Source: Gemmatimonadota bacterium
GTDB taxonomy: Bacteria; Gemmatimonadota; Gemmatimonadetes; Longimicrobiales; Gaopeijiaceae
Length of the DNA: 64,000 nt
Direction: 5' to 3'
NCBI GenBank assembly: GCA_028874985.1
Contig: JAPPGI010000058.1
Span: 25,673-89,672 of the forward strand
A program made the translations under genes and the position numbers. Below the pieces are notes generated by a model. The model did no database searches, was not told where the DNA came from, and saw only the letters and a list, made by a program, of their open reading frames with translations. Numbering within the stretch: position 1 is the first letter of the stretch; every line of letters begins with the position of its first letter. Positions 1 through 64,000 of this stretch are shown here, one piece after another.

Positions 1-1170
1 GAGCGAGATCTTCTCCTCCTTCGGATCGACCTTGAGCACGACCGCCTCGATCTCGTCTCCGATCGCCACGAGCTTGGAGGGGTGACGCACGTTGCGCGTC
101 CAGGACATCTCCGAGATGTGCACGAGCCCCTCGACGCCCTTCTGCAGCTCCACGAAGGCTCCATAGTTGGTGATCGACACGATCTTGCCGCGCACCCTTG
201 CGCCCACGGGATAGCGGTCCTCGATGTCCGTCCAGGGGTATGGCAGCAGCTGCTTGAGACCCAGGGAGATACGCTCGCGTTCCCAATCGATGTCGAGCAC
301 CTTGACATCCAGCCGGCCACCGATCCTGACCACCTCCGACGGATGTCCGACCCGTCCCCAGGACATGTCGGTGATGTGCAGCAGCCCGTCCAGTCCACCG
401 AGGTCGATGAAGGCGCCGAAGTCGGTGATGTTCTTCACAATGCCTTCCCGGACCTGTCCCGTGAGCAGCTCCTTGACCAGAGTGGACCGCTTCCTCTTGC
501 GCTCGTGCTCCAGAATCACCCGGCGGGACACGACGATGTTGCGACGCCGCTTGTTGAGCTTGATGATCATGAACTCGTACGTATCGCCGATCAGGTCCTC
601 GATATTGGGAACCCGCCTGAGTGCGATCTGCGAGCCGGGCAGGAAGGCGTCCACCCCCATGATGTCGACGGTGACGCCGCCCTTGATCTTGCGGGTCAGC
701 AGGCCCTTGACGGGGCGGTCGTTCTCGTATGCCTCCTTGATCAGCTCCCAGACGCGCAGGAAGTCCGCCTTCTTCTTGGACAGGACGACCACGCCGTCCT
801 CGTCCTCGAGGCTCTCGAGAAGCACCTCCACTTCACGCCCGGGCTCGACCTCATCCGGATCCTTGAACTCCTCGAGCGGAACGGCGCCCTCGCTCTTGAA
901 GCCGAATTCGAGGATGACCGTGGACTCGCTGGTCCGCAGCACTCGGGCCTGTACGATCTGGCCCTCGCGGATATCGCCGGCGGCGGTGCGATGCTCGTCG
1001 AGCATGGCCTCGAAGGCGTCCCGGGAGACGTCGAGGATCTCTTCGCCGTAGGGGTCGTGGAGCAGTTCCGGCGAGATTTCATCCGAGGGAATCGTGCCCG
1101 CGGGATGGGAAGCGGCGGAAGGGCCGGGGGGGGCGTCGGTCGCCGACTGGGGATCCTGGGGTTCGTTCAT
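1..1170 (-). CDS. rpsA: 30S ribosomal protein S1, 3' end outside the window
   Basis: Ribosomal protein S1 binds mRNA on the 30S subunit and helps initiation on messages with weak Shine-Dalgarno sites. The 390 residues present hold an acidic, proline-rich N-terminus (about 1-65) and four S1 (OB-fold) repeats. The third and fourth are classic, with GIVKNITDFGAFIDLGG followed by LDGLLHITDMSW, and GKIVSITNYGAFVEL followed by VEGLVHISEMSW. The reading frame runs off the window at KEEKISL, so the remaining repeats are not seen. The ATG at 1170 precedes MNEPQDP; no purine-rich ribosome binding site is visible just before it. It lies 225 bp downstream of the aroA-cmk gene on the same strand; cmk next to rpsA is a common bacterial arrangement. 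Identification is secure. Confidence 0.96.
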   Translation of the reverse strand, partial: MNEPQDPQSATDAPPGPSAASHPAGTIPSDEISPELLHDPYGEEILDVSRDAFEAMLDEHRTAAGDIREGQIVQARVLRTSESTVILEFGFKSEGAVPLEEFKDPDEVEPGREVEVLLESLEDEDGVVVLSKKKADFLRVWELIKEAYENDRPVKGLLTRKIKGGVTVDIMGVDAFLPGSQIALRRVPNIEDLIGDTYEFMIIKLNKRRRNIVVSRRVILEHERKRKRSTLVKELLTGQVREGIVKNITDFGAFIDLGGLDGLLHITDMSWGRVGHPSEVVRIGGRLDVKVLDIDWERERISLGLKQLLPYPWTDIEDRYPVGARVRGKIVSITNYGAFVELQKGVEGLVHISEMSWTRNVRHPSKLVAIGDEIEAVVLKVDPKEEKISL

Positions 1171-1395
1171 TTGCGCATCGCCAGCAGGCAGCTAGCGCTC
1201 CGGTTACCACTCCGGCTCGGCGGGAGGCGCGGGCAAGCCGGGTTGAATGATGGGGTTGCGGCTCACAGGCCCGGCCCGCGGGGCCCGGAACCGCTTCGTC
1301 TTCTTCGCCGTCTGCCGAACGGACGCCCGCCAGCGGTGCCGACTCTGCCGGGGTCCCGACAGGGTACAGATTTAAATGATAGCGGAAATCGAATC

Positions 1396-3489
1396 TCAAC
1401 GGGATACTCGCCGCGCTTTCTCCACCAGCCGCACGATGCGATCGATCTGCTCGTCCGGTTCCAGGCCGGTGGTGTCGATCACGACCGCGTCCGGGGCCCG
1501 GCGGAGGGGTGCGACGCGGCGGGACGAGTCGCGTTCGTCGCGCCGTCTGAGCCGGTCGGCCTCCGCCTCGATCTCGGCCGGGCCCGGACTGCGCTCACCG
1601 CGTTGCAGGATGCGCCTGCGCGCCCTTTCCCGGGGGTCCGCGTCCAGGTGGACCTTCACCTTCGCGTCCGGAAACACCACGGAGCCCATGTCACGTCCTT
1701 CGGCGACCAGGCCGGCCCCTGCCCGGGCGGACCGCTGCAGATCAAGGAGGCCGGATCGCACGGCCGGAATGGCCGAGACCTGCGACACCCTCGCCGTGAC
1801 CCGCTCACTCCGCAGATCCCGCTCGGGTATCCGGTTCCCGTCCAACCACACCTCCATGCGTCCCTCTCCCCATTTCACGTCGATTTCGAGTGCCGCCAAC
1901 TCCTCCGGGGTGACCTCCTCCAGCACCGCATCGGCGGTTCCCCTCTCGATCAGGCCCAGTGTGACGGCCCGGTAGACCGCACCCGAGTCCAGATGGCGAA
2001 AACCGAGCCGGAAGGCGACGGCGGCCGCGGTGGTCGACTTTCCCGAGCCGGCCGAACCGTCGATGGCGACCACCAGGCAACCGGCTTCGGGATTGGCGGC
2101 GGCATCCCCGCGTGCCGCATCGCGGCGGGTGTACGCGGTCCGTCCGCGCCGGTCACTCGCGCTCCGGTGCGGCAAACGAGCCAGCAGTTTCCAGAAGCCC
2201 GGGAAACTCACGTCCGCCACCCCGGGATCGTCCACCCGGATGTCGCACCCGGGGGTGGCCCCCAACACCCCGAAGCACATGGCGATGCGGTGGTCGCCGA
2301 AGCACTCGGCGGCGCCGGCGAGGCGGCCCCGGGTACCCTCGATCTCCAGACCGTCGGGAAGCTCCTCCACCGCCACCCCGATCCGCCGCAAGTTCAGGGC
2401 CAGCGCCGTCAGACGGTCCGACTCCTTCACCCGCAACTCCCGTGCTCCGGTAATCCTGGTGACACCCTCGGCCCGGGCCGCCAGGATGGCCAGGACCGGA
2501 ACCTCGTCGATCATTGCGGGAATCTCCGCGCCCCCCACCTCCACCGCTCGCGGCGGCCCCATCGGGGCAGCCACCCGCAGGTCGCCCACCGGCTCACCAC
2601 CCGCGGTCCCCCGCTGAGCGACATCCACCCCTATCCCCATCCTGGCAAGCACGGGCAGGAGACCCGTCCGCGTTCCGTTGAGGCCGACACCGCGCACCGT
2701 GAGCGCCCCCCGGCAGCCGGAGAGCACGGCCCACGCCAGCAGGAACGCGGCCGACGAGAAATCCCCCGGAACCTCCATGTCCAGGGGTGCCAGCCGCGTG
2801 GGGGGCGCGGGGACACCGACGCTCCAGCCTCCTTCGACCGCCCCTGCGACAACGCTCACCCCCATGGCCTCCAGCATCAGCTCGCTGTGGTCGCGCGACC
2901 GCCTCGGTTCGCACACCTCCACCGCCACCCCGGCTCCCACCCCGGCCAGCAGCACGGCACTCTTCACCTGGGCGCTCGCCACCGTCCCCCGGTGGCACAA
3001 CGGGACGAGCGGCCCGCCCGTGACCCGCATGGGGAGCCGGCCGGGGACTCCCAGGCAGTCGATTGCCGCCCCCATCCGTCTGAGCGGCCCGACAATCCTC
3101 TCCATCGGCCGGGACGTGAGGGACTCGTCCCCGGTGAGCACCGCCGTGAGCGGCTGCGCGGCCAGGGCGCCGGCGAGGAGCCGCGCCCCGGTTCCGCTGT
3201 TTTCCAGATCGAGAACCCCGTCCGGCTGCCGCCAGCCCCGCAGTCCCCGGCCCCGGATCCGAAGATCACTCTCCGGAGACCCCTCCAGGCCTCTGATCTC
3301 GACCCCCAGCCCGGCCAGTGCCCGGCCGGTCGCCAGCGGATCCTCACCGCGGAGCACGCCGCCGATCCGGCTCTCCCCCTCGGCCAGCGCCCCCAGAATC
3401 AGCGCCCGCTGGGTGATCGACTTGTCGCCGGGAACCCGGACGCTCAGTTCCCGCCCGCCGGGAAGCGCCTCTCCGCCGGTCTCAATCAC
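1396..3489 (-). CDS. aroA-cmk: Fused 3-phosphoshikimate 1-carboxyvinyltransferase (AroA) and cytidylate kinase (Cmk)
   Basis: One 697-residue frame carries two enzymes. Residues 1 to about 435 are EPSP synthase, the sixth shikimate step, with [40 protein letters not shown] and GDHRIAM. After a linker of about 30 residues, residues 467-697 are cytidylate kinase, which phosphorylates CMP and dCMP: P-loop [11 protein letters not shown], then [24 protein letters not shown] and a C-terminal VVIDTT. Both domains look full length with core motifs intact. The start is taken as GTG at 3489, which overlaps the RNase Z stop by 8 bp; the frame is open further upstream, but that part lies inside rnz and encodes nothing familiar. 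AroA-Cmk fusions are annotated in some proteobacteria. No stop or frameshift separates the domains. Confidence 0.93.
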
Positions 3490-4393
3490 GGTAGCCGATC
3501 TCCAGTTCGAGCCCGTCCCGCGCAACCCGCGAAGCCGGGAAGACCGCGCGCGCCTGCTCTTCCAGCCGGGCGGGGGTCTCGGAGTAGCGGGCGGATAGGT
3601 GGGTGAGCACCAGCTCCCGCACTCTGGCCCGCGCGGCCACCCCGGCGGCCTCGGCGGCGGTGGAGTGCCGGGTTTCGCGGGCCCTCCTTCCCTCTCCGGC
3701 ACCGAAGGTGGCCTCGTGTATGAGCAGGTCCGCCCCCATGGCCATCTGGACGGCTTCGCGCGTGGGTCTGGTGTCGCCGCTGTAGACCACCTTCCGCCCC
3801 GGGCGAGGCTGCCCGACCACATCCTCCGGCGAGATGACCCTCCCCCCGACCTCGATGGCCTCGCCGCGGTGCAGGCGGCCGAAGAGAGGACCTTCGGGAA
3901 TACCCATCCGTCGCGCCGCTTCCACGTCGAAGCGGCCGGGCCGGGCCTCCTCGACCAGGGCGTAGCCGAGCGCGGGGACGCCGTGCTCCGCGTGAAACGC
4001 CTGCACCGCCCACCCGTCGAAGTCCACCCTGCGTCCGGGGGCCAGCCCCTTCACTTCGACGGGAAAGGCCATTCGCTCCGCCCCAAGGCGCACGGCCGCA
4101 TGCAACGTCGCCTCCGTCCCGACGGGGCCGTAGACCGTCATCTCCTCCTCCCTTCCCTGAAGTCCCATCGTCCGGAGGAGGCCGGGAAGGCCTAGGAGGT
4201 GGTCCGCGTGTGCGTGCGTGATGAAGATGTGGGCAAAGGAGAAGCCGGTTCCGTATCGCATGATCTGACGCTGCGTCCCCTCGCCGCAGTCCCACAGGAA
4301 CGACTCCCCCTCCCGCTGCACGGCAATGCCGGACACGTTCCGGCGCACCGTGGGACGTGCGGCGGCGGTGCCGAGGAAACGTACTCGGATCAT
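3482..4393 (-). CDS. rnz: Ribonuclease Z (tRNA 3' processing endonuclease)
   Basis: RNase Z cuts the 3' trailer from tRNA precursors; this matters where CCA is not encoded, as in the tRNA-Leu gene at 13307. The 303-residue protein is a metallo-beta-lactamase-fold enzyme of normal length. The zinc motif THAHADH lies near residue 60, followed by LLGLPGLL. Later ligands sit in YSGDTRP, LIHEATF and the C-terminal LTHLSARY; the HST before AAEAA is the histidine motif typical of RNase Z. The N-terminus [15 protein letters not shown] is canonical, supporting the ATG at 4393. It is the first gene of a minus-strand run with aroA-cmk (8 bp overlap) and probably rpsA. Confidence 0.95.
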
Positions 4394-4627
4394 GGAAGCG
4401 GGTTCCCGAGGTGGGGCGGCGGGTCGAACAGGCTGCCCTAAACTGTAGCAGACCGGCGCTGCGGGGGAGTCCCCGGCGCGCGGGACTCGCTTGCCCGCCC
4501 GCTGCGCCGGATGCTACGATGCGGCCACCAGAGCCCGACGCGGACGCACCCACGTCGCGGGGGCGGCGGCGGCAGGCCGCCGCCGGGTGTCCGCGCGGGT
4601 GCCGTACCACCCAGCACCGAGAAAGAA

Positions 4628-5962
4628 ATGCGCAACCATTCTCCCGAAGCCGACGGAGACCGGCAACCCCCGAACCGGCGCGACTTCCTCGGCTCGGCGG
4701 CCGCCTTCATCGGGGCCTCCGGGCTCCCCGCCTTCAACGCGCAGGCCGTGGACATCGCGCGCGAGCTCGCCGGCCACCCGGGCTCGCCCGCCGACACGGC
4801 TGGGGACGAGAACTTCTGGGCCGAGGTGGCCCGGGCTTTCACCGTGGACCGGACGCTGGTCAACCTGAACAACGGGGGCGTGAGCCCCTCGCCATCCTTC
4901 GTGCAGGACGCCATGAAGCGCCACCTCGACTACTCCAACCTGGCGCCCACCTACACGATGTGGAGGGTCCTGGAACCCCAGCGCGAGGGCGTTCGCGCCC
5001 GCATGGCACGGGAGTGGGGCGTGGACGCGGAGGAGGTCGCCTTCACCCGCAACGCGTCGGAGAGCCTGCAGACCTGCCAGTTCGGGTACGACCTGAAACC
5101 GGGTGACGAGGTCCTCACGACCACCCAGGACTACGGGCGCATGCTGACCACCTTCCGGCAGCGGGAACGCCGCGAGGGGATCGTGATGCGGCAGATCAGG
5201 GTCCCCGTTCCGGCCGAGGACCCCGCCGAGGTGGTGCGCCTCTTCGAGGAGGCCGTCACGCCCCGCACGCGGCTCATCCTCATGTGCCACATGATCAACC
5301 TCACGGGCCAGATCCTTCCGGTGCGCGAGATCGTACGGATGGCGCGGGGGCGCGACATCCCGGTAATCGTCGACGGCGCCCACGCGCTGGCGCACTTCCC
5401 GTTCAGGCTGCCGGACCTCGAGTGCGACAACTACTCCACCAGCCTCCACAAATGGCTCTTCGCCCCCCACGGGACGGGGCTGCTCTACGTGCGGCGCGAG
5501 AGGATCCCCGAGATCTGGCCGCTGATGGCGGCCTCCGACGGCCTGAACGAGGACATCCGCAAGTACGAGGAGATCGGCACCCACCCCGCCGCCAACTACC
5601 TGGCCATCGGCGAAGCGCTGACCTTCCACCAGGGGATCGGCGCCGAGCGGAAGGCCGAACGCCTGGTGTACCTGCGGGACTACTGGGCGAACCGGCTGCT
5701 GGAAGACGACCGGGTGAGCCTCAACACCAGCCGGAAGCCCGGATTCGCGTGCGGGATCGGCAACGTCCACGCGGAGGGACTCGAACCGGCTGCGCTGAGC
5801 ACCTGGTTGTGGAACACCCACCGGATCATCACGAGCCCGATCGGCCACGAGGAGTGCACCGGGCTGCGGATCTCGCCCAGCGTGTACACGACGCTGGAGG
5901 AGCTCGACCGCTTTTGCGAAGCGATGGAATGGGCGATCGCGCACGGGTTGCCGCCAACGTAA
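4628..5962 (+). CDS. Tat-exported class V aminotransferase (isopenicillin N epimerase-like)
   Basis: A fold-type I PLP enzyme of 444 residues. Residues 16-40 hold a twin-arginine signal, NRRDFLG followed by a small-residue hydrophobic stretch, so the enzyme should be folded with its cofactor and exported by Tat. The PLP region is clear: VDGAHALAHFP holds the cofactor-contacting Asp, and TSLHKWLFAPHGTG holds the Schiff-base Lys. The family covers cysteine desulfurases, isopenicillin N epimerases and related exported enzymes; the substrate cannot be read from sequence. The ATG at 4628 places the RR motif near the N-terminus, and a GAGAAAG stretch precedes it. The frame is open further upstream, but without family-like sequence. 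copC-copD starts 5 bp after its stop, so the two are probably cotranscribed. Confidence 0.85.
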   Translation: MRNHSPEADGDRQPPNRRDFLGSAAAFIGASGLPAFNAQAVDIARELAGHPGSPADTAGDENFWAEVARAFTVDRTLVNLNNGGVSPSPSFVQDAMKRHLDYSNLAPTYTMWRVLEPQREGVRARMAREWGVDAEEVAFTRNASESLQTCQFGYDLKPGDEVLTTTQDYGRMLTTFRQRERREGIVMRQIRVPVPAEDPAEVVRLFEEAVTPRTRLILMCHMINLTGQILPVREIVRMARGRDIPVIVDGAHALAHFPFRLPDLECDNYSTSLHKWLFAPHGTGLLYVRRERIPEIWPLMAASDGLNEDIRKYEEIGTHPAANYLAIGEALTFHQGIGAERKAERLVYLRDYWANRLLEDDRVSLNTSRKPGFACGIGNVHAEGLEPAALSTWLWNTHRIITSPIGHEECTGLRISPSVYTTLEELDRFCEAMEWAIAHGLPPT

Positions 5963-5967
5963 GGGCG

Positions 5968-7434
5968 GTGACGAGAGCAAGTCCTGAAACCCACCGGCGG
6001 TCCCCGCGTCGCGGGCTTCGGGCCCTGGCCGCCGGAGTCGCGGTGCCGGCGATTCTGGTGGCGGCCCCGGCGGCCGCCGGGACGAGCCCGCTCCACACCG
6101 AACTGAAGGAGTCGGGCCCGGCGGCGGACACCGCGCTGGAGGCGTCCCCCGACGCGGTCACCCTCACCTACACGACCGACGTGCAGCTGGCCCTGAGCAT
6201 CGTCACCGTTCGGGCCGCGGGTGCCGGCGGGGCCGTGGCGCCGGCTGGTGACCTGGCCTACCTCGCCGACGAAAGGCACGATGTGCTTGTGCTGCCGCTG
6301 AGCGAGCCGTTGGGGCCGGGCAGCTACACCGTGGCGTGGACCACCGCGGGTCCGGATGGCCACAGGATCTCGGGCGACTTCGGGTTCCGGGTGGAGCCTC
6401 CTGTCGAGGAGACGCGGGGGGACCCCCCGGGAGCCGCGGCGGCTGCCGTCGATTCCGTGACGAATGTGGGAAATGTTCGCCGTGAGACCGCGCAGGCCGG
6501 CACCGCCGTGTCCGGATCCCGATTCCCGTTCAGCCGGACCTTCAACCGGCTCGTCCTCTACCTCGGGATCCTGGCGCTACTGGGCGCAGTGGCTTTCCGG
6601 TTTCTGGTGCTTGGCCGGTTTGCGCGCGGCGGCAAGGCGCGCGACGTGGTCCTGGCCGCCACGCGCCGGGTCTCGCTCGCTGCCGGCCTGGGGCTGGGGA
6701 TCCTGCTGGCGCACCTTCCCCTGAGCCTCCTGCACCAGGCGGCGGTCTTGTTCCCCGGCGACATGCTCGGAAATCTGCGCGCGGTGGCCACTGGGACGCC
6801 CTGGGCAGTGGGCTGGTGGATGCAGCTGGCCGGCGCGCTGGCGGTCGCCATGGGTCTCGCCGTCGCGGGCAAGGGTGGAACTCGCCACGCCGGGTGGCGG
6901 ATCGTCGCTCTGGGTGCCCTGACAATCCCGTTCTCACCGATACTCTCCGGGCACGGGTGGGCGGACAGCCCGCGCGCTCTCTCCGCAGCGGCCACGTACC
7001 TGCATGTGGTGGCCGCGGGGGGCTGGGTGGGGGGACTCGCCTGTCTGCTGTTCGCGGGGCTCCCGGCGCTGAGTGGACGAGGCGCCGGGGACTGTGCGGA
7101 TGCACCTGGAGTCGCCGGAATGGTGGCGGCGTTTTCGCGGGTGGCCCGGATCGCCGTGGCGCTGCTGCTGGTCACCGGTGCGGTCAAGGTGTGGATCCAC
7201 GTGGAGTCCCTCTCCGATCTGTGGACCACGGCGTGGGGGAGGTCGCTGCTGGTCAAGGACGTTGTCGTCGCCGGGGTGCTGGCTCTCGGCTTTTACAACT
7301 GGCGCTTCGTGCGCCCGGCACTGGAACGGAGTCCCCGCATCGGACTCATCCGCAACCCGGCCACGATCGAATTGCTTCTCGGCGCCGCGGCCGTCGCCGT
7401 CACCGCGTACCTCGTCGCGCAGCCTCTGAGCTGA
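5968..7434 (+). CDS. copCD: CopC-CopD fusion, copper-binding and copper-import membrane protein
   Basis: The 488-residue protein joins two copper-handling parts. After an N-terminal signal segment (about 1-37), residues 38-150 form a CopC-like domain. It has SPLHTELKESGPAADTALE near the mature N-terminus, a canonical position for a copper-ligand His, and ends with GPDGHRISGDFGFRV, the second ligand region. A linker of about 50 residues follows. Residues 190-488 are a polytopic CopD domain with around eight hydrophobic segments, including LSGHGWAD and LHVVAAGGWVGGL, both typical of CopD. Such fusions (YcnJ-type) are known, and CopCD is usually linked to copper uptake. The GTG at 5968 lies 5 bp after the aminotransferase stop. 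The 3' end overlaps the opposing mscS-like gene by 35 bp. Confidence 0.88.
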   Translation: MTRASPETHRRSPRRGLRALAAGVAVPAILVAAPAAAGTSPLHTELKESGPAADTALEASPDAVTLTYTTDVQLALSIVTVRAAGAGGAVAPAGDLAYLADERHDVLVLPLSEPLGPGSYTVAWTTAGPDGHRISGDFGFRVEPPVEETRGDPPGAAAAAVDSVTNVGNVRRETAQAGTAVSGSRFPFSRTFNRLVLYLGILALLGAVAFRFLVLGRFARGGKARDVVLAATRRVSLAAGLGLGILLAHLPLSLLHQAAVLFPGDMLGNLRAVATGTPWAVGWWMQLAGALAVAMGLAVAGKGGTRHAGWRIVALGALTIPFSPILSGHGWADSPRALSAAATYLHVVAAGGWVGGLACLLFAGLPALSGRGAGDCADAPGVAGMVAAFSRVARIAVALLLVTGAVKVWIHVESLSDLWTTAWGRSLLVKDVVVAGVLALGFYNWRFVRPALERSPRIGLIRNPATIELLLGAAAVAVTAYLVAQPLS

Positions 7435-8680
7435 AGCGTTCACGGGACGCCTTCCTGAAGTCGACGCCCCCCGGCGCCTGGAACGCCCTCAACCCGAATT
7501 CCGGCAATATCGCGATCAGGTGGTCGAAGATGTCCCCCTGGAACCCCTCGTAGCTGGCCCACGCCGTGTCGTTGGAGAAGCAGTAGACCTCGATCGGCAC
7601 CCCTTCCGGCCCGGGCGCCAGCTGCCGCGTCAGCAGCGTCATATCCTTGTGGGTCTTCGGATGCGCCTCCAGGTACTTCTGCACGTAGACGCGGAAGGTG
7701 CCCAGGTTTGTCAGCCGCCGGATTTCGGGAGTCACCTCCGGGTCCCCGGTGTTCTTCTCCTCGTTGTAGCGGGTGATCGCGGCGACGCTCTCGCGCATGT
7801 GGTCCCGCAGCAGCTCGCGGCGGGAGAGCTCCTCCACCTCGGCCTCGCTCAGAAACCGCACCGAGTTCATATCGAGCCTCAGCGACCGCTTGATGCGCCG
7901 CCCTCCCGACTCCGACATCCCCCGCCAGTTCTTGAACGACTCCGTGATGAACTTGTTGGTCGGGATCGTGGAGATCGTCTTGTCCCAGTTCTGCACCTTC
8001 ACCGTGTGGAGGGCGATGTCGACGACCTCGCCGTCGCAGCCCGCCTGCGGCACGCTCACCCAGTCCCCGATCCGGACCATGTCGTTCGACGCGATCTGTA
8101 TGCTGGCGACAAGCGACAGGATCGTGTCGCGAAAGACCAGCATGAGCACGGCGGCGAGCGCGCCGAGTCCCGACAGGAATACGACCGGCGACCTCCCGGC
8201 CAGGACGGCCACGATCACCACGGCGGCGGCGATATGGGCCACGAGCGTTGCCACCTGGAGGTACCCCTTGATGGGTCTCGACTTCGCTTCGGCGTAGCTC
8301 TCGTTGTAGATGTCGTTGACGGCGTCCAGGAACGCCTGGAAGGCGCGCACCACGGCGAACGCGATGTAGGCGGCCGCCACGCGCCGGACGAAGGTCCACG
8401 CCAGGAGCGGCATACCGACGGTCGGTGCAGCGCCACCCGCCTCGAGCGCGGGCCCGATCCCGAGGTAGGCCACCACCGCCGGAACCACGCGCGCCAGCCG
8501 TCTGAAGACGCCGCGTTCGATGAGGCGGTCGTCCCAGGTCGAACGCGTGCGCGAGGTAACTCCGCTGATCACGCGGTGCAGGATGCGCGAAGCCACCCAG
8601 CCGGCGGCCCACGCCGCCATCGCCAGCGCGGCCGCGGCGGCCGCCAGGGACGGCCAGTACTCGGGAAGTTGCATACTCAC
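7400..8680 (-). CDS. MscS-family mechanosensitive ion channel (YbdG-like)
   Basis: A 426-residue inner membrane protein with about five hydrophobic segments in the first 200 residues and a soluble beta domain after them. The segment GLGALAAVLMLVFRDTILSLVASIQIASNDMVRIGDWV matches the pore-lining TM3 and the start of the MscS beta domain. The following GEVVDIALHTVKVQNWDKTISTIPTNKFI is strongly reminiscent of E. coli YbdG. The family opens on membrane tension and releases osmolytes during hypo-osmotic shock. A GTG at 8680 is preferred because an AGAGAGG ribosome site lies about 10 bp upstream; an ATG two codons later is also possible. The C-terminal coding end overlaps copCD on the other strand by 35 bp. 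Confidence 0.9.
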   Translation of the reverse strand: MSMQLPEYWPSLAAAAAALAMAAWAAGWVASRILHRVISGVTSRTRSTWDDRLIERGVFRRLARVVPAVVAYLGIGPALEAGGAAPTVGMPLLAWTFVRRVAAAYIAFAVVRAFQAFLDAVNDIYNESYAEAKSRPIKGYLQVATLVAHIAAAVVIVAVLAGRSPVVFLSGLGALAAVLMLVFRDTILSLVASIQIASNDMVRIGDWVSVPQAGCDGEVVDIALHTVKVQNWDKTISTIPTNKFITESFKNWRGMSESGGRRIKRSLRLDMNSVRFLSEAEVEELSRRELLRDHMRESVAAITRYNEEKNTGDPEVTPEIRRLTNLGTFRVYVQKYLEAHPKTHKDMTLLTRQLAPGPEGVPIEVYCFSNDTAWASYEGFQGDIFDHLIAILPEFGLRAFQAPGGVDFRKASRERFSSEAARRGTR

Positions 8681-8977
8681 GGTTGCGTCGCCTCTCTTCG
8701 CCCGGTTCCCCGGCCGGCAGCTCGAGCGCCGGCCATGTGAATCCTCTCACAGGGGGTGGGCCCGGTGGCCGGCCATTCGCCCGCGGCCGCGGGGCTTGCG
8801 GTGGAGCGCACGGGCACCGCACCTTCGCACGGTGGCGGACCTGGCCGGAATCGGCGAAAGCCGCAGTGCACTTCACCGGAGGCCGGATGACCGGGAGCGC
8901 GGCTCCCGCAAGCCGGGAGGACTCCCCGCGGGCCGCACGTATTCTAAACCATTGCCACCACAAGTCCACGGTAGCCC

Positions 8978-9403
8978 ATGATTCGAATGGCCCGCGACGC
9001 CGGCCCCCGACCCCCGATCCTGCCGGACCGGATGCGCATCAGCGTCAGGCCCGTGTACTCGGTTGCGCATTCGCTGCCCCCCGAGCGGTACGTGTTCGCC
9101 TACTTCATCCGGATCGAGAACGTCGGCGACGACACGGCGCAACTCTTCTGGCGTCACTGGAGAATCCACGATGAGGCCGGCGGCGACCAGGAGGTCAGCG
9201 GGGAGGGCGTGGTGGGGCAATGTCCCACGCTGGCCCCCGGCGACTTCCACGAATACAACAGCTTCTGCGTGCTCGAGGGCCCGAACGGGTTCATGGAGGG
9301 CTACTACCACTTTCGCCGCGCGGACGGGTCGGTCTTTCGCGCCGAGATCCCCAGGTTCCTGCTGCGGGCGCCGTCGCAGGGGGGCGGAACCCACCTCGCC
9401 TGA
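8978..9403 (+). CDS. apaG: ApaG domain protein
   Basis: This is a stand-alone ApaG domain, a fibronectin-III-like fold. The function is poorly defined; mutants of enterobacterial apaG affect magnesium/cobalt sensitivity. The core is recognisable: VRPVYSVAHS, FAYFIRIENVG, LFWRHWRIHDEAG, VSGEGVVGQCPTLAPGDFHEYNS and GFMEGYYHF. At 141 residues from the ATG at 8978 it is a little longer than the usual 125 or so. An ATG at 9032 (MRISVRP) would give the usual length, and neither start has a convincing ribosome site. No operon partner is evident: the upstream gene is divergent and the next gene starts 132 bp downstream. Confidence 0.9.
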   Translation: MIRMARDAGPRPPILPDRMRISVRPVYSVAHSLPPERYVFAYFIRIENVGDDTAQLFWRHWRIHDEAGGDQEVSGEGVVGQCPTLAPGDFHEYNSFCVLEGPNGFMEGYYHFRRADGSVFRAEIPRFLLRAPSQGGGTHLA

Positions 9404-9535
9404 ACGCCCGGCCCGGCGCCTCGCCGCTCTCGGTGCTCGGGCGGCCTTGTCCACGGACTGCTATGTTCAGGAAACCCTCGCGGGCGAGGTTACGTACCAG
9501 ACGACAGGCCTGCCATTCCCTTGCAACCCGACCGC

Positions 9536-10918
9536 ATGCCCCTCCCCTGCTTCCGCACCCGCGCCGCCCTCGTTCTCCTTGCATTTCACGTCCTTGGGGC
9601 TCCGCTCACCCCGGTGCGGGCCCAGCACGATGGCCGGATGTGGGGGCGCGCAGTGACGAGAGACGGCGACATCCATGAGGGTTTCATTCATGTACGCGCG
9701 GCCAGGAGCAGCGGAAGCTGGGCCGATGTCCTCCTGGCCTCGCGGGAGATTCCGGAGGAGCATTACCGGGACTGGACCGACGCGACTCGTGGGGGCAGGA
9801 GCCACACCCGGGTGCTTGAACTGAAGGGTCACCGGATTTCATGGGTGGAGAAACACCCGGCGTTCGTCGGGCCTTCCCGCGTGGGAGTCCGCTTCGGCCA
9901 CATCGCAGAGCTGACCTTCGACGACGAGGGGCGGCCCACGGCGACGATTCGCTCGCGGCACGGAACGGAACCGGCGCCGGGCGACACCGTGACGCGCCAC
10001 TCCGGAGGGGAGGTCCGTATCGAGTCGTTCTGGCGGGGGGCGGAGGTGTGGGTCGACAAGGGAGACGGTTCGGCAAAGTTGCGGGGGCGTGACATCGAAC
10101 AGGTCGAATTCGGGCCCGCGCCGGCCGGCCGCGTCCCGGCGTCCCTCCGGTTGTACGGGACTGTCGAGGACAAGTTAGGCCGGTCCTTCACGGGTTTCGT
10201 GACCTGGGACCTGCGCGAGATCCTGGAGTCGCACTTCCTCGTCGGGTTCTGGGAGGACGTGCCCGGGCTGGCGAACCCCTGGAGATCGGACGAATACCTG
10301 CGGTCCTTCCGCTTCGCCGATATCCGCTCGCTGGAGCGCACTCCGTGCTTCGCGAGGGTGATCCTCAAATCGGACTCGGTAGTGGAACTCTGCAACGAGC
10401 CGCTGGAACCGGATCCGGAGCCGGTGCAGATTTCGGACCCGGCCCTGGGACTGGTGGAGGTGGAGTGGCACCTGGTCCGGGTCCTTCGCTTCGAGCGCGC
10501 ACCCGGCACCCCCGGTTACGACGCCTTCGACGGAGGCCGCCCGCTGTCCGGCACGGTCGTCACCAGCGAAGGCGAGGAGATCGCCGGGCGGATCCGCTGG
10601 GACGCCGACGAGGAGTGGTCAAGGGATCTGCTCCAAGGGAGTTCCGACGGTGTCGAACTGTCAATCGAATTCGGGAATATCGCGCACATCGAGAGGAAGG
10701 AGCCCGGGGGGGCGCGGGTGACGCTGCGCGACGGGCGCTCGTTCCACCTGACGGGCGGAAACGACGTGGACGAGGACAACCGCGGCATCTTCATCTTCTC
10801 CGCTGCAGTGGAGGAACCGGCCGGCGGCCGGTCCGTCGCCGAACGGCGCTACGTCGCATGGGAGGACTTTCGCGAGGCGCGGTTTCACCTCCCGGACGAC
10901 CCGGGGTCCGGTTGGTGA
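9536..10918 (+). CDS. Secreted protein with three copies of an unnamed repeat module
   Basis: I do not recognise a named family. The 460-residue protein begins with a signal peptide ending near VRAQ. Three copies of a module follow. Each opens with a pattern close to G-x-V-x-T-x-x-G-x-x-x-x-G-x-I-x-W-D (MWGRAVTRDGDIHEGFI, LYGTVEDKLGRSFTGFVTWD, LSGTVVTSEGEEIAGRIRWD). Each is followed by a strand pattern F-x-x-I-x-x-(I/L) and a short V-x-L-(K/R)-(S/D)-G-like strand, suggesting repeated small beta-sandwich or PDZ-like units. The ATG at 9536 fits the signal peptide best. The stop overlaps the GTG of the next gene by 4 bp (GTGA), so the two are translationally coupled and probably act together in the envelope. 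No enzymatic motif is visible. Confidence 0.72.
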   Translation: MPLPCFRTRAALVLLAFHVLGAPLTPVRAQHDGRMWGRAVTRDGDIHEGFIHVRAARSSGSWADVLLASREIPEEHYRDWTDATRGGRSHTRVLELKGHRISWVEKHPAFVGPSRVGVRFGHIAELTFDDEGRPTATIRSRHGTEPAPGDTVTRHSGGEVRIESFWRGAEVWVDKGDGSAKLRGRDIEQVEFGPAPAGRVPASLRLYGTVEDKLGRSFTGFVTWDLREILESHFLVGFWEDVPGLANPWRSDEYLRSFRFADIRSLERTPCFARVILKSDSVVELCNEPLEPDPEPVQISDPALGLVEVEWHLVRVLRFERAPGTPGYDAFDGGRPLSGTVVTSEGEEIAGRIRWDADEEWSRDLLQGSSDGVELSIEFGNIAHIERKEPGGARVTLRDGRSFHLTGGNDVDEDNRGIFIFSAAVEEPAGGRSVAERRYVAWEDFREARFHLPDDPGSGW

Positions 10919-13221
10919 GGACGTTCACGGTCGCGCTCACGCTCGCCACGGGAGTCGCCGTCGCGGCGCCCGCGCGCGCCGGCGCCCAGTCCGGCTTCGC
11001 CCCCGACACCTTCGAGGATTCGGTGGCGCACCGGCTCTACGCGGCGGCCCGGGCCAACTGGAAGGCGCTGGACGAGTCCGTCCTGCGGTACACGGCCGTG
11101 ATCCGGCAGAGATCCGCAACGGCCATGCGCACCTTCCTCCGGGACCGCGTCCTCTACCACAACGAGACGGCCGTGCGGGCCTTCTGGGAGCGGGATCACA
11201 GGCCGGTCATCCAGGTCCTCGGAACCCGCTCCGAGTATCCGGGGCGCGTGATCGAGGACGAAATGGACTGGCTCGACGACCTCTCCTTCGACCGGCCGTT
11301 CGAACCCGGGAGCGACCAGCTGCTCTTCGGGATCCCCGACCAGGACGTCCTTCCCCTCGAGCCGCGGGACGACGGATTCTGGCTGGCGCATCCCCTGGGC
11401 GGGGGAGCCGACTCGCTCTACCGCTTCCGCAGCGGCGACACCATGACGATCTCCTTCCAGGACGGGCGCCGGCTGAGGGCGATCCAGCTGGACGTCCTTG
11501 CCCGGGAGGCGGACGCCAACAGGATCAGCGGAACGCTGTGGATCGAACCCGAGTCCGGAGCGCTGGTTCGGGCCGTGTACCGGCTGAGCCGGAAGTTCGA
11601 CGCCATGCGGGACATTCCCGACCTCGAGCGGGAGGAGGAACGCGGGACCTTCCGGTACGTGCCCGGGCTGTTGAAGCCCTGGACCTTCGATCTCACGGTG
11701 GTCGCGGTGGAGTACTCGCTCTGGGACTTCCGGACCTGGCTCCCCTACGCCATGCACCTCAAGGGCGAGGCTGCGGCGGGGATCTTCAGGTTCCCCCTCT
11801 CCACGGACGTTTCCTACGAGATCGAATCGGTCACCCTGGCGGAGAACGGGAAGGCGGACCCGGACGGGGACGCGGAGGCGGTCCATCCCGTCGCGGCGCC
11901 CCCCCTCAAGGAGGTGCACTTCGAGACCCGGGCCGAGGCGATGGCGTTCATCGCCCAGCTCTTGTCGGGTGACGAGGGCGTGGAGTACGAGCACCTCGAC
12001 GATACGTTGACAGTTGTAGTCAACCGCTCGTCGGTGATCGCCCCCAGGGAGCGCCATCTCGTGTACGAGAGCCCCCACCTCCCTCCGCCCATCTGGCACG
12101 ACGCGGCCGGGTTTCCGTCCGACGCCGAACTGGAGGAGCTCGTCGAGCGTCTGGGCGACCTCCCGGCTCCATCCGTCGCCAAGGCCGCGCTGGGTCTCCA
12201 TTGGGGCTGGGCGCGCCACGATCTCATCCGCTACAACCGGGTGGAGGGTCCCGCCTTCGGGGGCGGCCTGGAGTGGGAGCCGGGCAAAAGGTTCCATGTG
12301 CGCGCCTCTGGGTTCTTCGGGCTGTCGGACCTGAGGCCCAAGTTGCGATTCGACCTTGAACGCTCGACGGTTCAGCGCCGGTTGTCGCTCGGCACCTTCC
12401 ACGAGTTGCGGGCGACCGATCCTGACGGCAGACACCTCGGCTTCGGCAACTCTCTCAACGCGTTCCTCTTCGGCCGCGACGAAGGGGAGTACTACCGGGC
12501 CACCGGGGTCGACCTGAGCTGGCGGCCACCCGACGGAGCGCGCGAGTCCCTTGTCCTGCGCGCATGGGCCGAGCGGCAGAGCGCGGTGAGCAACACAATC
12601 GATTTCGCCCTTTTCCGGGCCTTCGACGGCGACGGGACGTTCCGCTCCAACCTCGAGGCCGACGACGCCGAGGAGACGGGAGTCGAACTCAGGCTTTCAC
12701 CGTGGTGGGGGCACGACCCCGGCGGCATCCAGCTGGGAGCCGAAGTGGAAGGTCGCTGGGCCTTGTGGCGGGCACCGGGCGAGGACCGCCGGAGCGACTA
12801 CCGGCAGGCCGGTGCCACGCTCCGGGCGATCATCCCACTCGCGGGCGACGGCTGGCTCAGGTGGAACCTGGGTTTCGAGGCGGGGGCCGGGTCCACCTGG
12901 GGTGAAGCGCCCGCGCAGCGCTCCTGGTTCCTCGGCGGGGCCGGGTCGCTGCGCGGCTATTCGGCCTCCGTCATCTCGGGCCCGTCCTTCGCGCGGGGCC
13001 GGGTCGAGGTGTCCCGCACCTTCCACGCCGGATCCGCAATCCTCTTCGGCGACGCCGGCTGGGCCGGCGACCGAGACGCCTTCGAGGCGGACGAAATCCT
13101 CTACGGCATCGGCGTGGGGGGCAGTATCCTGGACGGGATCGTCCGCCTGGACCTGTCGCAGGGACTCAGGGGGCCGAACAAGCGCTTCCGCGTCGACCTC
13201 TACCTGGACGCGATTCTCTAG
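10915..13221 (+). CDS. Outer membrane protein with Omp85/BamA-like barrel end
   Basis: A 768-residue exported protein. Residues 1-25 are a signal peptide (VALTLATGVAVAAPARAGAQ). Residues 26 to about 400 are a soluble region of unknown fold rich in short amphipathic strands, with no POTRA repeat I can identify. From about residue 420 alternating strand patterns begin, and the C-terminus resembles the bacterial surface antigen (Omp85) barrel: FLGGAGSLRGY near residue 672, and the closing strands GIGVGGSILDGIVRLDLSQGL and FRVDLYLDAIL with the final aromatic/hydrophobic pattern. The usual LRGY strand is present. GTG at 10915 overlaps the upstream stop. It could be a secretion porin or a simple outer membrane barrel with a periplasmic head; the sequence does not decide. 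Confidence 0.75.
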   Translation: MRTFTVALTLATGVAVAAPARAGAQSGFAPDTFEDSVAHRLYAAARANWKALDESVLRYTAVIRQRSATAMRTFLRDRVLYHNETAVRAFWERDHRPVIQVLGTRSEYPGRVIEDEMDWLDDLSFDRPFEPGSDQLLFGIPDQDVLPLEPRDDGFWLAHPLGGGADSLYRFRSGDTMTISFQDGRRLRAIQLDVLAREADANRISGTLWIEPESGALVRAVYRLSRKFDAMRDIPDLEREEERGTFRYVPGLLKPWTFDLTVVAVEYSLWDFRTWLPYAMHLKGEAAAGIFRFPLSTDVSYEIESVTLAENGKADPDGDAEAVHPVAAPPLKEVHFETRAEAMAFIAQLLSGDEGVEYEHLDDTLTVVVNRSSVIAPRERHLVYESPHLPPPIWHDAAGFPSDAELEELVERLGDLPAPSVAKAALGLHWGWARHDLIRYNRVEGPAFGGGLEWEPGKRFHVRASGFFGLSDLRPKLRFDLERSTVQRRLSLGTFHELRATDPDGRHLGFGNSLNAFLFGRDEGEYYRATGVDLSWRPPDGARESLVLRAWAERQSAVSNTIDFALFRAFDGDGTFRSNLEADDAEETGVELRLSPWWGHDPGGIQLGAEVEGRWALWRAPGEDRRSDYRQAGATLRAIIPLAGDGWLRWNLGFEAGAGSTWGEAPAQRSWFLGGAGSLRGYSASVISGPSFARGRVEVSRTFHAGSAILFGDAGWAGDRDAFEADEILYGIGVGGSILDGIVRLDLSQGLRGPNKRFRVDLYLDAIL

Positions 13222-13306
13222 GCCGTGGAGAACGCCCGAGCGGCGAGGCACCGGGCTGGAGAGGCGCGACGAGAGGGGAATAGCGGGGCCATTCGCCCGA
13301 GGAACA

Positions 13307-13390
13307 TGCCGGGGGCGGGACTCGAACCCGCATGGGACTGCTCCCGGGGGATTTTAAGTCCCCTGTGTATACCGATTTCACCACCCCGGC
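13307..13390 (-). tRNA. tRNA-Leu(TAA)
   Basis: The minus strand folds as an 84-nt class II tRNA. The acceptor stem GCCGGGG pairs fully with CCCCGGC, followed by discriminator A. The D arm contains TGGTGAAATCGGTATACAC. The anticodon stem GGGGA/TCCCC encloses the loop CTTAAAA, giving anticodon TAA for leucine. A long variable arm (GGGAGCAGTCCC) follows, as expected for tRNA-Leu, then the T arm GCGGGTTCGAGTCCCGC. CCA is not encoded; TGT follows the discriminator base. Confidence 0.97.
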
Positions 13391-13521
13391 CGAGCATCAA
13401 TCATACCTGGTTCCGCCGATCTACGTGAAGCCGTTCGTCAGGACGCACAGGAGCCACGCGGCTCCCAACGCGCCCGAGATCCATCGCCGGAACGATTCCC
13501 GGACTCACTCCATTCCGCGGA

Positions 13522-15063
13522 TCACTTCTTCAAGCAGATCAGGATCACCCCACCGGCGGCCTCGTCTCCGTAGAGCGCTACGGCCGCAGCACCCTTGATC
13601 ACCTCTAATCTCTCGATGCCCTTGAGATGCGGCCACGGCGTTGGATCCGGCCACGGCGCTGCATTGCCGTCGTCGTCCAGTGCGTTCCCGTGCATTGTGA
13701 CCCGGACGCCTTCGATGATCAGGAGGGGCAAGGGTGGCGACTCAGCCATCCCCGAGAACTTGCCCCCCCACAGATTGTCCCGGTCGGACTGCTTCGGACT
13801 TTCGGCCACGGCTTCGACCATCTCCGCCACCGAGGGCCGGCCCCGCGTGAAGATCCGGATGGCGCCGTTGGCACCCTCGTCGCCGTAGATCTCCCGGGAC
13901 TTCGCACCATTGATCACTTCGACGCGATCGACCACCCCTTCCCTCCTGAGGCCGCTCTCCGACCAGAGCCGGACCGATTCGGGCAGGTCTTCATAGCGCG
14001 CGACAGGCACGTCGTCCACGAACACGAGCGGAGCCGGGTCCGAGACGAACCATTCGGCCAGATAGCCGTCGTAGGAGCCCTGGGTCCATCCGGAAGGTTT
14101 GCCCCGGGGCTCCGGGGCCTGAACCTCGAACGCCTCGTCGATCGCGTCGCCGATTTCCGTCGGCAACCGCACGTCGCACGCCGTCACCAGTGCGCCCACC
14201 GCCACGCAGGCGAGAATGGCCGCGCGGCCCGCACCCAGCTTCTCTTGCTTCTCACTCATCGTCTTCAATCTCCTTTCAAGCAGGCTCCTGGATTTCCCCA
14301 TCGCGGGGACGAATCCCCACCAGCCACGGGACCGGGTTCCCGCGTTCAGGAGGACCGTGCCGTAGTCGGCGACTCCGATCCCCGACGCCAGGACCCGTTC
14401 ATCGCAGTCCATTTCCACCGCGGCGCGAAGCCGCCGGCACATCCACCAGATCGCCGGACTCCATGGGAACACCGCCGCGGCGAGGCCGCCATAGAGCAGC
14501 GCGAGATGGTCCCGGGCACGCGCATGTTCCTCCTCGTGCCGGATGATCGCGTCCCGGACACCCGGCTCAAGCTCCGACACCCATGCGGGGACGACCACCT
14601 TCGCTCTGGTGACGCCGACCAAGGCCGGACCGAAGCGGCGGGAGACGTAGACCGGCGTTCCGGCCACCCCTGTGCGCTCCCAGCGGCGGCGCCTCCAGCC
14701 CATGACCAGCAGCACGCCACCGACAACGAGCATGGCCGTCAGGGACGCGGTGCCCCATGCAAGAGCCGCAATCCTGCTCGGATTCACGCCCCCGGGAACG
14801 GAAAGGGCCGGAGTCACGCTCCGGGCGTCCGCCACAGGTGCTCCGCTGACCAGCGACACGACGGCCGTCGTGGCCTCCAGCACCGGGGGAGCGACCGGCG
14901 CGCGCGTCCTTCCGGCCAGAGGGACTGCCACCGCCAGGGTCAACGCCGCGAGCCAGGCGAACCGGCGCGGCCATCCCGCGGAGACCGCCAACCGCTCCAG
15001 CGCCCATCCGCCAATCGCGACGATCCCGCCGACCAGCGCCGCATACGGAATCCAGGCAATCAT
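13522..15063 (-). CDS. M56 (BlaR1-type) membrane protease with two C-terminal TonB-plug-like modules
   Basis: The 513-residue protein starts with membrane segments and a gluzincin domain: PVYVSRRFGPALVG, the HExxH-type motif IRHEEEHARARDHL near residue 182, and VEMDCDERVL downstream supplying a likely third ligand. M56 proteases such as BlaR1 and MecR1 are inner membrane proteins that cleave a BlaI-type repressor. Here the C-terminal half is not a penicillin sensor. It carries two copies of the end of a TonB receptor plug: LVFVDDVPVARYEDLP...VEVINGAK...YGDEGANGAIRIFTRG, then LLIIEGVRV...LEVIKGAAAVALYGDEAAGGVILI at the very end. The ATG at 15063 has a GGGGAG site about 10 bp upstream. No BlaI-like repressor gene lies next to it, so its target is unknown. 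Confidence 0.85.
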   Translation of the reverse strand: MIAWIPYAALVGGIVAIGGWALERLAVSAGWPRRFAWLAALTLAVAVPLAGRTRAPVAPPVLEATTAVVSLVSGAPVADARSVTPALSVPGGVNPSRIAALAWGTASLTAMLVVGGVLLVMGWRRRRWERTGVAGTPVYVSRRFGPALVGVTRAKVVVPAWVSELEPGVRDAIIRHEEEHARARDHLALLYGGLAAAVFPWSPAIWWMCRRLRAAVEMDCDERVLASGIGVADYGTVLLNAGTRSRGWWGFVPAMGKSRSLLERRLKTMSEKQEKLGAGRAAILACVAVGALVTACDVRLPTEIGDAIDEAFEVQAPEPRGKPSGWTQGSYDGYLAEWFVSDPAPLVFVDDVPVARYEDLPESVRLWSESGLRREGVVDRVEVINGAKSREIYGDEGANGAIRIFTRGRPSVAEMVEAVAESPKQSDRDNLWGGKFSGMAESPPLPLLIIEGVRVTMHGNALDDDGNAAPWPDPTPWPHLKGIERLEVIKGAAAVALYGDEAAGGVILICLKK

Positions 15064-15277
15064 GCCCGCGTCTCCCCCCTTTGCCACAGCACGCTCACGA
15101 GGTTCGGCAGTCGGTCAATAAAGCCCCGCGAGTACCGAGAGCGGCGGTCATCCGCTTTTCCCTCCATTCACCCTGGCGTTCTTGCTTGTTCAGCTGGTCC
15201 CCGCAGGTATTACCCCGCCGGTTCACGAAAGTTCTCGTACATGGATACGGTACTACGGTAGGGGAGCAGGTGCGAAT

Positions 15278-15290
15278 TTGTCAACGACAA
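15278..15290. promoter_or_regulatory. Short perfect inverted repeat upstream of the M56 gene
   Basis: TTGTC-AAC-GACAA is a perfect 5+3+5 inverted repeat, 215 bp upstream of the M56 protease start, in the 275-bp gap between it and the arginase end. It lies beside the AT-richer stretch of this gap. It could be an operator for the missing repressor or chance; there is no further support. Confidence 0.2.
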
Positions 15291-15338
15291 TCTTCGTAAA
15301 CGGTCTCCGTCGCAGATGGCCGGAGGGCGGTATTGGGA

Positions 15339-16253
15339 TCAGAGGATCGTCTTCCCAAGCGCGGAGGCCACCAAGCCCACCGCCAGGACGGCCGTGTGAT
15401 TACGGTCGTCCAGGACCGGATTGAGTTCCACGACATCGAGGCTGAGGAGCCGGCCCGAGCGCGCCGCCTTCTCGCACACGAGGTGTCCCTCGCGATACGT
15501 CAGACCACCCTGCGCCGGTGTGCCCACCCCCGGCGCGACGAGCGGGTCGAGTGCGTCGAGATCGAGAGACAGGTGGAATCCGGCGGTTCCGGCGTTGGCG
15601 CGTTTCAGCGCCTCGTCCATGCAGGTGGCGACACCCCTTTCGTCGATCTCCGACATCGTGAAAACCCGTAGGCCGACCTCCGAAATGAGTTTCTTCTCAC
15701 CCGCGTCCAGATCGCGGGCGCCCAGAACACTCGCATTCTCCGGTCTGATGCTGGGCAGTCGCCGGGTGAGGCGGTGGTGACCGTGTCCAAGCAGCACCGC
15801 CAGCGACATTCCGTGGATGTTCCCGCTGGGGGTGGTCTGGGGACGGTTCATGTCCGCGTGAGCGTCCACCCATATGACGCCGACGGATTCCCCCAGCCGC
15901 CGGTAGTGCGCCGCCACGCCGGCCACCGATCCGATCGAAAGCGAGTGGTCCCCGCCCAGGACCAACGGAATGCACCCGACCCCCAGGCCCGACTCCACCA
16001 CCTGACGCGTCTGCTCGGTCACCTTGGCGATTTCGTCGAGAAAGCGCAGCGCGGTCTCGCCGGCCCCGGTGGTCTCGAGCCCGCCGGCGGTGATGGTACC
16101 CAACTCGAGGATGTGATAGCCGATGGACTGCAGCTCGCGCGTGATCCCCGCGATTCGCAGCGCCGAGGGCCCCATGTCGACTCCGCGGCGCCCCGCGCCG
16201 AGGTCGATGGACACCGAAAGAAGCGCGATGTCGCGGTCGGCGAAATCGTTCAT
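15339..16253 (-). CDS. rocF: Arginase (ureohydrolase family)
   Basis: Arginase hydrolyses L-arginine to ornithine and urea with a binuclear manganese centre. The 304-residue protein has the full set of ligand motifs: GGDHSLSIGS, VIWVDAHADMN and the C-terminal HLSLDLDALDPLVAPG. The SPSGNIHGM-like stretch (TPSGNIHGMSLAVLLG) is typical of arginases rather than agmatinases. The N-terminus VSIDLGAGRRGVDMGPSALR is also canonical and fixes the start near the ATG at 16253, although no strong ribosome site is visible. No urease or ornithine genes are nearby. The gene is transcribed away from the divergent amidohydrolase pair and toward the M56 gene. Confidence 0.93.
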   Translation of the reverse strand: MNDFADRDIALLSVSIDLGAGRRGVDMGPSALRIAGITRELQSIGYHILELGTITAGGLETTGAGETALRFLDEIAKVTEQTRQVVESGLGVGCIPLVLGGDHSLSIGSVAGVAAHYRRLGESVGVIWVDAHADMNRPQTTPSGNIHGMSLAVLLGHGHHRLTRRLPSIRPENASVLGARDLDAGEKKLISEVGLRVFTMSEIDERGVATCMDEALKRANAGTAGFHLSLDLDALDPLVAPGVGTPAQGGLTYREGHLVCEKAARSGRLLSLDVVELNPVLDDRNHTAVLAVGLVASALGKTIL

Positions 16254-16438
16254 GGCGCGAGGGCGGGACGAAAGCGAAGCGGGATCGCCGGTCTCGGCAT
16301 TTGGTCGCGGGCAACTGTAGACACTACCATATCCGTCGGTTACACGGCCGGTATCGTTCAAGGTCCGAACGCCGATGTCGTCGACTGCCCGTCCGGCGGC
16401 GTCGGATTGGAGTCTACTCAAAGATAGGGATTCGGCGC

Positions 16439-19400
16439 ATGCGCTACCTCGAGAGCGGTCGGTGGACGGCCGCGCTGCTGCTCCTCTCGCCCATGGCACT
16501 TCCGGCCCAGGAGGCCGGCAAGGACCCCGACCGGGGCCTCCCGCTGGAACCGGCGCACTGGGCGCGCTTCACCACCAGCGAGGGGACCTGGATCTCGCTC
16601 GACGTGAGTCCCGACGGACAGTCGATCGTCTTCGACATGCTGGGAGACCTCTACTCCATGCCCGCTGCCGGAGGCAACGCGACCAGGCTCACCGGCGGCA
16701 TGGGCTACGACATGCAGCCGCGCTTCAGCCCGGACGGAGAACGGATCGCCTTCGTGTCGGACCGGAGCGGCGACAACAACGTCTGGCTCATGCCCGCCGC
16801 GGGAGGCGAGCCGCGGCAGCTCAGCAAGGGGATCGGAAGCCGCTTCCTGTCGCCGGAGTGGATGCCCGACGGCAAGTACGTCGTGGTCTCGAGAGCGGCT
16901 CCCTTCGCCGGACTGGAGAAGCTGTGGCTCTACCACGTTGACGGGGGAACGGGCCTGGAGATGGTCGGAGGGAGCGGCGGCCAGCGCATGCTGGGTGCGG
17001 CGGTGAATGCCGAGGGGCGCTACATCTGGTACGCGCAGCGCTTCGGCACCTGGCAGTACAACGCGATCCTTCCGCAGTACCAGCTCTGGGTCTACGATCG
17101 CAGGTCGGGGACCCGCACGCCCATGAGCAACCGGTACGGGTCGGCCTTCCGGCCCGCTCTTTCGCCGGACGGCACCCTGCTGGCCTACGGGACCCGCGAG
17201 GACGCCGAGACCGGGATTCGGCTCCGCGACCTCGCCTCGGGAGAGGAGCGGTGGCTCGCCTACCCCGTCCAGCGCGACGACCAGGAATCGACCGCGTCGA
17301 TGGACGTGTTGCCGGGGTACTCCTTCACCCCCGGTTCCGACGCGCTGGTCATCTCCTACGGCGGCCGTATCTGGCGGGTGCCGGTGGACGGCGGCGACCC
17401 ACGGGAGATCCCCTTCACCGTCGAGGCCGAGATCGCGATCGGCCCCGAGGTCGAGTTCGAGTACCCGATCGAGGACACGCCGACCTTCACCGTGAAACAG
17501 ATCCGCGACGCGCGTCCCTCCCCCGATGGCGCCCGGATCGCCTTCAGCGCCCTGGACCGCCTTTACGTCGCCGAGTTGCCGGACGGGACCCCGGAGCGCG
17601 TCACCGCCGACGACGTGGGCGAGTTCCAGCCCGTGTGGTCCCCGGACGGGCGTCACATCGCGTACGTGACCTGGGACGACGACAGCGGCGAGGGCCATAT
17701 CCGGCGGGTCTCCTCCGGGGGCGGCTCCGCCACGAACCTGACCACGGAAGCGGCATTCTACCGCGAGATCGCGTGGTCGCCGGACAGCGAGCGGATCGTG
17801 GGGATCCGAGTGGACCGGCGCAACATCCGGGAGTCCCTGGGCATGACCGCCGGGGGGTTGGCCGCGGAACTCATGTGGATCCCGGCGGACGGCGGCCCGG
17901 CAACCACGATCGGACCCACGCAGGGGCGGCGGCGGCCTCACTTCACGCAGGATCCGGACCGCATCTACTACTACGGCTTCGCAAGGGCCGACGCCGTTCC
18001 CGGCTCGCCCACGCCGCCGGCTCCGACCATCGCGCTTTCCTCCGCCAGGTGGGACGATACGGACCGGCGGCGGCACCTGCGGGTTACCGCTCGCGCGGAC
18101 CTGTCGGCCGGCGGTGTGCCCGTCGGCTACCGGTATTCCGAAACGAGCGACCTGGCGATGCCCGAGGTCTTCGACGACGACGAGCCACGCGAACTCATCC
18201 TGCGCCTGGGCGCCGGAACGGTGATGATGGCCCCGCTGGGCGACCTCGCTCTGGCCCGGATAGGCGACGACCTCTATGCGGTCACGGTCCCGGACCTCGG
18301 GGCCACCCTGCCGACGGTCGACGTCACCAAGCCCGATTCGGCCGGAGTCCCCGCCTGGAAGCTGAACCGGCTGGGAGTCGAATTCCCCACCTGGGGGGCG
18401 GACGGACGCACGGTGCACTGGTCGCTGGGCAACGGACTCTTCACCTACGACCTGGACGCGGCCGCGGGCGACCCCGGCTACGAAGCGGCCGAACGGCAGA
18501 TCGCCGTCACCGCCGAGCGTGACATCCCCCGCGGCACGGTGGTTCTGCGCGGCGGGCGGGCCATCACCATGAACGGCGGCGAGATCGTCGAGAACGCCGA
18601 CGTCGTCGTGACGGACAACCGCATCACCGCGGTGTCCGCGGGGCCCGGAGAGGTGCCCGAGGGCGCGCAGGTGATCGATGTCGGCGGCAAGACCATCCTG
18701 CCCGGCTTCGTCGACACGCATTCGCACATGTGGAACCTGTGGGGTGTGCACTGGGAGCGTTCGTGGCTCTACCACGCCAATCTGGCCTACGGTGTCACCA
18801 CCACGCGCGACCCCCAGACCGCCACCACCGACGTGCTCGTCTACGAAGACCTGGTGCGCGCCGGCCGCATGACCGGTCCGCGCGTCTATCACACCGGACC
18901 CGGCGTCTTCTCCCGCGACTTCGTTCGCAGCTACGAACACGCGCTCGACGTGCTCCGCAAGTACAGCCGCTACTACGACACCAAGACCTTCAAGATGTAC
19001 ATGTCCGGCAACCGCCGTCAGCGCCAGTGGCTGATCATGGCCGCGCGCGAGCTCGGCCTGATGCCGACCACGGAGGGCGGGCTGGACTACCGGCTCGACA
19101 TGACCCACGCCATCGACGGCTACCCGGGGATCGAGCACAACCTGCCGATCATTCCGACGTACGGCGATGTGGTCGAACTCTTCGCCACCTCGGGAACGGT
19201 CAACACGCCGACGCTGCTGGTGACGTACGGAGGCCCCTGGGTCGAGAACTACTACTATACGCGGGAGGACGTCTTCGGCGACGAGAAGCTCACCCACTTC
19301 ACGCCGAAGCGCGAACTCGACATCAAGGCGCGGCGCCTGCAGACCGATGGACCGGGGCCCGCCGGGTGGTTCATGGAGGAGGAGTACGTCTTCGACAGGC

Positions 19401-19813
19401 ACTCGGCGTGGCTGAAGGATCTCGTGGAGGCGGGCGGGCGGACCGGAGTGGGCAGCCACGGACAGCTGCAGGGACTGGGCTACCACTGGGAGCTTTGGGC
19501 ACTCCAGGCCGGTGGCATGAGCGAGCACGACGCGCTGCGGGTCGCCACGCTGATGGGTGCCGAGGCGATCGGGCTGGGCGCCGACCTGGGATCGATCGAG
19601 CCGGGCAAGCTGGCCGACCTCGTGATCCTCGACGCCGATCCGCTCGACGACATACGCAACACCAACACGATCGACAAGGTCATGATGAACGGACGTCTCT
19701 ACGACGGCGACACCCTCGACGAGTTGTGGCCCCGGCAACGCGCGGCTCCCTACGAGCCCTGGAGGCACACGGCTCCGGATGTGAGGGCCGGAATCAGGGG
19801 AGGTGAGAAATGA
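16439..19813 (+). CDS. Exported propeller-amidohydrolase, first of a tandem pair
   Basis: A 1124-residue exported protein. The signal peptide covers about residues 1-20 (LLLLSPMALPAQ). Residues 40 to about 660 contain repeated PD40/TolB-type propeller blades: SPDGQSIVFD, SPDGERIAFVSD, SPDGTLLAYGTR, SPDGRHIAYVTWD and others. Residues 700-1110 form an amidohydrolase (imidazolonepropionase-like) barrel with FVDTHSHMW (the HxH metal pair), KTFKMYMSGNRRQRQWL (likely Lys ligand), GYPGIEHNL, GSHGQLQG and the terminal GSIEPGKLADLVILDADP. The combination suggests hydrolysis of peptide-like or cyclic amide substrates in the periplasm; the actual substrate is unknown. The ATG at 16439 suits the signal peptide. 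The stop overlaps the next gene's ATG by 4 bp. Confidence 0.88.
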   Translation: MRYLESGRWTAALLLLSPMALPAQEAGKDPDRGLPLEPAHWARFTTSEGTWISLDVSPDGQSIVFDMLGDLYSMPAAGGNATRLTGGMGYDMQPRFSPDGERIAFVSDRSGDNNVWLMPAAGGEPRQLSKGIGSRFLSPEWMPDGKYVVVSRAAPFAGLEKLWLYHVDGGTGLEMVGGSGGQRMLGAAVNAEGRYIWYAQRFGTWQYNAILPQYQLWVYDRRSGTRTPMSNRYGSAFRPALSPDGTLLAYGTREDAETGIRLRDLASGEERWLAYPVQRDDQESTASMDVLPGYSFTPGSDALVISYGGRIWRVPVDGGDPREIPFTVEAEIAIGPEVEFEYPIEDTPTFTVKQIRDARPSPDGARIAFSALDRLYVAELPDGTPERVTADDVGEFQPVWSPDGRHIAYVTWDDDSGEGHIRRVSSGGGSATNLTTEAAFYREIAWSPDSERIVGIRVDRRNIRESLGMTAGGLAAELMWIPADGGPATTIGPTQGRRRPHFTQDPDRIYYYGFARADAVPGSPTPPAPTIALSSARWDDTDRRRHLRVTARADLSAGGVPVGYRYSETSDLAMPEVFDDDEPRELILRLGAGTVMMAPLGDLALARIGDDLYAVTVPDLGATLPTVDVTKPDSAGVPAWKLNRLGVEFPTWGADGRTVHWSLGNGLFTYDLDAAAGDPGYEAAERQIAVTAERDIPRGTVVLRGGRAITMNGGEIVENADVVVTDNRITAVSAGPGEVPEGAQVIDVGGKTILPGFVDTHSHMWNLWGVHWERSWLYHANLAYGVTTTRDPQTATTDVLVYEDLVRAGRMTGPRVYHTGPGVFSRDFVRSYEHALDVLRKYSRYYDTKTFKMYMSGNRRQRQWLIMAARELGLMPTTEGGLDYRLDMTHAIDGYPGIEHNLPIIPTYGDVVELFATSGTVNTPTLLVTYGGPWVENYYYTREDVFGDEKLTHFTPKRELDIKARRLQTDGPGPAGWFMEEEYVFDRHSAWLKDLVEAGGRTGVGSHGQLQGLGYHWELWALQAGGMSEHDALRVATLMGAEAIGLGADLGSIEPGKLADLVILDADPLDDIRNTNTIDKVMMNGRLYDGDTLDELWPRQRAAPYEPWRHTAPDVRAGIRGGEK

Positions 19814-22800
19814 GTGCGCGAGCAATGGCATCGTCCATCCGGCGCGGGCGGTCGGCGGCCGCGCTCGCGGCCCTGTTGCTGGTGTCGGCGGCGGCTCTGG
19901 CGCCCACGGCCGAGGCCCAGTTCAGGGGCGGCGGCGGCCGGCCCGATCCCCTGCCCCTGTGCGCCGCCCGCACAGCCGAGTTCACCGCCGCCGAAGGCAC
20001 CTGGATCTCCCTGGACGTGAGCCCCGACGGGCGGACGATCGTCTTCGACCTGCTGGGCGACCTCTATACCATGCCCGTCACCGGGGGCAAGGCGTCACCC
20101 CTTCTTACGGGAATGGCGTACGAGGTGCAGCCCCGCTTCAGCCCGGACGGCGAGTCGGTCGCATACGTATCCGACAAGAGCGGGGGCGACAACGTGTGGA
20201 CCATGCGGCTGGACCGCACCGACACGACCCAGGTGTCGCGGGGGAATTCGAACCTCTACCTGTCTCCGGAGTGGTCCCCCGACGGCGAGTACATCGTGGC
20301 GAGCCGTTCCGGCGGGCTGGGCGGCGCGGCGCAGCTGGTCATGTACCGGGCGGACCGCGGGTCGCCGATCTCGATCCCGGGATCCAGCTTCCAGAAGAGG
20401 ATCGGGGCGGCCTTCAGCCCGGACGGGCGTCATATCTGGTATGCGGCGGCGTTCGGGGACTGGTCCTACAACGCGACCTTCCCGATCTATCAGCTCTACC
20501 GCCACGACCGCGAGACCGGCGCGACCACCCTGATGACGAATCGCTACGGTTCCGGGATCCGGCCGGCCATCTCCCCGGACGGAAGGTGGCTGGTATACGG
20601 CACCCGCTACAACGCGGACACGGGACTGCGCAAACGCGACCTGGAAACCGGCGAGGAATCGTGGCTGGCCTACCCGGTGCAGCGTGACGAGCAGGAATCT
20701 CGCGCACCTCTCGACGTGCTGCCGGGTTACAGCTTCATGCCCGACGGCTCGGCGATCGTCATCTCGTACGGCGGCAGGATCTGGAGCGTGCCGATGGACG
20801 GAGGCGACCCCTCGGAGATCCCCTTCGAGGTCGAGGCCGAGGTGGCCATCGGGCCAAGCGTCAAGTTCGACTACCAGATCGATACGACCGAGATGGTCAC
20901 GGCCAGCCAGATCCGCAATCCCGTGGCGGATCCCGATGGCGGGCGGATCGTCTTCACCGCCTTCGACCGGCTCTGGATCAAGGACCTGCCGGACGGAGAG
21001 GCGCGGAGGCTGACCGACGCGGACGTGGGCGAATTCCACCCGCAGTGGTCGCGTGACGGCCGGTGGATCGCGTACGTCAACTGGGATGACCGCGATGGCG
21101 GCCACATCATGAAGGTGCCCGCGAACGGAGGCGAACCGGCGCGGCTCACGGCGACCGCGGCGTTGTACTACAACGTGGCCTGGTCCCCGCATGGGGAACG
21201 GATCGTGGCTTCGCGGGGCGCCGCGCGCGACCTGAAGGAGGTGACCGGCTTCTACAGCCCCGTGGGCGGAGAGTTCGTGTGGGTCCCCGCGAGGGCTTCC
21301 GAACCGTCGGAGGCCGAGGTGATCTCACCCACGGGGTTGCGCGACGCGGCCCACTTCGCCGCCGATGAGCCCGACCGCATATACGCCTACAGCCCGCTCG
21401 AGGGTCTGGTGTCATTCCGCTGGGACGGCACCGATGTCAAGCGGCACATGATGATAAGGGGCGGGCAGGGAGTCCCCGGCATCGCCGACCCGCATGTGGA
21501 CCGGTGGGAGTTCCTTCCCCGGCGGGTGTTCCCCTGGCGCAGGCTTCCGGACCCGACGGACCCGGATCCGGCACCGCCGGCCGAGCCGGGATTCCCGTCT
21601 CCGGCGGGTCTGATCATGCTCTCACCGGAGGGTGACCGGGCCTTCGCCCAATTCGGCCGGGACATCTTCGTCGTCGACATGCTGCCCCAGGTCGGCGCCA
21701 CACCTCCCACCATCACCCTGATGAACCTGTCCTCGTCACCGGTGCCCGTGCGGAAGGTGACGGATGTCGGGGGGGAATTCCCCTCCTGGGCGCCCGACGG
21801 GTCGGCGCTGCACTGGGCCCTGGGGAACGTGTTCTTCACCTACGACCTCGACCACGTCGAGGCGGAGGAGGCCGAAGAGAAGGAGACCGCCCATGCGCGT
21901 GCGCTGATCCGGGCGCGGGCGCTGGCGATCACCGACACGCTCAAGGAGAAACGGGCCGAGGCCGACAGCCTCGGGAAGGAAGACGAGGAGGTGTCCGAGG
22001 AACTCGAGGCCGAGATCGTCAGGCTGGCGGCGGATTCGGTGCAGGTGGTGGCCGATTCGTTGATGGCGCGGGCCGATTCCATTCGCAGGGCGGCCGACGA
22101 GGTTGCCGCGAAGGCGCAGGCGGTTCGCGACGGCGACAAGGAGATCCTCGAGGACTCCACCGAGACGTACGAGGCACACGAACGAAAGATCGAGGCCGGG
22201 TTGCCAAGGGATGTTCCGCGCGGGACGGTGGCGCTCACGGGCGGGCGGATCATCACGATGGGCAAGGCGCCCGGCGACACCACCGGTGAACCGCACGTGA
22301 TCGAGAACGGCGTGGTGGTCGTGACGGACAACAGGATCGTCGCCGTGGGGCTTGCCGATTCGGTCGAGATTCCCGACAGCGCCGAAGTCGTGGACGTCAG
22401 CGGCAAGACCCTTGTGCCCGGTTTCGTGGATACACACTACCACGCGCAGTGGCTGGTGCCCGAAATCCATCCCGAGGAGGTCTGGCAGTACCTGGCGACC
22501 CTGTCGTACGGTGTCACCACCACGCGCGATCCCCAGACGGCCGTCACCGACATCCTCAGCTACACCGACCGGGTGCGCACCGGCGGCATGACAGGGCCGC
22601 GCATCTACTCGACCGGCCCCGGCGTCTTCAGCGGCGAGAACATCCGCGACGCCGACCACGCCAGGACGATCCTGCGGAGGTACTCCCAGTACTTCGACAC
22701 CAAGACGCTGAAGATGTACATGACGGGGAACCGCCAACAGCGCCAGTGGATCATCCAGGCAGCCCGCGAACTCGAACTCATGCCGACGACGGAGGGCGGC

Positions 22801-23538
22801 CTCGACTTCAAGATCGACATGACGCACGCGATCGACGGCTATCCCGGCGTCGAGCACAACCTGCCGATCGCACCGATGTACCTGGACGTGGTGGAGGTCT
22901 TCAAGGAGTCGGAGACCACCAACAGTCCGACCCTGCTGGTGTCATACGGCGGTCCCTTCGGGGAAAACCACTTCTACGCGACCGAGGTGGTTCACGATGA
23001 CCCCAAGCTCAACGTCTTCGTGCCCGCGGGGGAACTCGACGCGAAGGCGCGGCGGCGCGGCAGCGGGGGGGGTGGCAGCCCCGGCCGGGCCGGGTGGTTC
23101 CTCGAGGAGGAGCATGTCTTCCCGCGCCACGGCGAGTTCGTAAGGAAGATGCTGGAGAACGACGCGCGGATGGCGGTCGGCAGCCACGGGCAGCTGCAGG
23201 GGGTCGGATACCATTGGGAGATGTGGGCGATGGGGGCCGGCGGTGCGTCGAACCACGACATCCTGCGGGCGGCTACCATCCTGGGGGCCGAAGCGATCGG
23301 ATTCGGGAAGCAGCTCGGCAGCATCGAAGAGGGCAAGTTCGCGGACATCGTGGTCCTCGACTCGAACCCGCTCGACGACCTGCGCAACACGGTGGATATC
23401 CGTTATGTGATGAAGGACGGCCGCCTGTACGACGGGATGACGCTCGACGAAGTGTATCCCGAGCCGCGTGTCCTGCAGCGCGAGCGCGCCCTCGACTCCG
23501 ATCCGGCAAGCGTAGCGGCCGGGATCCGGGAGAGGTAG
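19810..23538 (+). CDS. Exported propeller-amidohydrolase, second of the pair, with a charged helical insert
   Basis: A 1242-residue paralogue of the preceding gene, translationally coupled to it (ATGA) behind a strong AGGGGAGGTGAG site. Order: signal peptide (about 1-36, ending AEAQ), propeller blades (SPDGRTIVFD, SPDGESVAYVSD, SPDGRHIWYA), then a linker, then the amidohydrolase barrel with FVDTHYHAQW, KTLKMYMTGNRQQRQW, GYPGVEHNLPI, GSHGQLQG and EGKFADIVVLD. The main difference is at about residues 682-796. The short linker of the first paralogue is replaced by about 115 residues of charged, alanine-rich sequence with recurring A-D-S (SVQVVADSLMARADSIRRAAD), predicted helical and probably coiled coil. 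The first metal motif is HxH in both (HSH versus HYH), so both look catalytic. Confidence 0.88.
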   Translation: MSARAMASSIRRGRSAAALAALLLVSAAALAPTAEAQFRGGGGRPDPLPLCAARTAEFTAAEGTWISLDVSPDGRTIVFDLLGDLYTMPVTGGKASPLLTGMAYEVQPRFSPDGESVAYVSDKSGGDNVWTMRLDRTDTTQVSRGNSNLYLSPEWSPDGEYIVASRSGGLGGAAQLVMYRADRGSPISIPGSSFQKRIGAAFSPDGRHIWYAAAFGDWSYNATFPIYQLYRHDRETGATTLMTNRYGSGIRPAISPDGRWLVYGTRYNADTGLRKRDLETGEESWLAYPVQRDEQESRAPLDVLPGYSFMPDGSAIVISYGGRIWSVPMDGGDPSEIPFEVEAEVAIGPSVKFDYQIDTTEMVTASQIRNPVADPDGGRIVFTAFDRLWIKDLPDGEARRLTDADVGEFHPQWSRDGRWIAYVNWDDRDGGHIMKVPANGGEPARLTATAALYYNVAWSPHGERIVASRGAARDLKEVTGFYSPVGGEFVWVPARASEPSEAEVISPTGLRDAAHFAADEPDRIYAYSPLEGLVSFRWDGTDVKRHMMIRGGQGVPGIADPHVDRWEFLPRRVFPWRRLPDPTDPDPAPPAEPGFPSPAGLIMLSPEGDRAFAQFGRDIFVVDMLPQVGATPPTITLMNLSSSPVPVRKVTDVGGEFPSWAPDGSALHWALGNVFFTYDLDHVEAEEAEEKETAHARALIRARALAITDTLKEKRAEADSLGKEDEEVSEELEAEIVRLAADSVQVVADSLMARADSIRRAADEVAAKAQAVRDGDKEILEDSTETYEAHERKIEAGLPRDVPRGTVALTGGRIITMGKAPGDTTGEPHVIENGVVVVTDNRIVAVGLADSVEIPDSAEVVDVSGKTLVPGFVDTHYHAQWLVPEIHPEEVWQYLATLSYGVTTTRDPQTAVTDILSYTDRVRTGGMTGPRIYSTGPGVFSGENIRDADHARTILRRYSQYFDTKTLKMYMTGNRQQRQWIIQAARELELMPTTEGGLDFKIDMTHAIDGYPGVEHNLPIAPMYLDVVEVFKESETTNSPTLLVSYGGPFGENHFYATEVVHDDPKLNVFVPAGELDAKARRRGSGGGGSPGRAGWFLEEEHVFPRHGEFVRKMLENDARMAVGSHGQLQGVGYHWEMWAMGAGGASNHDILRAATILGAEAIGFGKQLGSIEEGKFADIVVLDSNPLDDLRNTVDIRYVMKDGRLYDGMTLDEVYPEPRVLQRERALDSDPASVAAGIRER

Positions 23539-23591
23539 CGGTCCGTGGATAGCGCCCCGCGAGCACCGCCGTCCGCGCGGGCCGGTTCGTG

Positions 23592-24662
23592 TCAGCGCCG
23601 CGTCCAGATAAGGATGACGCCGCAACCCGCAGACATGGAGTACCGGGCCGGCAAGCCCGCGGACGAAGGGTACACTTCGATTCCGGCCACCGCGTCGGGA
23701 TTCACGAGGTCGTCGATCCCGGCCGCCTCCGTCCCGCCATCGTGAACCAGGAGGTCATCGAGGAACACGCGGGGGTAGCAATACCCGTCCGAGAGAGAGA
23801 AGCGGCCACTGCGGAGCACCACCCTGCGCTGAGTGCCGCTTGCCTCGACCGTGACCCCGGGGAGGCCTGTGAACAGATCCGTCATCTCGCTCGGCGTACG
23901 GGTTTCGATGTCTTCACGATCGAGGAACTTCCCCCAACCGTCCTCCCGCCGCTCGTAGAACCCCGCATCCTGCAAGGCGGCTTCGCGCCTCTCGACAACG
24001 ACTTTCAAGGGCTCCAGATGAACAGGGTCCACGGAAAGCGAAGCCTGCACGCTGGTCATGCGTCCGGGCACTACGCGGACCGTGTCGCGGCGCGTGGCGT
24101 ATCCGATCTGGGCGAACTCGATGATGTGCAGACCCGCTGCCAGCCCGCCCAGCATGAACCCGCCCCGCTCATCGGTGAGAACGCCCCCCCGGCCCACTCG
24201 CACCGCCGCGCCCACCAGCGGAGAATCATCTTCGCTCGTAGTAAGGATACCCATGATGCCCGTCATCAGCCCGCCACCTGCCCGGTCCTCACCGGCTTCG
24301 GGGGCTTCGCGGGCCGGGTGCATCGCCAGCACGAAGCCCCTGTCACGCACGACCGGAAAGTCGTCCACCACGGGGCTGTAGCCCGGGTGGGAGAGTCGAA
24401 TGCGGTAGAAGCCGATCGCGATGGCGTTCAATTCGAACTTTCCCTCGGCGTCCGTTTCGAGCCGGATCTCCGTGCCCTCCACCACGACCACCGCACCCGG
24501 GAGCGGACTGCCCGTCGCCGCATCGATCACCCGGCCGGTGATGCGAACCGTCTTCGGTTCCGGCTCCTGCGCCGCACCCGCGCCCGAGGGGCCGACGAGG
24601 CCGGCCGAGATGAGCGGCAGGAACCCAAGGGCGGCCCGCAAGGCGGGACCCACCGCCACCAC
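23592..24662 (-). CDS. Stand-alone CarboxypepD_reg and TonB-plug protein, copy C
   Basis: A 356-residue secreted protein with no outer membrane barrel. After a signal peptide (ending GAGAAQ) come two carboxypeptidase-regulatory-like beta-sandwich repeats: VRITGRVIDAATGSPLPGAVV and GIMGILTTSEDDSPLVGAAVRV. A TonB-plug domain follows, with EDIETRTPSEMTDLFTGLPGV, CYPRVFLDDLLV and the closing AGIEVYPSSAGLPARY...GCGVILIWTRR at the extreme C-terminus. The protein ends exactly where a receptor barrel would begin. The GTG at 24662 shares its G with the TAG stop of copy B, so the two are coupled. Two cysteines (CYP and GCGVI) align with those in copies A and B. Function unknown. Confidence 0.8.
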   Translation of the reverse strand: MVAVGPALRAALGFLPLISAGLVGPSGAGAAQEPEPKTVRITGRVIDAATGSPLPGAVVVVEGTEIRLETDAEGKFELNAIAIGFYRIRLSHPGYSPVVDDFPVVRDRGFVLAMHPAREAPEAGEDRAGGGLMTGIMGILTTSEDDSPLVGAAVRVGRGGVLTDERGGFMLGGLAAGLHIIEFAQIGYATRRDTVRVVPGRMTSVQASLSVDPVHLEPLKVVVERREAALQDAGFYERREDGWGKFLDREDIETRTPSEMTDLFTGLPGVTVEASGTQRRVVLRSGRFSLSDGYCYPRVFLDDLLVHDGGTEAAGIDDLVNPDAVAGIEVYPSSAGLPARYSMSAGCGVILIWTRR

Positions 24663-25840
24663 TACCGCCCCCGGCCCGGCTGGCCGGCGCTGCCGGTAAT
24701 CCTCGTCCAGACTGCGATGACCCCGCAGAACGAGCCCCCCGCGAACTGGGGCGGAAGCCCCGCTTCGGTGTGGTAGATCTCGATTCCCGCGATGGCGTTG
24801 GTATTGAGGAAACTGTCCAGGTGGGCGGGTTCTGATCCGCCGTTTGCCGTGAGGACGCCATCCACGTAGACCCTGGGGAAGCAGCGGTGGTATCCCGGGA
24901 GACCATCGGAGCGTGGGCCAGTTGGAATCCGCAACCGGCCGATGCGCAGCACGACGTACTTTTCGATGCCGTTGAACGGGTCGGGGTAGATCTCCACCCC
25001 CGGAATGCCGGTGAAGAGATCCGTCATCTCGGCGGGCCCTCGGTTCTCGATATCCTGGCGGTCGATGAATCTCCCGAAGCCCATATGCCTGCGGTGGTAG
25101 AAATCCACGTTCTGCAACCTGACTTCGCGTCTCTCGACGGATACCTCGATTGGGTCCAGCGCCACGGGGTCGACGGACAGCGACACCCGGACGTTGGTGA
25201 CGCGGCCGGCCGTGACCCGGATGGTATCGGCCCGCGGGGCGTAGCCGATCATGGAAAACTCGATCACATGCTGTCCGGGAATGAGCCTGTCGAGCAGGAA
25301 CTCGCCCCTCGCGTCCGTAAACGTGCCGATCTGTCCCTGGCCCGCCCGCACGGTTACGCCACCGAGCAGAGCATCCGATTCGTCGGTCAGCACCCCGACA
25401 ATCCCCGTCACCAGCTCGCCATCACTGTGCCCGACCGGTTGCATCGACGTCTCGAAGCCCCCGGTGCGCATGACCGTGAAGTCGCCGACCGCCGGATTGT
25501 ACCGGGGATGGGAGAGTTCGAGGCGATACTCGCCCACCGCGATGCTCGGAACCGTGAACTCCCCCTCGCTGTCGGTTTCGAGCTGGAAGCCCGGCTGGAC
25601 GCTCAGCCCCCTGGATGCAACTGTCACCGCCACTCCGGGGATCGGATCGCCGGTAATCCCATCTACGACCCGGCCCGTGATCGAGACCATCTCCTGGGCC
25701 ACAGCTTCCCGGCCGGAAGTGAGCGGCAGTGCCAGAAGCGGTATCACCGTGGCCCAGATCCATGCCCGGCAGCCCGCCACGCGGGACCGGCAACTCTCCC
25801 GGTTCGCGAATCGCCTAGCCAACGTTCTCCGATCAATCAT
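24662..25840 (-). CDS. Stand-alone CarboxypepD_reg and TonB-plug protein, copy B
   Basis: A 392-residue paralogue of its neighbours. The ATG at 25840 is chosen because a GGAGGG site lies about 9 bp upstream and a signal peptide follows (about residues 24-48, ending AVAQ). The order is two CarboxypepD_reg repeats (SITGRVVDGITGDPIPGVAV; GIVGVLTDESDALLGGVTV) followed by SMIGYAPRADTIRV, a family signature. A plug follows: RQDIENRGPAEMTDLFTGIPGVE, CFPRVYVDGVL, AIAGIEIYHTEAGLPPQF and FCGVIAVWTR. About 12 residues trail the plug, and no barrel follows. Genes A, B and C lie head to tail on the minus strand; 317 bp separate A from B. This is more likely a distinct surface or periplasmic protein class than a broken receptor, since all three end at the same point. 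Confidence 0.8.
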   Translation of the reverse strand: MIDRRTLARRFANRESCRSRVAGCRAWIWATVIPLLALPLTSGREAVAQEMVSITGRVVDGITGDPIPGVAVTVASRGLSVQPGFQLETDSEGEFTVPSIAVGEYRLELSHPRYNPAVGDFTVMRTGGFETSMQPVGHSDGELVTGIVGVLTDESDALLGGVTVRAGQGQIGTFTDARGEFLLDRLIPGQHVIEFSMIGYAPRADTIRVTAGRVTNVRVSLSVDPVALDPIEVSVERREVRLQNVDFYHRRHMGFGRFIDRQDIENRGPAEMTDLFTGIPGVEIYPDPFNGIEKYVVLRIGRLRIPTGPRSDGLPGYHRCFPRVYVDGVLTANGGSEPAHLDSFLNTNAIAGIEIYHTEAGLPPQFAGGSFCGVIAVWTRITGSAGQPGRGR

Positions 25841-26157
25841 GTGTTTTCCCTCCTGACGGCCTGCAACGCCTCTGTGATCCCGGGCCATCCCCGAAAAGCT
25901 GCTCAACACCTCGCAAAGCGCCCTCCGGAGGACCGGTGGCGCTCCTCGGCGAAAACCGCGCGACGAGCTTCGCGCCCCCGGATCGCGGTCCCCGCCGAGG
26001 TGACTCGCCGACGCGCCTCGTCACGAGCAGGGTGCGCCCCTCGCCAACTATCATATAGAATCCGGACTACCGGTCGCCAGTCGCGGAAACGCCCCGGGAG
26101 GGCTACGACCCCGGCGGCGCCGCCTGCCCGTACAGCCGACGCCCGCACCTTTCGCTG
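25841..26157. other. 317-bp gap between plug-protein copies A and B
   Basis: Apart from the ribosome site of copy B at its low-coordinate end, I see no convincing gene, RNA or strong hairpin here. Open frames in this stretch look like GC-driven shadows. A separate promoter for copies B and C could lie here. Confidence 0.4.
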
Positions 26158-27378
26158 TTAGCCCGGCCCGGTTTTCCGGCTGCCCACGCCCCTCACCCTC
26201 GTCCATATGACGATTACCCCGCAGCGGGCTCCACCGGCCTGGTACTTGGCCGGAAGTCCCGCCGTAGAGGGGTAGACCTCGATCCCGGCGATGGCCGCGG
26301 GAGCGAGCAGGTCGTCCAGCCTGGCCGGATCCGCTCCGCCGCTGTGCGCCAGAAGGTCGTCGATGTACACCGCGGGGAAGCAGCGGTTGTATTCGGGTGG
26401 CTGAAGACCCTTGAACCTCTCTCTTCTTTCCTCGATCTGCTCGTCCGTCAGGGTCCTGCTGCGCCACGGCAGGCGGCCGGACCGCAGCACCACGAACTTG
26501 CCGAGGGAACTCGTGGGGTGCGTAAAGAGTTCCACCCCCGGCATTCCGCTGAAGAGATCCGTAACTTCCAGGGGTCCCCGGTTCTCGATGTCCAGGCGAT
26601 CGATGTACTCACCGAAGCCCACCTGCCTGCGGTGGTAGAAGCCCACCTCCTGCAACCTGGCTTCGCGTCTCTCTACGGAGACGACGATGGGTTCGAGCCC
26701 TACCGGGTCGACGCTCAGCGACACCTCCACGTTGGTGACGCGGCCTGCCGTGACCCGTATGGTGTCGGCTCGAGCGGCGTAGCCGATCATGGAGAACTCC
26801 AGCACGTGCTGGCCGGCGATGAGGTCGTCGAACAGGAACTCTCCCCTCGTGTCCGTAAAGGTGCCCGTCTGTCCCTGGCCCGTCCGTACGGTTACGCCGG
26901 AGAGAGCGTCGCCCGTTGCCGCGTCGGTGAGGACACCGACGATGCCGGTCAGCAGTTCGTCATCTCCGAGCGCGACCGGTTGCATCGAGGTCACGAAGGG
27001 TCCGGCGCGCACGACCGTGAAGTCGCCGACCGAGGGATTGTAGAGGGGGTGCCTGAGTTGCAGCCGGTACTCGCCCACCGCGATGCTCTGCACCGCGAAA
27101 CGCCCCGCGCTGTCGGTTTCGAGCTCGAGGTCCGGCTGGTCGTCGGGACTCCTGGACGCGAAGGTCACGGCCACTCCCGGGATCGGATCGCGGGTGAGCG
27201 CATCCAACACCTGGCCGGTGATGGAGACCATCTCCTGGGCCGCCGCCTCCCGCCCGGAGAAGAGAAGGAGCGCCATCAGCGTCACGGCCGCGGTCCGCAT
27301 GCCCGGGCAGCGTCCCATCGCGCGGGGCCGGCCAGGCCAACCCGCGAATTCCCGAAAGGGTTTTCCTTGATCCAACAT
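26158..27378 (-). CDS. Stand-alone CarboxypepD_reg and TonB-plug protein, copy A
   Basis: A 406-residue protein, first of the three in transcription order. The ATG at 27378 has a GGGAGAC site about 8 bp upstream; a hydrophobic signal ending AAAQ follows near residue 48. It has CarboxypepD_reg repeats SITGQVLDALTRDPIPGVAV and GIVGVLTDAATGDALSGVTV, then FSMIGYAARADTIRV. The plug reads LDIENRGPLEVTDLFSGMPGVE, CFPAVYIDDLLAHSGG, AIAGIEVYPSTAGLPAKY and RCGVIVIWTR, ending about 13 residues later. An insert of about 20 charged residues (RTLTDEQIEERRERFKGLQ) sits before the first conserved cysteine and is absent from copies B and C. The GIEVYPS...P..Y segment matches the plug strand that follows the TonB receptor's R-V-E-V-L-x-G motif, but lacks the usual Gly-Pro-x-A. 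Confidence 0.8.
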   Translation of the reverse strand: MLDQGKPFREFAGWPGRPRAMGRCPGMRTAAVTLMALLLFSGREAAAQEMVSITGQVLDALTRDPIPGVAVTFASRSPDDQPDLELETDSAGRFAVQSIAVGEYRLQLRHPLYNPSVGDFTVVRAGPFVTSMQPVALGDDELLTGIVGVLTDAATGDALSGVTVRTGQGQTGTFTDTRGEFLFDDLIAGQHVLEFSMIGYAARADTIRVTAGRVTNVEVSLSVDPVGLEPIVVSVERREARLQEVGFYHRRQVGFGEYIDRLDIENRGPLEVTDLFSGMPGVELFTHPTSSLGKFVVLRSGRLPWRSRTLTDEQIEERRERFKGLQPPEYNRCFPAVYIDDLLAHSGGADPARLDDLLAPAAIAGIEVYPSTAGLPAKYQAGGARCGVIVIWTRVRGVGSRKTGPG

Positions 27379-27923
27379 TCGTTTTGTCTCCCAAGAGGGC
27401 CTGATATGGTCTCCGTGATCCCCCGGCGGTTGCTTTGGCAGGCCGCGAGTACCTTTCCAGGGGACTTCGCCAACGTATCATACACACTACTCGTCCGTCG
27501 GGTTCACGAACATCGCACCGACCGCCGACGACGGGGCCCGCGCACGACGCTTCGCGCGCGGATTACGCACCCGGTAACGCAATTATCGGGAATCCCGGCG
27601 ACCGTCGCCAGTCGGGCGACCCTGCCGGCCCCACGGAGACCCCCGGGGCCTTGATCCCCGCCTGACTCTCCGCTACCAATGGAATAGGGGTCGGCGACAG
27701 GCCGCCCCCGAAAGGGAAATCACGGCGATTTGTGGCGTATTGCGGCCGGGAACAGCTAAAAAGCCACCCGCGGCGACGCGGGTCTTCGATGCCGCCGGAC
27801 ACAAAGCCGGGAGTTCCACCGGAGACCGGCCAACTCCCCGGTCCCGGAAGCTGTTTCGCCACAAAAGCGTCCATGGGACCCGGCCCGGCCGGATCCCCTA
27901 CACGCCGGGCTCCGGTGAAGGAA
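27379..27923. other. 545-bp divergent intergenic region upstream of metH
   Basis: This gap should hold divergent promoters for the plug-protein run (minus) and metH (plus). The half nearest metH holds the candidate structured leader described separately. In the other half (27379-27686) I see no gene or clear site beyond the copy-A ribosome site. Confidence 0.5.
27687..27857 (+). promoter_or_regulatory. Candidate structured leader RNA (riboswitch-like) upstream of metH
   Basis: By eye, several helices nest here. A hairpin at 27687-27708 pairs GGGG and CGGC with GCCG and CCCC. A 9-bp helix (27749-27757 with 27849-27857, core AACAGCT/AGCTGTT) encloses two hairpins. One is 27766-27783, a 7-bp stem with a GCGA tetraloop. 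The other is 27807-27841, CCGGGAGTT with AACTCCCCGG, capped by CCGG-AGA-CCGG. The layout is a three-way junction. Two strings recall known riboswitches: GGAGACCGGCCA fits the last part of the B12 box, and GGACACAAAGCC differs at one base from a conserved c-di-GMP-I string. Neither full consensus is present. Cobalamin would be a sensible ligand because MetH uses it, but the class is unassigned and GC-rich DNA folds easily by chance. Confidence 0.35.
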
Positions 27924-30900
27924 ATGCGGCATCCAGTGAGACCTGCCAGGGCGAAGACCGGTACGCCGTGGAGGCATCGGCGAATTCGCGCTGTCGACCG
28001 GATCCTCGAAGAGCGCATCCTCGTGCTCGACGGCGCGATGGGAACGATGATCCAACGGTACGGCCTCGGCGAAGCCGACTTCCGGGGCGACCACTTCACC
28101 ACCCACCCCACCCCGCTTCTCGGCAACAACGACCTCCTCTCGCTCACCCGCCCCGACGTGATCGGCGAGATCCACCGCGCCTACCTGGATGCGGGCGCCG
28201 ACATCATCGAGACGAACACGTTCAGCGCCACGCGGCTGCCCATGGCCGACTACGGCGTGGAGGACGCCGTCGGCGAGATCAACCTCGCGGCGGCCCGGAT
28301 CGCGCGGCAGGCCGCCGACGAGTACGCCGCCCGCACCCCGGACCGGCCCCGCTTCGTGGCCGGCATCCTGGGCCCGATGAACCGCACGGCCTCGATCTCG
28401 GCCGACGTGAACGACCCGGGGGCGAGACAGGTCACCTTCGAGGAACTCCGCACGGCGTACGGCGAGCAGGTCAGGGCCCTGATCGCGGGCGGCGTCGACC
28501 TCCTCATGGTCGAGACCATCTTCGACACGCTGAACGCGAAGGCCGCCCTCTTCGCGATCCTGGAGGCGCGGGAGGCGACCGGCCGCGACGTCCCCATCAT
28601 GATTTCGGGCACGATCACCGACCAGAGCGGCCGCACCCTCACCGGCCAGACCCCGGAGGCCTTCTACAATTCGCTCGGGCACGCGGCCCCGCTGTCGTTC
28701 GGGCTCAACTGCGCGCTGGGGCCCGACGCGCTGCGTCCCTACCTGCAGGAGCTGTCCACCGTCTGCGAGAGCCGGGTGAGCTGCCACCCCAACGCGGGTC
28801 TCCCCAACGAATTCGGCGGCTACGACCTGTCCCCCGACGACATGGCGCGCACCATGGGCGAGTTCGCCCGGGCCGGCTTCCTCAACCTCGCGGGCGGGTG
28901 TTGCGGCACCACCCCCGAGCACATCGCCGCGATCGCGGGGGCGGTCGCGGGGGTGGCACCCCGCCGACGCCCCGATCACCCCGTGCGCACCCGCCTCGCG
29001 GGCCTGGAACCCGTGACCATCGGCCCCGACTCGCTCTTCGTGAACGTGGGCGAACGCACCAACGTGACCGGGTCGGCCCGCTTCGCCCGGCTGATCAGGG
29101 ACGGCGACTACGAGGCCGGGCTGGAGGTGGCGCGGCAGCAGGTGCGGGGCGGCGCCCAGATCATCGACGTCAACATGGACGAGGGGCTGCTCGACGCCGA
29201 GGCGGCGATGGTGAGATTCCTGAACCTGATGGCCGCCGAGCCCGAGATCGCCCGGGTCCCCTTCATGATCGACTCTTCGAAGTGGGAGGTGATCGAGGCC
29301 GGGCTGAGGTGCGTGCAGGGGAAGGCGGTGGTGAACTCGATCAGCCTCAAGGACGGCGAGGACGCGCTGCGGGAGAAGGCGCGCCTGGCGCGACGCTACG
29401 GGGCGGCGGTGGTGGTGATGGCCTTCGACGAGAGCGGCCAGGCCGACACCGCGGACCACAAGGTGGAGATCTGCGCGCGCGCCTACGACATCCTGGTGCG
29501 GCAGGAGGGGTTTCCCGCCGAGGACATCATCTTCGACCCCAACGTCTTCGCCGTCGCGACGGGGATCGCGGAGCACAACGAGTACGCGTTGGCCTTCTTC
29601 GAGGCGACGCGCCGGATCAAGGCGAATCTACCCCATGCGCTGGTGAGCGGCGGCGTCAGCAACGTCTCCTTCTCCTTCCGCGGGAGCCACGGGGTACGTG
29701 AGGCCATGCACTCGGCATTCCTGTACCACGCGGGTCTGGCAGGGATGGATATGGGGATTGTAAACGCCGGTGCCATAGCGGTTTATGACGAGATACCCGA
29801 TGAATTGCTCGAAGCGGTCGAGGATGTGCTGCTCAACCGGAACGAGGAGGCCACCGAACGCCTGACGGCCCTGGCGGGCAGCTACCGGGGAAGCTCCGGA
29901 GGGGATACGGACGACCTCTCGTGGCGCGACGCTCCGGTGGAGGCGCGGCTCGGCCACGCGCTGGTCCACGGCGTGACCGACCACATCGAGGCGGACACCG
30001 AGGAGGCCCGGCGGGGGGCGGAGCGCGCGCTGGATGTGATCGAGGGGCCCCTGATGACGGGCATGAACACCGTGGGGGACCTCTTCGGTTCCGGGAAGAT
30101 GTTCCTCCCTCAGGTCGTCAAGAGCGCCCGCGTGATGAAGCGGGCCGTGGGGTACCTGGTGCCGTACCTGGAGCGCGAGAAACCGGCCGGCGGCACGTCC
30201 CGCTCGGCGGGGCGCATCGTGCTCGCCACCGTCAAGGGGGACGTGCACGATATCGGCAAGAACATCGTCGGGGTCGTGCTGCAGTGCAACAACTACGAGG
30301 TCTTCGACCTGGGCGTGATGGTGCCCGCGGAGGTGATCCTGGGGAAGGCGCGCGAGGTGGAGGCCGACATCGTCGGGCTCTCGGGACTGATTACGCCGAG
30401 CCTCGACCAGATGGTGCACGTGGCCTCCGAGATGGAGCGCACGGGAATGGACATGCCGCTTCTGATAGGCGGCGCCACCACTTCGCGGGTCCACACCGCG
30501 GTGAAGATCGAGGAGAGGTACTCGGGGGCCACCGTTCACGTGCTCGACGCCTCCCGGTGCGCGGCGGTGGCGGGCAAGCTCCTGGACCCGGTCAGCCGGG
30601 CTCCGTACTCCGCCGGCATTCGCGAAGAGTACGCCGCCGTTCGCCGGAGACGGCAGGCCCGGGGCAAGCGGGCTCCGCTCCTGGCGCTCGAAGAGGCCCG
30701 CGCGAACCGGCTGAGGCCGAATTGGAGCCGGTACCGCCCCGTCCGGCCCACCTTCACCGGCGACCGGGTCTTCCCGAGCGCTCCGACGCGCCCCGTCGCC
30801 GGTGGCCACGGCCCATCGGCCGCGCCACCGGCCCGGACCCGCCCCTCCTACGACCTGGACGAACTCACCGGACGGATCGACTGGACCCCCTTCTTCCACA

Positions 30901-31799
30901 CCTGGGAGCTCAGGGGCACCTTCCCCGACATTCTCGCCGACCCGGATACCGGGCCCCAGGCCACCTCCCTGCACGAGGACGCACTCGCACTCCTCGGCCG
31001 CATCCGGCGCGAGGGGCTGTTGGCCGCGCGGGCGGTGGTGGGACTCTACCCGGCAAACGCGGTGGGGGACGACATCGTCTTCTACTCCGACGAGTCTCGG
31101 AGCGACGTGCTGGCGGTGTTGCCATGCCTGCGCCAGCAGTTCGCCAAGGGAAGCGCGCGGCCGAACCTGTGCCTGGCGGATTTCGTGGCACCGGCGGGCT
31201 CGGGGGTGGCCGACTGGGCCGGGGCGTTCGTGGTCACCGCCGGGGAAGGCGTCAACGAGCTCTGCGCCGAATTCGAAGCCGCGGGGGACGACTACCGGAG
31301 CATCCTGGCGAAGGCGCTCGCAGACCGCCTCGCCGAGGCCTTCGCCGAACGGATGCACGAGCGCGTGCGCAGGGAGTTCTGGGGATACGCGCCGAAGGAG
31401 TCTCTGACGAACCGGCAGCTGATCGCCGAGGAGTACGGCGGAATCCGGCCGGCGCCGGGGTATCCGGCCTGTCCGGATCACTCGGGCAAGCGGACCATCT
31501 TCGAGTTGCTGGACGCGGAGAGGATCGGGGTGACGCTGACCGAGAGTTGCGCCATGTTCCCCGCCGCGTCCGTATCCGGGCTCTATGTCGGGCACCCGGA
31601 CAGCTTCTATTTCGGGGTCGGACGGGTCGGTCGCGACCAGCTCGAGGACTACGCGCGGCGCAACGGGATGGGCGTGGAGGAAACCGCACGGTGGCTGGCG
31701 CCGAACCTGGCGGAGGAGGACGGGACCGCGGGCTCGGGCCGCGTGGTGACGGCGGCGGGCGCGGGCGCGGGCGGGCGGGCGGAGGGCGGCGGTGGCTGA
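27924..31799 (+). CDS. metH: Cobalamin-dependent methionine synthase
   Basis: MetH transfers the methyl group from 5-methyl-THF through cobalamin to homocysteine. The 1291-residue protein has all modules in order. The homocysteine domain runs over about 25-335 (LDGAMGTM; zinc cysteines in LNCALG and [10 protein letters not shown]). The pterin-binding barrel covers about 350-630 ([17 protein letters not shown]). The cobalamin cap is at about 640-740. The B12-binding domain (about 745-900) has the base-off ligand motif DVHDIGKN near residue 772. The AdoMet reactivation domain is at about 950-1270 ([18 protein letters not shown]). Length is close to E. coli MetH. An ATG at 27924 is chosen; 27873 is also in frame. 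It overlaps the downstream methyltransferase/reductase gene by 8 bp, forming a methionine operon. Confidence 0.96.
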
Positions 31800-33642
31800 C
31801 CTGCGTGCGATGCTCGGCGAGGGGCGGGCTCTCGTGGCCGACGGCGCGATGGGCACGATGCTCTACGAACGGGGCGTCTTCCTGAACGTCTGCTACGACG
31901 AACTCAACGCCACGCACCCCGAGCTCATCGCGGAGGTGCACGCCCGGTACCTCCGAGCCGGAGCGGAGATCCTGGAGACCAACACCTTCGAGGCGAACCC
32001 GGTCAAGCTCTCGTCGTACCGGCTGGAGGACCGAACCGAGGAGCTGAACCGGCGCGCCGCCGGGATCGCAGTGCGGGCGGCGGGTGGCCGGGCCGCGGTG
32101 GCGGGCGCGATCGGGCCGCTGGGCATCCGCGTCGAGCCGCTGGGGCCGACATCGCTGGAGGAGGCCCGGGAGTACTTCGGCCGCCAGGTGGACGGGCTGC
32201 TGGAGGGCGGGGTCGACGGGTTCATCCTGGAGACCTTCTCGGACCTGGCCGAACTGGAGCAGGCGCTGCGGGCGGTGAGGAGCCGGTGCGGCCTGCCCGT
32301 GATCGCCCAGGTGACGGTGGAGGGCGACGATGGGAAGACCGCCTCGGGCGTCTCCGTCGAACAGGCGGCGCGCGCGGCCGACGAGTGGGGCGCCGACGCG
32401 GTTGGACTCAACTGTTCGGTCGGCCCGGCCGTCGTGCTGGAGGCGCTGGAACGCATGGCCCGGGTCACCTCCCTCCCCCTCTCCGCCCAGCCCAACGCGG
32501 GACAGCCCGTTGCCGTGCGCCAGCGCAAGATGTACCTCACCCGGCCCGACTACATGGCCCGGTACGCGCGCCGCCTGGTCGACGCGGGGGCGCGCATCGT
32601 GGGCGGCTGTTGCGGCACCACCCCGGAGCACATCCGCAGCATCGCCGAGCATGTCAGGGCGAGCCGGCCACGCGCGTCGCCGGTGCGGATCACACGCCGG
32701 GCGGCCCCCGATGTGCGCGGCGGGCCGGTCCGGCCGCTGGCGGCGCGTTCGACCCTGGGCCGCCGCCTCGCGGACGGCGACTTCGTCACCTCGGTACAGG
32801 TGCTGCCCCCCCGCGGATGGAACACCGAAGCCCTCGTGCAGGACTGCCGCGCCCTGGCCGCGGCCGGCGCCGACGTGATCGCCGTGCGGGAGGACCGCGG
32901 CGCCGCCCGGCTGGGTGTGTTCCCCACCGCCGCCCTGATCGCGCGCTCGTGTCCGGGCGTCGAGCCGCTGGTCCACTACACCTGCCGCGACCGCAAGCTC
33001 CCGAGGATGATCAGCGATCTCCTGGGCGCGGCGGCCACCGGCATCCACAACGTCCTCCTCCTCACCGGCGACCCCCCGGGTCCCGCCCCCTACCCCGACT
33101 ACCGGTCCGTCGTCGACGTCGACTCGATCGGCCTCACGAATGTCGTCACGGGTCTGAACAACGGGGTCGACCCCTCCGGCAACGATCTCGGCGAGCCGGC
33201 GGGCTTCGTGGCGGGCGTCGCCCTCGACCAGTCGGGGCGCGACCGGAGGCGGGAACTGGCGCGATTCCGCTGGAAGGTGGACGCCGGAGCCGACTTCGCC
33301 GTGACCCGGCCGGTCTTCGACACCGGCGCGCTGCGGCAATTCCTGGCCGAGGTTGAACGGAAGATCCCGGTGATCGCGGGAATCCTGCCGCTCGAGAGCT
33401 CCCGGCAGGCGGAGTTTCTGCAGAACGAGGTTCCGGGCGTTCATGTGCCGGACCGGGTGGTGGAGCGGATGCGCCGGGCGGAGGGGCGGGGTTCGGGCCG
33501 GGCCGCCGCCGAAGGCGTGGAGATCGCGTGCGGGATCGCGGGAGAGCTGCGGGGCCGGGTCGCCGGGGTGCAGATCTCGGCCGTTCGCGAGGGGGTGGGA
33601 GCCGTGTTGGGGGTGGTGGAGGGGCTGGGGGTCCGTGGATGA
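31792..33642 (+). CDS. Bifunctional homocysteine S-methyltransferase / methylenetetrahydrofolate reductase
   Basis: A 616-residue fusion of the YitJ type. Residues 1-290 are a homocysteine methyltransferase domain ([23 protein letters not shown], and the zinc cysteines in LNCSVG and [11 protein letters not shown]). Residues 320-616 are a methylenetetrahydrofolate reductase barrel ([42 protein letters not shown]). The reductase makes 5-methyl-THF, the methyl donor of MetH, so the operon links production of the donor to its use. The N-terminal domain may methylate homocysteine from another donor. GTG at 31792 has a GGAGGGC site upstream and overlaps the metH stop by 8 bp. No tail rearrangement is seen. 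Confidence 0.92.
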
Positions 33643-33708
33643 GGCCGCCGGAGCCCGGAGGTTGCCGAGGCACCGGTCCGGCCGGGTTTGTCCACCGGCT
33701 CCCGGCAG

Positions 33709-34674
33709 TCATCGCTTCCGCGTCGAACCGCGTGACTCCCATGCTTCACCCTGCGCTCGTTCAGCGCTTATCCCCCCCACCCTCCCCAGCCGCCGCGCTG
33801 CTTCGCGGATCGGCAGGTTGCTCACATACACCTTATCCGCCCCCACCGTCCTGAGACGGCGCACCGACCGCGCACAGATCTCGTCGGCGCCCGTCCCGGC
33901 GGCGAATTCCGCCGTGATCTCGCGGCCCGGGACCGGAAAGTACCGGTTGAGGTAGTCCAGCGTCCCGGGATTCGCGCTCCGGTACAGGAACACTCCGTAC
34001 ACGACCGGGAGGTCCACGCCCAGGCGATCCAGCTCGGCGCGGAAGCGCTCCACCGGGCCGAGCGAGTGGTGGGACACGATCTGCGTGAGGACGAAGTCGG
34101 CGCTGAAGTCGTCCGCGGCCACGAAGCGGGCCTGCTCCACCGGATCGCGGTGCGGGTTCGCCCACCCGCCGAGCGGGAACCCGGGCTGTTCGCGCCGCAG
34201 GATCGCGCGCAGATCCTTGCCGTGCGGGACGCAGCGCTCGGGCCCTACCGAGTGGTCGCCCCCCACCACCGCCACCCCCGCCACCCCCAGCCCCATCGCC
34301 CTCTGCGCGAACAGCCGGCAGTACGCCAGCGGGTGCTTGCACGTCAGGAAGGGCACCACCGTTGCCAGGTCCGCGGCACCGCCCAGATTCGCGGCCAGGT
34401 GGGCCAGACTCTCCTCCTCCGGATCTCCGGCGGCGTCGTCGGTGAGGAGGACGAAGGTGCCGCTGCGGGCCAGGCGCCGAAGCGCATGGTACATGTCGAT
34501 CCAGACATCCATGCCGCGGGCCGCGTCCAGCCCCAGGCGCGGAGGCCGCAGTTCGACCCCGACAAGGGGCCCGGGTTCGTGCAGACGTTCCACGATGCCC
34601 TCCGGAGGGCGGGACCGGTGGACGCCGCCGGGGCCCGGCCGCCCCATCCGGGCTTCACTGGCCGCCGCGCACAT
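33709..34674 (-). CDS. Methylenetetrahydrofolate reductase-like protein
   Basis: A 321-residue TIM-barrel protein of the MTHF reductase superfamily. Supporting stretches are LVGVELRPPRLGLD at the N-terminus, the DxxxD-like VLLTDDAAGDPEEES, VPFLTCKHPLAYC, GVAVVGGDHSVGP, FPLGGWANPHRDP, FVLTQIVSHHSLG and PVVYGVFLYRSANP. It is clearly different from the reductase half of the neighbouring fusion, so the locus carries two reductase-type proteins. The substrate could still be a different folate or a related one-carbon donor. The ATG at 34674 overlaps the TGA of the aminopeptidase P gene (TGATG). It is the last gene of the minus-strand S9-M24 run and converges on the fusion gene with a 66-bp gap. Confidence 0.75.
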   Translation of the reverse strand: MCAAASEARMGRPGPGGVHRSRPPEGIVERLHEPGPLVGVELRPPRLGLDAARGMDVWIDMYHALRRLARSGTFVLLTDDAAGDPEEESLAHLAANLGGAADLATVVPFLTCKHPLAYCRLFAQRAMGLGVAGVAVVGGDHSVGPERCVPHGKDLRAILRREQPGFPLGGWANPHRDPVEQARFVAADDFSADFVLTQIVSHHSLGPVERFRAELDRLGVDLPVVYGVFLYRSANPGTLDYLNRYFPVPGREITAEFAAGTGADEICARSVRRLRTVGADKVYVSNLPIREAARRLGRVGGISAERAQGEAWESRGSTRKR

Positions 34675-36062
34675 CACCCCTCCGTCAGCCGCACCAGTTC
34701 GTCCACCCCCACCGGAAGCCCGGCGGTCAGCACCTCGGCGCCCTCCCCCGTGATCAGCACGTCGTCCTCGATCCGGATGCCGGTTCCCTCCAGGGCGGGC
34801 AGCTCCGGATCGCGGCCGGGCGGGAAGTAGAGCCCCGGCTCCACGGTGAACACCATGCCGGGCTCGAGCCGCACCGGTCCGCTCCGGTCGCGGTAGGGTC
34901 CGGCGTCGTGGGTGTCCAGCCCGAGCCAGTGGGAGGTCCGGTGCGGGAAGAACGGGCGGTAGAGCTTCCGCTCCCCCACCTCCTCGGGCGGCCCCTTCAC
35001 GGCACCGACCGCGACCAGTCCCTCCGAGACCTCGCGAACGGCCGCCGCGTGAACCCCGTCGAGCGTCGTGCCCGGTGCACAGGCGGCCACGGCCGCCCGG
35101 TGAGCGTTCAGCACCACTTCGTACACTTCGCGCCGGACGCCCTCGAGTCCCCGCGACGCCGGGACGGTTCGCGTGATGTCCGCGGCGTAGCCGCCGTACT
35201 CGGCCCCCGCGTCCACGAGGACCAGGTCGTCGGCGCCGACGCGGGAGTCGTTGGCCGTGTAGTGGAGCGTACACGCGTTCACCCCCGCGGCGACGATCGT
35301 CGTGAAGGCGGGGCCGCCGGCGCCCCGGCTCCGAAACCCGAACTCCAGCGCGGCCTCAACCTCCCACTCCCCCACGCCCGCCCGGACCCTCGGCAACGCC
35401 TCACGGAAGGCCGCCACGGTGATCTTCGCGGCTCGCCGAATGCGTGCGATTTCGGCGGCGTCCTTCCGCAGGCGCAACCCGTCCAGGATCGCGCCGGGGT
35501 CCACGAGCCGGTACGGGCCGACTCCGTCCCGCGGCCTGCGGCTCCATCCGCCGCGGAGAGCTTCCCGGACCACCCGGTCGCACATCTCGCTCGCACCGAG
35601 CCGGTACCAGATCCCGTCTCCCCCGGCCAGCAACCCGGACGCGCGCGTGGAAAAGTCCCCGAGGGGAAGGACCCTGTCGGCACCGAAGGCGGCCCTCGCG
35701 TCGTCCGGATCGCGCATGGACCCCGTCCAGAGTTCCCTTGCCGGGTCCCGTTCCGGCACGAACAGCACGAAGCGGTCCTCGTCCGCGAACCCCCTGAAGA
35801 GGGCGATGCCGTCGGGCAGGTCCCACCCCGTCAGGTACAGCAGTTCCGAGTCGGCGCGGTAACGGTACTCGGAGTCTCCGCTCCTGAACCGTACCGGGGC
35901 GGCGGGAAGCACCATCGCCCCGTCCCCGAGCCGCGAGAAGAGCCGGTCGCGACGGTCGCCGTGCGGGATCGGTGGGAGCGACCCGCCGCTGCGCGGGCCG
36001 CCGCTCACCGCGGGCCGGCAGCCCGTAGGCAGGACCCTCCCGGCATTCGACCCGCGATGCAT
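34674..36062 (-). CDS. pepP: M24 family Xaa-Pro aminopeptidase
   Basis: Aminopeptidase P removes an N-terminal residue that precedes proline. The protein is about 462 residues. The N-terminal creatinase-like domain includes YRADSELLYLTGWDLPDG. The C-terminal pita-bread domain has the dinuclear metal ligands: LHYTANDS, LVDAGAEYGGYAADITRT (two Asp), HRTSHWLGLDTHD (His), VFTVEPGLYFP (Glu) and GTGIRIEDDVLI (Glu). The start is uncertain. The ATG at 36062 lies 20 bp after the S9 peptidase stop; a GTG at 36008 would also retain the full fold. It forms an operon with the S9 peptidase upstream and the MTHF-reductase-like gene downstream. No signal peptide is obvious, so a cytoplasmic role in peptide turnover is likely. 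Confidence 0.9.
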   Translation of the reverse strand: MHRGSNAGRVLPTGCRPAVSGGPRSGGSLPPIPHGDRRDRLFSRLGDGAMVLPAAPVRFRSGDSEYRYRADSELLYLTGWDLPDGIALFRGFADEDRFVLFVPERDPARELWTGSMRDPDDARAAFGADRVLPLGDFSTRASGLLAGGDGIWYRLGASEMCDRVVREALRGGWSRRPRDGVGPYRLVDPGAILDGLRLRKDAAEIARIRRAAKITVAAFREALPRVRAGVGEWEVEAALEFGFRSRGAGGPAFTTIVAAGVNACTLHYTANDSRVGADDLVLVDAGAEYGGYAADITRTVPASRGLEGVRREVYEVVLNAHRAAVAACAPGTTLDGVHAAAVREVSEGLVAVGAVKGPPEEVGERKLYRPFFPHRTSHWLGLDTHDAGPYRDRSGPVRLEPGMVFTVEPGLYFPPGRDPELPALEGTGIRIEDDVLITGEGAEVLTAGLPVGVDELVRLTEG

Positions 36063-36081
36063 CCGGGCCCGGTCGCTTCGC

Positions 36082-38211
36082 TCACCCGCCCGCACCCGTC
36101 TCGGTGCGCCTCCGGGGCGGGTTCTCGACAAGGAAATGAACGAACCAGCTCCGGATTCGCTCCAGCCGGTCCACGAGCAGCCACGGTTCGCCGGTCCGGG
36201 ACAGGCCGTGCGACGACCGGGGGTAGCGCACCATCTCCACGGGCACGCCCAGCTTCTTCAGCGACATGAACCACTGTTCACCGTCCCCGATCGGGGTGCG
36301 GTAGTCGTTCTCGCTGTGAATGATCAGGGTGGGCGCGGTGACGTTCTCGACGTAGGAGATCGGGGAGAGGCGGCGGTAGAGGTCCCGCTGCTCCCACGGC
36401 GGCCCGTAGAACTCGTACTCGGTGAGGCGCTGAGCATCCGAGGTGCCCCACCAGCTCTCCCAGTTGACGATCGAGCGCGAGGTCACGGCCGCTTGGAAGC
36501 GATCGGTCGTCGCGGTCAGCCAGTTGGTCATGAAGCCGCCGTAGCTGCCACCCGACACGCCCAGGCGGTTCGCGTCGATCTCAGGGTACGCCGCGAGCGC
36601 CGCCTCGACGCCGGCCAGGTAGTCCTCCCGGTCCACGATGCCCCATTCTCCCCGGGTGGCGTACTGGAAATCGTGCCCGTACCCGGAAGACCCCCGCGGG
36701 TTCGTGTAGAGCACGAAGAAACCGGCCGCGGAGAGGACGTGAAAGGTGGGAAAGAAGGTGTTCCCGTAGGCCGAGTGGGGGCCGCCGTGGATCTTCAGCA
36801 CCATCGGATGGGATCCGCCGGGACGAAAGCCGACCGGCTTCATGACCCAGCCCTCGACTTCGGTCCCGTCTTCGACCGTCCAGGCCAAGCGCTCGGCCGG
36901 CATCAGGGTCACCGCGGACAGCCAGCCGTCGTTGAAGCGGGTGACCTTCTGTTCGCTCGAACCGTCCGGCGGGCCCACGAACAGTTCGGCGGGCGTGACC
37001 GCGTCCGTGCCGGTGAAGGCCATGACGCCCCCGGCAGCGGAGAATGAGAACGAGGACAACCTGCGCGTACCGCTGGTAACCTGCCGCACCCCCTCGCCGG
37101 GCGCCACCGCGAAGAGGTGCCGGTCGCCGCGAATCCCGGCGGAGAAACGGATGCCGCCGGCAGTCCAGTTCGGAGCCCCGGGACGCAGGTCCCAGTCGGC
37201 GGTGAGGTTGACCGGGACACCCCGGAAGTGGCCGTCGGATCCGATCTCCGCCATCAGCAGATCGGTCTGGCTGCCCCTCGCGGGTGTCGACAGGAACGCC
37301 AGGTGGAGGCCGTCGGGAGAAACGGCCGGGGCGCTCTCGGTGCCGGGGTTCGAGGTGAGCCGGCGCACCGTACCTCCCCGGATGTCGACCGCCCAGATGT
37401 CTCCCGAGTTTTCGGAGTCGAGCTCGTCGTCCTCACGTTCGTCCCCGGTGAAGAAGATCACGCTTCCGTCGCGGGACCAAACCGGGTTTCCCACATTGAA
37501 CGACACCCGCGTCAGTTGGTCAGGCGCTCCTCCGGCCGCGTCCACCACCATCAGCTGCCGCTTCTCCCGCGCCAGGTAGTGTGGCTGCAGGGCGAGCCGC
37601 CCGTCCTGCTTGTAGCGCATCGAGGTCACGACCCGCCCGTCAAACCGGGCGGGGTCGAGTGTGCGCGTCACGGCATCCGGCGCGATCCAGCCGTCGCGCC
37701 CCGTCGCCTCGCCCTCGTCGTCTTCCGCGGACTCATCGTCATCCGGCACCTGGACATAAGCGATCAGGGATCCGTCCGGGGACCATACCGGGGCCCCTTC
37801 GACCCCCTCGACGTGGAAGGCTTCGCCGCCCGGACCCCGCACGCGGACGAACCAGACCGTGTTGGGGTCGTCGCCGCGCGGGGATGAGAATGCGAGCAGC
37901 GACCCGTCGGGGGACCAGCGCGGATCGCTCGATTCCTCGCCGGAGCTGGTGACCGGGAACGCGGCACCCACGGGGCGGCCACCGGACAGCGGCTGCAGCC
38001 AGATTTCGCGGTGACGCCGGTTTTCCTCTTCCACCACCGTCGTGACCGTGAAGGCCACATTCGCTCCATCCGGCGAAACGGCAACGTCGCCGACGCCGAC
38101 CAAGCGGTAGTACAGCCCGGGCGCGTAGCCCGGGTTCTGGGCACTCAGACCGCTGGTTGCATGCAAGACGCAAAGAGCCGCTGCAACAACGGCTATCGGG
38201 CCGGACCGCAT
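36082..38211 (-). CDS. Exported S9 family prolyl oligopeptidase / acylaminoacyl-peptidase-like enzyme
   Basis: A 709-residue serine peptidase. The signal peptide spans about residues 1-25 (VVAAALCVLHATSGLSAQ). A seven-bladed propeller (about 30-430) gates the active site, with SPDGANVAFTV, SPDGSLLAFSS and SPDGLHLAFLS. The alpha/beta hydrolase domain (about 450-690) has HGGPHSAYGN as the oxyanion region, the nucleophile in GVSGGSYGGFMT (Ser near 553), Asp in HSENDYRTP and His in YPRSSHGLS. An acidic loop, DDDESAEDDEGEATG, lies in the propeller. The start at ATG 38211 is chosen for the signal peptide and a GGAGG site 8 bp upstream; the frame is open for another 78 codons upstream without support. 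Confidence 0.93.
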   Translation of the reverse strand: MRSGPIAVVAAALCVLHATSGLSAQNPGYAPGLYYRLVGVGDVAVSPDGANVAFTVTTVVEEENRRHREIWLQPLSGGRPVGAAFPVTSSGEESSDPRWSPDGSLLAFSSPRGDDPNTVWFVRVRGPGGEAFHVEGVEGAPVWSPDGSLIAYVQVPDDDESAEDDEGEATGRDGWIAPDAVTRTLDPARFDGRVVTSMRYKQDGRLALQPHYLAREKRQLMVVDAAGGAPDQLTRVSFNVGNPVWSRDGSVIFFTGDEREDDELDSENSGDIWAVDIRGGTVRRLTSNPGTESAPAVSPDGLHLAFLSTPARGSQTDLLMAEIGSDGHFRGVPVNLTADWDLRPGAPNWTAGGIRFSAGIRGDRHLFAVAPGEGVRQVTSGTRRLSSFSFSAAGGVMAFTGTDAVTPAELFVGPPDGSSEQKVTRFNDGWLSAVTLMPAERLAWTVEDGTEVEGWVMKPVGFRPGGSHPMVLKIHGGPHSAYGNTFFPTFHVLSAAGFFVLYTNPRGSSGYGHDFQYATRGEWGIVDREDYLAGVEAALAAYPEIDANRLGVSGGSYGGFMTNWLTATTDRFQAAVTSRSIVNWESWWGTSDAQRLTEYEFYGPPWEQRDLYRRLSPISYVENVTAPTLIIHSENDYRTPIGDGEQWFMSLKKLGVPVEMVRYPRSSHGLSRTGEPWLLVDRLERIRSWFVHFLVENPPRRRTETGAGG

Positions 38212-38655
38212 CGGGGAAGCCTCCGTCCCGGCTGCATGCCCGTTCGTGTGCGGCGGCGCGTCGCGCCGAAGCCTCATTGAAATCGTCATTCCCGAATCCC
38301 ATTCGTTGCCATGCGGAGGCAGGTCGCTTTGGCCCGCCATCGGCCGTCCACCGCCGATCCGCCTCCCGCGCAGCGCCTCGGCAACCACCGGGCGCCGACG
38401 GCAAACTACGGTGAAGCATCGGCCCGGCTCAAGTTTCAGCTTCATTGACGGCTCGCAACCTACCTTGTGAACCGGTCCCGGTCGCGTGCGGGCGTGTTCG
38501 GGTCCGGAACGGCCCCCGGGTCGAATTCAAAGGGGATTATACCCCTGACTTGACGGGGTTTGCGAACGGTGACTGATGGCCGCAGGTTGAATAGAGAACG
38601 CCGGATCGGGATATGCGGTCCCTCACCGGCGCCTACCACGAACGAGTGAGCGTTC
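38212..38655. other. 444-bp gap between the S9 peptidase and the tnpB remnant
   Basis: The left part should carry the S9 operon promoter; none is clear by eye. At 38531-38559 two mutually exclusive hairpins overlap: AGGGG with CCCCT around ATTATA, and ACCCC with GGGGT around TGACTTGAC. They may belong to the left end of the transposable element or to a leader. Otherwise I see nothing. Confidence 0.35.
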
Positions 38656-39520
38656 ATGGCCTCCGAATCCAAGGTCGTAACTCGCACGATCATCCGCAAG
38701 GCGTACCTGTCGAAGGCGGGCCACCGGAACCTGTCGGAACTTTTCGGGCAACTCACTTGGCTGTGGAACATCGCGCTCCACCGGAGGAAGCAGGCATGGA
38801 TTGAGCGTGAGGAGTCGGTCAGCTCTACGACCAGTGCAAGACGCTGACGAAGGCCCGGCGCGACCCGGTGTGGAGCCGGTTCCCGGTCATGGCGCAGCGG
38901 AGCGTCCTCCAGGGGCTGGACAGGTCCTACAAGGCGTTCTTCCGGCGGATCAAGGCCGGCGATTGGCCCGGCCATCCCCGCTTCAAGCCGGGCGACCGGG
39001 GGATCCGCAGTTTCGAGGTGACCACGCCCGTAAAGACCAACGGCAGGTGGTCATGGGTGGTGGTGAAGGGCGTGGGCCGGATACGGTTCCGGGGCAGGCC
39101 GCCGGAGGGCGGGGTGAAGCTTGTCCGCATCTGCCGCACCGCGCGCAGGGTGAAGGTCCAGCTGGTGGTCGAGCGAAAGCTCGAAGTCACCCCCGGCGTC
39201 TGGCCCGCGCCATCCACGAACAGCAATGGGGCGCCATCGTCCGAATGCTGGGCTACAAGGCTGAAAGCGCCGGTGGCTCGGTGACGACGGTCGCCCCTCA
39301 CCATACGTCACGTGAGTGCAGCGCGTGCGGACACCGCAGGGACATCACCCTGTCGGTCCGCGTCTACCGTTGCGCCGCCTGCGGACTGGTCGTGGACCGC
39401 GACGTGAACGCCGCAAGGAACGTGCTCCAGAGGGCCATGAGTCCGAATCCGGGCGGGGATACCCCGGAATGCGCGGAGCACCAACGGAGAGCGGGTGCAG
39501 TCCTGCCCGCAAGTGCGTAG
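38656..39520 (+). pseudogene. Degenerate IS200/IS605-type tnpB with frameshifts and deletion of the nuclease core
   Basis: Three frames together spell a TnpB. The first (38656 to about 38815) gives MASESKVVTRTIIRKAYLS and LFGQLTWLWNIALHRRK. A shift near 38815 then continues with QLYDQCKTLTKARRD and RSVLQGLDRSYKAFFRRI to about 39175. A second shift leads to ARAIHEQQWGAIVRMLGYKAE and the zinc ribbon CSACGHRRDI...YRCAACGLVVDRDVNAARN. Between VVER and ARAIHEQQ about 100-130 residues of a normal TnpB are missing. They would contain the GIDxG (RuvC-I) and Glu (RuvC-II) catalytic sites; only the RuvC-III Asp in DRDVNAA remains. It cannot encode an active RNA-guided nuclease. No tnpA is nearby; exact element ends were not identified. 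Confidence 0.85.
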
Positions 39521-39631
39521 AACCATGCCGCGTCTAGACAGCGGTATAGTCCCCAATGCCCCAACCCGAACCGCGTATTACCTTGAATCGCGAGAGCATC
39601 GCCACAACCGGCACACCACGCGGAGGTACCC

Positions 39632-41410
39632 GTGAGACACTTTCCTGGTCACATCTTCCTCCATGTCGCCGCCGCTCTCGTTCTCGTCGCGAGCATCCCT
39701 CCCGGCACCAGCGGTCAAATGGTCCGTGGCCGACTCCTGGACACGGACGGCACCGCCGGCGTCGGCGGCGCGATGGTGATGCTGGTGGATGTCAGCGGCT
39801 CGGCGGTCGACGGCACGCTCACGCCGGGCGACGGCCTCTTCCGGCTGTCGGCACCGAGGCCGGGAAAATACCGTTTGAAAGCGGAGCGCATAGGGTATGC
39901 CACCACCCTCTCCGAGTACTTCGACGTCGGGGCCGGCGAGACTGTGAGGATCGACGTTTCCGCGTCGGTGGAGGCGATTTCGCTGGAGGGCATCGAAGCA
40001 AGTGGAGAGCGGCGCTGCGGGATGGACTCCAGGGAAGGGGTGAAGCTCGCGAGGGTCTGGGATGAAGCCCGCAAGGCGCTGGCCGCGGCGGCGTGGACCC
40101 AGGAACGCGGCTACTACCAATACGAGATGAGGAACCTCAGACAGCACCTCGAGCCGGAGGGCAAGCTGATCTCGGAGCAGCGCAGCTACAATAGTTCCTA
40201 CGTGAAGACTCCCTATGTCTCGCGCCCGGCCGATTCCCTGGTTGAAGGCGGTTTCGCGCGGATCACCGGTGAGGAATCGCTCTACTGGGCTCCGGACGCC
40301 GAGGTCCTGCTGTCGGACGCCTTCCTGGCAACGCACTGTTTCAGCCTAAAGACCGACGAGGACAAGGCTCCTGGAAGGATCGGCCTCAAGTTCGAACCCC
40401 AATCGGGACGCGTGACACCCGACATCGGAGGAGTCCTGTGGATGGAACGCGGGACCTCTCACCTGAAGCGCCTGGACTTCTCATACAGGAATATGGACTA
40501 TCCCGGCAGCATGGGGACCACCGGCGCTGGCGGGACGCTGGAGTTCGAAGCCCTGCCCAACGGCACCTGGATCGTCGATTCCTGGCGCATCAGGATGCCC
40601 CACTGGGGCATGCGCACCAGCCCGCTGACGGGAAAGGAGGTCACCTTCCTCGAGGCGATCGTGGTCCAGGGCGGAGATGTCGTCAAGGTGCACGGAGACC
40701 GGGGCACGGTTCTCGAAGCCGAACTCGGGGGCGGCATTGCCGGGGTCATCCTGGACAGCCTCCGAACCGGACTTCGCGGGGCGAGGGTCTTCGTCGAGGG
40801 TACGGGCATCGAGTCGGTCACGGACGCCGAGGGGAAATTCGCGCTGGGCGGGCTGGAGCCCGGCCTGTACTCGGTCAGCTTCACCCATCCGTACCTGGAA
40901 CCGTTCGGATACACCCCGGAGCCCTTCGAGGTAAGGGTATCGGCGAACGCCAAGACTCCGTCCCAGGTCAGCATCTCCGCACCGAGCGTGGCCGGGATCA
41001 CGCGTGGCATGTGCCGCGACGTGGAGCGTCCGGAGCCACCCGTGGAAGCCGGCCGGAAGATCCCCATCGACGGGATTCTGGTGGGCCGGGTGACCGGCCC
41101 CGCCGGGAATCCGGTCCCGAACGCGACGGTCCGCATTCTGTCGACCCACTATGACCTCGTGTCCTCCGAAGGGCGGGTCAACCTGAGGTCGGGACGGACC
41201 GGCGTACAGGTGACGACGAACGCTTCCGGATACTACCGCGCCTGCTGGGTTCCGGTGGACACGCCGCTCGACGTGGCGGTGGTCGAGACCGGCAGCGGGG
41301 CGAACACCGGGGGCCTCGGAGCCGCCGACCTGCGGACCGGGGAGCACCAGGTCGTCATCAATCCGCGGGAGCCCCTGGGCAGACTGGACCTCGAGGTCGG
41401 TGGCAGGTGA
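39632..41410 (+). CDS. Secreted protein with CarboxypepD_reg domains, partner of the TonB receptor
   Basis: A 592-residue exported protein starting at GTG 39632, 5 bp after a GGAGG site. The signal peptide is about residues 1-29 (ending GTSGQ). A first CarboxypepD_reg repeat follows at about 30-115 (MVRGRLLDTDGTAGVGGAMV; YRLKAERIGYATT). A middle region of about 250 residues of unknown fold holds GYYQYEMRNLRQHLEPEG and TSHLKRLDFSYRNMDYP. It resembles the middle of other CarboxypepD_reg outer membrane proteins, but I cannot name it. Two more repeats close the protein (GVILDSLRTGLRGARVFVEGT; GRVTGPAGNPVPNATVRI). The stop overlaps the GTG of the TonB-dependent receptor by 4 bp, so the two are coupled and probably work at the same surface complex. 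Confidence 0.75.
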   Translation: MRHFPGHIFLHVAAALVLVASIPPGTSGQMVRGRLLDTDGTAGVGGAMVMLVDVSGSAVDGTLTPGDGLFRLSAPRPGKYRLKAERIGYATTLSEYFDVGAGETVRIDVSASVEAISLEGIEASGERRCGMDSREGVKLARVWDEARKALAAAAWTQERGYYQYEMRNLRQHLEPEGKLISEQRSYNSSYVKTPYVSRPADSLVEGGFARITGEESLYWAPDAEVLLSDAFLATHCFSLKTDEDKAPGRIGLKFEPQSGRVTPDIGGVLWMERGTSHLKRLDFSYRNMDYPGSMGTTGAGGTLEFEALPNGTWIVDSWRIRMPHWGMRTSPLTGKEVTFLEAIVVQGGDVVKVHGDRGTVLEAELGGGIAGVILDSLRTGLRGARVFVEGTGIESVTDAEGKFALGGLEPGLYSVSFTHPYLEPFGYTPEPFEVRVSANAKTPSQVSISAPSVAGITRGMCRDVERPEPPVEAGRKIPIDGILVGRVTGPAGNPVPNATVRILSTHYDLVSSEGRVNLRSGRTGVQVTTNASGYYRACWVPVDTPLDVAVVETGSGANTGGLGAADLRTGEHQVVINPREPLGRLDLEVGGR

Positions 41411-43614
41411 TCCTTCCCGGCAGCATTGCACCCCGAACCCGGGATACACGGCGTTCCCCGGCTCCCGCGCCGCGAGGACCGGTGGTCGGCGAACCTCTCT
41501 CGGCCGCGGACCCGTGCAAGCCGATATGGGTTTTCGCGCTGGTGCTGGCCACCGCGGCTCCGGCGTCCGTCCCCGTCCCCATCCACGCCCAGAACGACCC
41601 GGGCGACACGGTCTCGCTGGCGCCCATCGTCGTGTCGGCGCTGAGGTCGCCGGTACGGCTGGACCGCCTGCCGTTTTCGGCGTCCGTCATTGCCGGCCCG
41701 ACCCTCTCCGAAGGCAACTCGGGTCTCTTTGTAGAGGAAGCGCTTCACGCCCTGCCCGGGGTGAGGGTGCAGAACCGCTACAACGCCTCCACCGGCGAGA
41801 GAATCTCGATCCGCGGTTTCGGCGCACGGTCCCAGTTCGGTGTGCGCGGCATCAGGATTCTCGTCGACGGTATTCCGGCGACCCTTCCAGACGGCCAGAG
41901 CACCCTCGATCATCTGGACGTCGGCTCGCTGGGGCGGGTCGAGGTGCTCCGGGGTCCCGCGTCGGCCCTCTACGGCAACGGCGCGGGCGGCGTCATCCTC
42001 TTCCGCAGCGCACCGCCGTATGCGGGCACCTATCGACAGGATCTGTCGGTGGTTGCCGGCTCCGACGGACTGCTCAGGGTGCAGACCACCGGCTCGGGCA
42101 CCGTGGGGCGGGTCGGCTTTCGCGCCAGCGCGGCCCGCACCGTGTTCGACGGCTTCAGGAGCAACGCTTCCGGATCCGGAGAGGACCCGTACAGCCGGGC
42201 GGAGAGGGTTACCATCACCACCGCCCTGACCACGCCGGCAGCGGCGGGTACGCTAACGGTGCGGTTGAGCGGCCTGGATCTAGCCGCACTCAACCCCGGC
42301 TCGCTTCCGGCCGACGTGTTCGACGAGGGAAGCAACGAGGCATGGGGATTCAACATTGCCCGCCGGACCCGGAAGGACGTCAGGCAGGGCCAGATGGGCG
42401 TGCACTGGAGGGGGCCCTTCACCGGTCTGGAATGGGTCGTGGCCGCATACGGGGTTCGGCGTGAACTCGACAACCCGATCCCCACCAGCGTGATCGACCT
42501 GCGAAGAAGCGGCGGCGGCGCGCGACTGCAAATGGGCCGGGCGTGGGAGCGGATCGGCCGTCCGGGGCGGGTCGATGTCGGAGTGGAAGGGGACTTTCAG
42601 AGCGACTACCGCCGCAACTTCGTGAACGATGGGGGCAGCGCCGGTGCTCCGACCCTGGACCAGGAGGAGCGCGTGTACGCGGCGGCCGCCTTCTGCCAGC
42701 TACTGATGCCCCTCACCGGCCGGCTGGACGCCATGGCCGCGCTTCGATTCGACCGATTCGGCTTCCGGGTGAACGATCTCCTGGCAGCCCCGGACGATCC
42801 CGACGACTCGGGGGAGCGCGGCATGGGGGGATTGAGCCCGTCCTTCGGCGTTCACGTCGATCTGGGTGACCATGGTGCATTCGCCTCGGTCGGCCGCTCC
42901 TTCGAGACTCCCACGACCACCGAGCTCGCCAACCGACCCGAGGGTGCCGGAGGGTTCAACCCGGATCTGGAACCGCAGGAGGGATGGACGTTCGAAGGCG
43001 GGATCCGGGGCGCGGCGGGAAGCCGTTCGGCCTACGATCTCGCGGTTTTCACAACAGTGCTGACGGGCCAGCTCGTACCGTTCGAGGTGCTCGCGGCCCC
43101 GGGACGCCGCTTCTACCGCAACGCCGGACGATCAAGGGTGCGCGGATTCGAGGTCGCGACGCGAACGGTGCTGTCGCCATCGCTTGCCGCCCGCCTGGCC
43201 TACGGCTACGTGGACGCGCGTTTCATCGAGTTCCGCGCCGGGAACCGTGTATTCGACGACAACCGCGTTCCGGGTATCGCACCGCACCGCCTCGAAGCCT
43301 CGCTGCGGGCAGGCCGCGGAGTGTGGTTCGGCGAGGTCAGGCTGGAGTTACGGGGTGAGGTGCCGGCCAACGACGCCAACGACGGGGTTGCGGAGGGCTA
43401 CGGCCTCGCAGGGATCCGCTTCGGTGCAACCGATATCCGCCTGGGCAGGTTCGCGCTGTCGCCGTTTGCGGCCGTCACCAACCTCACCAATGCGCGCTAC
43501 GCTTCTTCGGTGGTGGTGAACGCCTTTGGCGGCCGGTATTTCGAACCCGGTCCGGATCGGGGTGGCCATGTGGGGTTGACGGTGAGGTGGGAAACCGTCG
43601 GCGACCGGAGCTGA
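41407..43614 (+). CDS. TonB-dependent outer membrane receptor (YncD-like)
   Basis: A 735-residue receptor that should import a ligand across the outer membrane using TonB energy. A long N-terminal leader includes a signal (about 36-62, ending HAQN). The TonB box is probably near DTVSLAPIVVSA. The plug (about 75-205) carries EALHALPGVRVQNRY, ISIRGFGARSQFGVRGIRILVDGIPATLPDGQ, and RVEVLRGPASALYGNGAGGVI; this plug pattern is closest to YncD and some iron-siderophore receptors. The remaining 520 residues are alternating barrel strands ending with a C-terminal strand RGGHVGLTVRWETVGDRS. Substrate unknown; iron, copper or an organic chelate are all possible. GTG at 41407 overlaps the upstream gene. 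The last 118 bp overlap the opposing glycosidase gene. Confidence 0.9.
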   Translation: MILPGSIAPRTRDTRRSPAPAPRGPVVGEPLSAADPCKPIWVFALVLATAAPASVPVPIHAQNDPGDTVSLAPIVVSALRSPVRLDRLPFSASVIAGPTLSEGNSGLFVEEALHALPGVRVQNRYNASTGERISIRGFGARSQFGVRGIRILVDGIPATLPDGQSTLDHLDVGSLGRVEVLRGPASALYGNGAGGVILFRSAPPYAGTYRQDLSVVAGSDGLLRVQTTGSGTVGRVGFRASAARTVFDGFRSNASGSGEDPYSRAERVTITTALTTPAAAGTLTVRLSGLDLAALNPGSLPADVFDEGSNEAWGFNIARRTRKDVRQGQMGVHWRGPFTGLEWVVAAYGVRRELDNPIPTSVIDLRRSGGGARLQMGRAWERIGRPGRVDVGVEGDFQSDYRRNFVNDGGSAGAPTLDQEERVYAAAAFCQLLMPLTGRLDAMAALRFDRFGFRVNDLLAAPDDPDDSGERGMGGLSPSFGVHVDLGDHGAFASVGRSFETPTTTELANRPEGAGGFNPDLEPQEGWTFEGGIRGAAGSRSAYDLAVFTTVLTGQLVPFEVLAAPGRRFYRNAGRSRVRGFEVATRTVLSPSLAARLAYGYVDARFIEFRAGNRVFDDNRVPGIAPHRLEASLRAGRGVWFGEVRLELRGEVPANDANDGVAEGYGLAGIRFGATDIRLGRFALSPFAAVTNLTNARYASSVVVNAFGGRYFEPGPDRGGHVGLTVRWETVGDRS

Positions 43615-44558
43615 GCGATGTCGCAGCCCGAGCCGTCACGCACCAGCCAGAGACTATTGCCCACGGGACGTTCGCCCGCCACATCGGAGGGGTTGCTGAC
43701 CAGCCGTTTCCCCAGCGCCATCGCGGAAGAACCACCCCCATCCAGGTTAAGCGCCTCGGCGGCACCGAGCGCCTCGAAAAGCCCGGTCAGCTCGGGAAGC
43801 GTCATGCCCACGGAATGCGAAAGCCGGCGTCCATCGACCACGACCAGCCACAGAAGGCTACCCTCCGAGTCGTAGCCCACCGCCGTTCGCGGATGGCGGG
43901 CCGCTGCGAACCGAGGCCTTTCCGCGACTGCCAGGTCCTCCACCCGGGCCCCCTCGTCCAGAAGTTCGGGAAAGCCGCCGAGTACCTGGAGTCCCGCTGC
44001 CGAGACGGAGTCCCGGCCGAATGCGGTGCCGGGGCCGATTCGTGGAATCCGTCCCGAATCCCACGCAATGGCCGGACGTGAGGACGAGCGTCTCGTCGTC
44101 GCGGTGACTTCCGGCCCGACCGGGGAACCGTCCATCGAGAAGAAGTCCCCGTTGACACCAGCCAGGGGTGTGGCATCGCCGCGTGGGATCATGGCCGTGA
44201 CCGCCTTGCGCGTGCGCGTGACCCCGTCCTCCTCCAAAGCGGGAACGACGACGAGCTTCAGGTCGCACCGCGTGAGGTCGGCTGACACCAGGTGGACCGC
44301 CCAGGGGCCGCCCGCGGACCACACGAAATGGTAGAAGACACCGTCTCCCAGTGGCTCATTGTGCAGGGAATCGGGTTCGAGCCATGACAGGGCGGCCGCG
44401 GGAAGAGAGCGATCCGCGCCGATCTCCCTGTCCGGTGCCGCGCAGTTGGTCAGGGCGAGGAGGGCGGCGGCGAACACGGCCGGCCACCTGCCCCGGACGG
44501 GACCGAACGGAGTCACCGTGGATACGTCCAGCGGCGCGGCGAAATGGGAAGTTGGCAT
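43497..44558 (-). CDS. Phosphodiester glycosidase family (NAGPA-like) lipoprotein
   Basis: About 353 residues. The N-terminal hydrophobic segment ends in ALTNC, a plausible lipobox, so the protein may be lipid-anchored. The family domain is clear: DGVFYHFVWSAGGPWAVHLVSADL at the start, TPLAGVNGDFFSMDGSPVG, HPRTAVGYDSEGSLLWLVVVDGR and LNLDGGGSSAM. Members remove N-acetylglucosamine from phosphodiesters or take part in exopolysaccharide metabolism; the substrate here is unknown. The domain ends near NSLWLVRDG. The last 40 residues or so (CDIAQLRSP onward) lie outside it and are the part overlapping the receptor gene. The start is uncertain: ATG 44558 is used, with GTG 44603 and GTG 44516 as alternatives. 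The GTG at 44516 would give a shorter signal peptide. Confidence 0.8.
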   Translation of the reverse strand: MPTSHFAAPLDVSTVTPFGPVRGRWPAVFAAALLALTNCAAPDREIGADRSLPAAALSWLEPDSLHNEPLGDGVFYHFVWSAGGPWAVHLVSADLTRCDLKLVVVPALEEDGVTRTRKAVTAMIPRGDATPLAGVNGDFFSMDGSPVGPEVTATTRRSSSRPAIAWDSGRIPRIGPGTAFGRDSVSAAGLQVLGGFPELLDEGARVEDLAVAERPRFAAARHPRTAVGYDSEGSLLWLVVVDGRRLSHSVGMTLPELTGLFEALGAAEALNLDGGGSSAMALGKRLVSNPSDVAGERPVGNSLWLVRDGSGCDIAQLRSPTVSHLTVNPTWPPRSGPGSKYRPPKAFTTTEEA

Positions 44559-44683
44559 TGCACTGGGGAGAGGGGCGGGTGGCTGAATCTGGGGCGGCAT
44601 CACAGTTGCCGGGAGGGGTCGCAGCGGAATGGCCCGCTAGCGGAGCTGGAATCCGATCCTGCAACCCGGTATGTTGGCACGCC

Positions 44684-45244
44684 ATGGCTCCGAATCGTTC
44701 CTCCTGCGCCCGCACACCACACCTCCCCGGGGGGCGTGCCCCGGCAGCCCGGCGAGAGACCGCTCCGGGCATTGGACCCTTGCTCGCGCTGGTCACGCTG
44801 TGCTCGGCCGCCGCAACGGATACCGCCTGCGCCCAGTACCGTTTCGGTCTGTCGCTCGGCGGTGCGAGCACGGTCGCACTGGTAGTCGAATACCGATGGG
44901 AACACCAGGGACTGGAGGTCCAGGCGGGAACCTGGCAGTTCCGGGACCTGAGCCTGTCCGTCACCGGAAAGCAGTACGTGGGCTCCCGTGCGGTGGAGCC
45001 CTTCGTGGGCGCGGGTCTGTGGGCCATCGTCGCCCGGGCGGAGGAAGGAACCGGTTACGGCCTCATCGGCCGCATTCCGACCGGATTCGACTGGGACGTG
45101 GCATCACGGCACGCGGTCGCGCTGACAATCTACCTCAACCGAGCCCTCGCCCTGAAACGCCCGGACCCGGAGGACCGGCGACCACCCCGAAAGACCCTGG
45201 TACCGCTCCCGGAACTCAGCTATCGCTGGCAGTCCGGGCGCTGA
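44684..45244 (+). CDS. Small secreted protein, probable outer membrane beta protein
   Basis: I do not recognise a named family. From the ATG at 44684 the protein has 186 residues: a signal peptide of about 45 residues (hydrophobic GIGPLLALVTLCSAA, ending ACAQ), then strands alternating polar and hydrophobic residues (YRFGLSLGGASTVALVVEYRW, EVQAGTWQFRDLSLSVTGKQY, AVEPFVGAGLWAIVARAE, VASRHAVALTIYLNRALAL). The glycine-rich strand pattern resembles small eight-stranded outer membrane barrels. Its stop lies 26 bp from the threonine synthase stop (convergent). The frame is open upstream across the glycosidase start, but the signal peptide supports 44684. Confidence 0.6.
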   Translation: MAPNRSSCARTPHLPGGRAPAARRETAPGIGPLLALVTLCSAAATDTACAQYRFGLSLGGASTVALVVEYRWEHQGLEVQAGTWQFRDLSLSVTGKQYVGSRAVEPFVGAGLWAIVARAEEGTGYGLIGRIPTGFDWDVASRHAVALTIYLNRALALKRPDPEDRRPPRKTLVPLPELSYRWQSGR

Positions 45245-45270
45245 GAGCGGCGCCCGGCGGTCCCACCCGC

Positions 45271-46461
45271 TCAGCCCAGCGGCTCCATTCCCACGTACTT
45301 CAGGCCGCTGCCGGTATTGAACAGCACGACTTCGTCCGCCGCGCCCACGAGCCCCAGCTCCCGCAGCCTGGGCACGGCGGCGGCGGTCGCCCCACCCTCG
45401 GGTGCTACGAAAATCCCCGTCGCGGCTCCCATGCCGCGCACCCATTCCTCCATTTCCCCATCGGCAACCGCCACGGCCCCACCCCCCGATTCGCGAAGCG
45501 CACGCAGGATCAGAAAGTCCCCCACGGCCCCCGGCACGCGGAGCCCCGCCGCGTAGGTGGCGGCTTTCTTCCAAACGCCCGCCTCCTCCCACCCCCGCTC
45601 CCAGGCGTGCACCACCGGGGCGCACCCGGCCGCCTGTACCGAGAACATCCGCGGTCGCTTCCGCTCGATCCAGCCGAGTGCCTCCATCTCCGCAAACGCC
45701 TTCCACATGCCGATAAGTCCCGTGCCGCCCCCGGTCGGATAGACGATCGCATCGGGCAGGCGACCGCCTAGCTGCTCGAAGAGCTCGTAGCCCATCGTCT
45801 TCTTCCCTTCCACCCGGTACGGTTCCTTCAGGGTGGAGAGGTCCCACCAGCCGTCTTCGTCGCACCTCCGGCGCACAACCGCACCGCAGTCTCCGATAAG
45901 GCCGTCGAGAAGCCGGACTTCGGCTCCCAGCGCGCGGATCTCGGCCAGTATGGGAACGGGCGTGTCCGCCGGCACCACCACATGGACCGGCAGTCCCGCG
46001 GCCGCACCATACGCGGCGGCAGCTCCGGCGGCGTTTCCGGCGGAAGGAATCGCGAGCCCCCTCGCTCCGAGTTCCAGCGCCCGCGAGACGGCCATGCAGA
46101 GGCCCCTGTCCTTGAAGGAGCCGGTCGGGTTCTGCCCCTCGTCCTTGACCCACAGCCGTCCCACCTTCAGCGTGCGGGCCAGACGGGGCGACTCCACCAG
46201 GGGCGTGAAACCCTCGCCGAGGCTGACTCGACATGCACGGTCTCGCACGGGCAGGACCTCGGCATAGCGCCACAGGGTGGGCTCACGGCCGGCGACGGCG
46301 CGGGGGGTGAACCGGCCGCCGAGCGCGGCAAGGTCGTAGCGGGCGAAGAGCGGCTTCCCCGCTGGCGAAAGGCCGATCAACCGTTCGGACGGGAGGCGTT
46401 CCCCCGTGGCGGTGCACTGCAGAAACGCCGCCCCGGGAAGGTCGCCGGGCGGAATGCTCAT
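45271..46461 (-). CDS. thrC: Threonine synthase
   Basis: A PLP-dependent lyase of 396 residues that converts O-phosphohomoserine to threonine and phosphate. Landmarks are an N-terminal Cys-containing region (FLQCTATGERLP), SLGEGFTPLVESPRLA, the PLP lysine in KDEGQNPTGSFKDRGL (near residue 120), PSAGNAAGAAAAYGA, YPTGGGTGLIGMWKAF (phosphate loop) and FVAPEGGATAAAVPRL. The N-terminus and length match the class of threonine synthases with a rubredoxin-like head, although only one of the expected cysteines is clear. ATG 46461 is used; the upstream extension has no family similarity. It is divergent from the ECF sigma gene and convergent with the small secreted protein. Other threonine-like PLP enzymes (cysteate synthase, diaminopropionate lyase) fit less well. 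Confidence 0.88.
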   Translation of the reverse strand: MSIPPGDLPGAAFLQCTATGERLPSERLIGLSPAGKPLFARYDLAALGGRFTPRAVAGREPTLWRYAEVLPVRDRACRVSLGEGFTPLVESPRLARTLKVGRLWVKDEGQNPTGSFKDRGLCMAVSRALELGARGLAIPSAGNAAGAAAAYGAAAGLPVHVVVPADTPVPILAEIRALGAEVRLLDGLIGDCGAVVRRRCDEDGWWDLSTLKEPYRVEGKKTMGYELFEQLGGRLPDAIVYPTGGGTGLIGMWKAFAEMEALGWIERKRPRMFSVQAAGCAPVVHAWERGWEEAGVWKKAATYAAGLRVPGAVGDFLILRALRESGGGAVAVADGEMEEWVRGMGAATGIFVAPEGGATAAAVPRLRELGLVGAADEVVLFNTGSGLKYVGMEPLG

Positions 46462-46583
46462 CTCAGGGGTTTCGGGGTTGCGGTAGGCGTGGCGCTGCAG
46501 CGGGTGGGCGTGGCAGATTTCGCGCGGGCAACCGTACATTGTCCAACACGCATCTCACGGAGGCAACCATCTGGAACCACCGG

Positions 46584-47231
46584 ATGCCCCGGCCGAAACA
46601 GACTGCGAGGACCGAGGGAGATCACGGGTACGTGCGGTTGAATCGTGCTCGCGGGTACGCCAACTTGAAAACCGGAAACATCGAAGCCCAACTGATTCGC
46701 CGCGCGTGCGAGGGAGACGGCCGAGCCGTCCGCGCACTCTACGACCGCTACTCCCCCCGGGTGTACGCGGTGGTCCGCCGGATCGCCGGCGACGATGACC
46801 TGGCGGAGGACTACGCCCAGGAAGCGTGGATCCGGGCCATTCGGGCCCTGCCCACCTTCCGTGGCGAAGCCCGCTTTTCCACTTGGCTGCACCGGATCGC
46901 TGTCAATTCGGCGCTCCAGGCAGTCAGAAAGGATAATACCAGAAGGAAGCGCGAAGCCCCGCTCCCGGACGTCATTCCGGTGCCACCCCGGATTGGCGAC
47001 ACACTGATGGCCCGCAAGCTGGAGGAGGCGCTGGCGGAACTGCCGGAGGGCATGAGAAAAGTGTTGATTCTGCACGATGTCGAAGGCTACACCCACGAGG
47101 AGATCGGCAAGATCCTGGGCGTGACATCGGGCACTTCGAAGTCTCAGCTCTTCAAGGCGCGGGCCAAGATGCGGAAGATGCTCAAAGGATACGAAACACA
47201 TGCCAAGGAAGTCGAAGCATGGAGCGTTTGA
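46584..47231 (+). CDS. ECF-type RNA polymerase sigma factor
   Basis: An extracytoplasmic-function sigma factor of about 215 residues. Region 2 is AVRALYDRYSPRVYAVVRRIAGDDDLAEDYAQEAWIRAIRALPTF, where DLAEDYAQE is the core-binding and -10 motif. Region 4 is LAELPEGMRKVLILHDVEGYTHEEIGKILGVTSGTSKSQLFKARAKMRKML with the helix-turn-helix. The start is uncertain. ATG 46584 is the first ATG; GTG 46632 has a GAGGGAGA stretch about 11 bp upstream and still retains both domains. The stop overlaps the anti-sigma ATG by 13 bp, which is the usual arrangement for sigma and anti-sigma pairs. Confidence 0.92.
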   Translation: MPRPKQTARTEGDHGYVRLNRARGYANLKTGNIEAQLIRRACEGDGRAVRALYDRYSPRVYAVVRRIAGDDDLAEDYAQEAWIRAIRALPTFRGEARFSTWLHRIAVNSALQAVRKDNTRRKREAPLPDVIPVPPRIGDTLMARKLEEALAELPEGMRKVLILHDVEGYTHEEIGKILGVTSGTSKSQLFKARAKMRKMLKGYETHAKEVEAWSV

Positions 47232-47866
47232 CTCTTGAACAGTTGGCTCGGCTGGTCGACGAGCCGCCGACGCCCGCCGAGCGGGTCATCCTGGACGGAG
47301 ACCCGGATCTGCGGCGGGAACTGGAGGCGCTGAGATCGCAGAAGGAGGCCCTGCGAAACCTCCCGGCCGTGCTACCACCCCCCGGCGGGTGGAACGAACT
47401 TGAAAAGAAGCTGCTCGCCGCCGGATTGATCCGTGACCCGCAGGGAACACCGCGCGTTTGGCGGAAGTGGGTGCGGGCAGCGGCAGCCCTGGTGATCTTC
47501 ACCGGGGGGACCGCCTTCGGATGGGTGACGGCATCCACGACGGCGAGCCCGCAGCGTGCCACCTCCCCAACCGGCGGTCCGGCGTCGTTTGCGAGCGTCG
47601 AGGAAGCGAAGGCGGCGATGGACGAGGCGGCGAGAAGATGGCATGAGAGCTTCGGCGGATACCAGCGTCTCCTGGGCGCGGAGACCCGGACCGAGGCTTC
47701 GCGGGATCCGATCGTGCGGCTGGCCGCGTTCGAAACGGTACTCGCGGCCAGCCGGGTCGCCGTCGAGAAATTCCCGGAAGACCAGTTCTTCAACGGGGTC
47801 TTCGTGCGCACTCTGGCGGAACGGGACCAGACCCTCCGCCAGGTCAGCCTCGACAACTGGCACTGA
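47219..47866 (+). CDS. Probable membrane anti-sigma factor
   Basis: A 215-residue protein starting at ATG 47219 behind AAGGAAG. An N-terminal cytoplasmic part of about 80 residues (LARLVDEPPTPAERVILDGDPDLRRELEALR) is followed by a single hydrophobic segment near residues 85-105 (WVRAAAALVIFTGGTAFGWVTAS). The rest is periplasmic and helical (EEAKAAMDEAARRWHESFGGYQRLL). There is no zinc-binding HxxxCxxC motif, so it would be of the non-ZAS type. Position directly after the sigma gene, overlap and topology support the role; sequence similarity alone does not. The PDZ protein gene begins 5 bp after its stop, suggesting all three share one transcript. Confidence 0.7.
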   Translation: MERLTLEQLARLVDEPPTPAERVILDGDPDLRRELEALRSQKEALRNLPAVLPPPGGWNELEKKLLAAGLIRDPQGTPRVWRKWVRAAAALVIFTGGTAFGWVTASTTASPQRATSPTGGPASFASVEEAKAAMDEAARRWHESFGGYQRLLGAETRTEASRDPIVRLAAFETVLAASRVAVEKFPEDQFFNGVFVRTLAERDQTLRQVSLDNWH

Positions 47867-47870
47867 TCTC

Positions 47871-49088
47871 ATGATCGCCGATCCGCCTCCCGTGTGGACG
47901 CCGCGCGGCATGCTGGGCACAATGCTGGCAGCCGTGGTCGCGTCGGGCGCGGTCATTCCGACCGACGGCACGGCGCAGGACACGGCGAGCGCATGGATCG
48001 GGATTCGCTTCAGCCTGGAAGCAGGCGCGGCTCCCGGTCCGGGACAGGGCCCTTACGCCCTGGTGGTGCGGGATGTCTACGGGAACGGCCCCGCCGACCA
48101 TGTCGGCATCCGTCCCGGCGACCGGTTTGTCGCCGTAAACGGCAACCCTCTTTCAACCTACGAAGCGTGGCTGCGGACCACCTCGAACCTGGGTCCCGGA
48201 CAGACGCTGAGCGTGCGCCTTTTTCGCGACTCGGACGTGCAGGAAGTGATCGTCGTGGCCGACCGGCGTCCCCGGTCCGTACTGCCGGATCGGCTGTTCC
48301 GACTGGAGTGGGAAGCGGCCCGGGCCCGATTCGACTCACTCTTCGATGTCTTTCTGGAGGGTGGCCCCGGGATGGCGCAGTGGCCGGGATATCAACTGCC
48401 GCACTTCGGTTTGCCGAGAGGGTGGGGGCTGAACCCGGCGACCCTGGAAATGGCTATCAACGACACGGGGCCCGAGGCCGGAGGGAGTGTTGTCGCAGCC
48501 AGGCGCGATGTGCCGCCGGGGTCCACACGGCAGAGAGGTCCGGGCGTGGGCGAAGCGGATACCTTGATCTCCCGCCGAACTCAACCGCGCTCAGGGGTCG
48601 AGCCGGGCCGGACAGGCATGCCCGCCGAGCAGCGTCGGAGGGCGGAGCGGGAACCGGGGCCGTGGACAGGTGCGGGTATCGGGAATCGTCCCGGGCCGAC
48701 AGCGTCGCCACGGGGCGCCGACGGCGGGGGCGGCGGACCGGTATTGGTGGACGGCACCGTTGCCGCGGCGGCTTCGGTGCTGACCCCGCAGCTGCTGGGC
48801 ACCACCGTCACAGTGGTTCTCGGGGGTGCGGTGGTAAGAGACCTGACAGCCGAACTGGGACGTTACTTCGGGGTGGACACGGGAGTGTTGGTGACCGACG
48901 TGATCGATGCCGCTACTCCGGCCGCGCATGCGGGCTTTCGTCCCGGCGACATCATCGTTTCGGTGGAAGGCAAGGAAGTCAGGGACCTTCCGGAATTCCG
49001 CCGCGTTCTTGCGGAAGAGCAGACCCCGATCGAGATCACGGTCGTTCGCCGAAGGAAGGCGATAAAGCTGGCTTACCCGAGCCTGTAG
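47871..49088 (+). CDS. Exported double-PDZ protein
   Basis: A 405-residue exported protein starting at ATG 47871, with a signal peptide of about 40 residues (MLGTMLAAVVASGAV; ending GTAQ). The first PDZ domain (about 45-130) reads GIRPGDRFVAVNGNPLSTYEAW and GQTLSVRLFR. A linker of about 200 residues rich in Gly, Pro and Arg follows. The second PDZ domain (about 320-405) reads LTAELGRYFGVDTGVLVTDVIDATPAAHAG (one A omitted) then GFRPGDIIVSVEGKEVRDLPEFRRVL. No protease domain is present, although such PDZ pairs are typical of DegP/HtrA and RseP-like regulators. Being the third gene after sigma and anti-sigma, it may bind exposed C-termini of misfolded outer membrane proteins to trigger the switch. 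That last point is inference. Confidence 0.8.
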   Translation: MIADPPPVWTPRGMLGTMLAAVVASGAVIPTDGTAQDTASAWIGIRFSLEAGAAPGPGQGPYALVVRDVYGNGPADHVGIRPGDRFVAVNGNPLSTYEAWLRTTSNLGPGQTLSVRLFRDSDVQEVIVVADRRPRSVLPDRLFRLEWEAARARFDSLFDVFLEGGPGMAQWPGYQLPHFGLPRGWGLNPATLEMAINDTGPEAGGSVVAARRDVPPGSTRQRGPGVGEADTLISRRTQPRSGVEPGRTGMPAEQRRRAEREPGPWTGAGIGNRPGPTASPRGADGGGGGPVLVDGTVAAAASVLTPQLLGTTVTVVLGGAVVRDLTAELGRYFGVDTGVLVTDVIDAATPAAHAGFRPGDIIVSVEGKEVRDLPEFRRVLAEEQTPIEITVVRRRKAIKLAYPSL

Positions 49089-49137
49089 CGGGCCCGCCGG
49101 CGAGCCGTTGATCGCCGCGCCCGGCACCCTGCCATCG

Positions 49138-50352
49138 CTATTCGTAGCGTAGCGCGTCGATCGGATCCAGAATGGATGCGCGCCGGGCCGGCCAGATGCC
49201 GAAGAACAGCCCGATCACAGCCGAGAAGCCCATGGCGACAGCGACGGCCTCGGGCGCTACCGCGGTGTCCCTGCCGTAGAGCTGCGTGACGAGTTCCGCA
49301 CTGCCGAAACCGGCCGCAACCCCCAGTATGCCCCCCAGGATGCAGAGCACCAGGGCCTCCACAAGAAACTGGAAGAGGATGGCCTTGCGGGTGGCGCCCA
49401 GTGCCTTGCGCACCCCGATCTCGCGGGTCCGTTCGGTCACGCTCACCAGCATGATGTTCATGATGCCGATGCCGCCCACGAGCAGACTGACGCCCGCGAT
49501 GCCCGCCAGGAGCATGGTGAAGGTCTCGGCCGTCTCCCCAAGCGTCTCCAGGAAGTCCGAGGCCTGCTGGATCTGGAAGTCGGGGTCGTCAGCGGGACGG
49601 ATCCGATGTTCGCGCCGGATTATCCGGTCGATGTCGGCCCAGGCCGGCTCCAGCTGTTCCGGAGACGGCGCGGCCACATAGATCGCACGGAGCCGGTCAC
49701 GGCCGCCCATGACCCGGTACAGCGCCGTCGAGAGCGGAATGTAGACCTGCTCGTCCGGGTTCTCCCACCCCATCGACCCCTTTTCCTCCAAGACTCCGAT
49801 CACCTCGAAGCGGATACCGCGGATCTGTATGGTGCGGCCGACGAGAAGAGCACCCGGGGTGCCCAGAGCCTCCGGAACTCCGTGGCCAAGGACTGCAACA
49901 CGCTGCCGGCCCTGTACTTCTCCCTCGGTGAAGGGACGGCCGTAGGCGAAGTTGCGTTCGTGGATCGAGAAATAGGATGGCCATGTCCCGACAACCTGGT
50001 TCGACGAATTCCAGCGCATATGCGACAACTGCAGCCGGCTCTCGGCCTCGGGAGCGATGTTGTAGAGGGCGCCCATCTGGCTGCGGAGCGCGTTGGCGTC
50101 GCTTTCCTCCAGCGGCTTGGTTCCGCCGGCCAGCCCGCGCCACCAGTTCTGGCCGGGCCGTACGGTGAGGACGTTGGTCCCCATCCTCTCAATCTGTTCC
50201 TGGACGGCGCGCTGCGCTCCTTCGCCCAGCGCCACCATGGTGATGACAGCCCCCGTACCGATCACGATGCCCAGCGTGGTGAGGCCGGAGCGAAGCGCAT
50301 TCGCCCGAATCGACGCCAGCGCGACATTGACGGTTTCCCTGAAGATGAACAT
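49138..50352 (-). CDS. macB: ABC transporter permease, MacB/FtsX type
   Basis: A 404-residue inner membrane protein with one N-terminal membrane segment, a MacB-type periplasmic domain and three C-terminal segments. It opens FRETVNVALASIRANALRSGLTTLGIVIGTGAVITMVALGEGAQ, the standard MacB permease start, and carries LLVGGIGIMNIMLVSVTERTREIGVRKALGAT near residue 285 and GFSAVIGLFFGIWPARRASILDPIDALRYE at the end. In E. coli the ATPase and permease are one polypeptide; here they are separate, with the ATPase gene two positions upstream. It is the last gene of the operon running from the ECF sigma at 55657. The ATG at 50352 is straightforward, though the ribosome site is weak. Confidence 0.92.
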   Translation of the reverse strand: MFIFRETVNVALASIRANALRSGLTTLGIVIGTGAVITMVALGEGAQRAVQEQIERMGTNVLTVRPGQNWWRGLAGGTKPLEESDANALRSQMGALYNIAPEAESRLQLSHMRWNSSNQVVGTWPSYFSIHERNFAYGRPFTEGEVQGRQRVAVLGHGVPEALGTPGALLVGRTIQIRGIRFEVIGVLEEKGSMGWENPDEQVYIPLSTALYRVMGGRDRLRAIYVAAPSPEQLEPAWADIDRIIRREHRIRPADDPDFQIQQASDFLETLGETAETFTMLLAGIAGVSLLVGGIGIMNIMLVSVTERTREIGVRKALGATRKAILFQFLVEALVLCILGGILGVAAGFGSAELVTQLYGRDTAVAPEAVAVAMGFSAVIGLFFGIWPARRASILDPIDALRYE

Positions 50353-50409
50353 GGACGGACTCTCGTTGCCTGGGGGGTCAGGTGGATCGCGCGCGCACCA
50401 GCACGGAGA

Positions 50410-52122
50410 TCAGAAGGGGCGCATGCGTTGCCGTATGCGCGCTAGGCGCTCCTGCTGGCGGGCCTGCAGCTGGGCCGCGCCGATCAGGGCGAGGTTCTCT
50501 CCCGCTTCCAGCCCCGCGAGGATCTCGATGTAGTCCCAGTCGCTCAGGCCCATCACCACCGGCCGCGGTGTCATGTCGCCGGCCTCGTCCACCACGAAGG
50601 CAACCGCGGGCCGGTACGCCCGGTCCCCGGTGGACCCGCCCATCGCCGCCGTCAGACCGCCGCGGAATCCCCCACCACCCCACCCTTGCCCACGGGCGCC
50701 GCCGCGTCTCCCGGCCCGTTGTCCACCCCTCGCTTCCCCCTGCGTTTCCCCGCCCACGTCGCCGCCCACAGCCGCCGACCCCCCATCCTCGGAGGCACCC
50801 GCCTGCCGCCCCCCTCCACTTCGCAGTTGCCGCATCCGGGAGAAGAGGGCCCTGGCCGAATCCTCGCTGATTTCTCCTGATCGAATCCTGGCGCGCACTT
50901 CCGCGAAGCCACCCATGCCGTTGGTTTCGGCAACCTCGTCGCCGGCGTCACCGGGCTCGCCCGCGGCGGCATCCGGATCACCGTTGTCGCCGGGGACGCC
51001 ATCGCCGGCCTGCCGACCGCCGAACCCGCCGGCAAATCCGCGGCCTGCCCCATCGCCGGACCGGGCGTTCGCGACCGCCAGTTCCTCGAAGCGGGAGGCC
51101 GCCTGGGCCATCAGCGGCCCCCACGCGCTGAAATCCACCGAGACCGATTCCGGATCCAGGCCCAGCACCTCGGCGGCGGCGGCCATCTCCTGAGGCTGCA
51201 CGATCGCGTTGTTCGGCACGGCCAGCGTTTCCGAGCGCTCGTCCACTAGGACCTCGACCTCGGCGTTCATGCCCGGCTTGAGAAGGCCGGCGCGATTGTC
51301 GAGGAGTACGATCACCGGGAACATGGTGACGTTCTGCTGGACGATCGCCTGGGGCTCGATCTTCTCGATGTGACCCTGGAAGGTGCGGTCCTTGAACGCA
51401 TCCACGCTGACCGTCGCGGGCAGACCCGCCGACAGCTTGCCCACGTCGACCTCGGCGACGAGGGTGCGGACGCGCATGTCGTCGAGGTTCGCCATGACGA
51501 AGAGCGTGGTGCCGCCCGAGACGTTCTGGGTCGCCGACTGGATCACCTGGCCGTACTCGACCAGCTTTTCCAGAATCGTGCCCGCCATCGGCGCCTTGAT
51601 GGTAACGTCGGTGCGACGCAACCGGGCCAGTTCGAGGTTGGTGGTGGCGCGCACCAGCGCAGCCTGGGCGTTGGCGTGTTCGAGCTCCCGGGACTCGAAC
51701 TCCTGCCTGGTGATGACCTCTTCCGCGCGCAGTCTCCTGCTGCGCTCCAACTGCGCCCTTGCGTTCTTCATCCGCGCGTCGGCCACGTCCAGGTCGGCCC
51801 GTGCCTGCTCCCAGGCGTTCTCCACGTCCCGGGGGTCCACCCTGGCCAGGAGCGTGCCGACCTCCACCTCGTCGCCGGAATCGACGAACAGTTCGAGGAT
51901 CTCCCCCGAGGCCTTGGACTTGACCTCAACCTTGAGCACCGGCTCGAGGTGGCCGTCCGCTTCCGCGGTGATCCGCATGCCGCGAAGTTCGACTGGCGCC
52001 GTCTGCACGGTGATGCCCTCGGCCGCCTCCGGCTCGGCGCACCCCTGTGTGCCGATCAGCGTCAGGGCCGAGCCTGCGCAGACGGCCGCAACGAGTCCCG
52101 GATTCCGCTTCAGCTCGCGCAT
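50410..52122 (-). CDS. macA: Periplasmic adaptor of a MacAB-type efflux pump with a Gly-rich insert
   Basis: A 570-residue HlyD/MacA-family adaptor linking the inner membrane pump to TolC. It has an N-terminal membrane or lipoprotein anchor (about 9-28), a barrel-sandwich half (EVKSKASGEILELFVDSGDEVEVGTLLARVDPRD), a helical hairpin (about 100-170), the second sandwich half (TDVTIKAPMAGTILEKLVEYGQVI) and a beta-barrel. Normally the membrane-proximal domain follows at once. Here about 190 residues (roughly 315-505) intervene. This region is rich in glycine and arginine and includes EVRARIRSGEISEDSARALFSRMRQLR. The membrane-proximal domain then resumes (ITLR-like PRPVVMGLSDWDYIEILAGLEAGENLALIG). 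ATG 52122 overlaps the ATPase stop (TGATG). Confidence 0.88.
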   Translation of the reverse strand: MRELKRNPGLVAAVCAGSALTLIGTQGCAEPEAAEGITVQTAPVELRGMRITAEADGHLEPVLKVEVKSKASGEILELFVDSGDEVEVGTLLARVDPRDVENAWEQARADLDVADARMKNARAQLERSRRLRAEEVITRQEFESRELEHANAQAALVRATTNLELARLRRTDVTIKAPMAGTILEKLVEYGQVIQSATQNVSGGTTLFVMANLDDMRVRTLVAEVDVGKLSAGLPATVSVDAFKDRTFQGHIEKIEPQAIVQQNVTMFPVIVLLDNRAGLLKPGMNAEVEVLVDERSETLAVPNNAIVQPQEMAAAAEVLGLDPESVSVDFSAWGPLMAQAASRFEELAVANARSGDGAGRGFAGGFGGRQAGDGVPGDNGDPDAAAGEPGDAGDEVAETNGMGGFAEVRARIRSGEISEDSARALFSRMRQLRSGGGRQAGASEDGGSAAVGGDVGGETQGEARGGQRAGRRGGARGQGWGGGGFRGGLTAAMGGSTGDRAYRPAVAFVVDEAGDMTPRPVVMGLSDWDYIEILAGLEAGENLALIGAAQLQARQQERLARIRQRMRPF

Positions 52123-52880
52123 CAGATTGCCATCCCTTCATTGAAGAAGTCGCGTTCCACCAATCCATCCTTGAGATGGACCTGGCGGAATGCAGCGGAC
52201 GCGATGTCCGCCTCGTGTGTCACCAGCAGTATCGTCTGTCCCGCGCGGTTGAGCGCGATCAGTATCTCCACGATCTCCCCGGTCGTCTGCGAGTCCAGGT
52301 TTCCGGTCGGCTCATCCGCGAGAAGGAGGGCCGGATCGTTCACCAGCGCCCGCGCTATGGCGACCCGCTGCCGCTGTCCCCCCGAGAGCTCCGGCGGCTT
52401 ATGCGTCATGCGGTCTCCCAGGCCGACCCGAACCAGCTTCTCTTCGGCGCGTCTCCGGCGCTCCCTCGCGCGCACTCCGGCGTAGATAAGCGGAAGCTCC
52501 ACGTTGTGCAGCGCCGAGGCCCGCGGCAGGAGATTGAACGTCTGGAAGACGAAACCGATGTCGCGGTTGCGGACTCGGGCGAGTTGATTGTCCGAGAGTT
52601 CCGAGACCTCGTGACCGTTGAGCCAGTAGCTCCCGGCCGTAGGGGTGTCCAGGCAGCCGATGAGGTTCATGAAGGTGGACTTGCCGCTTCCGGACGGTCC
52701 CATGATCGCGACGAATTCACCCTGCTGCACGGTCATGTCCACTCCGCGCACCGCCCGCACCGTCTCCGCTCCGAGGATGTAGTACTTGCGCAGGTTCTCG
52801 GTCCGGATGACGACGCCGTTCTCCGGCTTTCCGTTCGTGTCGCCGCTCATTGGCGTCCCCTGCCCTCTTCGTGTTTTCAT
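52122..52880 (-). CDS. ABC transporter ATPase, MacB/LolD type
   Basis: A 252-residue ATPase. Walker A is GPSGSGKST near residue 60; the Q-loop is [11 protein letters not shown]; the signature is [15 protein letters not shown]; Walker B is [12 protein letters not shown]; the H-loop is LLVTHE. The N-terminus [11 protein letters not shown] and [25 protein letters not shown] is typical of the LolD/MacB class. It should pair with the separate permease encoded two genes downstream. ATG at 52880 directly abuts the TolC stop; its own stop overlaps the adaptor start. Confidence 0.95.
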
Positions 52881-54185
52881 CTATAGTTCCCTTCCTATGA
52901 TCGATTCGAGTTCGGCCTTCGCGAGCACGTAGTCGTACCGGGCCGACACCAGATTGACCTGGGCCTGGTCCAGCGCGATCTGGCTGGTGATGACATCCAG
53001 GATCGGAGCCTCCTCGGCGCCGTACCGCACCCGCACCAACCTGAGGTCCTCCTCGGCCACGACCAGCGCCTCCTCGGCGATGCCGATCGCCAGTTCCTGC
53101 GTTTCGAGCGTCCGTAGCGCCGCGTCCACGTCCTGCCTCACGCCGCGGCGTGCGTCCTCCTCGGTCAGGCGGGCCACCCGCCGGCTCTCGGCCGCCTGGC
53201 TCACGCTCTGGTCCCGCTGGAAGCCATCGAAGATCTGGTAGCTTCCGGACAACCGAAAACTCCAGCTCCTGTTGCCGTCCTCCAGCGAAGGCTCCTGGTT
53301 GGCCCAGGAATAGCTCGACGTAGCGGACAGGGACGGCAGATAGGCGCTGCGCGCGCTTCCGAGCGACGAACTCGCCGCGGCAGCGGCGGCCTCGGCGGCG
53401 CGGAGGTTCGGCGACGCGGTTTCGGCCAGCGCCAGGATCTCCTCCTCGCTCAGGGCCAGCGGGGCCGGATCAAGGTTGTCCGGGGCGAGAGGCCTGACCG
53501 GTCCGTTCGCTCCCACCTGGCGGCCGAGGGCGAAGCGCGCCGCCCGCAGCTGGTTCCGCGACTGAAGATGTGACTGGCGGGCATTCGCCAGCTCCAGGCG
53601 GGTACGCAGGGTATCCGACCTGGTCGCACTCCCGGCCTCCAGCCGGGCCCGGGTGATCTCCAGGCTTTCCTCCGCGCGGGCCACGCTCGCCTCCGCCACC
53701 TGGACCAGATCTCCCTGGCGCAGGGCGTTCACAAACAGGGTGGTCGTCTGCAGCACCACCGAGTAGCGCTGGGTCAGCAACCGGGCCTCCGCCTCCAGTC
53801 GAGCCGCACCCGCGCGGCTCAGTTCGGAGTACTTCCGGCCCCCCTGGAAGATCTGGTAGTTGGCGCTTATTCCGGCGTTGTAGGAGTCGTTGCTCCCCTC
53901 GACGACCCGTTGCGTGTTGGGGTCGAAGCGGCTCTGGCTGTTCAGCGAAGCACCCGAGCTCACGCTTATGTTGGGCAGGAAGGACCCCCACGCCCTGCGG
54001 CGGGTGTTGCCGGCGTTTATCACGCCGGCCCGGGTCTGCGCCAACTGGGGGTTGTGGAGCAGCGCGCGCTCGACCGCCTGCTCCAGGTATATCGCTTCCA
54101 CCTGTTCCTGGGCCACCGCACCCATCCCGAGTGCGGACGCCAGGAGTGTGGGTCCAAACGTCATCACAGTCGATTTCGATACCAT
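52881..54185 (-). CDS. tolC: TolC-family outer membrane efflux protein
   Basis: A 434-residue outer membrane efflux duct. The signal peptide covers about 1-25 (TLLASALGMGAVAQ). Two OEP repeats follow, each with long amphipathic helices: YLEQAVERALLHNPQLAQTRAG, GISANYQIFQGGRKYSELSRAGAARLEAEARLL, then LALAETASPNLRAAEAAAAAASSSLGSARSAYLPSLS and GSYQIFDGFQRDQSVSQAAESRRVA. It ends with the recurring ARYDYVLAKAELESIIG motif. The ATG at 54185 follows the CpxP-like gene stop by 1 bp and has GGAGAAC upstream; the frame is open further upstream without signal. It completes the tripartite pump with the adaptor and MacB proteins. Confidence 0.92.
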   Translation of the reverse strand: MVSKSTVMTFGPTLLASALGMGAVAQEQVEAIYLEQAVERALLHNPQLAQTRAGVINAGNTRRRAWGSFLPNISVSSGASLNSQSRFDPNTQRVVEGSNDSYNAGISANYQIFQGGRKYSELSRAGAARLEAEARLLTQRYSVVLQTTTLFVNALRQGDLVQVAEASVARAEESLEITRARLEAGSATRSDTLRTRLELANARQSHLQSRNQLRAARFALGRQVGANGPVRPLAPDNLDPAPLALSEEEILALAETASPNLRAAEAAAAAASSSLGSARSAYLPSLSATSSYSWANQEPSLEDGNRSWSFRLSGSYQIFDGFQRDQSVSQAAESRRVARLTEEDARRGVRQDVDAALRTLETQELAIGIAEEALVVAEEDLRLVRVRYGAEEAPILDVITSQIALDQAQVNLVSARYDYVLAKAELESIIGREL

Positions 54186-54186
54186 G

Positions 54187-54645
54187 TCACCGTTCTCCGC
54201 GCCCGTCCGGGGGGCCTTTCCCTTTTCCCGAGCCGGACGAGTCGCCCTCGCCCCGGCCACTCCCGTACCTGACCGCGAGCAGCGAATCGTAGAGGGCGCG
54301 CTGCTCAGGTTGCAGGACGGACTTGATCGAGTCGCGAGCATCGTGAAGGAGCGCTCGATGCCTCGGCCTGTACGCCTCCCTGAATTCCTCGTCGAGGGCC
54401 TTCATGCCGGCCACGAAGTGCTGGACGATCGCCTCGACCTCCTCTCTCTTGGCGGGCTCCAGTCCCACCTCGTCGATGACGAGTCGCCGCTTGTCACGGT
54501 CGCGCGGCTCTTCGTCCGGCGTTGCGGCCGACTCCGGCGCCGCGGCCCGATTCCCCTGCCAGGCCACCCCGCCGAGGAAGCCCGCCCCCACGGTAAGCAC
54601 GAGGAGCGCGACCGACAGAATACTCGCCTTCCTGAAACGGGCCAT
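54187..54645 (-). CDS. CpxP/Spy-like periplasmic sensor protein
   Basis: A 152-residue protein with an N-terminal membrane or signal segment (ASILSVALLVLTVGAGFLGGVAW). A helical domain follows: EVGLEPAKREEVEAIVQHFVAGMKALDEEFREAYRPRHRALLHDARDSIKSVLQPEQRALYDSLLA. The last part resembles the LTPxQ-type motif (VLQPEQRALYD) of Spy/CpxP and heavy-metal sensor proteins, which bind misfolded proteins or metals in the periplasm. A charged Gly/Lys/Arg tail ends it. The TAA stop of the anti-sigma gene directly abuts its ATG, and TolC starts 1 bp after its own stop. This is a fit by topology and pattern, not a firm family match. Confidence 0.65.
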   Translation of the reverse strand: MARFRKASILSVALLVLTVGAGFLGGVAWQGNRAAAPESAATPDEEPRDRDKRRLVIDEVGLEPAKREEVEAIVQHFVAGMKALDEEFREAYRPRHRALLHDARDSIKSVLQPEQRALYDSLLAVRYGSGRGEGDSSGSGKGKGPPDGRGER

Positions 54646-55098
54646 TTACGGAACGTTCCCTTCCACAAGGGCCATGAAGGCCACCGGACTTGCGGGGGCC
54701 TGACCGCTTATCACGGCCTGAAACGCCCCGTCTCCAACTTCATTCGCAAGGATGTCCTCCAACAGCAGCGGAGGAGACGCGTCCGACGCCTGCCGCACCT
54801 CGGTGCCGATGAGAAAGGCCGCGACCACCGCGGCCGCGGCTGCCACGGGAATCAGCCTGCGCGACCAACCCGACAGGATCGCCGCCACCGACACGCGCGC
54901 CAGCCGGCGGCGCCTCGCCAGCTCCAACGAGGCGCGCTTCATGACGCTGGTGCGAAGCCGGTCCCAGTACCCCGGGCGCTCGTACTCCGGGTCCATCGCC
55001 CGCAACGCGCGGCGGATACCCCCCGCAGGCCCGCCGTTACGGTCGTGACCCCGGGACCCTCTCGGCGGAGTCATCCTCTTTCCGTCTTCAGTATTCAT
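54646..55098 (-). CDS. Probable anti-sigma factor, membrane protein
   Basis: About 150 residues from the ATG at 55098. A basic cytoplasmic part (about 1-80, including RRALRAMDPEYERPGYWDRLRTSVMKRASLELARRRRLAR) precedes a hydrophobic segment (about 83-110, ending IPVAAAAAVVAAFLIGTE). A short periplasmic tail of about 35 residues follows (LLLEDILANEVGDGAFQAVISG). No zinc motif is seen. It begins 1 bp after the ECF sigma stop and abuts the CpxP-like gene, which is the expected place for an anti-sigma factor. A longer start exists, but it would lie inside the sigma gene. Confidence 0.65.
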   Translation of the reverse strand: MNTEDGKRMTPPRGSRGHDRNGGPAGGIRRALRAMDPEYERPGYWDRLRTSVMKRASLELARRRRLARVSVAAILSGWSRRLIPVAAAAAVVAAFLIGTEVRQASDASPPLLLEDILANEVGDGAFQAVISGQAPASPVAFMALVEGNVP

Positions 55099-55099
55099 C

Positions 55100-55657
55100 T
55101 CAGCCGCCTTTTCGGTAGTCCTTCCACTCAGCCAACTGAACCCGCAACGCCTTTCTGGCAAAGTGCAGATGGGATCGGACCGTGCCGGACGGCATGCCGA
55201 GCTTCTCCGCGATCTCGACGTGCTTCCAACCCTCCAGGTCGTGGAGGAGCACGATCTCCCGCTGCACTTCGCTCAATGTGTTCAACGCCTCCGTCAGCCG
55301 GCTCCGCAGGGCCGATATGTCCGCCGCTCGCTCGGGACTCGGACTCGGCGAACTCGCGTTCGCCGGAATCTCGTCTCCTCTCCTCAGGCTCTCCCTGCGG
55401 ATGAGATTGCGCGAACGGTTCCGCACGATTGCCAGTACCCAGCCGGCGAACCGGTCCGGGTTCCGGCACTCCTCGAGCCGCTCCAAGGCAACCATGAAGG
55501 ACTCCTGGACGGCGTCCTCGGCGTCCTGGTGACGTCCGATCACCGACAGCGCCACGGAGTAGGCCGGTCTCAGATATCTCGCGACCAGTTCCCCGAACGA
55601 TGCCGCGTCGCCGGAGCGCGCCAGGATCACCAATTCGGCGTCGGAGCGTTCCTTCAT
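55100..55657 (-). CDS. ECF-type sigma factor heading the MacAB-TolC operon
   Basis: A 185-residue ECF sigma factor of normal length. Region 2 reads SFGELVARYLRPAYSVALSVIGRHQDAEDAVQESFMVALERLEEC, with the DAEDAVQE motif, then FAGWVLAIVRNRSRNLIRRE. Region 4 reads ALNTLSEVQREIVLLHDLEGWKHVEIAEKLGMPSGTVRSHLHFARKALR, with the GTVRSHL recognition helix. It is the first gene of a minus-strand run of seven (sigma, anti-sigma, CpxP-like, TolC, MacB ATPase, MacA, MacB permease) with gaps of at most 57 bp. That suggests it controls its own operon. No convincing ECF promoter could be picked out upstream by eye. Confidence 0.93.
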   Translation of the reverse strand: MKERSDAELVILARSGDAASFGELVARYLRPAYSVALSVIGRHQDAEDAVQESFMVALERLEECRNPDRFAGWVLAIVRNRSRNLIRRESLRRGDEIPANASSPSPSPERAADISALRSRLTEALNTLSEVQREIVLLHDLEGWKHVEIAEKLGMPSGTVRSHLHFARKALRVQLAEWKDYRKGG

Positions 55658-55842
55658 TCCCTGGGACTAGACACCTGTTGCGCCTTCCCCGTTGAGTGTC
55701 AGGCCACCCGGGGCACATTGGACACCCTGATGGGCCTTCCCGTTAGCCGCTTGTGGACAGACAGTCCGTTGACCGGGCCGCCCCAAGGACCGAGAGCGGC
55801 GGGTTCCTTCGCGGGACACTACGGGCGTCATCGATGCCGGGT

Positions 55843-56421
55843 TCAACGTATTCGGCGACGGTGGCGACCACGGCTGGGGCCCTTCCGGCCGCGGAGCTCC
55901 GATCCTGACTTAGCCTCGGGACCGCGTTTCACCTCCGTCACCAGTTCACACAGGACATCCTCGGCGACATCCTCGAGCCGGGCAGCGACCAGGTAGCGAG
56001 TGCACTCGGGGTCCGGTTGCCCTCCCGGCGCCTTGAAACCGATACTCAGCAGAGGGGCCCCCCGTGCCCTCCCGGACCCTGCCCGGGCGGACCCCTTTAC
56101 CAGGACGGTCCAAACCTCGCCTCCGACCTCCACCTGGCGCGAGGCGGCCTCGGCTTCGCGCGTATCGGCAAGTTCACGAGCGGGTGGCGGAGCGATTCCC
56201 TTTGCCGCCGGCCGCCGCTGCCGCGCGACGGGACGCCGCCTGCGACGGGCGGGATAGCGTCGGTCCGCAGGCATCGTCTCCCGCACCGATGTCGGACGGT
56301 CCGAACGGGAAGACCGGGTCTCCGTGCCGGCGTCACGTCCAGTCTCTTCCGGGGCCTCGTCGCCGTCCGGCCGCGCTGGTGGCGGAACCTCGCTTCCCCG
56401 GGACTCCGCGCTCTCGTTCAC
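55843..56421 (-). CDS. Unrecognised basic protein downstream of the HNH nuclease
   Basis: I do not recognise this gene. From GTG 56421, 20 bp after the HNH stop, the frame gives 192 residues. The first 110 are low-complexity, rich in Arg, Pro, Glu and Ser (PADRRYPARRRRRPVARQRRP). The rest looks like folded protein: RQVEVGGEVWTVLVKGSARAG, then GAPLLSIGFKAPGGQPDPECTRYLVAARLEDVAEDVLCELV. This has the alternation of a small beta domain followed by a helix. A late start (MPADRRYP) is possible. The arginine-rich head could bind nucleic acid, which would suit its neighbour, but that is guesswork. The coding call rests on the folded C-terminal part and position. Confidence 0.5.
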   Translation of the reverse strand: MNESAESRGSEVPPPARPDGDEAPEETGRDAGTETRSSRSDRPTSVRETMPADRRYPARRRRRPVARQRRPAAKGIAPPPARELADTREAEAASRQVEVGGEVWTVLVKGSARAGSGRARGAPLLSIGFKAPGGQPDPECTRYLVAARLEDVAEDVLCELVTEVKRGPEAKSGSELRGRKGPSRGRHRRRIR

Positions 56422-56440
56422 GTCACCATCCGTGGTTCGG

Positions 56441-57037
56441 CTAAACCCGGCGAACCCCTCCGCGTCTACGGAGCTGGTATGGGGCCCGGCCGCCGATCTC
56501 CAGCGGCACGGCGTCTTCACCGAAGAACATGCCGATGTACTTGGCCTGGATGGGCGTCACCCTGCGCACCGCCCACACGAGTTGAACGTGGTTCGGCTCC
56601 ACGGGTCGCGACAGCAGACGCAGGCCGGCCTCCTGCGGAAGGCGGTTCCCCTTGCGGTGGTTGCAGCTCGAGCAGGCCGTGACGACGTTCTCCCACGAGT
56701 TGTCGCCACCCCGCGAGATCGGGAGGATGTGGTCGCGGGTCAGGAACTCGCGATTCCGCAGTTCCCTCTTGTGGCGCTGGCAGTACTGGCAGGCGTAGCC
56801 GTCCCGTGCGAAGAGGAAGGTGTTGGTAACCTGTCGTCTGAAGCGCCGCGGTACATGGACGTACCGCACCAGGCGGATGACCACCGGACAGGGATGATGC
56901 TCCCGCACGGAGCGGAAGGAACGGTGGGCGTCAGCTTCGAGCACCTCGGCCTTCCGGTCCAGCACGAGGCGGATCGCCCGCCGCGAGGGGACGATCATCA
57001 GCGGCTCGTACGAAGCGTTCAGGGCCAGACAGCTCAC
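56441..57037 (-). CDS. HNH endonuclease
   Basis: A 198-residue HNH nuclease of the stand-alone bacterial type. The N-terminus (CLALNASYEPLMIVPSRRAIRLVL) is typical of a widespread HNH family of about 180-200 residues. The catalytic module has ARDGYACQYCQRHKR, the metal and catalytic stretch LTRDHILPISRGG, and ENVVTACSSCNHRKGNR. The four cysteines (CQYC, CSSC) form the structural zinc site. GTG at 57037 has a GGAGACC site about 6 bp upstream. The family is usually chromosomal and not linked to mobile elements. Its role is uncertain (DNA repair, restriction or defence have all been suggested). The unknown 192-residue gene follows directly. Confidence 0.9.
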   Translation of the reverse strand: MSCLALNASYEPLMIVPSRRAIRLVLDRKAEVLEADAHRSFRSVREHHPCPVVIRLVRYVHVPRRFRRQVTNTFLFARDGYACQYCQRHKRELRNREFLTRDHILPISRGGDNSWENVVTACSSCNHRKGNRLPQEAGLRLLSRPVEPNHVQLVWAVRRVTPIQAKYIGMFFGEDAVPLEIGGRAPYQLRRRGGVRRV

Positions 57038-57177
57038 TCGGGTCTCCAGTTGCCTTGTCGCGCGCCCTCAGCCGGGTGTCCCATCCCTCCTGATGTGACC
57101 ATCTCCTCGACCAATACCGTTCACGCACGACAGCCTCCATCGCAGCATAAATGTATCGGTTGCACGCCGCGGCACCA

Positions 57178-57199
57178 CCACGGGCTAACCAGCCCGTGG
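57178..57199. terminator. Strong hairpin 81 bp past priA
   Basis: CCACGGGCT-AACC-AGCCCGTGG is a perfect 9-bp stem with a 4-nt loop, downstream of the priA stop and upstream of the HNH gene. There is no T-run on either side, so it is a weak candidate for an intrinsic terminator. It could instead be an intergenic repeat. Confidence 0.35.
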
Positions 57200-57279
57200 A
57201 TAAGGCCCCGCCGGTCGGGCGAAGCGTCCGGGCCGGATGCATCGCCGCTCGAATGCCGGGGGGTCTTGTCCACGGGCTG

Positions 57280-59580
57280 CTACATCAAGTGCAGCGGATC
57301 CCGGTCTAGAGAGACCCGGATGTCCGTGCCCGCGGGTTGGAAGCCCGAAGCCACCGCTTCGAGCACACGGCCCACGCCGCGGGTACTCCCGCGCAGCAGG
57401 AAGTGCCAGCGGAACCGTCCATGCAGCCGCTCGATGGGCGCCGGCGCGGGTCCCAGGACCTCGACTCCCGGACGCCCCCGGGACTCGAGCCAGGAGCCCA
57501 GCGACTCGGCCGCCGCAAGCGTGTCGTCCTGCGCGGGGCTGCTCAACACGATCCTCGCCATGCGCAGGTGCGGCGGAAACGGGGGATCGGTCCTCACCCG
57601 CAGTTCGCGCTCCACGAATCCGCGGTAGTCGTGGGCCACCGCGGCACGCACGGCGTAGTGATCCGGCACGTAGGTCTGGATGATCACCTGGCCGGGCAAA
57701 CGGCCCCTTCCCGCCCGCCCCGCCACCTGTGACAGGAGCTGGAAGGTGCGTTCGCAGCTGCGGAAATCGGGCAGGTGGAGCCCCGTATCGGCGTTGATCA
57801 CCCCCACGAGGGTCACCCGCGGGAAGTCGAGGCCCTTGGCGATCATCTGGGTGCCCAGGAGGATGTCCACCTCCCCCCTGCGCACGCGCTCCAGGATGTC
57901 CCGGTGGGACCACTTGCCCCTGGTGGTGTCCATGTCCATCCGGGCGATCCGGGCCCCCGGGAAGCTCTCGACTACGACCCGCTCAACCTGTTCGGTACCG
58001 AGACCGCCGTAGGCGATGTCGCGGGATCCGCACCGCCCGCAGTGCTCCGGAGGGGTCTCGGTGTGGCCGCAATGATGGCAGATCATGCGGTTGAGCGCCC
58101 GGTGCAGCGTCATGGACACCGAGCAGTGGGCACATTCGCTCACCAGGCCGCAGCTCTCGCAGAGTGCGAAGGTCGCGTAGCCCCGGCGATTGAGCAGCAG
58201 TATCGTCTGTTCGCGGCGCGACAGCCTCCGCCGCGCGGCGTCGGCGAGCCGCGGCGACAGGACTTGCATGGGGGATGCGGGGGGTTTGGGGCCGCCGCCC
58301 GCGGGAGCACCGCCGCGGCGAGATCCGGTGACGGGCGCGGCGCCGGAGGCCTCCGGGGGCCCGGCCGCGGGCGGGGTCCTCAGGTCCACGACGCGTACCT
58401 CCGGGAGCACGCCTCCGCCCACGCGGTCGGGCAGCTCGACGAGGCCGTACTTTCCCGATCGCGCGTTGAGCCAGCTCTCCAGCGACGGGGTCGCCGAACC
58501 CAGGAGACAGACCGCGCCGGCACTTCTGGCCCGCACGACGGCGACGTCGCGAGCACTGTACCGCGGCGTCTCGGACTGCTTGTAGCTGCCGTCGTGTTCT
58601 TCGTCGACCACTATGGCGCCGGGCGCCGGCACGGGTGCGAAGACGGCCGAGCGGGCTCCGATCGCGATACGTTTCGTGCCGGACCGGAGCAACCTCCAGG
58701 CGTCGTAGCGCTCGCCGTGGGAAAGTCCCGAATGCAGCACGGCCACCAGATCTCCGAACGCCCGCCGGAAACGGCCGACGGTCTGGGGTGTCAGGGCAAT
58801 CTCGGGAACCAGCACGATGGCGCCACGCCCCCGCCCCAGCACCCGGCGGATCAGCTCGATGTACACCAGCGTCTTCCCCGAACCGGTGACGCCGTGCAGG
58901 AGCAGGGTCCCGCCACCGTCTCCGAGCGCGCGCTCGAGCCGGTTCAGTACCCTTCGCTGGCCCGGCGTCGGGGTGTGCACCGGTTCGGCGGCTGTCCGCT
59001 CGTCCCGGAACGGATCCCGCGCGACGACTTCCTTCGCCAGGGCCACGAGTCCCTTGTCCTCGAGCCCCCGGACGACGGGACGCCTGAAACCCGCCTCGAG
59101 CAGAGCGGCCAGAGGCTGGCGCCCACCCGTCCGCAGGAGGTATTCGTAGGCTTCCCGCTGCCGTTTGGCCCGGCCGAAGATCCGCTGAAGTTCCTCGAGC
59201 GTGCCGATGGAGCGCACGACGCGGGCCACGGCCCGGCGGGCGGGGGCCGGTTCCGTCGCGGCCGGGTTGGTCATGCGCACGGGCAGCATCGCGCGCAGCA
59301 CGAGGCCGAGGGGCACCACGTAGTACTCCGCGATCCACCGCGCGAGATCGAGCAGCTCGCCGCCGACCGACGGCCTGTCCTCCAGGACGGCGACCACATC
59401 CTTCAGGCCCGGGACTTCCGAACCCGGTCCCAGCACCCATCCCACCAGCATGCGGTCCCTGAAGGGTACCCGCACGCGCGTTCCCGCCTCGGGAACCGGT
59501 GCGTCCAGCCGATAGTTGAAGCACTGCCGCAGCGGGACCGGCAGCGCCACCTCCACCAGCGAACCGGGGCTCAAAGACAT
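57280..59580 (-). CDS. priA: Primosomal protein N' (replication restart helicase)
   Basis: PriA reloads the replicative helicase at stalled forks. The 766-residue protein carries the 3'-binding domain at the N-terminus (VEVALPVPLRQCFNYRL). The helicase follows: Walker A LLHGVTGSGKTLVYIELI, DEEHDGSYKQ (DEAH type), LLGSATPSLES and GTQMIAKGLDFPRVTLVGV. The inserted zinc domain holds eight cysteines in four pairs (CESC, CAHC, CHHC, CGRC). A C-terminal domain ends FRWHFLLRGSTRGVGRVLEAV. A Pro/Gly-rich segment (about 390-430, starting RTPPAAGPPEAS) sits between the two helicase halves and looks unstructured. The ATG at 59580 gives the canonical start. It follows the M24 gene by 103 bp. Confidence 0.96.
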   Translation of the reverse strand: MSLSPGSLVEVALPVPLRQCFNYRLDAPVPEAGTRVRVPFRDRMLVGWVLGPGSEVPGLKDVVAVLEDRPSVGGELLDLARWIAEYYVVPLGLVLRAMLPVRMTNPAATEPAPARRAVARVVRSIGTLEELQRIFGRAKRQREAYEYLLRTGGRQPLAALLEAGFRRPVVRGLEDKGLVALAKEVVARDPFRDERTAAEPVHTPTPGQRRVLNRLERALGDGGGTLLLHGVTGSGKTLVYIELIRRVLGRGRGAIVLVPEIALTPQTVGRFRRAFGDLVAVLHSGLSHGERYDAWRLLRSGTKRIAIGARSAVFAPVPAPGAIVVDEEHDGSYKQSETPRYSARDVAVVRARSAGAVCLLGSATPSLESWLNARSGKYGLVELPDRVGGGVLPEVRVVDLRTPPAAGPPEASGAAPVTGSRRGGAPAGGGPKPPASPMQVLSPRLADAARRRLSRREQTILLLNRRGYATFALCESCGLVSECAHCSVSMTLHRALNRMICHHCGHTETPPEHCGRCGSRDIAYGGLGTEQVERVVVESFPGARIARMDMDTTRGKWSHRDILERVRRGEVDILLGTQMIAKGLDFPRVTLVGVINADTGLHLPDFRSCERTFQLLSQVAGRAGRGRLPGQVIIQTYVPDHYAVRAAVAHDYRGFVERELRVRTDPPFPPHLRMARIVLSSPAQDDTLAAAESLGSWLESRGRPGVEVLGPAPAPIERLHGRFRWHFLLRGSTRGVGRVLEAVASGFQPAGTDIRVSLDRDPLHLM

Positions 59581-59683
59581 CAGGCGGCCACCGCGGGGGT
59601 CTCCGGCACCCCGGAATCAGCTGTCCGGACGTCCGTGACGCGAACCGCCGCCGCCTGTCGGGATGCAGGGAACCACCGCGCGC

Positions 59684-60892
59684 TCACAGAAGAAGAAACA
59701 CATCCTGCTGCGGCTCCGACACCGTGACCTCCGGTCCCGACGGTCCCACGAAGACGTTGATCTCGGTGCGCATCCCCACGTCGTCCCGGATGTAGATGCC
59801 CGGTTCCACCGAAAAACCCACTCCCGGCACCAGCACGCGGTCGTCGCGCGTCTCCAGGTTGTCCAGGTTGGGGCCGCGGCCGTGCAGGTCGCGGTCGATC
59901 GAGTGGCCGGTGCGGTGGATGAAGTACTCGCCGTACCCCGCGTCCGTGATGATCCCCCGGGCCACGTCGTCGGCTTCGAAACCGCGGATGACCTCTCCTC
60001 GCGCGTGCCGGGTCCTGAGCGAATCGACCACGCCGTCCCGCGCGGCCTTCAGTGTCTCCCACAGCTCCCCGATGCGCGGCGGCAGATCGCTGCCCAGGTA
60101 GCCCATCCAGGTCTGGTCGGCCGGGACCGAGCCCTCGTGGAGCGCGCCCCAGAGGTCGATGAGGAGGAGGTCGCCGCGCCGGATGGGCTCGCCCACCTCG
60201 CCGGGGTCGTAGTGGGGATCCGCCGCCCTGGGGCCGATCGCCACGATGCAGTCGGCCTGCGCCGGCGTGCCGCGCCGGGCCAGCTCGTCGCGAATCCAGG
60301 TGGAGAGCGCGCCCTCGGTGATGGTCTCGCCCCGCGAGACGTGGCCGGCCGCCCGCGCGAAGGCATCCCGGGCCAGGGTCCGGACCACCTCCGACGCGCG
60401 TCCGTGCTCCTCGCGCTGGTCCGGTGTCCACACCGCGTAGAAGGTCGACACCAGGTCGCCGGAACTGTGGAGTTCGACGCCCGTGCCGGCGATGACGTCG
60501 CGGATGCCGGCGGGAAGGAGGTCGAGGTAGGGCACGTCGCCCCGCGGCGAGGTTTCGGTGGCCACCCGCGTACGGCCGGCCAGCAGGCCGCGCAGCTTCT
60601 CCACCATTTGCAGGCGGCTCGAATAGCTCTCCCTGGGCCAATCCAGGTGGCGCCACGACGAGTGCTCGATGGCGTGGATCAGGAGGCGGGGCCGACCCGA
60701 AGCGGGAACGAGGGCGAAGCCGCGCCGGGTGGTCCATTCCAGCCCGAGCAGCGAGCGCCCGATCGGATTGCGGTCCTTGAAGTCGTAGATCAGCCAGCCA
60801 TCGAGCCCCATGGCGCGGAGCGCCGCCTGTACCTTCGCGACACCCTCCCGTGTGGCCAGCAACGCCCGCGAATCGTCCGGATCGACCTTCAT
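59684..60892 (-). CDS. M24 family metallopeptidase (Xaa-Pro dipeptidase-like)
   Basis: A 402-residue protein with a creatinase-like N-terminal domain (GWLIYDFKDRNPIGRSLLG) and a pita-bread catalytic domain. Putative metal ligands are in LLLIDLWGAL (Asp), VPADQTWMGYLG (Asp), YFIHRTGHSIDRDLHG (His), GFSVEPGIYIRDDVGMRTEINV (two Glu). This reads as a complete site, with Asp-x-Trp in place of the more usual Asp-Ile-Thr. It differs from the aminopeptidase P at 34674. Substrate specificity is not clear. Its ATG overlaps the CcmH-like stop (ATGA). The family sits in a house-keeping operon from carB to priA. Confidence 0.85.
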   Translation of the reverse strand: MKVDPDDSRALLATREGVAKVQAALRAMGLDGWLIYDFKDRNPIGRSLLGLEWTTRRGFALVPASGRPRLLIHAIEHSSWRHLDWPRESYSSRLQMVEKLRGLLAGRTRVATETSPRGDVPYLDLLPAGIRDVIAGTGVELHSSGDLVSTFYAVWTPDQREEHGRASEVVRTLARDAFARAAGHVSRGETITEGALSTWIRDELARRGTPAQADCIVAIGPRAADPHYDPGEVGEPIRRGDLLLIDLWGALHEGSVPADQTWMGYLGSDLPPRIGELWETLKAARDGVVDSLRTRHARGEVIRGFEADDVARGIITDAGYGEYFIHRTGHSIDRDLHGRGPNLDNLETRDDRVLVPGVGFSVEPGIYIRDDVGMRTEINVFVGPSGPEVTVSEPQQDVFLLL

Positions 60893-61449
60893 GACTCCGT
60901 TTCCTCCATCTCTTCGAGTTGCGCCAGAGCCGCGTCCAGACGGTCCCTCTCCTCATCCGTGAGCCCTTCCGCAAGCCCCGTGGCGACCGCCGGACCCTTC
61001 AGCCGGCGAAGCGCGACCACGACCAGTCCGAGTCCGACCAGCAGCGCCACCGGAGGCACCACCCAGGCCAGCAGGCCGGCACCCGTACGCTTCGGGAAGG
61101 CTCGGTACTCCTCGCCGTGGGAGGCGATCATCCATTCCACGAGACTGTCGGCTCCAAGTCCTGATTCTGCACCAATTTGAATGCTGTCACGCAATGCCTG
61201 GGCCTCTCGGGTGGGGCAGACTTCCAGCATGAACCCGGGACAGAAGGGGGAGCGGAGCCTGGAGATCGCCCTGCTCGCCTCGGGGTGCAGCTCTTCGGGC
61301 GCCGACTCCGCATCGCGCGAGGGAAGCTCCTCCTGCCCGGAGGCGTGGTCCGGCCGGCACGCGATCGCGACAGCCCCGAGCAGCAGGACGAATCCCCCGC
61401 GAAGACGGCCACCCCGGCGGCCGCTCCAGCGCATCTTCCCCCGTTTCAT
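60889..61449 (-). CDS. CcmH/CycL-like membrane protein with altered heme-ligation motif
   Basis: A 186-residue protein with an N-terminal signal or lipobox-like segment (GAVAIAC), a periplasmic helical domain and a C-terminal membrane segment (LLAWVVPPVALLVGLGLVVVALRRL), then a cytoplasmic coiled end (LTDEERDRLDAALAQLEEME). The arrangement, the SRAISRLRSPFCPG stretch and the DSLVEWMIASHGEEYRAFP block match CcmH, which presents reduced apocytochrome c for heme attachment. In CcmH the motif is LRCxxC; here it is LRSPFC, with the first cysteine replaced by serine. A further cysteine lies in MLEVCPT. The four-base overlap with the M24 gene and 3-bp gap after the HDAC-like gene place it in one operon. 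No other ccm gene is in the window. Confidence 0.72.
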   Translation of the reverse strand: MKRGKMRWSGRRGGRLRGGFVLLLGAVAIACRPDHASGQEELPSRDAESAPEELHPEASRAISRLRSPFCPGFMLEVCPTREAQALRDSIQIGAESGLGADSLVEWMIASHGEEYRAFPKRTGAGLLAWVVPPVALLVGLGLVVVALRRLKGPAVATGLAEGLTDEERDRLDAALAQLEEMEETES

Positions 61450-61452
61450 CGG

Positions 61453-62436
61453 TCAGACATCCATCCTTACCCCTGCGAGCGCCCGGACTACGGCCACGCA
61501 CCCCGCACCGGTGCGCTGCGGATCGTAACCCCCCTCCAGGAATACCACGACCCTGCCCACGCAGCAGCGGTCCGCCGCCTCCATCACGATCCGGGTGGTT
61601 CGGTGGAGATCCCCAGGCTCGAGGAGCTGGCCGCCCAGCGGGTCTCCGGCCAGCACGTCGAATCCCGAGGAGACCAGGATGAAATCGGGCTCGCACCGTG
61701 AGACCGCGGTCTCGAGCGCCCTGGCGAAGGTGTTCACATAGTGGGCACGGGGCGTTCGCGGAGCCAGCGGCACGTTCAGCGTGTACCCCTCCCCCCTCCC
61801 CCGCCCCGTCTCGTTCGCGGCCCCCAGGCCGGGATAGTGCGGGTACTGGTGGAGCGACAGGAAGAACACGTCGGGGTCCTCGTAGAATATGTCCTGCGTG
61901 CCGTTCCCGTGGTGGACGTCCCAGTCCACGATCAGGACGCGCCCGGCCTCGCCCCGGGCCCGGAGACTCGCGGCCGCGACGGCGATGTTGTTGAAGAGGC
62001 AGAATCCCATCGCGCGGCCCGGCGTCGCGTGATGCCCGGGAGGACGCGCGGCCACGAAGGCGTTGCGGTACCGTCCAGCCACCACCCCGTGCACGGCTTC
62101 GAGTCCGGCCCCCACCGTCCCCAGCACCGCCTCCCACGACGCCCCCGAAACCCGCGTGTCGGGGTCGACCTCCACGGGTTGGCCCCACTCGCGGGCCCGG
62201 CCCACCGCTTCGCGCACCGTCCCGATCAGCGCACCGTCGTGCACGAGCGCCAAGTCCGCTTCACGGGCCGCCTCCGACTCGACCTGCACCACCCGCCCGT
62301 GAAGCGAGACCAGGTCGTCCTTCAGCGCGGAAGCGATCGCGCGCAGCCGCCCCTGGTGCTCGGGGTGGCCCCAGCCGGTGTCGTGCAGCACCGCCGAAGG
62401 GTGCATGAGGAAGGCGGTCGGGGGTGATTCGGCCAT
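61453..62436 (-). CDS. Histone deacetylase superfamily (acetylpolyamine amidohydrolase-like) protein
   Basis: A 327-residue zinc-dependent deacetylase of the arginase/HDAC fold. Motifs are HPEHQGRLRAI, AARPPGHHATPGRAMGFCLFNNIA (the catalytic His pair), LIVDWDVHHGNGTQDIFYEDP (zinc Asp and His), SLHQYPHYPG and VSSGFDVLAGDPLGG (zinc Asp), ending VVFLEGGYD. The bacterial members act on acetylated polyamines or acetylated small molecules such as acetoin metabolites; the substrate is unknown. ATG 62436 is chosen, 11 bp after the carB stop. An earlier ATG at 62457 would overlap carB. Confidence 0.92.
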   Translation of the reverse strand: MAESPPTAFLMHPSAVLHDTGWGHPEHQGRLRAIASALKDDLVSLHGRVVQVESEAAREADLALVHDGALIGTVREAVGRAREWGQPVEVDPDTRVSGASWEAVLGTVGAGLEAVHGVVAGRYRNAFVAARPPGHHATPGRAMGFCLFNNIAVAAASLRARGEAGRVLIVDWDVHHGNGTQDIFYEDPDVFFLSLHQYPHYPGLGAANETGRGRGEGYTLNVPLAPRTPRAHYVNTFARALETAVSRCEPDFILVSSGFDVLAGDPLGGQLLEPGDLHRTTRIVMEAADRCCVGRVVVFLEGGYDPQRTGAGCVAVVRALAGVRMDV

Positions 62437-62446
62437 GCCGCCCAGC

Positions 62447-64000
62447 CTATTCCGCACCGGCCGGCTCCGGCACCCGCGCGATCCGCTCCTGGATGCTCAG
62501 GATCTCGGCGCGGCGCGTCCGCATCGCCGTCAGGGCGTCGACCGCCGCGCTGGTGGCCGACATCGTAGTCAGGTACGGCACCCCGTACGCGATCGCCGCA
62601 CGGCGCATGGCGTAGTCGTCGTACTGCGACTTCTTGCCGAGCGGGGTGTTGATCAGCAGCGCCACCTGTCCGCTCACGATCCGGTCGACGATGTGGGGAC
62701 GCCCCTGCCCGACCTTGTGAATCCTTTCACAAGGGATGCCGAGCTGCGTGAGGTGGTTGCGCGTACCCCCGGTCGCCAGCACCCGGAAACCGAGGTCCGC
62801 CAGCCGCCGCACCAGCGGAGTCACCGTCGGTTTGTCGGAGTCGTTCACCGTAACGATCACCGAAAGCTCGCCCTCCCCCTCCGGCAGCCGGTTCCCCGCC
62901 GACACCTGCGCCTTGGCGAACGCCATCCCGAAGGAGTCGTCCACGCCCATTGCCTCGCCCGTCGAACGCATCTCGGGCCCGAGCAGCGTGTCCACGTCGA
63001 ACCGGTTGAAGGGGAACACCGCCTCCTTCACCGCGACCCCGTTCACCTCGGGCTCCGAAGTCACCCCCAGGTCCGCCAGCTTCTTCCCCGCCATCACCCG
63101 CGCCGCCAGCCGCGCCAGCGGCACCCCCGTCGCCTTGCCCACGAACGGCACCGTCCGCGACGCCCGCGGGTTCACCTCCAGCACGTACACCCGCCCGTCC
63201 TTCACCGCGTACTGCACGTTCAGCAGCCCCACCACCCCCAGCTCCAGCGCGAAACGCCGCGTCAGCCGACGCATCTCGTCCAGCTCCCCGCGCCCGAGCA
63301 GGTACGGAGGCAGCACGCACGCCGAGTCCCCCGAGTGCACCCCCGCGTCCTCGATGTGCTGCATGATCCCGCCGATCACCACATCGGTCCCGTCCGACAG
63401 CGCGTCCACATCGGCCTCGAAGGCGTCCTCCAGGAACCGGTCGACGAGGACCGGGTGGTCGGGTGAAGCCTTGACCGCCCGCGCGAAGTACCCCTTCAGC
63501 GACTCCTCGTCGTAGACGATCTCCATCGCGCGCCCTCCCAGCACGTACGACGGCCGCACCAGCACCGGGAAGCCGATCTCCCCAGCGATCACGAGCGCCT
63601 CCTCCTCGCTCATCGCGGTCCCGTTCGCCGGCACCCGCGCCCCGATCCGCCGGCACACCTCCTCGAAGCGCCGCCGGTCCTCCGCCCGGTCGATCGCGTC
63701 CACCGAAGTCCCCAGGATCGGCACCCCCACCTCCGCCAGCCTGTACGCCAGGTTCAGCGGCGTCTGCCCGCCGAGCTGCACGATCACCCCCACCGGCCGC
63801 TCCCGCTCGACGATCTCGACCACATCCTCCAGCGTCAGCGGCTCGAAGTACAGCTTGTCGCTCACGTCGAAGTCGGTCGACACCGTCTCCGGGTTGGAGT
63901 TCACCATGATCGTCTCGAAGCCCGCCTCCCTGAGCGCCAGCACCGCCTGCACGCAGCAGTAGTCGAACTCGATCCCCTGCCCGATCCGGTTCGGCCCGCT
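62447..64000 (-). CDS. carB: Carbamoyl-phosphate synthase large subunit, 5' end outside the window
   Basis: Only the C-terminal half (517 residues) is inside the window. It opens with [26 protein letters not shown], the start of the second synthetase half of CarB. It continues with [26 protein letters not shown], an ATP-grasp domain ([40 protein letters not shown]), the allosteric domain ([11 protein letters not shown]) and [22 protein letters not shown] near the C-terminus. CarB makes carbamoyl phosphate for pyrimidines and arginine. The stop at 62447 is 11 bp before the HDAC-like gene. The frame continues to the window edge. Confidence 0.97.

Follow-up and report, generated by a model that had tools for sequence, protein, structure and literature searches.

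An M56 protease-receptor gene with two half-plug modules

The window, that is, the whole 64,000-nt stretch of Gemmatimonadota DNA analyzed here, carries on its minus strand a gene for an M56 protease-receptor that lies in a single intact frame of 513 codons. The gene and the main parts of its product are as follows.

13522..15063, minus strand: M56 protease-receptor gene with two C-terminal half-plugs (513 aa, ATG at 15063)
14266..14631, minus strand: Peptidase_M56 domain, residues 145-266
14524-14538, minus strand: HEEEH, residues 176-180 (catalytic residues invariant in homologues)
14413-14415, minus strand: E217 (invariant in 17 homologues)
13846..14040, minus strand: half-plug 1, about residues 342-406 (family profile, AlphaFold2)
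13531..13734, minus strand: half-plug 2, about residues 444-511 (Pfam, NCBIfam, family profile, AlphaFold2)

A sequence-only reading of this DNA had proposed an M56 signalling protease with an HExxH-type motif, and the results agreed with it. The Peptidase_M56 domain scored 50.6 bits against a Pfam cut-off of 31, and in an alignment with 17 close homologues, the HEEEH motif was followed by an invariant E217-x-D-C-D, in which E217 would, by analogy, be the downstream Glu zinc ligand. In a Foldseek search, the full AlphaFold2 model matched the BlaR1 structures 8ext, 8exs, and 8exr with a probability of 1.0, starting from a low-confidence model: the full-length prediction averaged a pLDDT of 51 and a second one, made for the sensor part, 63; values between the modules fell below 50, and the half-plug modules were mostly above 70 in the second model. 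A Pfam search of the 513-aa protein gave no penicillin-binding sensor domain; the half-plugs stand in its place. A conserved W-G-F/L lies at 14308-14319 in the window (residues ~249-252), ~45 residues before the lipobox described below. Relative to the signal-peptidase site, its position is about that of BlaR1 autocleavage, making a site near residue 251 a possible autocleavage site. A tRNA-Leu gene (anticodon TAA, 13307-13390) is found on the same strand, just 3' of the M56-plug gene.

The same reading had placed two plug modules behind the protease. The plug origin of the extracytoplasmic part held up, but the modules turned out to be half-plugs rather than whole plugs. The Pfam Plug domain matched residues 444-506 with 31.1 bits (cut-off 23.9), and the match covered only profile positions 56-107 of 107, which is the C-terminal half of a plug; half-plug 1 had no Pfam match of its own. 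NCBIfam gave a SusC/RagA plug signature in two stretches (1.7e-13). When a 20-member profile of the sensor part was compared with the PDB, each copy separately matched TonB-receptor plugs, with i-Evalues of 2.4e-6 and 3.5e-6 for the two copies against 5fr8. The AlphaFold2 model displayed a beta-beta-alpha-beta-alpha-beta order in half-plug 1 and, less clearly, in half-plug 2. Foldseek searches with the sensor model returned the plugs of Cir, SusC, and BtuB, the leading matches having probabilities of 0.85-1.0 and weak E-values (best, 0.017). The structure prediction that had been proposed for the C-terminal part thus produced a plug-like pattern, from a model of modest confidence. Whole plugs with a TonB box were dropped as an interpretation, since the C-terminal plug half alone is matched, twice, and no TonB-box region was. 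There is no beta-barrel in the 513 aa, and the matches to receptor families in Pfam and NCBIfam are confined to the plug part. As tested, the half-plug motif was absent from the other open frames of the window.

A family of related genes in Gemmatimonadota

A homologue (E <= 1e-8) was found in 178 of the 295 genomes of the class, and the relatives named below are Gemmatimonadota metagenome-assembled genomes unless another phylum is given. Within the same and the neighbouring genus, blaI usually lies directly 5' of the M56-plug gene, often with further tandem copies after it. The genome containing the window has eight M56 matches, two of which are fragments; two truncated or disrupted M56 genes were noted at G000:C126:84135-84293 and C103:22672-22995. 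A paralogue on contig C202 has the same architecture, 56% identity, and a blaI gene immediately upstream. In fused genes, the sensor part evolves faster than the protease (dN/dS of 0.39-0.66 vs 0.21-0.43), and some paralogues in the same operons carry unrelated-looking domains after the common lipobox. In L078 (6988-13854), L079, and L081, several M56-plug paralogues in tandem share a single blaI with a protease-less lipoprotein gene; adjacent members of these arrays differ in the domain that follows the lipobox, as though the sensors were diversifying.

A search for the architecture, which the sequence-only reading had taken to be new, gave a divided answer. It is not unique, as many close homologues bear half-plugs beside blaI and an M56 protein of the phylum Bacteroidota (L201) has one too; however, no assigned function was found in the literature searched. 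L201 shares the receptor layout with a single C-terminal half-plug, and L003, from the genome of the window, shares it with a C-terminus that looks TonB-like by eye and an adjacent BlaI, but neither has the lipobox. The literature searched gave no function for M56 proteins of these two types, no paper joining M56 with a TonB-dependent receptor plug, and no paper joining BlaR1 with a lipobox, nor any functional account of such proteins.

A proposed internal start site and a predicted lipoprotein signal peptide in the last transmembrane helix

The region between the protease and the half-plugs contains four further features.

14269..14277, minus strand: internal Shine-Dalgarno (SD) sequence GAAAGGAGA, inside codons E263 R264 R265 (codon conservation; 16S match)
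14257..14259, minus strand: in-frame ATG within the gene (Met269), a proposed second start (Met retained in 60 of 67 homologues)
14179..14259, minus strand: TM4, residues 269-295, a predicted embedded lipoprotein signal peptide MSEKQEKLGAGRAAILACVAVGALVTA (family alignment; stand-alone copies in relatives)
14176..14178, minus strand: lipobox Cys296, then Asp297 (Cys in 58 of 67 homologues, followed by D/E in 55 of the 58)

The codons leading up to Met269 read GAA AGG AGA TTG AAG ACG ATG, so that an SD sequence stands at a normal distance from the ATG within the peptide LERRLKTM. The 3' end of the 16S rRNA of this genome is the canonical ACCTCCTTT, and the M56 gene of the L076 operon has an SD of identical form at an identical distance from its start (CGGAGGGTTTGACGC-ATG). 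We then compared codons among 67 homologues. The Arg265 codon was AGR (AGA or AGG) in 85% of them, compared with 41% for the next conserved Arg column and at most 12% for all the others; Glu263 was encoded by GAA in 77%, with other Glu columns at 42% or lower. Although the sequences are related, the codon tests compare columns within the same genes; the Arg and Glu columns share one tree, and the contrast between them is hard to attribute to common descent. Of the internal ATGs of a gene, that of Met269 had the strongest SD in 44 of 60 cases, against 10.8 expected, and its anti-SD energy was -7.7 kcal/mol, compared with -4.4 kcal/mol for all internal ATGs. An initial count in 52 genes pointed the same way, and its control RR pair scored 1/37. 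One exception was L070, with CTG in place of the ATG. Judged from these codon patterns, the internal SD is selected at the nucleotide level.

The sequence after the ATG has the order expected of a lipoprotein signal peptide, with an n-region, an h-region, and a lipobox (MSEKQEKLGAGRAAILACVAVGALVTAC-D) behind a start codon with its own SD. In the family, the last transmembrane helix takes the form LERRLKT-M-SEKxxKL-[hydrophobic]-(V/I/A)-A-C-D-x-P-x-P-T. Met269, Cys296, Asp297, Pro301, and Thr302 were invariant in the 17 close homologues. Among the 67 distinct class-wide M56 genes, 58 have the lipobox Cys, with Ala at the residue before it in 56. L116 and L127 are exceptions, having an SD-like sequence without the lipobox Cys. 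In E. coli, an Asp at position +2 of a lipoprotein favours retention in the inner membrane.

The start site and signal peptide also occur without the protease. Five relatives (L077 to L081) contain open frames with an M56 remnant starting ~18 residues before the Met269 equivalent, about the point at which the W-G-F/L motif lies; these frames have the same SD and ATG and continue as the signal peptide and two half-plugs. L089, L063, and L090, from a second genus, encode a lipoprotein of 131-132 aa with one half-plug 3' of the M56 gene; these frames are open as well and have that SD and ATG. In this genus, the cassette consists only of blaI, the M56-plug gene, and the lipoprotein gene. The dN/dS of the stand-alone genes was 0.44-1.1, the upper value being reached in one pair, which indicates that they evolve fast and that some may be decaying.

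Since the helix anchoring the plug part is a predicted lipoprotein signal peptide and has a ribosome-binding site of its own, this part is probably made as a separate lipoprotein, either in addition to the full-length protein or in its place. We weighed this against a single product, in which only the full-length BlaR1-like protein is made, conservation of the Cys reflects its place in TM4, and a pause before the last transmembrane helix accounts for the SD-like codons. SD-like pauses are reported before the second transmembrane segment in E. coli membrane proteins (PMC4359368), other M56 proteins have I, L, or M at the position of Met269, and L116 and L127 retain the SD without the Cys. However, a single product does not account for the ATG that 60 of 67 homologues have at SD distance, for the lipobox with its A at -1 and D/E after the Cys, or for the protease-less genes that retain just the start site and signal peptide. 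We therefore regard a single product as unlikely.

The lipoprotein could also arise by a signal peptidase II cut of the full-length chain at Cys296, uncoupling the sensor from the protease as SpsB does for BlaR1, with the internal SD being secondary. TM4 runs from inside to outside, like a prolipoprotein signal, and in S. aureus BlaR1 the cut by signal peptidase I (SPase I) falls at the topologically equivalent position (PMC9834060). Such sites are also present in several Bacteroidota M56 proteins: TM4 ends in a lipobox in L178, L182, L187, L190, L192, L195, and L196, which have other C-termini, and in an SPase-I-like A-x-A site in L197, L200, and L202. By inspection, these Bacteroidota proteins lack a strong SD, suggesting that the helix may have signal-peptide character in a broader set of proteins than have the internal start. 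Cleavage as the main route accounts for the lipobox but does not explain the selection on the SD at the codon level, and we consider it quite improbable.

A blaI relic and an operator pair shared with the C202 operon

The leader of the gene contains the following features.

15083..15151, minus strand: blaI relic, ATGACC ... GAGCGTGCTGTGGC, left from the 5' end of the deleted repressor gene (aligned with the C202 operon and with L074/L075)
15284..15298, minus strand: operator 1, TACGAAGATTGTCGT (palindromic; overlaps the -35 box TTGACA at 15279-15284)
15255..15260, minus strand: probable -10 box TACCGT (from its aligned position in the operons of relatives)
15225..15239, minus strand: operator 2, TACGAGAACTTTCGT (palindromic; 59 bp downstream of operator 1, past the probable -10)

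The relic corresponds to the first ~70 nt of blaI and lies between the operators and the ATG of the gene. In an orthologue with 82% identity from another genome (L074), ATGACCGGCAAGCGACAGAAGCGGGAACCGAGCGGCATCACCGGC...GTGCTGCGGCG is still readable and aligns with the beginning of intact blaI, after which the sequence passes abruptly into the M56 gene. The relic in the window is the same but more eroded. Judged from this relic and the alignments, the window gene is what remains of a duplicated BlaI-M56 cassette after the operon lost its repressor gene by deletion. The earlier statement that no BlaI gene is adjacent thus remains true for intact genes.

The same dual TACGAN6TCGT layout precedes the blaI-M56-plug operon on contig C202. 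In the 4.25-Mb genome, operator pairs were present only at C183:40897-40970 (window gene) and C202:24118-24191; genome-wide, 17 matches to TACGAN6TCGT were listed, with two overlapping spots counted on both strands, and these formed pairs at the two loci only. The 20-nt site spanning operator 1 and the -35 box (TACGAAGATTGTCGTTGACA) had no further match in the genome with up to 3 mismatches, so neither exact operator pairs nor this site pointed to other regulon members there. Across 23 genomes of the genus, 18 operator pairs were found in 16 genomes, compared with 0 for a reversed control pattern. By position, they lie before blaI-M56 operons, before blaI-less M56 copies, or before blaI operons that begin with an amidohydrolase lipoprotein gene.

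Each of the five blaI genes in the genome has an M56 gene as its neighbour, and of the full-length M56 genes only the window gene has no blaI next to it. The assembly is a draft of 230 contigs with 95% completeness, and additional blaI genes or targets may have escaped it. The four blaI genes other than that of C202, each with its own M56 neighbour, lack the TACGAN6TCGT pair. None of the five is an orphan BlaI-type repressor of the kind that the sequence-only reading had proposed to look for; the operators single out the C202 blaI. The view that the substrate could not be named because no BlaI was adjacent was dropped on the strength of the operator pair and the relic. Because the pair is found only at the window gene and the C202 operon, C202 BlaI, acting in trans, is the likely partner and substrate of the window M56 protein. 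By analogy with BlaR1, the M56 protein would cleave this BlaI, which is predicted from the operators to bind at both promoters.

We also considered a TRZ/ATZ-family amidohydrolase as a universal target. An amidohydrolase lipoprotein gene of this family is syntenic with blaI of the C202 type (L081:4415-5863, L167:10428-11891, and L168:5340-6641). In several relatives the operator pair precedes the amidohydrolase gene, and L168/L169 have the amidohydrolase-blaI pair without an adjacent M56 gene. In the genome of the window, however, the operators lie between the amidohydrolase gene and blaI, so this target is not general, and it was rejected.

Loss of blaI might have left a decaying, non-functional duplicate. 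Besides the deletion itself, the orthologue in G006 (C1:2927371-2928135; 80% identity over residues 187-442), which has an operator pair of its own and neighbours a blaI operon, is a broken copy with TGA codons in its frame. Against decay, the frame in the window is open over 513 codons, the dN/dS of the protease is 0.39 relative to the 82% orthologue in G187, itself blaI-less and intact, and the catalytic residues, both operators, the promoter, the internal SD, and the lipobox are all retained. Decay is therefore very improbable.

A model with two products from one gene

The reading that we favor, and hold to be reasonably probable from the sequence evidence, is an autoregulated BlaI circuit in which a single gene gives rise both to a BlaR1-like protease-receptor and to a free half-plug lipoprotein. 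BlaI encoded on C202 would bind and repress both promoters, with operator 1 covering the -35 box and operator 2 lying past the -10. The full-length product would be a BlaR1-like protease with both termini outside (N-out/C-out). A change of state in its periplasmic half-plug part would lead the protease to cleave C202 BlaI, and both loci would be derepressed. As the sequence-only reading had suggested, that part may sense receptor state or TonB. Translation would also begin at Met269, and the resulting lipoprotein would start at Cys296-Asp297 and contain both half-plugs; signal peptidase II could free the same lipoprotein from the full-length chain. In the periplasm, it might act as a partner, decoy, or signal carrier for the receptor. 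Because no other operator-bearing gene was found in the genome and the second-genus cassette consists only of blaI, M56-plug, and lipoprotein genes, the half-plug lipoprotein may itself be the main regulated output. The broader proposal, that this is a BlaR1-family gene with two signalling proteins in one frame and that such genes are a common Gemmatimonadota design, repeatedly duplicated and trimmed to protease-less plug lipoproteins under one BlaI switch, is in our judgment slightly on the probable side.

Comparison with known systems

In-frame internal SD and ATG sequences that give a C-terminal product are known in bacterial genes such as arcB and cheA. The product here would differ in being a lipoprotein, with a transmembrane helix of the parent protein as its signal peptide, and we know of no other internal product of this kind. 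The BlaR1-type receptor itself is known, but its combination with a half-plug sensor, an embedded lipoprotein with its own ribosome-binding site, and a repressor in trans is undescribed in the literature searched.

With the plugs of TonB-dependent receptors (PF07715; SusC/RagA, CirA, and BtuB), the modules share the C-terminal half of the plug fold and the signature D-G-V...I-E-x-(I/V)-E-V-x-K-G...Y-G-x-x-A-x-G-V-I. Unlike those receptors, the M56-plug gene encodes neither a barrel nor the N-terminal plug half, and its plug halves are in tandem, as part of a predicted membrane-tethered protein or periplasmic lipoprotein. The family ties a BlaR1-type signalling protease to the TonB-receptor plug fold and offers an exact candidate operator and repressor. 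Most of what is known about BlaR1-type receptors concerns beta-lactam sensing, and no signal has been assigned to their many relatives in uncultured phyla; operators such as these can pair a receptor gene that lacks an adjacent blaI with its repressor.

BlaR1/MecR1 with BlaI/MecI (S. aureus and B. licheniformis; PDB 8exr-8ext) share with this system an M56 protease with HExxH between transmembrane helices, a C-terminal extracytoplasmic sensor, a BlaI-family partner, repressor sites over their own promoter (predicted here), and a last transmembrane helix ending at a signal-peptidase-like site. Unlike in BlaR1/MecR1, half-plugs replace the penicillin-binding sensor, a lipobox for signal peptidase II replaces a site of the SPase I type, an internal SD-ATG is conserved, blaI is in trans, the operator is TACGAN6TCGT, and no lactamase or mecA-like target was found. 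S. aureus BlaR1 cleaves BlaI directly, and the signal peptidase SpsB sheds its sensor at the end of the last transmembrane helix, at Gly331 (PMC9834060). The M56-plug family suggests that the last transmembrane helix of such receptors has a second role as a lipoprotein signal peptide, one that is preceded by a separate start site; if so, the sensor would be a separate or separable protein, which fits the shedding of the S. aureus BlaR1 sensor by SpsB.
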